From Candidatus Poribacteria bacterium (GTDB lineage Bacteria; Poribacteria; DTPJ01; WJIO01), in NCBI GenBank assembly GCA_014730235.1, contig WJIO01000200.1, positions 1 to 9,239 on the forward strand: a DNA stretch of 9,239 nucleotides, written 5' to 3'. Under the pieces are notes generated by a model. The model saw only the letters and a list, made by a program, of their open reading frames with translations. It ran no database searches and was not told where the DNA came from. This document shows positions 1 to 9,239 of the stretch, one piece after another; positions within the stretch are counted from its first letter, which is position 1; each line of letters opens with the position of its first letter. A program made the position numbers and the translations under genes.

Positions 1-150
1 ACTCACTCCCCGGGAACTGACGATCACCTGGTCTATATCCATGAGGGGATATTCGTCATTTGTCTTTTCCTTATCCCGATATTTGACTACCAGCCTCTCG
101 CTGTGCTTGCCCAGATATGTGCCGTATTCGGAGACGATGATAGGTTCCAT
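1..150 (-). CDS. cas1: Cas1 integrase, N-terminal part (3' end beyond left edge)
   Basis: Only the first 50 codons are present. They begin at ATG 150 and stay open to position 1. The protein begins MEPIIVSEYGTYLGKHSERL and continues with LMDIDQVIVSSRGVS. This matches the opening of Cas1, a beta-sandwich domain with a 'vse.G.yL.k..erLvv' strand pattern and a following 'plhdldqVvv...gvs' strand. By family, Cas1 is the metal-dependent integrase that with Cas2 inserts new spacers into the CRISPR array. Its catalytic Glu/His/Asp residues lie in the C-terminal domain outside this window, so activity cannot be judged. An SD-like AGGGAG (161-166) lies 10 nt upstream of the ATG and overlaps the last codons of the helicase gene. 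The gap to that gene is only 7 bp, so the two are co-transcribed. The identification rests on a short segment plus strong context. Confidence 0.88.
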   Translation of the reverse strand, partial: MEPIIVSEYGTYLGKHSERLVVKYRDKEKTNDEYPLMDIDQVIVSSRGVS

Positions 151-157
151 TTTTTAT

Positions 158-2158
158 TCACTCCCTGCTGTTGCGTTTTGATAGATCATAAATCTCCTTT
201 AGCAAAAGCGCGTCACCATCAAAAGCTATTATGTATCGTCCTCGTGGACTCCCACATGGGAACCAGGCCAATCGCCAGTCCAGTTGTGAAACTATGTCCG
301 CAGGAGCGAGGGTGAATACGTGATGATTTGGTTTAGCCATAACATGGGATACTGAGGTAAGATGACCTTCCTGTTTAAATTGCATCTTATCTGTCGGGTA
401 ATGTGCTGTTGTAAAGAGAATTCCGCAGCAATCTTCCTCCCTTTCCTCTGAAAAGGATTTATTAAACCATACTTGTCGGTACTTTCCGTATCCCTTAACA
501 TATAGTCTTCCATGCTTTTCATTGTACCAAAGCCTTTCAGCCCGGGTAAGCAACATTTTTACATCCGCTTCATAACACCAATCGCGCTCGTTTTCTTTTT
601 CACGAACGTCCCAGACTTCCTGATTTGGTAGGGATGTGCGAAAAGAATCAATCTCCATGTAATGCTCAAACCATTCTGGTTTGCGCCGAATCTTACGTCG
701 GGCCCTTCGCATCTGCGATAGTTCCATTTTTTCGGAATAACGGTTTAGAGTTTCCTCAAGCCATTCGTCAATCTGCGATTTCATGGAATCATCCGCCGAA
801 AAATCCTCAAGAATGCGCTTCCTGAAATTTTCCCCCTGAGCCAGAATGGTAAACGAACCACACAAAGTGTCCACAAACCATCCTCTTGCATCCTGCTGCG
901 GGTAGATCGCTGTGATGCCGCGCTCCAGATCGTCTCTGGAAATATCATCTCCAATGGACATAACAGCCTGACATTCCCTGTGGTCTCCCAATAGAAAGGC
1001 TGTTCCTTCGCTGTGTCTGCCAATACGCCCAAAACGCTGCATAAAAGAAGCTGCATTGCCCGCTTCGAAGATAAGATAATCGGTCTTAAAGTCAATGCCC
1101 ACCTCAATAGCTGCTGTCCCGATTACCAGAGTTTTTCCCCTTACGTCGCGACTGCTTCGGGCAGATAATCCCCGGATAGGAGCTATCTCAGTCCTGGGTA
1201 TTCCCGATTCGACCAGGGAATCTTCTAAAGCAATTGCATTTACTACGGAATTAAGTATGACAATGCAGGGAACATATTCCCCCTCAGAGTTTGCTGCTTT
1301 GTTACTTTCCTTTAGGGATTTGAGTTCATCAAACAATTTCATTACCCTTGTCCGGGTTATATCAACAATATCAGAAGAAAAAGGTAATGGGTGCAGGAAA
1401 ACATCATGGGCTATTTTACGTCCCTCTCCACATAATATTGGCTGAGGCACTTTGACAGATGCGTCTATTAATAGAGGACTAATCAATCTGTCAAGATGGG
1501 CTTGTACCTCAGGATTAGGGGTTGCAGAAAGCAATACAACTCGCTGAAAAGCGCCCATTTCACGGGCAAGGTAAATAAGAAATAGGGCATGGGCTAGCTC
1601 AACGCCGCCATATAAATGGAACTCATCGAATACAATGGTCTGATAGGCCTGAAAATGTCCCAGAGCTTCGGAACTTGCGCAATATCTCAAAGAATAGATC
1701 AGGTATAGAATATCCGGGTTAGTCAGTATGATTTTTCGCTTATCGGGCCGGAGCATATCCAGAAGCGCCGTGCTTTTGCGTATTCCCCGGGCTTTGGCAA
1801 ATTCATTAAGTGACGCCGCACTTATCTGGACGAGAACATACTCAGCCGTTCCAAAGCTTTCCTGCGCTTTTTCTGAATTCCATTCATAGAAACTGATGCC
1901 CTCATCCTTCATTAACTGCTTTATTGCTTTGGCCTGATCCTGGATCAAAGCATTTGTTGGATAGACAAAAACCGCCGATTCATGGTTTTTCAGAACAGGC
2001 AAAGCCGTTGCCCGTGTCTTACCACTACCTGTCTTTGTAACCAGCAAAAATGAATCATTATTTTTCCATTCGTTCAGCATAGCAGCCTGATGTGGATAAG
2101 GTCTCATCTGCAATCCTTCAATTTCCACCTGTTTGTAGGAATAACCCCTGATTTTCAT
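158..2158 (-). CDS. cas3': Type I-D Cas3' helicase without HD domain
   Basis: Superfamily 2 DNA helicase/ATPase of 666 residues that should unwind and translocate on target DNA after Cascade binding. Visible motifs: Walker A TKTGSGKT (41-48), Ia VYPTNALIQDQ (65-75), TNPD (146-149), motif II DEFH (178-181, a DExH variant), motif III SATPN (211-215), motif V IGTAAIEVGIDF (346-357) and motif VI QRFGRIGRH (374-382). The helicase core starts within the first 20-40 residues, so no HD nuclease domain is attached. In type I-D the HD domain is on Cas10d, as it is here. The C-terminal 200 residues are less recognisable and rich in charged and aromatic residues. The start ATG at 2158 overlaps the csc1 stop as ATGA and has GGAAG 6 nt upstream. 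An ATG at 2227 would add 23 residues but lies well inside csc1 and is less likely. The stop is 7 bp before cas1. Confidence 0.93.
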   Translation of the reverse strand: MKIRGYSYKQVEIEGLQMRPYPHQAAMLNEWKNNDSFLLVTKTGSGKTRATALPVLKNHESAVFVYPTNALIQDQAKAIKQLMKDEGISFYEWNSEKAQESFGTAEYVLVQISAASLNEFAKARGIRKSTALLDMLRPDKRKIILTNPDILYLIYSLRYCASSEALGHFQAYQTIVFDEFHLYGGVELAHALFLIYLAREMGAFQRVVLLSATPNPEVQAHLDRLISPLLIDASVKVPQPILCGEGRKIAHDVFLHPLPFSSDIVDITRTRVMKLFDELKSLKESNKAANSEGEYVPCIVILNSVVNAIALEDSLVESGIPRTEIAPIRGLSARSSRDVRGKTLVIGTAAIEVGIDFKTDYLIFEAGNAASFMQRFGRIGRHSEGTAFLLGDHRECQAVMSIGDDISRDDLERGITAIYPQQDARGWFVDTLCGSFTILAQGENFRKRILEDFSADDSMKSQIDEWLEETLNRYSEKMELSQMRRARRKIRRKPEWFEHYMEIDSFRTSLPNQEVWDVREKENERDWCYEADVKMLLTRAERLWYNEKHGRLYVKGYGKYRQVWFNKSFSEEREEDCCGILFTTAHYPTDKMQFKQEGHLTSVSHVMAKPNHHVFTLAPADIVSQLDWRLAWFPCGSPRGRYIIAFDGDALLLKEIYDLSKRNSRE

Positions 2159-2892
2159 GCCGCACTTCCAATCCTGTTTAACACACGTTTGGGTACATGG
2201 ACTGCATGTCCTTTTCCGAAAACCCACCAGTCTTCAGCAATTGTGGCCATGCGAAATAACATATGCGGTGGAATGATTACAGGATCAAAGCTGATTAATT
2301 TCCCGTTTATATCCAGTGGATTGATCAGATGAGTCGGGCGGCGAGGTTTTTCCTGTAGAAATGCCACAGGTTCAGTAATTTCCTCCCACCAGATCCGAAC
2401 CGGCGCACTTTTTTTACCAATACGGACTACACTTGGTAGTTGATAATTATCAAACACAAAGGCATAGAACTGATAGCCTTTTCTCGGTCGCTGTATCTCT
2501 CTTGGTTCCCAGATAGGATCAAGGTAAACCCGTTTCCCCAGATTGGGCGTATTCATTGTTTTACTATCCCCTGTAGTTAATGTGCGGGTATCCAAGGCGT
2601 TAAATGTTATTGTAGTACGTGAAACTGTTTCTTTACAATCAGCAGGTGTCGCATAGACCGGCATGGAACCAAATTCTCCATCCGGATCATCAACATATTT
2701 TGGAGTGGAACCAACAAATATGCCATAAGAACGATGAGACAGGGCATAAGACAGAGCATAGTTGTGAATAACAGGTTGAGTAGTGGATATTTTGCTGATT
2801 TCATTGGATGAAAACCACAAATAATCGTGATTATACAACCTGCCCATGAAAAGACATACGTCATATTCATTAAGATGGATAGCTTTTTCCAT
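2155..2892 (-). CDS. csc1: Csc1, Cas5-family subunit of type I-D Cascade
   Basis: RAMP-fold protein of 245 residues. By family it binds the 5' handle of the crRNA at the foot of the I-D effector complex. Csc1-like features: VIHNYALSYALSH near 41-53, where Csc1 proteins have a 'HNyALsyAl' block; TFNALDTRTLTTG (97-109) followed by MNTPNLGKRVYLDP (113-126); LPSVVRIGKKSAPVRI (152-167), the 'lP..vRlGKk...vr' strand; and THLINPLDI (187-195). The start at ATG 2892 is preferred because GAGG lies 7 nt upstream. An ATG at 2898 would give MNM- but sits directly against that SD. The gene follows csc2 after a gap of about 9 bp and ends in a 4-bp ATGA overlap with cas3', indicating translational coupling. 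Sequence divergence is normal for Cas5 proteins, so the call leans partly on position next to csc2. Confidence 0.88.
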   Translation of the reverse strand: MEKAIHLNEYDVCLFMGRLYNHDYLWFSSNEISKISTTQPVIHNYALSYALSHRSYGIFVGSTPKYVDDPDGEFGSMPVYATPADCKETVSRTTITFNALDTRTLTTGDSKTMNTPNLGKRVYLDPIWEPREIQRPRKGYQFYAFVFDNYQLPSVVRIGKKSAPVRIWWEEITEPVAFLQEKPRRPTHLINPLDINGKLISFDPVIIPPHMLFRMATIAEDWWVFGKGHAVHVPKRVLNRIGSAA

Positions 2893-2901
2893 ATTCATCC
2901 C

Positions 2902-3837
2902 TCATTTCTTCTGCTGCTCAGAGACATACTCACCTACATCCTTATATGATTGTTCCAATAATGATTTATCAAGTGGTATCTCTGTTGCTTCTTTAATTAC
3001 CTGATCCACCTGTTCTGGACTGAATATAGTTATATGATCTGGATTTCCCGTCATTGGTCTATACTTTTCGGCTATAGTTTTGAAAGTCTCACCACTTAGA
3101 TTATCCTGTTGTTCGTATAGCTCAAGGGTTAATTCCAAAGGTGTTATAACTTCTTCCCAACCACCGATAATGCCAAAGACAGAATTCCGCACATCTCCGC
3201 CTATTCGCGACTCAGCACCGTAGCTTTTACAAGCGAGTAACGTCTTAATTGACAAAACAAACTCAGTGAGAGTTACACTGCGTAAAGATACAATACTTGG
3301 AAATACAGTTGCCGGAACAACAGCGTAGCGCGTTCCCAAAGCCTGACCCGTGGTTTGATTTCGGTCATTTATGGCGTTGAAAGTGGTGGATGATTCGATC
3401 TCCTCAAAGGGGAGTAGCGAAAAAGCTGTGGAATATGCAATGCGGTGCTTTATATTTGCACGGTTTTGCCTTCCTGACTCGGTACTTGTAGCACCAAAGA
3501 GAGCACAACGAGGGCATTCCAGGCATAGATTGTCCTTTAGGAAACATTCCGTAATATCCATCCTCGCATCTTCAGTCGCTGTTCTGAGCATCTGCTCCAG
3601 TTTTCGGGATTCAGCCGCTTTCTGCTTGGTTGCCAGGAAGGCAACTCGCATTGTTGTTACATCCCCGTTTTTCAGTGATAGTGGAGTCGCTACAGTGTTA
3701 AGCTCTCTGGTCTCCTCTGTTCGTAAGACCGTATAATCAAGAATTTCACGCATCATCAAAATTTGAATTGTCTTTGCGCCAATCAAAGGCTGTGGTTTTT
3801 CTACTGTGTAGGATTTTAGTAAATCCAGACTACTCAT
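2902..3837 (-). CDS. csc2: Csc2, Cas7-family backbone subunit of type I-D Cascade
   Basis: RAMP protein of 311 residues that by family polymerises along the crRNA spacer to form the effector backbone. Four cysteines at 98, 105, 108 and 111 (C-x6-C-x2-C-x2-C, around CLECPRCALFGA) form a likely zinc site, as in other Csc2 proteins. The next block, NIKHRIAYSTAFSLLP (128-143), and TTFNAINDRN (151-160) match the Csc2/Cas7 core. RYAVVPATVFPSIVSLRSVT (170-189) plus KSYGAESRIGGDVRN (204-218) look like the palm and Gly-rich loop region. The start ATG 3837 has AGGAGG exactly 6 nt upstream. An ATG at 3855 in the same frame would add MKRRKK, but those codons are the SD itself. The gene overlaps the stop of the preceding 211-residue gene by 8 bp and is followed within about 10 bp by csc1. 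Confidence 0.92.
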   Translation of the reverse strand: MSSLDLLKSYTVEKPQPLIGAKTIQILMMREILDYTVLRTEETRELNTVATPLSLKNGDVTTMRVAFLATKQKAAESRKLEQMLRTATEDARMDITECFLKDNLCLECPRCALFGATSTESGRQNRANIKHRIAYSTAFSLLPFEEIESSTTFNAINDRNQTTGQALGTRYAVVPATVFPSIVSLRSVTLTEFVLSIKTLLACKSYGAESRIGGDVRNSVFGIIGGWEEVITPLELTLELYEQQDNLSGETFKTIAEKYRPMTGNPDHITIFSPEQVDQVIKEATEIPLDKSLLEQSYKDVGEYVSEQQKK

Positions 3838-4465
3838 TTTCTTCCTCCTCTTCATCTATAAATTCTTCAATATTCGTATGAGAATGAAAATCTCTGATGT
3901 CCTGCTTTTTCTTCTCATTTGCCTGCTTGTAAGCTTTGTTTTTAGTTGAGGGAAATCGAACATCCTCGAATGTTATGCTCTCTTTCCATGCTTCGGTCAA
4001 TTCAGCATCACTGGAATACCTGTTGTGAAGGAATTTGATGAAATCTTCCTTTGTTTTTTCAAGCCATTCTATTGACTTCTTGCGCCTGACATAATAGACA
4101 TTGTAACGAATACGATCTGCTACCTTATTAACTACTGTTAAAGGAATTGTATTAAATAATTCAATTAAACCGTTCACAGCTTTTTCAAGGGCTTTTATAG
4201 CTTCAGGAGAAATGTATCCACCGCTTCCGGGATTCATCTCATGGGCTCGAACTGCCTTTCCAATAAGAGTTTCAGCGTCTTCCTTTCGTGTTTTTGCACC
4301 ATCTAATATCATTGGTATAGGTCCCATCAATCCGTGCATTGTCCTGGATGTTTTGACCCTATATTCGTCAAGATATTGATCAAAAGCATCAACTATTGTC
4401 TCCAGCTTTGGTTTGATACTATCAATATCAAAATGAGTACCTTTTGTCATGATTAGTTGTCTCAT
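3830..4465 (-). CDS. Unassigned helical, acid-tailed protein between cas10d and csc2
   Basis: I do not recognise a named family for this 211-residue protein. It looks largely alpha-helical: heptad-like helices at about 13-37, 60-76 and 87-106, then a basic aromatic helix RIRYNVYYVRRKK (118-130) leading into SIEWLEKTKEDFIKFLHNRY (131-150). Residues 150-172 (YSSDAELTEAWKESITFEDV plus RFP) resemble a short motif often written 'kYgs.eeLneAW...sfedi..P' in unrelated proteins. The last 15 residues are strongly acidic (NIEEFIDEEEEENE). No signal peptide, membrane segment or catalytic motif is visible. It is clearly a real gene: GAAAGGAG lies 7 nt before ATG 4465, which overlaps the cas10d stop as ATGA, and it overlaps csc2 by 8 bp. 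Its position among effector subunits suggests a separately encoded small (Cas11-like) subunit, a split-off piece of Cas10d, or an accessory factor. None of these is shown by the sequence. It is more AT-rich than cas6 or cas3'. Confidence 0.9.
   Translation of the reverse strand: MRQLIMTKGTHFDIDSIKPKLETIVDAFDQYLDEYRVKTSRTMHGLMGPIPMILDGAKTRKEDAETLIGKAVRAHEMNPGSGGYISPEAIKALEKAVNGLIELFNTIPLTVVNKVADRIRYNVYYVRRKKSIEWLEKTKEDFIKFLHNRYSSDAELTEAWKESITFEDVRFPSTKNKAYKQANEKKKQDIRDFHSHTNIEEFIDEEEEENE
3844..3849 (-). promoter_or_regulatory. Ribosome binding site that fixes the csc2 start
   Basis: A full AGGAGG on the minus strand lies 6 nt before ATG 3837. It decides between two in-frame ATGs (3855 and 3837) in favour of the second. 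The same bases are read in another frame as Glu codons in the acidic tail of the upstream gene, so this stretch is both coding and regulatory. Confidence 0.85.
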
Positions 4466-7227
4466 CGCAAGACTCCTTTCAGTTTTTCAAGTAACTGGAA
4501 ATGATGAATATAAGCTTGACCGGATTCACTTTTCTGCTCAATGCGCCGGAGTATATAACCAGCTGTTGCGCTTTTGAGAATCTGATAGAGATTTGACCGT
4601 TCGGGAAAGTCCGTAGAATTTGCAATAAGAGCAGCTGCACCAATGGCATCCAGCCATTCCTTTGCAGATATGTCTCTCTCTGAGTCTTTTATGGTTACCC
4701 AATCTGCACCTATCAGTTCTCGTAACGCAGGAACTGAAGGCACTCTTGCAACTCCTTCTCCACCCTCAAAGGTTATTGACTCACCTGATCTGACAACAGT
4801 AACGGAGCAGTCCAAAGCCAAACCCAGGAAAAGCGTTATGTAGAGCTCCCTGATACCCGAGTTTGTATCTGATTCCTTACCCATGGTTATTGGATTTGCC
4901 AAAGGAATCAAAATCATATTAGGCGTCTGGCAAACTATATGGAATTGTGAACTAAGACGGAAGGCTTGCGCTTTTAATCTACGGGCTTCACTATCATTTA
5001 CCCTATCCGCAATTAAAGCAGCTAAAGCCTCATCTACAGAGTCAAAATCGGTTCCCCATTCATCGTTGAGTTCTTCAATAATTAATTCATCCATACCGTA
5101 AAAATCTTTGAGAATGTTTATAAGCTCTTTGCGGTACTTCTTCTTTGTATGGCTGGCGGATTCGTATGTTATTAACTCTACAATCTCAGAAGGTGTAAGT
5201 CGAAAAATCTCATAATCACTTAGTTTCCTGGCAAGATTGTAGATCATACCCAGAGATAATCTTCGATCAGGATCGGGATTTGCCTCTGACATGCGCATAT
5301 TGGCTGATTCCCAAATATCAATCGCTTTTCTTTGCAGAATTTCCCCATTAGCATGGCCGATATTCATCCGCGGAAATAGTACCAGCATATCGGTTACCTG
5401 TGAACCCAGGATGATCTGTTGAAGAAAAAGTTCGTATTTGCAGGAGTCACAGATAGTGATTGCTCCGCTGCTGCCATGAGAAATGCCGCGATTGGTATGT
5501 CCCTCAGGATTATCTACAAAATCTGCCTTCGCTTTTGTGCCACCGTCAAAAGTTTGGTTGCATATAGGACAAATATGCAAACCTTTGTCCTTTCTAGCGT
5601 TAGCCTTAGTTCCTCCGTAGGCATTTATCTGTTTATTAACAAGTGTTTCCATGTCCATGTCCTGAACAGGGTGAATCAAGTCAACGATAAGGGAAGATGC
5701 AATATCCTCTGGTGATATTCGGGTTGGTCTGTTTGCCTCCGGTATTGCAGAATAGACTTTATCCGCTATGTTTGTGAGGGTTTCAATTAATATCTCTTCC
5801 CTCTTTTTATCATCAAGTAGATTACCTATTGTGGAGACATCCAGACCAAACTTTTCACCGCTAATTGACCAGAATTTGCTGACTGTTAGCGCCATATCCT
5901 GATCAGGCATAAGTGTTGAGGTATACCTTAACGCATCATAAGCTCCTTTGCCAAACACAGCATCATATTCTGCTTTGGCTACACTTTGCGGTGTTACTGT
6001 CAGAGTCTTTTTCCTGCCCATGGCTTCTGCAAAATCAGAGTAATTCTCTGCCGCTTCTGGTGTTACCTCTGTGCCTAGCATGTCCTCTGATAACGCGGCT
6101 TTCAGAAACTTAAATATACACATTTCAGGTTGTGCTGCGCTAATTCTGGCTGCATGTAGCTCAATTTCTTCATCATCTGCACTAACTCTCTGTCCTGATT
6201 TCCATCTCTTTCTGGCATCTGATACGGCTGATTTGGGAACCATTTCCTGATCTTTAAAATTTTCCAATATGAATAAATATTTGCTAACAACTTCACGTTT
6301 CTTCGGCGGAGTTTTTTTCATAAAACTGCCTCTTCCTATAAGTTTAGAAGCAGCACATAAATATAACTGAATTTCACAATAGTCAAACAGATCGGGTTTG
6401 GGCATCATACTTTGAACAGGACTGCCAACAACATGATCGGCATAGTTAATTTGCATTGCTTTGCTTATCACTTCAGAAAATTCTGATTCTATATCCGATA
6501 AGGTTGGTTCCTGCGGCAATTCTACACCACTGACAACGTAAATTGTCCCATTGCTATAATGTAGTAACGGAATCCATCCCTTTTCCATAAACATATTAAT
6601 AGCAGATCTATGTAACATAGTAGTGGAAACACCTCTGATGCGGACAAGATGATAAGCAGTTTTCAGATGGTTTGACAGGCAGCTTGATTCTGATAGATAA
6701 TTAAGTGCGGAAAATAAACCTTTACAAGAACAAAGATTATCAACAGCATCCACTATATCCGCCAGCATCTTCCACCTTGCATTGGTATGGCCGCCAAACA
6801 AAAGCCTGTTGATAACTTTGGCATTAGACCTTTCCCGACGCATATGTAATACAATTGCCGAGAGAATTTCCTCTATCCCGGAAAATCCAAATTGCTTTAC
6901 TACTTCAGGCACAACTTCCTTTGCCAGTTCCCTATCCACATCCGAAACAAATCCACCCTTTCCCTGGATATAATCCTGCCATTTATCCGGTTCTTTGCCA
7001 ACGTCATGCAGAAGCGCAGCTATCAGTAAAGCTTGTTCTTCCTGTTCGGTAAATGGAGGCGCAAAGGATTGGCGAAGTAAGGGCAAAAGAACAATTAAAG
7101 CGTCAATTTCAATAAGCGTGTGATCAAACAAGCTTTGTTCAAAGCTCCATTTTTTGGCTGTCTTCTCCTTCCAACCCCGATTAAGCATAAGTTCAATCGC
7201 ATTTTCTCTGAAACTCTTATAATCCAT
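4462..7227 (-). CDS. cas10d: Cas10d (Csc3), large subunit with HD nuclease domain, type I-D
   Basis: Large subunit of the I-D effector, 921 residues. The N-terminal HD domain shows H36 (FDHTLIEIDAL), the H74-D75 pair in ALLHDVGKEPDKW, H128 in VLHMR, H147 and Asp 157/160/163 in ADIVDAVDNL. These are plausible metal ligands for target DNA cleavage, which in I-D is carried by Cas10d and not by Cas3. A zinc finger follows with C553-x2-C556 and C593-x2-C596. No GGDD motif is present, so cyclic oligoadenylate synthesis as in type III is not expected. The C-terminal 70 residues are helical. SD GAAGGAG (7239-7245) is 11 nt upstream of ATG 7227, and cas6 ends 24 bp before. The 3' end overlaps the next gene by 4 bp. 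An internal in-frame SD-GTG at 4741-4761 may give a second, short product. Classification is firm; the exact palm domain limits are not visible. Confidence 0.95.
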   Translation of the reverse strand: MDYKSFRENAIELMLNRGWKEKTAKKWSFEQSLFDHTLIEIDALIVLLPLLRQSFAPPFTEQEEQALLIAALLHDVGKEPDKWQDYIQGKGGFVSDVDRELAKEVVPEVVKQFGFSGIEEILSAIVLHMRRERSNAKVINRLLFGGHTNARWKMLADIVDAVDNLCSCKGLFSALNYLSESSCLSNHLKTAYHLVRIRGVSTTMLHRSAINMFMEKGWIPLLHYSNGTIYVVSGVELPQEPTLSDIESEFSEVISKAMQINYADHVVGSPVQSMMPKPDLFDYCEIQLYLCAASKLIGRGSFMKKTPPKKREVVSKYLFILENFKDQEMVPKSAVSDARKRWKSGQRVSADDEEIELHAARISAAQPEMCIFKFLKAALSEDMLGTEVTPEAAENYSDFAEAMGRKKTLTVTPQSVAKAEYDAVFGKGAYDALRYTSTLMPDQDMALTVSKFWSISGEKFGLDVSTIGNLLDDKKREEILIETLTNIADKVYSAIPEANRPTRISPEDIASSLIVDLIHPVQDMDMETLVNKQINAYGGTKANARKDKGLHICPICNQTFDGGTKAKADFVDNPEGHTNRGISHGSSGAITICDSCKYELFLQQIILGSQVTDMLVLFPRMNIGHANGEILQRKAIDIWESANMRMSEANPDPDRRLSLGMIYNLARKLSDYEIFRLTPSEIVELITYESASHTKKKYRKELINILKDFYGMDELIIEELNDEWGTDFDSVDEALAALIADRVNDSEARRLKAQAFRLSSQFHIVCQTPNMILIPLANPITMGKESDTNSGIRELYITLFLGLALDCSVTVVRSGESITFEGGEGVARVPSVPALRELIGADWVTIKDSERDISAKEWLDAIGAAALIANSTDFPERSNLYQILKSATAGYILRRIEQKSESGQAYIHHFQLLEKLKGVLR
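4465..4743 (-). other. Possible internal translation product of cas10d (Cas11d-like, about 93 residues)
   Basis: Inside the cas10d frame, GGAGAAGGAG (4752-4761) stands 8 nt before the GTG of codon 829 (4743-4741). The product would be residues 829-921 of Cas10d, starting with VPSVPALRELIG read with initiator Met, and largely helical from about 855 on. It is established for type I-D that the small subunit Cas11d can be made by internal initiation near the 3' end of cas10d. Here the SD-like run also encodes Gly-Gly-Glu-Gly-Val, so it may be only codon content. GTG is a weaker start, and 93 residues is short for a Cas11 subunit. Confidence 0.35.
4473..4480 (-). promoter_or_regulatory. Ribosome binding site of the 211-residue gene
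   Basis: GAAAGGAG lies inside the last codons of cas10d, 7 nt before ATG 4465. It selects this ATG over the in-frame ATG at 4450. It also argues that the gene is actively translated and not a chance reading frame after cas10d. Confidence 0.8.
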
Positions 7228-7251
7228 TGAATTTATAACTCCTTCTGAGAA

Positions 7252-8208
7252 TTAGATTGATCTTTCCATAATATCATATTTCCCTAACCCAAAAGTAGCA
7301 CCCTTACCCACATGGGCATAGTGTCCCAGAACGACAAACGGCAAGAATGGCCCCAATTCACTTTTGTAGGTGACTTCTCCCAGCAAACCACCCAATCTCA
7401 TTCGTCTATCCTGCCTTGATGAATAGCGAGTCCAGTCATACCATTCCAGTTCCGATTTTACCGTCTCTATTTCGTTGGCCTGATTCACAAATTCCTTGAA
7501 GTCTATCAGGAGGGATTCACCACAGTGGAAATAGTCCAGCGCGGATATCCGGCCCAGCAATCTCTGGAGGAATACGTGAAACGGCAGTTCGTCTGTGAGT
7601 TGTCCGTTATAGGTAATGCGGGTAGGGGTTAGAAATTTTATGGTTACCTGATCCGGGGATAATTGTTTCGATTCCTGCTGAATTGCGCTGAAGTCCAAGT
7701 CGCAGTCCAGGTTATTTACCAGTTCTGTCTCCCACGAATACACGCTTTCACCCGCATCTTCACCGCTTTTAGCCACCACTTCTGTCATCTGAAATCTGCC
7801 GCGACCACGACCGATCCCCATATTTCCCAGTTCCCGAAAGCTTACCAGAAAATATGGCAGGTAGTCAATAGCTTTCCCGATCAGGGTAAGCAAAAATTCC
7901 AGCGTCTCCCCTGTTTTATAGTTGCCGTTTGTTTCCAACGGGTCTATTATAAACGGTCTGGGTACATCGCTGTAACCCCGCAGTTGGGTCGCGTCTTCCG
8001 GTGGGGATGTCTCAAAGATATATGAGTATGGACATAGATTATTAAGAGTGCAGTCCTTACATTCAGTGTTTTTCATGGTGCATACAATCTTCCTAAAGGC
8101 CTGCCCAAATCCACCCCGAAGGGTGGAACCAGAATAAGGGGGCATGAAGATAGATTCTCTGGCTGTCAGGATGATCCTGTATTGGGCCAATCTGAAGTTT
8201 TTTAGCAA
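7252..8208 (-). CDS. cas6: Cas6 pre-crRNA processing endoribonuclease
   Basis: RAMP-family RNase of 318 residues that cuts CRISPR transcripts within repeats to give mature crRNAs. Recognisable blocks: SGSTLRGGFGQAFRK (26-40); a Cys cluster C43-x6-C50-x2-C53-x5-C59 ending CPYSYIFET (59-67); PRPFIIDP (83-90); LTLIGKAIDYLPYFL (107-121); ELGNMGIGRGRGRFQM (126-141); LGGLLGEVTYKSELGPFLPF (272-291); and the C-terminal Gly-rich loop HVGKGATFGLGKYDI (299-313). This order fits the Cas6 family with a Cys motif. The catalytic residue cannot be assigned with certainty. The start codon is TTG at 8208, set by a perfect AGGAGGTGA 7 nt upstream; the first in-frame ATG lies 21 codons downstream, inside the first conserved strand, and would truncate the fold. 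It is the first gene after the probable operon promoter, and cas10d follows after 24 bp. Base composition is richer in GC than in the genes that follow. Confidence 0.93.
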   Translation of the reverse strand: MLKNFRLAQYRIILTARESIFMPPYSGSTLRGGFGQAFRKIVCTMKNTECKDCTLNNLCPYSYIFETSPPEDATQLRGYSDVPRPFIIDPLETNGNYKTGETLEFLLTLIGKAIDYLPYFLVSFRELGNMGIGRGRGRFQMTEVVAKSGEDAGESVYSWETELVNNLDCDLDFSAIQQESKQLSPDQVTIKFLTPTRITYNGQLTDELPFHVFLQRLLGRISALDYFHCGESLLIDFKEFVNQANEIETVKSELEWYDWTRYSSRQDRRMRLGGLLGEVTYKSELGPFLPFVVLGHYAHVGKGATFGLGKYDIMERSI

Positions 8209-8215
8209 ATCTGGT

Positions 8216-8224
8216 TCACCTCCT
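8216..8224 (-). promoter_or_regulatory. Perfect Shine-Dalgarno of cas6 (decides a TTG start)
   Basis: AGGAGGTGA is fully complementary to the 3' end of bacterial 16S rRNA. It is placed 7 nt before TTG 8208, the only plausible start codon for full-length Cas6. The strong SD probably offsets the weak initiation codon. Confidence 0.85.
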
Positions 8225-8245
8225 GGCGTGTTCTTCTGTTAGCCT

Positions 8246-8288
8246 GAATTATATACTTCATTATATCACACACCACTGCAATATATAT
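8246..8288 (-). promoter_or_regulatory. Probable cas operon promoter with two TATAAT boxes
   Basis: The 80-bp gap between the regulator and cas6 is AT-rich. It contains two perfect -10 hexamers, TATAAT at 8265-8260 and TATAAT at 8253-8248. The first is preceded by TG one base upstream (TGATATAAT), the extended -10 form, which can work with a poor -35. No convincing TTGACA-like -35 is seen at 16-18 bp from either box. The second box lies in an imperfect inverted repeat GAAGTATATAATTC (8259-8246, 12 of 14 positions symmetric), which could be an operator. The short distance to the SD would give a leader of roughly 30-45 nt. No hairpin terminator for the upstream gene is visible, so read-through from it is also possible. 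Confidence 0.55.
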
Positions 8289-9239
8289 TCACTCCCCATT
8301 TTTTTCGTATATTTTTCTCATTTTTTCAGCTTCTTCTCTAAATTGAAGCCTCAGTTCCTCGGGTTCCAGCACTTCGGCATGAGAGCCATAGCCCATGATC
8401 CAGCGTTTCACTTCCTTTAATCCGCCCACCTTCAGCCGTAATATCAGACCACCCGATTCCAGTTCCTTGATCTTCTGGCTGGGATGCCACTGACGCTCCC
8501 TTATCCAACGGGCCTGGTACTCGTCGAATTTGATTACAATATCCACTGGCTCTTCTGCCCTTTCAGCCATGAAACCTGTCTGCAAATATTTATCAAGGGA
8601 AAAATTTCGGCTTATGTTAAATGTTGATGGAAGTAACTTCCATTTTCTTACGCGTCCGGCCAGGAAATCCCGCACCGCTTCGCGATTATGGCAATAAGCT
8701 ATGAGGTACCAGTCACCCCGGATGTTATGAAGATAATATGGATCAACTACGCGGGTGCTTGTCTTTCCCTGGCTTGCTGAATAATACAATATCTCCATCT
8801 GATATTTGGACTGGATCGCCTGATTCAACTCCAATAGCAGGCTCGGATCAACGTCAACCGTCGCTCCGCCTGTAAAGGCGATGCTGGAAGCTTCTGATTG
8901 GATATCATAGGCCACGTATTCCGGGAGATATTGCATTATTTTATTCAATGCATTTCGTATAGGCTGCTCAAACGTAGTGCCCATATACCTTTTTAGTATT
9001 TCCTCACCCAGAAAGAAGGCCGTAACTTCCTTCTTTGTCAAAAATATAGAGGGTAAGAAATAGTTTGGGTTTTCGTAATACCAACCACTATTTGTTTTGT
9101 CGTATTCAATAGGGGCATGCAACCGGTTTTTCATGAATATTCGATCATTATATGCCACACGTTCACTGCGTAATTCAAAATGCTCCATTACAGTATGAGC
9201 ATTTGGGTATCTTTTCATTCGTATCTGCTGATCTATCCA
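8289..9239 (-). CDS. WYL-domain transcriptional regulator (5' end beyond right edge)
   Basis: The frame is open to the right edge and gives 316 residues. An ATG at 9218 lies within the conserved N-terminus: WIDQQIR upstream of it belongs to the winged-helix opening common in this family ('..WIDrqIr...YPNa.tlae.FevS.rTa.RDI.yLrdrLgAPi.yd'). The true start is therefore probably about ten codons beyond the window. From the edge: HTH region YPNAHTVMEHFELRSERVAYND then MKNRLHAPIEYD; the YYENPNYFLPSIFLTKKEV linker; the WYL domain with the WYL tripeptide itself in GDWYLIAYCHNREAVRDFLA; and a C-terminal WCX-like extension ending GYGSHAEVLEPEELRLQFRE. WYL proteins sense ligands, probably nucleic acid or nucleotides, and often regulate CRISPR-Cas and other defence genes. 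Its place directly upstream of cas6, same strand, suggests control of this operon, perhaps with autoregulation. Activator or repressor mode cannot be told. Confidence 0.9.
   Translation of the reverse strand, partial: WIDQQIRMKRYPNAHTVMEHFELRSERVAYNDRIFMKNRLHAPIEYDKTNSGWYYENPNYFLPSIFLTKKEVTAFFLGEEILKRYMGTTFEQPIRNALNKIMQYLPEYVAYDIQSEASSIAFTGGATVDVDPSLLLELNQAIQSKYQMEILYYSASQGKTSTRVVDPYYLHNIRGDWYLIAYCHNREAVRDFLAGRVRKWKLLPSTFNISRNFSLDKYLQTGFMAERAEEPVDIVIKFDEYQARWIRERQWHPSQKIKELESGGLILRLKVGGLKEVKRWIMGYGSHAEVLEPEELRLQFREEAEKMRKIYEKNGE

Follow-up and report, generated by a model that had tools for sequence, protein, structure and literature searches.

The locus described here raises the question of what a separate 211-codon gene is doing between cas10d and csc2 in an operon of type I-D, a CRISPR type said to have no separate cas11 gene (PMC7689449). 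Internal expression of Cas11d is said to be widely conserved in type I-D (PMC10212523); in the known systems translation of Cas11d is initiated separately inside the cas10d gene, and the protein lines the complex (PMC10212523, PMC9123187). The stretch of DNA analysed, referred to below as the window, is 9,239 nucleotides long and constitutes the entire contig C127 in a 5.5-Mb assembly of metagenome-like character.

The genes of the window form one operon on the minus strand. It begins with a WYL-domain regulator (8289..9218; Pfam WYL 1.8e-19, WCX 8.1e-23) and cas6 (7252..8208; PADLOC PDLC01477, E=6.9e-108), followed by cas10d (4462..7227, 921 aa), the 211-codon gene (3830..4465), csc2, i.e. 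cas7d (2902..3837; NCBIfam TIGR03157, E=2.6e-30), and csc1, i.e. cas5d (2155..2898; TIGR03159, E=2.2e-24). The cas3' helicase gene comes next (158..2227; TIGR03158, E=8.1e-50; the ORF is given as listed, with its start unrefined). The operon runs into the 5' end of cas1 (1..150), which is cut by the contig end after approximately 50 codons; its translation begins MEPIIVSEYGTYLGKHSERLVVKYRDKEK, and positions 2-42 of Pfam Cas1 were matched at 10-138. The start of csc2 was most likely at 3837, judging from the N-termini of the relatives; the longest ORF would begin at 3855. Profile searches thus found a type I-D effector module comprising Cas10d with an HD domain, Csc2, Csc1 and a separate Cas3'.

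The first-pass annotation had described the 211-codon gene as unassigned but tightly coupled on both sides, and the coupling was confirmed. The gene shares 4 bp (ATGA) with cas10d and, given the csc2 start at 3837, 8 bp with csc2. It has its own Shine-Dalgarno sequence, AAAGGAG (4473..4479), 7 nt upstream of its ATG and within the 3' end of cas10d. The predicted protein is essentially all helix in the AlphaFold2 model, with a basic middle (charge +6 in residues 106-150) and an acidic tail (charge -9 in the last 16 residues), also as annotated. The codons of the EEEEE stretch in this tail, GAA GAG GAG GAA GAA, contain GAGGAGG (3844..3850), the Shine-Dalgarno sequence of csc2, and the csc2 ribosome-binding site sits in the 3' end of the upstream gene in the relatives too. 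Since these codons carry the csc2 signal, the acidic tail is at least partly a translation signal and need not be a functional feature of the protein. The tail may nevertheless have a protein role, given that the homologue from genome G277 has a longer tail with an acidic stretch also farther from the csc2 start.

Five homologues were found, all in Chloroflexota genomes drawn from the phylum or the class of the Thermoflexus genome: Thermoflexus sp. (53 % identity), G548, G672 and G529 (42-43 %) and G277 (35 %). Far from being absent from the close relatives of the operon, the gene was kept between cas10d and csc2 at each of these loci, with a spacing to cas10d of anything between a 4-bp overlap and 61 bp. 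The dN/dS ratio (omega) among the three closest relatives was 0.04-0.11, which indicates purifying selection. Because five homologues 35-53 % identical occupy the same position and omega is this low, the 211-codon gene is a real coding gene in a fixed place, beyond chance.

The assignment of the gene came from a profile search. PADLOC PDLC01194, labelled 'Cas11d, CAS-I-D, effector_SS', matched residues 1-207 over positions 1-202 of its 202 (E=5.5e-64, 214.3 bits), and the relatives matched it with E-values of 2e-40 to 1e-79. The gene was therefore not unassigned: PADLOC (2023) already holds a matching full-length Cas11d profile, so the family is known as a database profile, and by this sequence match the window locus adds a member to it. 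Nothing was found for the 211-aa protein in NCBIfam or in sequence searches of the PDB, and when the stand-alone family was aligned directly, profile against profile, with fused Cas11 domains, significance was not reached (hhalign E=0.058). Homology to the fused domains therefore rests on fold and position.

The fold was predicted with AlphaFold2 from the six sequences (pLDDT 85.3, pTM 0.80), and the model was compared with the PDB using Foldseek, as the first-pass annotation had proposed. Cas10d of S. islandicus took ranks 1 and 2 (probability 0.97 and 0.96) and Synechocystis Cas10d ranked fifth (0.84); the E-values of these I-D Cas10d matches were only 0.26-1.2, unconvincing alone. In VIA-align, residues 18-133 of the model were superimposed on 6yes_B 719-844 (Z 10.1, rmsd 2.7, 114 residues) and residues 10-132 on 7sba_I 826-968 (Z 9.7), followed by 6thh_C (Z 9.4) and 7sbb_I (Z 8.8), but helical bundles score Z 6-13 by chance in this program, and a Z of about 10 is not decisive by itself. 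What carried weight was that four chains agreed on precisely the Cas11 residues and that a gap separated them from the next Z: the top four matches, at Z 8.8-10.1, were all I-D Cas10d chains aligned over the Cas11 domain, which in S. islandicus Cas10d comprises residues 720-847 (PMC7689449), and unrelated chains began at Z 6.9. Csm2/Cas11-type chains were also listed (8bmw_B, Z 6.0; 6o7e_B, Z 4.3). The N-terminal ~130 residues are thus predicted to fold like the Cas11 domain of I-D Cas10d, a helical bundle placed at codons 10-133 (4067..4438). They are followed by a C-terminal extension of about 75 residues (codons 134-211; 3833..4066), missing from fused Cas11d domains, in which W160, F166, P172, S173, D189 and F193 are conserved in the six sequences. 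In total length the 211-aa protein exceeds canonical Cas11d by about 65 residues.

The neighbouring Cas10d lacks the corresponding domain. It matched PADLOC PDLC01192 over residues 3-920 (1082.6 bits) and contains HD, palm, zinc finger and thumb, aligning with canonical Cas10d up to the thumb (E about 1e-17). The tail past the last palm motif measured 112 residues in the window, 106-112 in the split type as a whole and 122 in Halococcus, also split, against 265-303 in those fused Cas10d proteins whose motif could be located. The AlphaFold2 model of Cas10d was poor (pLDDT 52) and was set aside, so the missing domain was judged by alignment and length; on these grounds the ~155 residues absent from the end of Cas10d are the Cas11 domain, supplied by the separate gene. 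When the Cas10d and Cas11 profiles were joined and compared with fused Cas10d, the hhalign score rose only slightly, from 155.7 to 169.6. The stand-alone gene adjoins a cas10d of the PDLC01192 type in 6/6 loci. In a survey of 396 genomes of one class, PDLC01192 Cas10d and PDLC01194 Cas11d were both found in the same four genomes, and G277 likewise carries both.

Profile, predicted structure, position and the correspondingly shortened Cas10d together make it very probable that the gene encodes, as a protein of its own, the Cas11d small subunit of a type I-D Cascade. Of the roles offered by the first-pass annotation, a dedicated Cas11-like subunit was thereby borne out, although it would replace the C-terminal domain missing from Cas10d and not be an additional subunit. 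By analogy with known I-D Cascade such as that of Synechocystis (PMC9123187, PMC10212523), copies of Cas11d would stack along Csc2 (Cas7d) from the Cas10d thumb, forming a minor filament that would hold the displaced strand and so stabilise the R-loop, and Cas11d would move with Cas10d upon PAM recognition. The short overlaps would couple translation of cas11d to that of cas10d and csc2, keeping its amount in step with both, and would let Cas11d outnumber Cas10d, a task that falls to the internal start elsewhere in I-D. As no copy is carried covalently on Cas10d, a free subunit would therefore have to fill the first position of the filament. The extension may help to fill this position; our guess is that it makes up for the missing covalent link by contacting Cas10d, or that it joins neighbouring subunits to one another.

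How the separate gene arose was considered next to its function. It is possible, though we think it the less probable course, that it is an ancestral cas11 of an early I-D lineage that was never fused, and not a product of gene fission. Reviews propose a once-separate cas11 that was later fused to cas10 (PMC10212523), and in an unrooted Csc2 tree the split-type proteins form one group (support 98/95) on a long branch away from all fused types. Against this, the tree is an unrooted one that long branches disturb, and a split at the same boundary in Halococcus dombrowskii means that fission does happen, which makes secondary fission just as possible. There the cas10d gene is split into 833 + 145 codons, with the small piece aligning on positions 822-961 of the fused haloarchaeal profile; this split is independent of the window type and probably recent, as judged from the sequences. 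The split-off gene (L019 7534-7971) is labelled as a second 'cas10d' in the record. If an ancestral unfused cas11 were indeed retained, the lineage would represent a surviving intermediate between type III, with its separate cas11, and standard I-D, with the fused one. The fuller proposal, that the lineage keeps the ancestral gene and that the extension is a lineage-specific contact, to Cas10d or to a neighbouring subunit, replacing the covalent link, is more doubtful still.

Another reading is that cas10d itself supplies the small subunit internally and that the 211-aa protein is an accessory component, either a regulator of the complex or an effector not yet described for I-D. Canonical cas10d genes do have an internal ATG preceded by AAGGA about 145 codons before the end (Synechocystis, Picosynechococcus, Gloeothece); in Synechocystis the cas11d start read from the sequence is codon 830, and an ATG with a Shine-Dalgarno sequence at the Cas11 boundary is also clear in the fused gene of Chlorohelix. 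In the window cas10d a single weak GTG lies in frame 93 codons before the end, accompanied by an SD-like stretch; together with an extension unlike canonical Cas11d, it could speak for such a reading. This GTG is not conserved, however, in two relatives cas10d offers no internal start candidate whatever, and no conserved internal start was found in split-type cas10d. Moreover, any protein translated from within cas10d would not be a Cas11, given that only about 112 residues follow the palm motif of Cas10d and its chain stops after the thumb. It is the ATG of the stand-alone gene that corresponds in position to the canonical internal start: Cas11d of the window comes from its own gene and not from a start inside cas10d. 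With fold and profile both pointing to Cas11, and a Cas11d profile already in PADLOC, an accessory role is very improbable, and the suggestions of a regulator or of an undescribed effector found no support.

A resemblance to GH42 was observed over a helical segment of about 79 residues (codons 131-211; 3833-4075), weak but repeated: Pfam PF02449 matched codons 131-207 weakly in four of the six members, with a best score of 21.8 bits against a cut-off of 21. That the gene is a GH42-related fragment inserted into the operon by chance is most improbable and a GH42 identity was rejected, since only ~79 of 376 profile positions are covered, in the extension only and with no catalytic barrel, the Cas11d profile scores far higher (214 bits), and this operon type carries the gene as a fixed component.

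Returning to the stand-alone Cas11d, its distribution was followed beyond the five relatives. The first-pass annotation had proposed looking for the gene at the same place in other I-D loci; this held for the Chloroflexota relatives, but in ten other I-D loci, all on plasmids, Cas11 was fused to Cas10d. Among 84 genomes of the window's own phylum a strong match was found only in the window's genome, and two others gave weak matches inside long unrelated frames. No relatives of the 211-aa protein or of the window's Cas10d were found in the viral contigs, phages and plasmids scanned. Downstream of the split-type operon in G548 lies an array with at least 26 copies of GTTGCAGACACTCGATCCGAGGATAGGATACTGAAAG (L025 16027-17997), likely the repeat of the split-type I-D system. 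A search allowing ≤3 mismatches did not find this repeat in the window's genome.

Other CRISPR modules were present in the window's genome. Contig C274 (L043 1-141) and positions 1-141 of the window share 141 identical bases, the 5' end of cas1, adjoined by different I-D modules. The module on C274 encodes a fused Cas10d-Cas11d (PDLC01506 + PDLC01499) and divergent Csc2 and Csc1, so that one genome appears to hold both the split and the fused I-D design. The shared cas1 start may reflect an exchange of modules at cas1 or the presence of two strains in the assembly. A further CRISPR-Cas locus, on contig C377 (L045), carries cas1, cas2 and a short array of repeats, GTTTCAATCCCTTATAGGTATTC, and looks like type I-B by its gene content.

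No papers describing a stand-alone I-D cas11d family were found in the open-access library searched. What appears to be newly described here is the conserved ~75-residue extension, the csc2 Shine-Dalgarno sequence within the acidic-tail codons and the second, fused I-D module in the genome. Several I-D systems need separately expressed Cas11 in human cells (PMC7689449, PMC10212523). A natural operon in which cas11d stands alone and Cas10d lacks the domain offers a ready test of the need for a fused copy and a natural design for eukaryotic expression, and it is a data point on how Cas11 moved between the separate and fused states.

Two further plasmid loci were observed during the comparison. 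The csc2 locus of a Rubrobacter radiotolerans plasmid (L017 4432-7811) contains a separate gene that is HD-like, one of 688 aa labelled Cas8b and, before csc2, an unassigned 149-aa gene that is possibly another separate small subunit. In Aureibacter tunicatorum pAT6 (L018 4759-7581) a presumed large subunit of 940 aa takes the third place in the order WYL, cas6, large subunit, csc2, csc1, cas3'; it matched no PADLOC, NCBIfam or Pfam profile.

Among the known systems, the pair PDLC01194 + PDLC01192 is the closest: the window agrees with it in full-length match, length, Cas10d type and place in the operon, no difference from the PDLC01194 family was found, and the window is a member from outside the Chloroflexota genome set. 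PDLC01499 on C274 is also labelled as an I-D small subunit, but it is fused to Cas10_Id and belongs to a different sequence family. In Halococcus dombrowskii (plasmid NZ_CP095009) Cas11 is likewise separate, with 145 codons, a 4-bp overlap with cas10d and a place before csc2, whereas it matches the fused haloarchaeal Cas10d profile PDLC02023 and has no C-terminal extension. Type III Csm2/Cas11 is also a helical bundle from a separate small-subunit gene; it belongs to a type III complex and was the weaker structural match (8bmw_B, Z 6.0). The Cas11 domain of S. islandicus Cas10d (6YES, 6THH) gave the best one, Z 10.1 over the annotated domain, but is fused there. With Cas11d of the Synechocystis I-D Cascade (7SBA, 7SBB) the window protein shares the predicted fold of residues ~10-133, the place beside the Cas10d thumb and separate initiation; it differs in that it has its own gene where Synechocystis uses an internal start, Cas10d carries no covalent copy at its end, the C-terminus is longer by about 75 residues, and sequence similarity is not significant.
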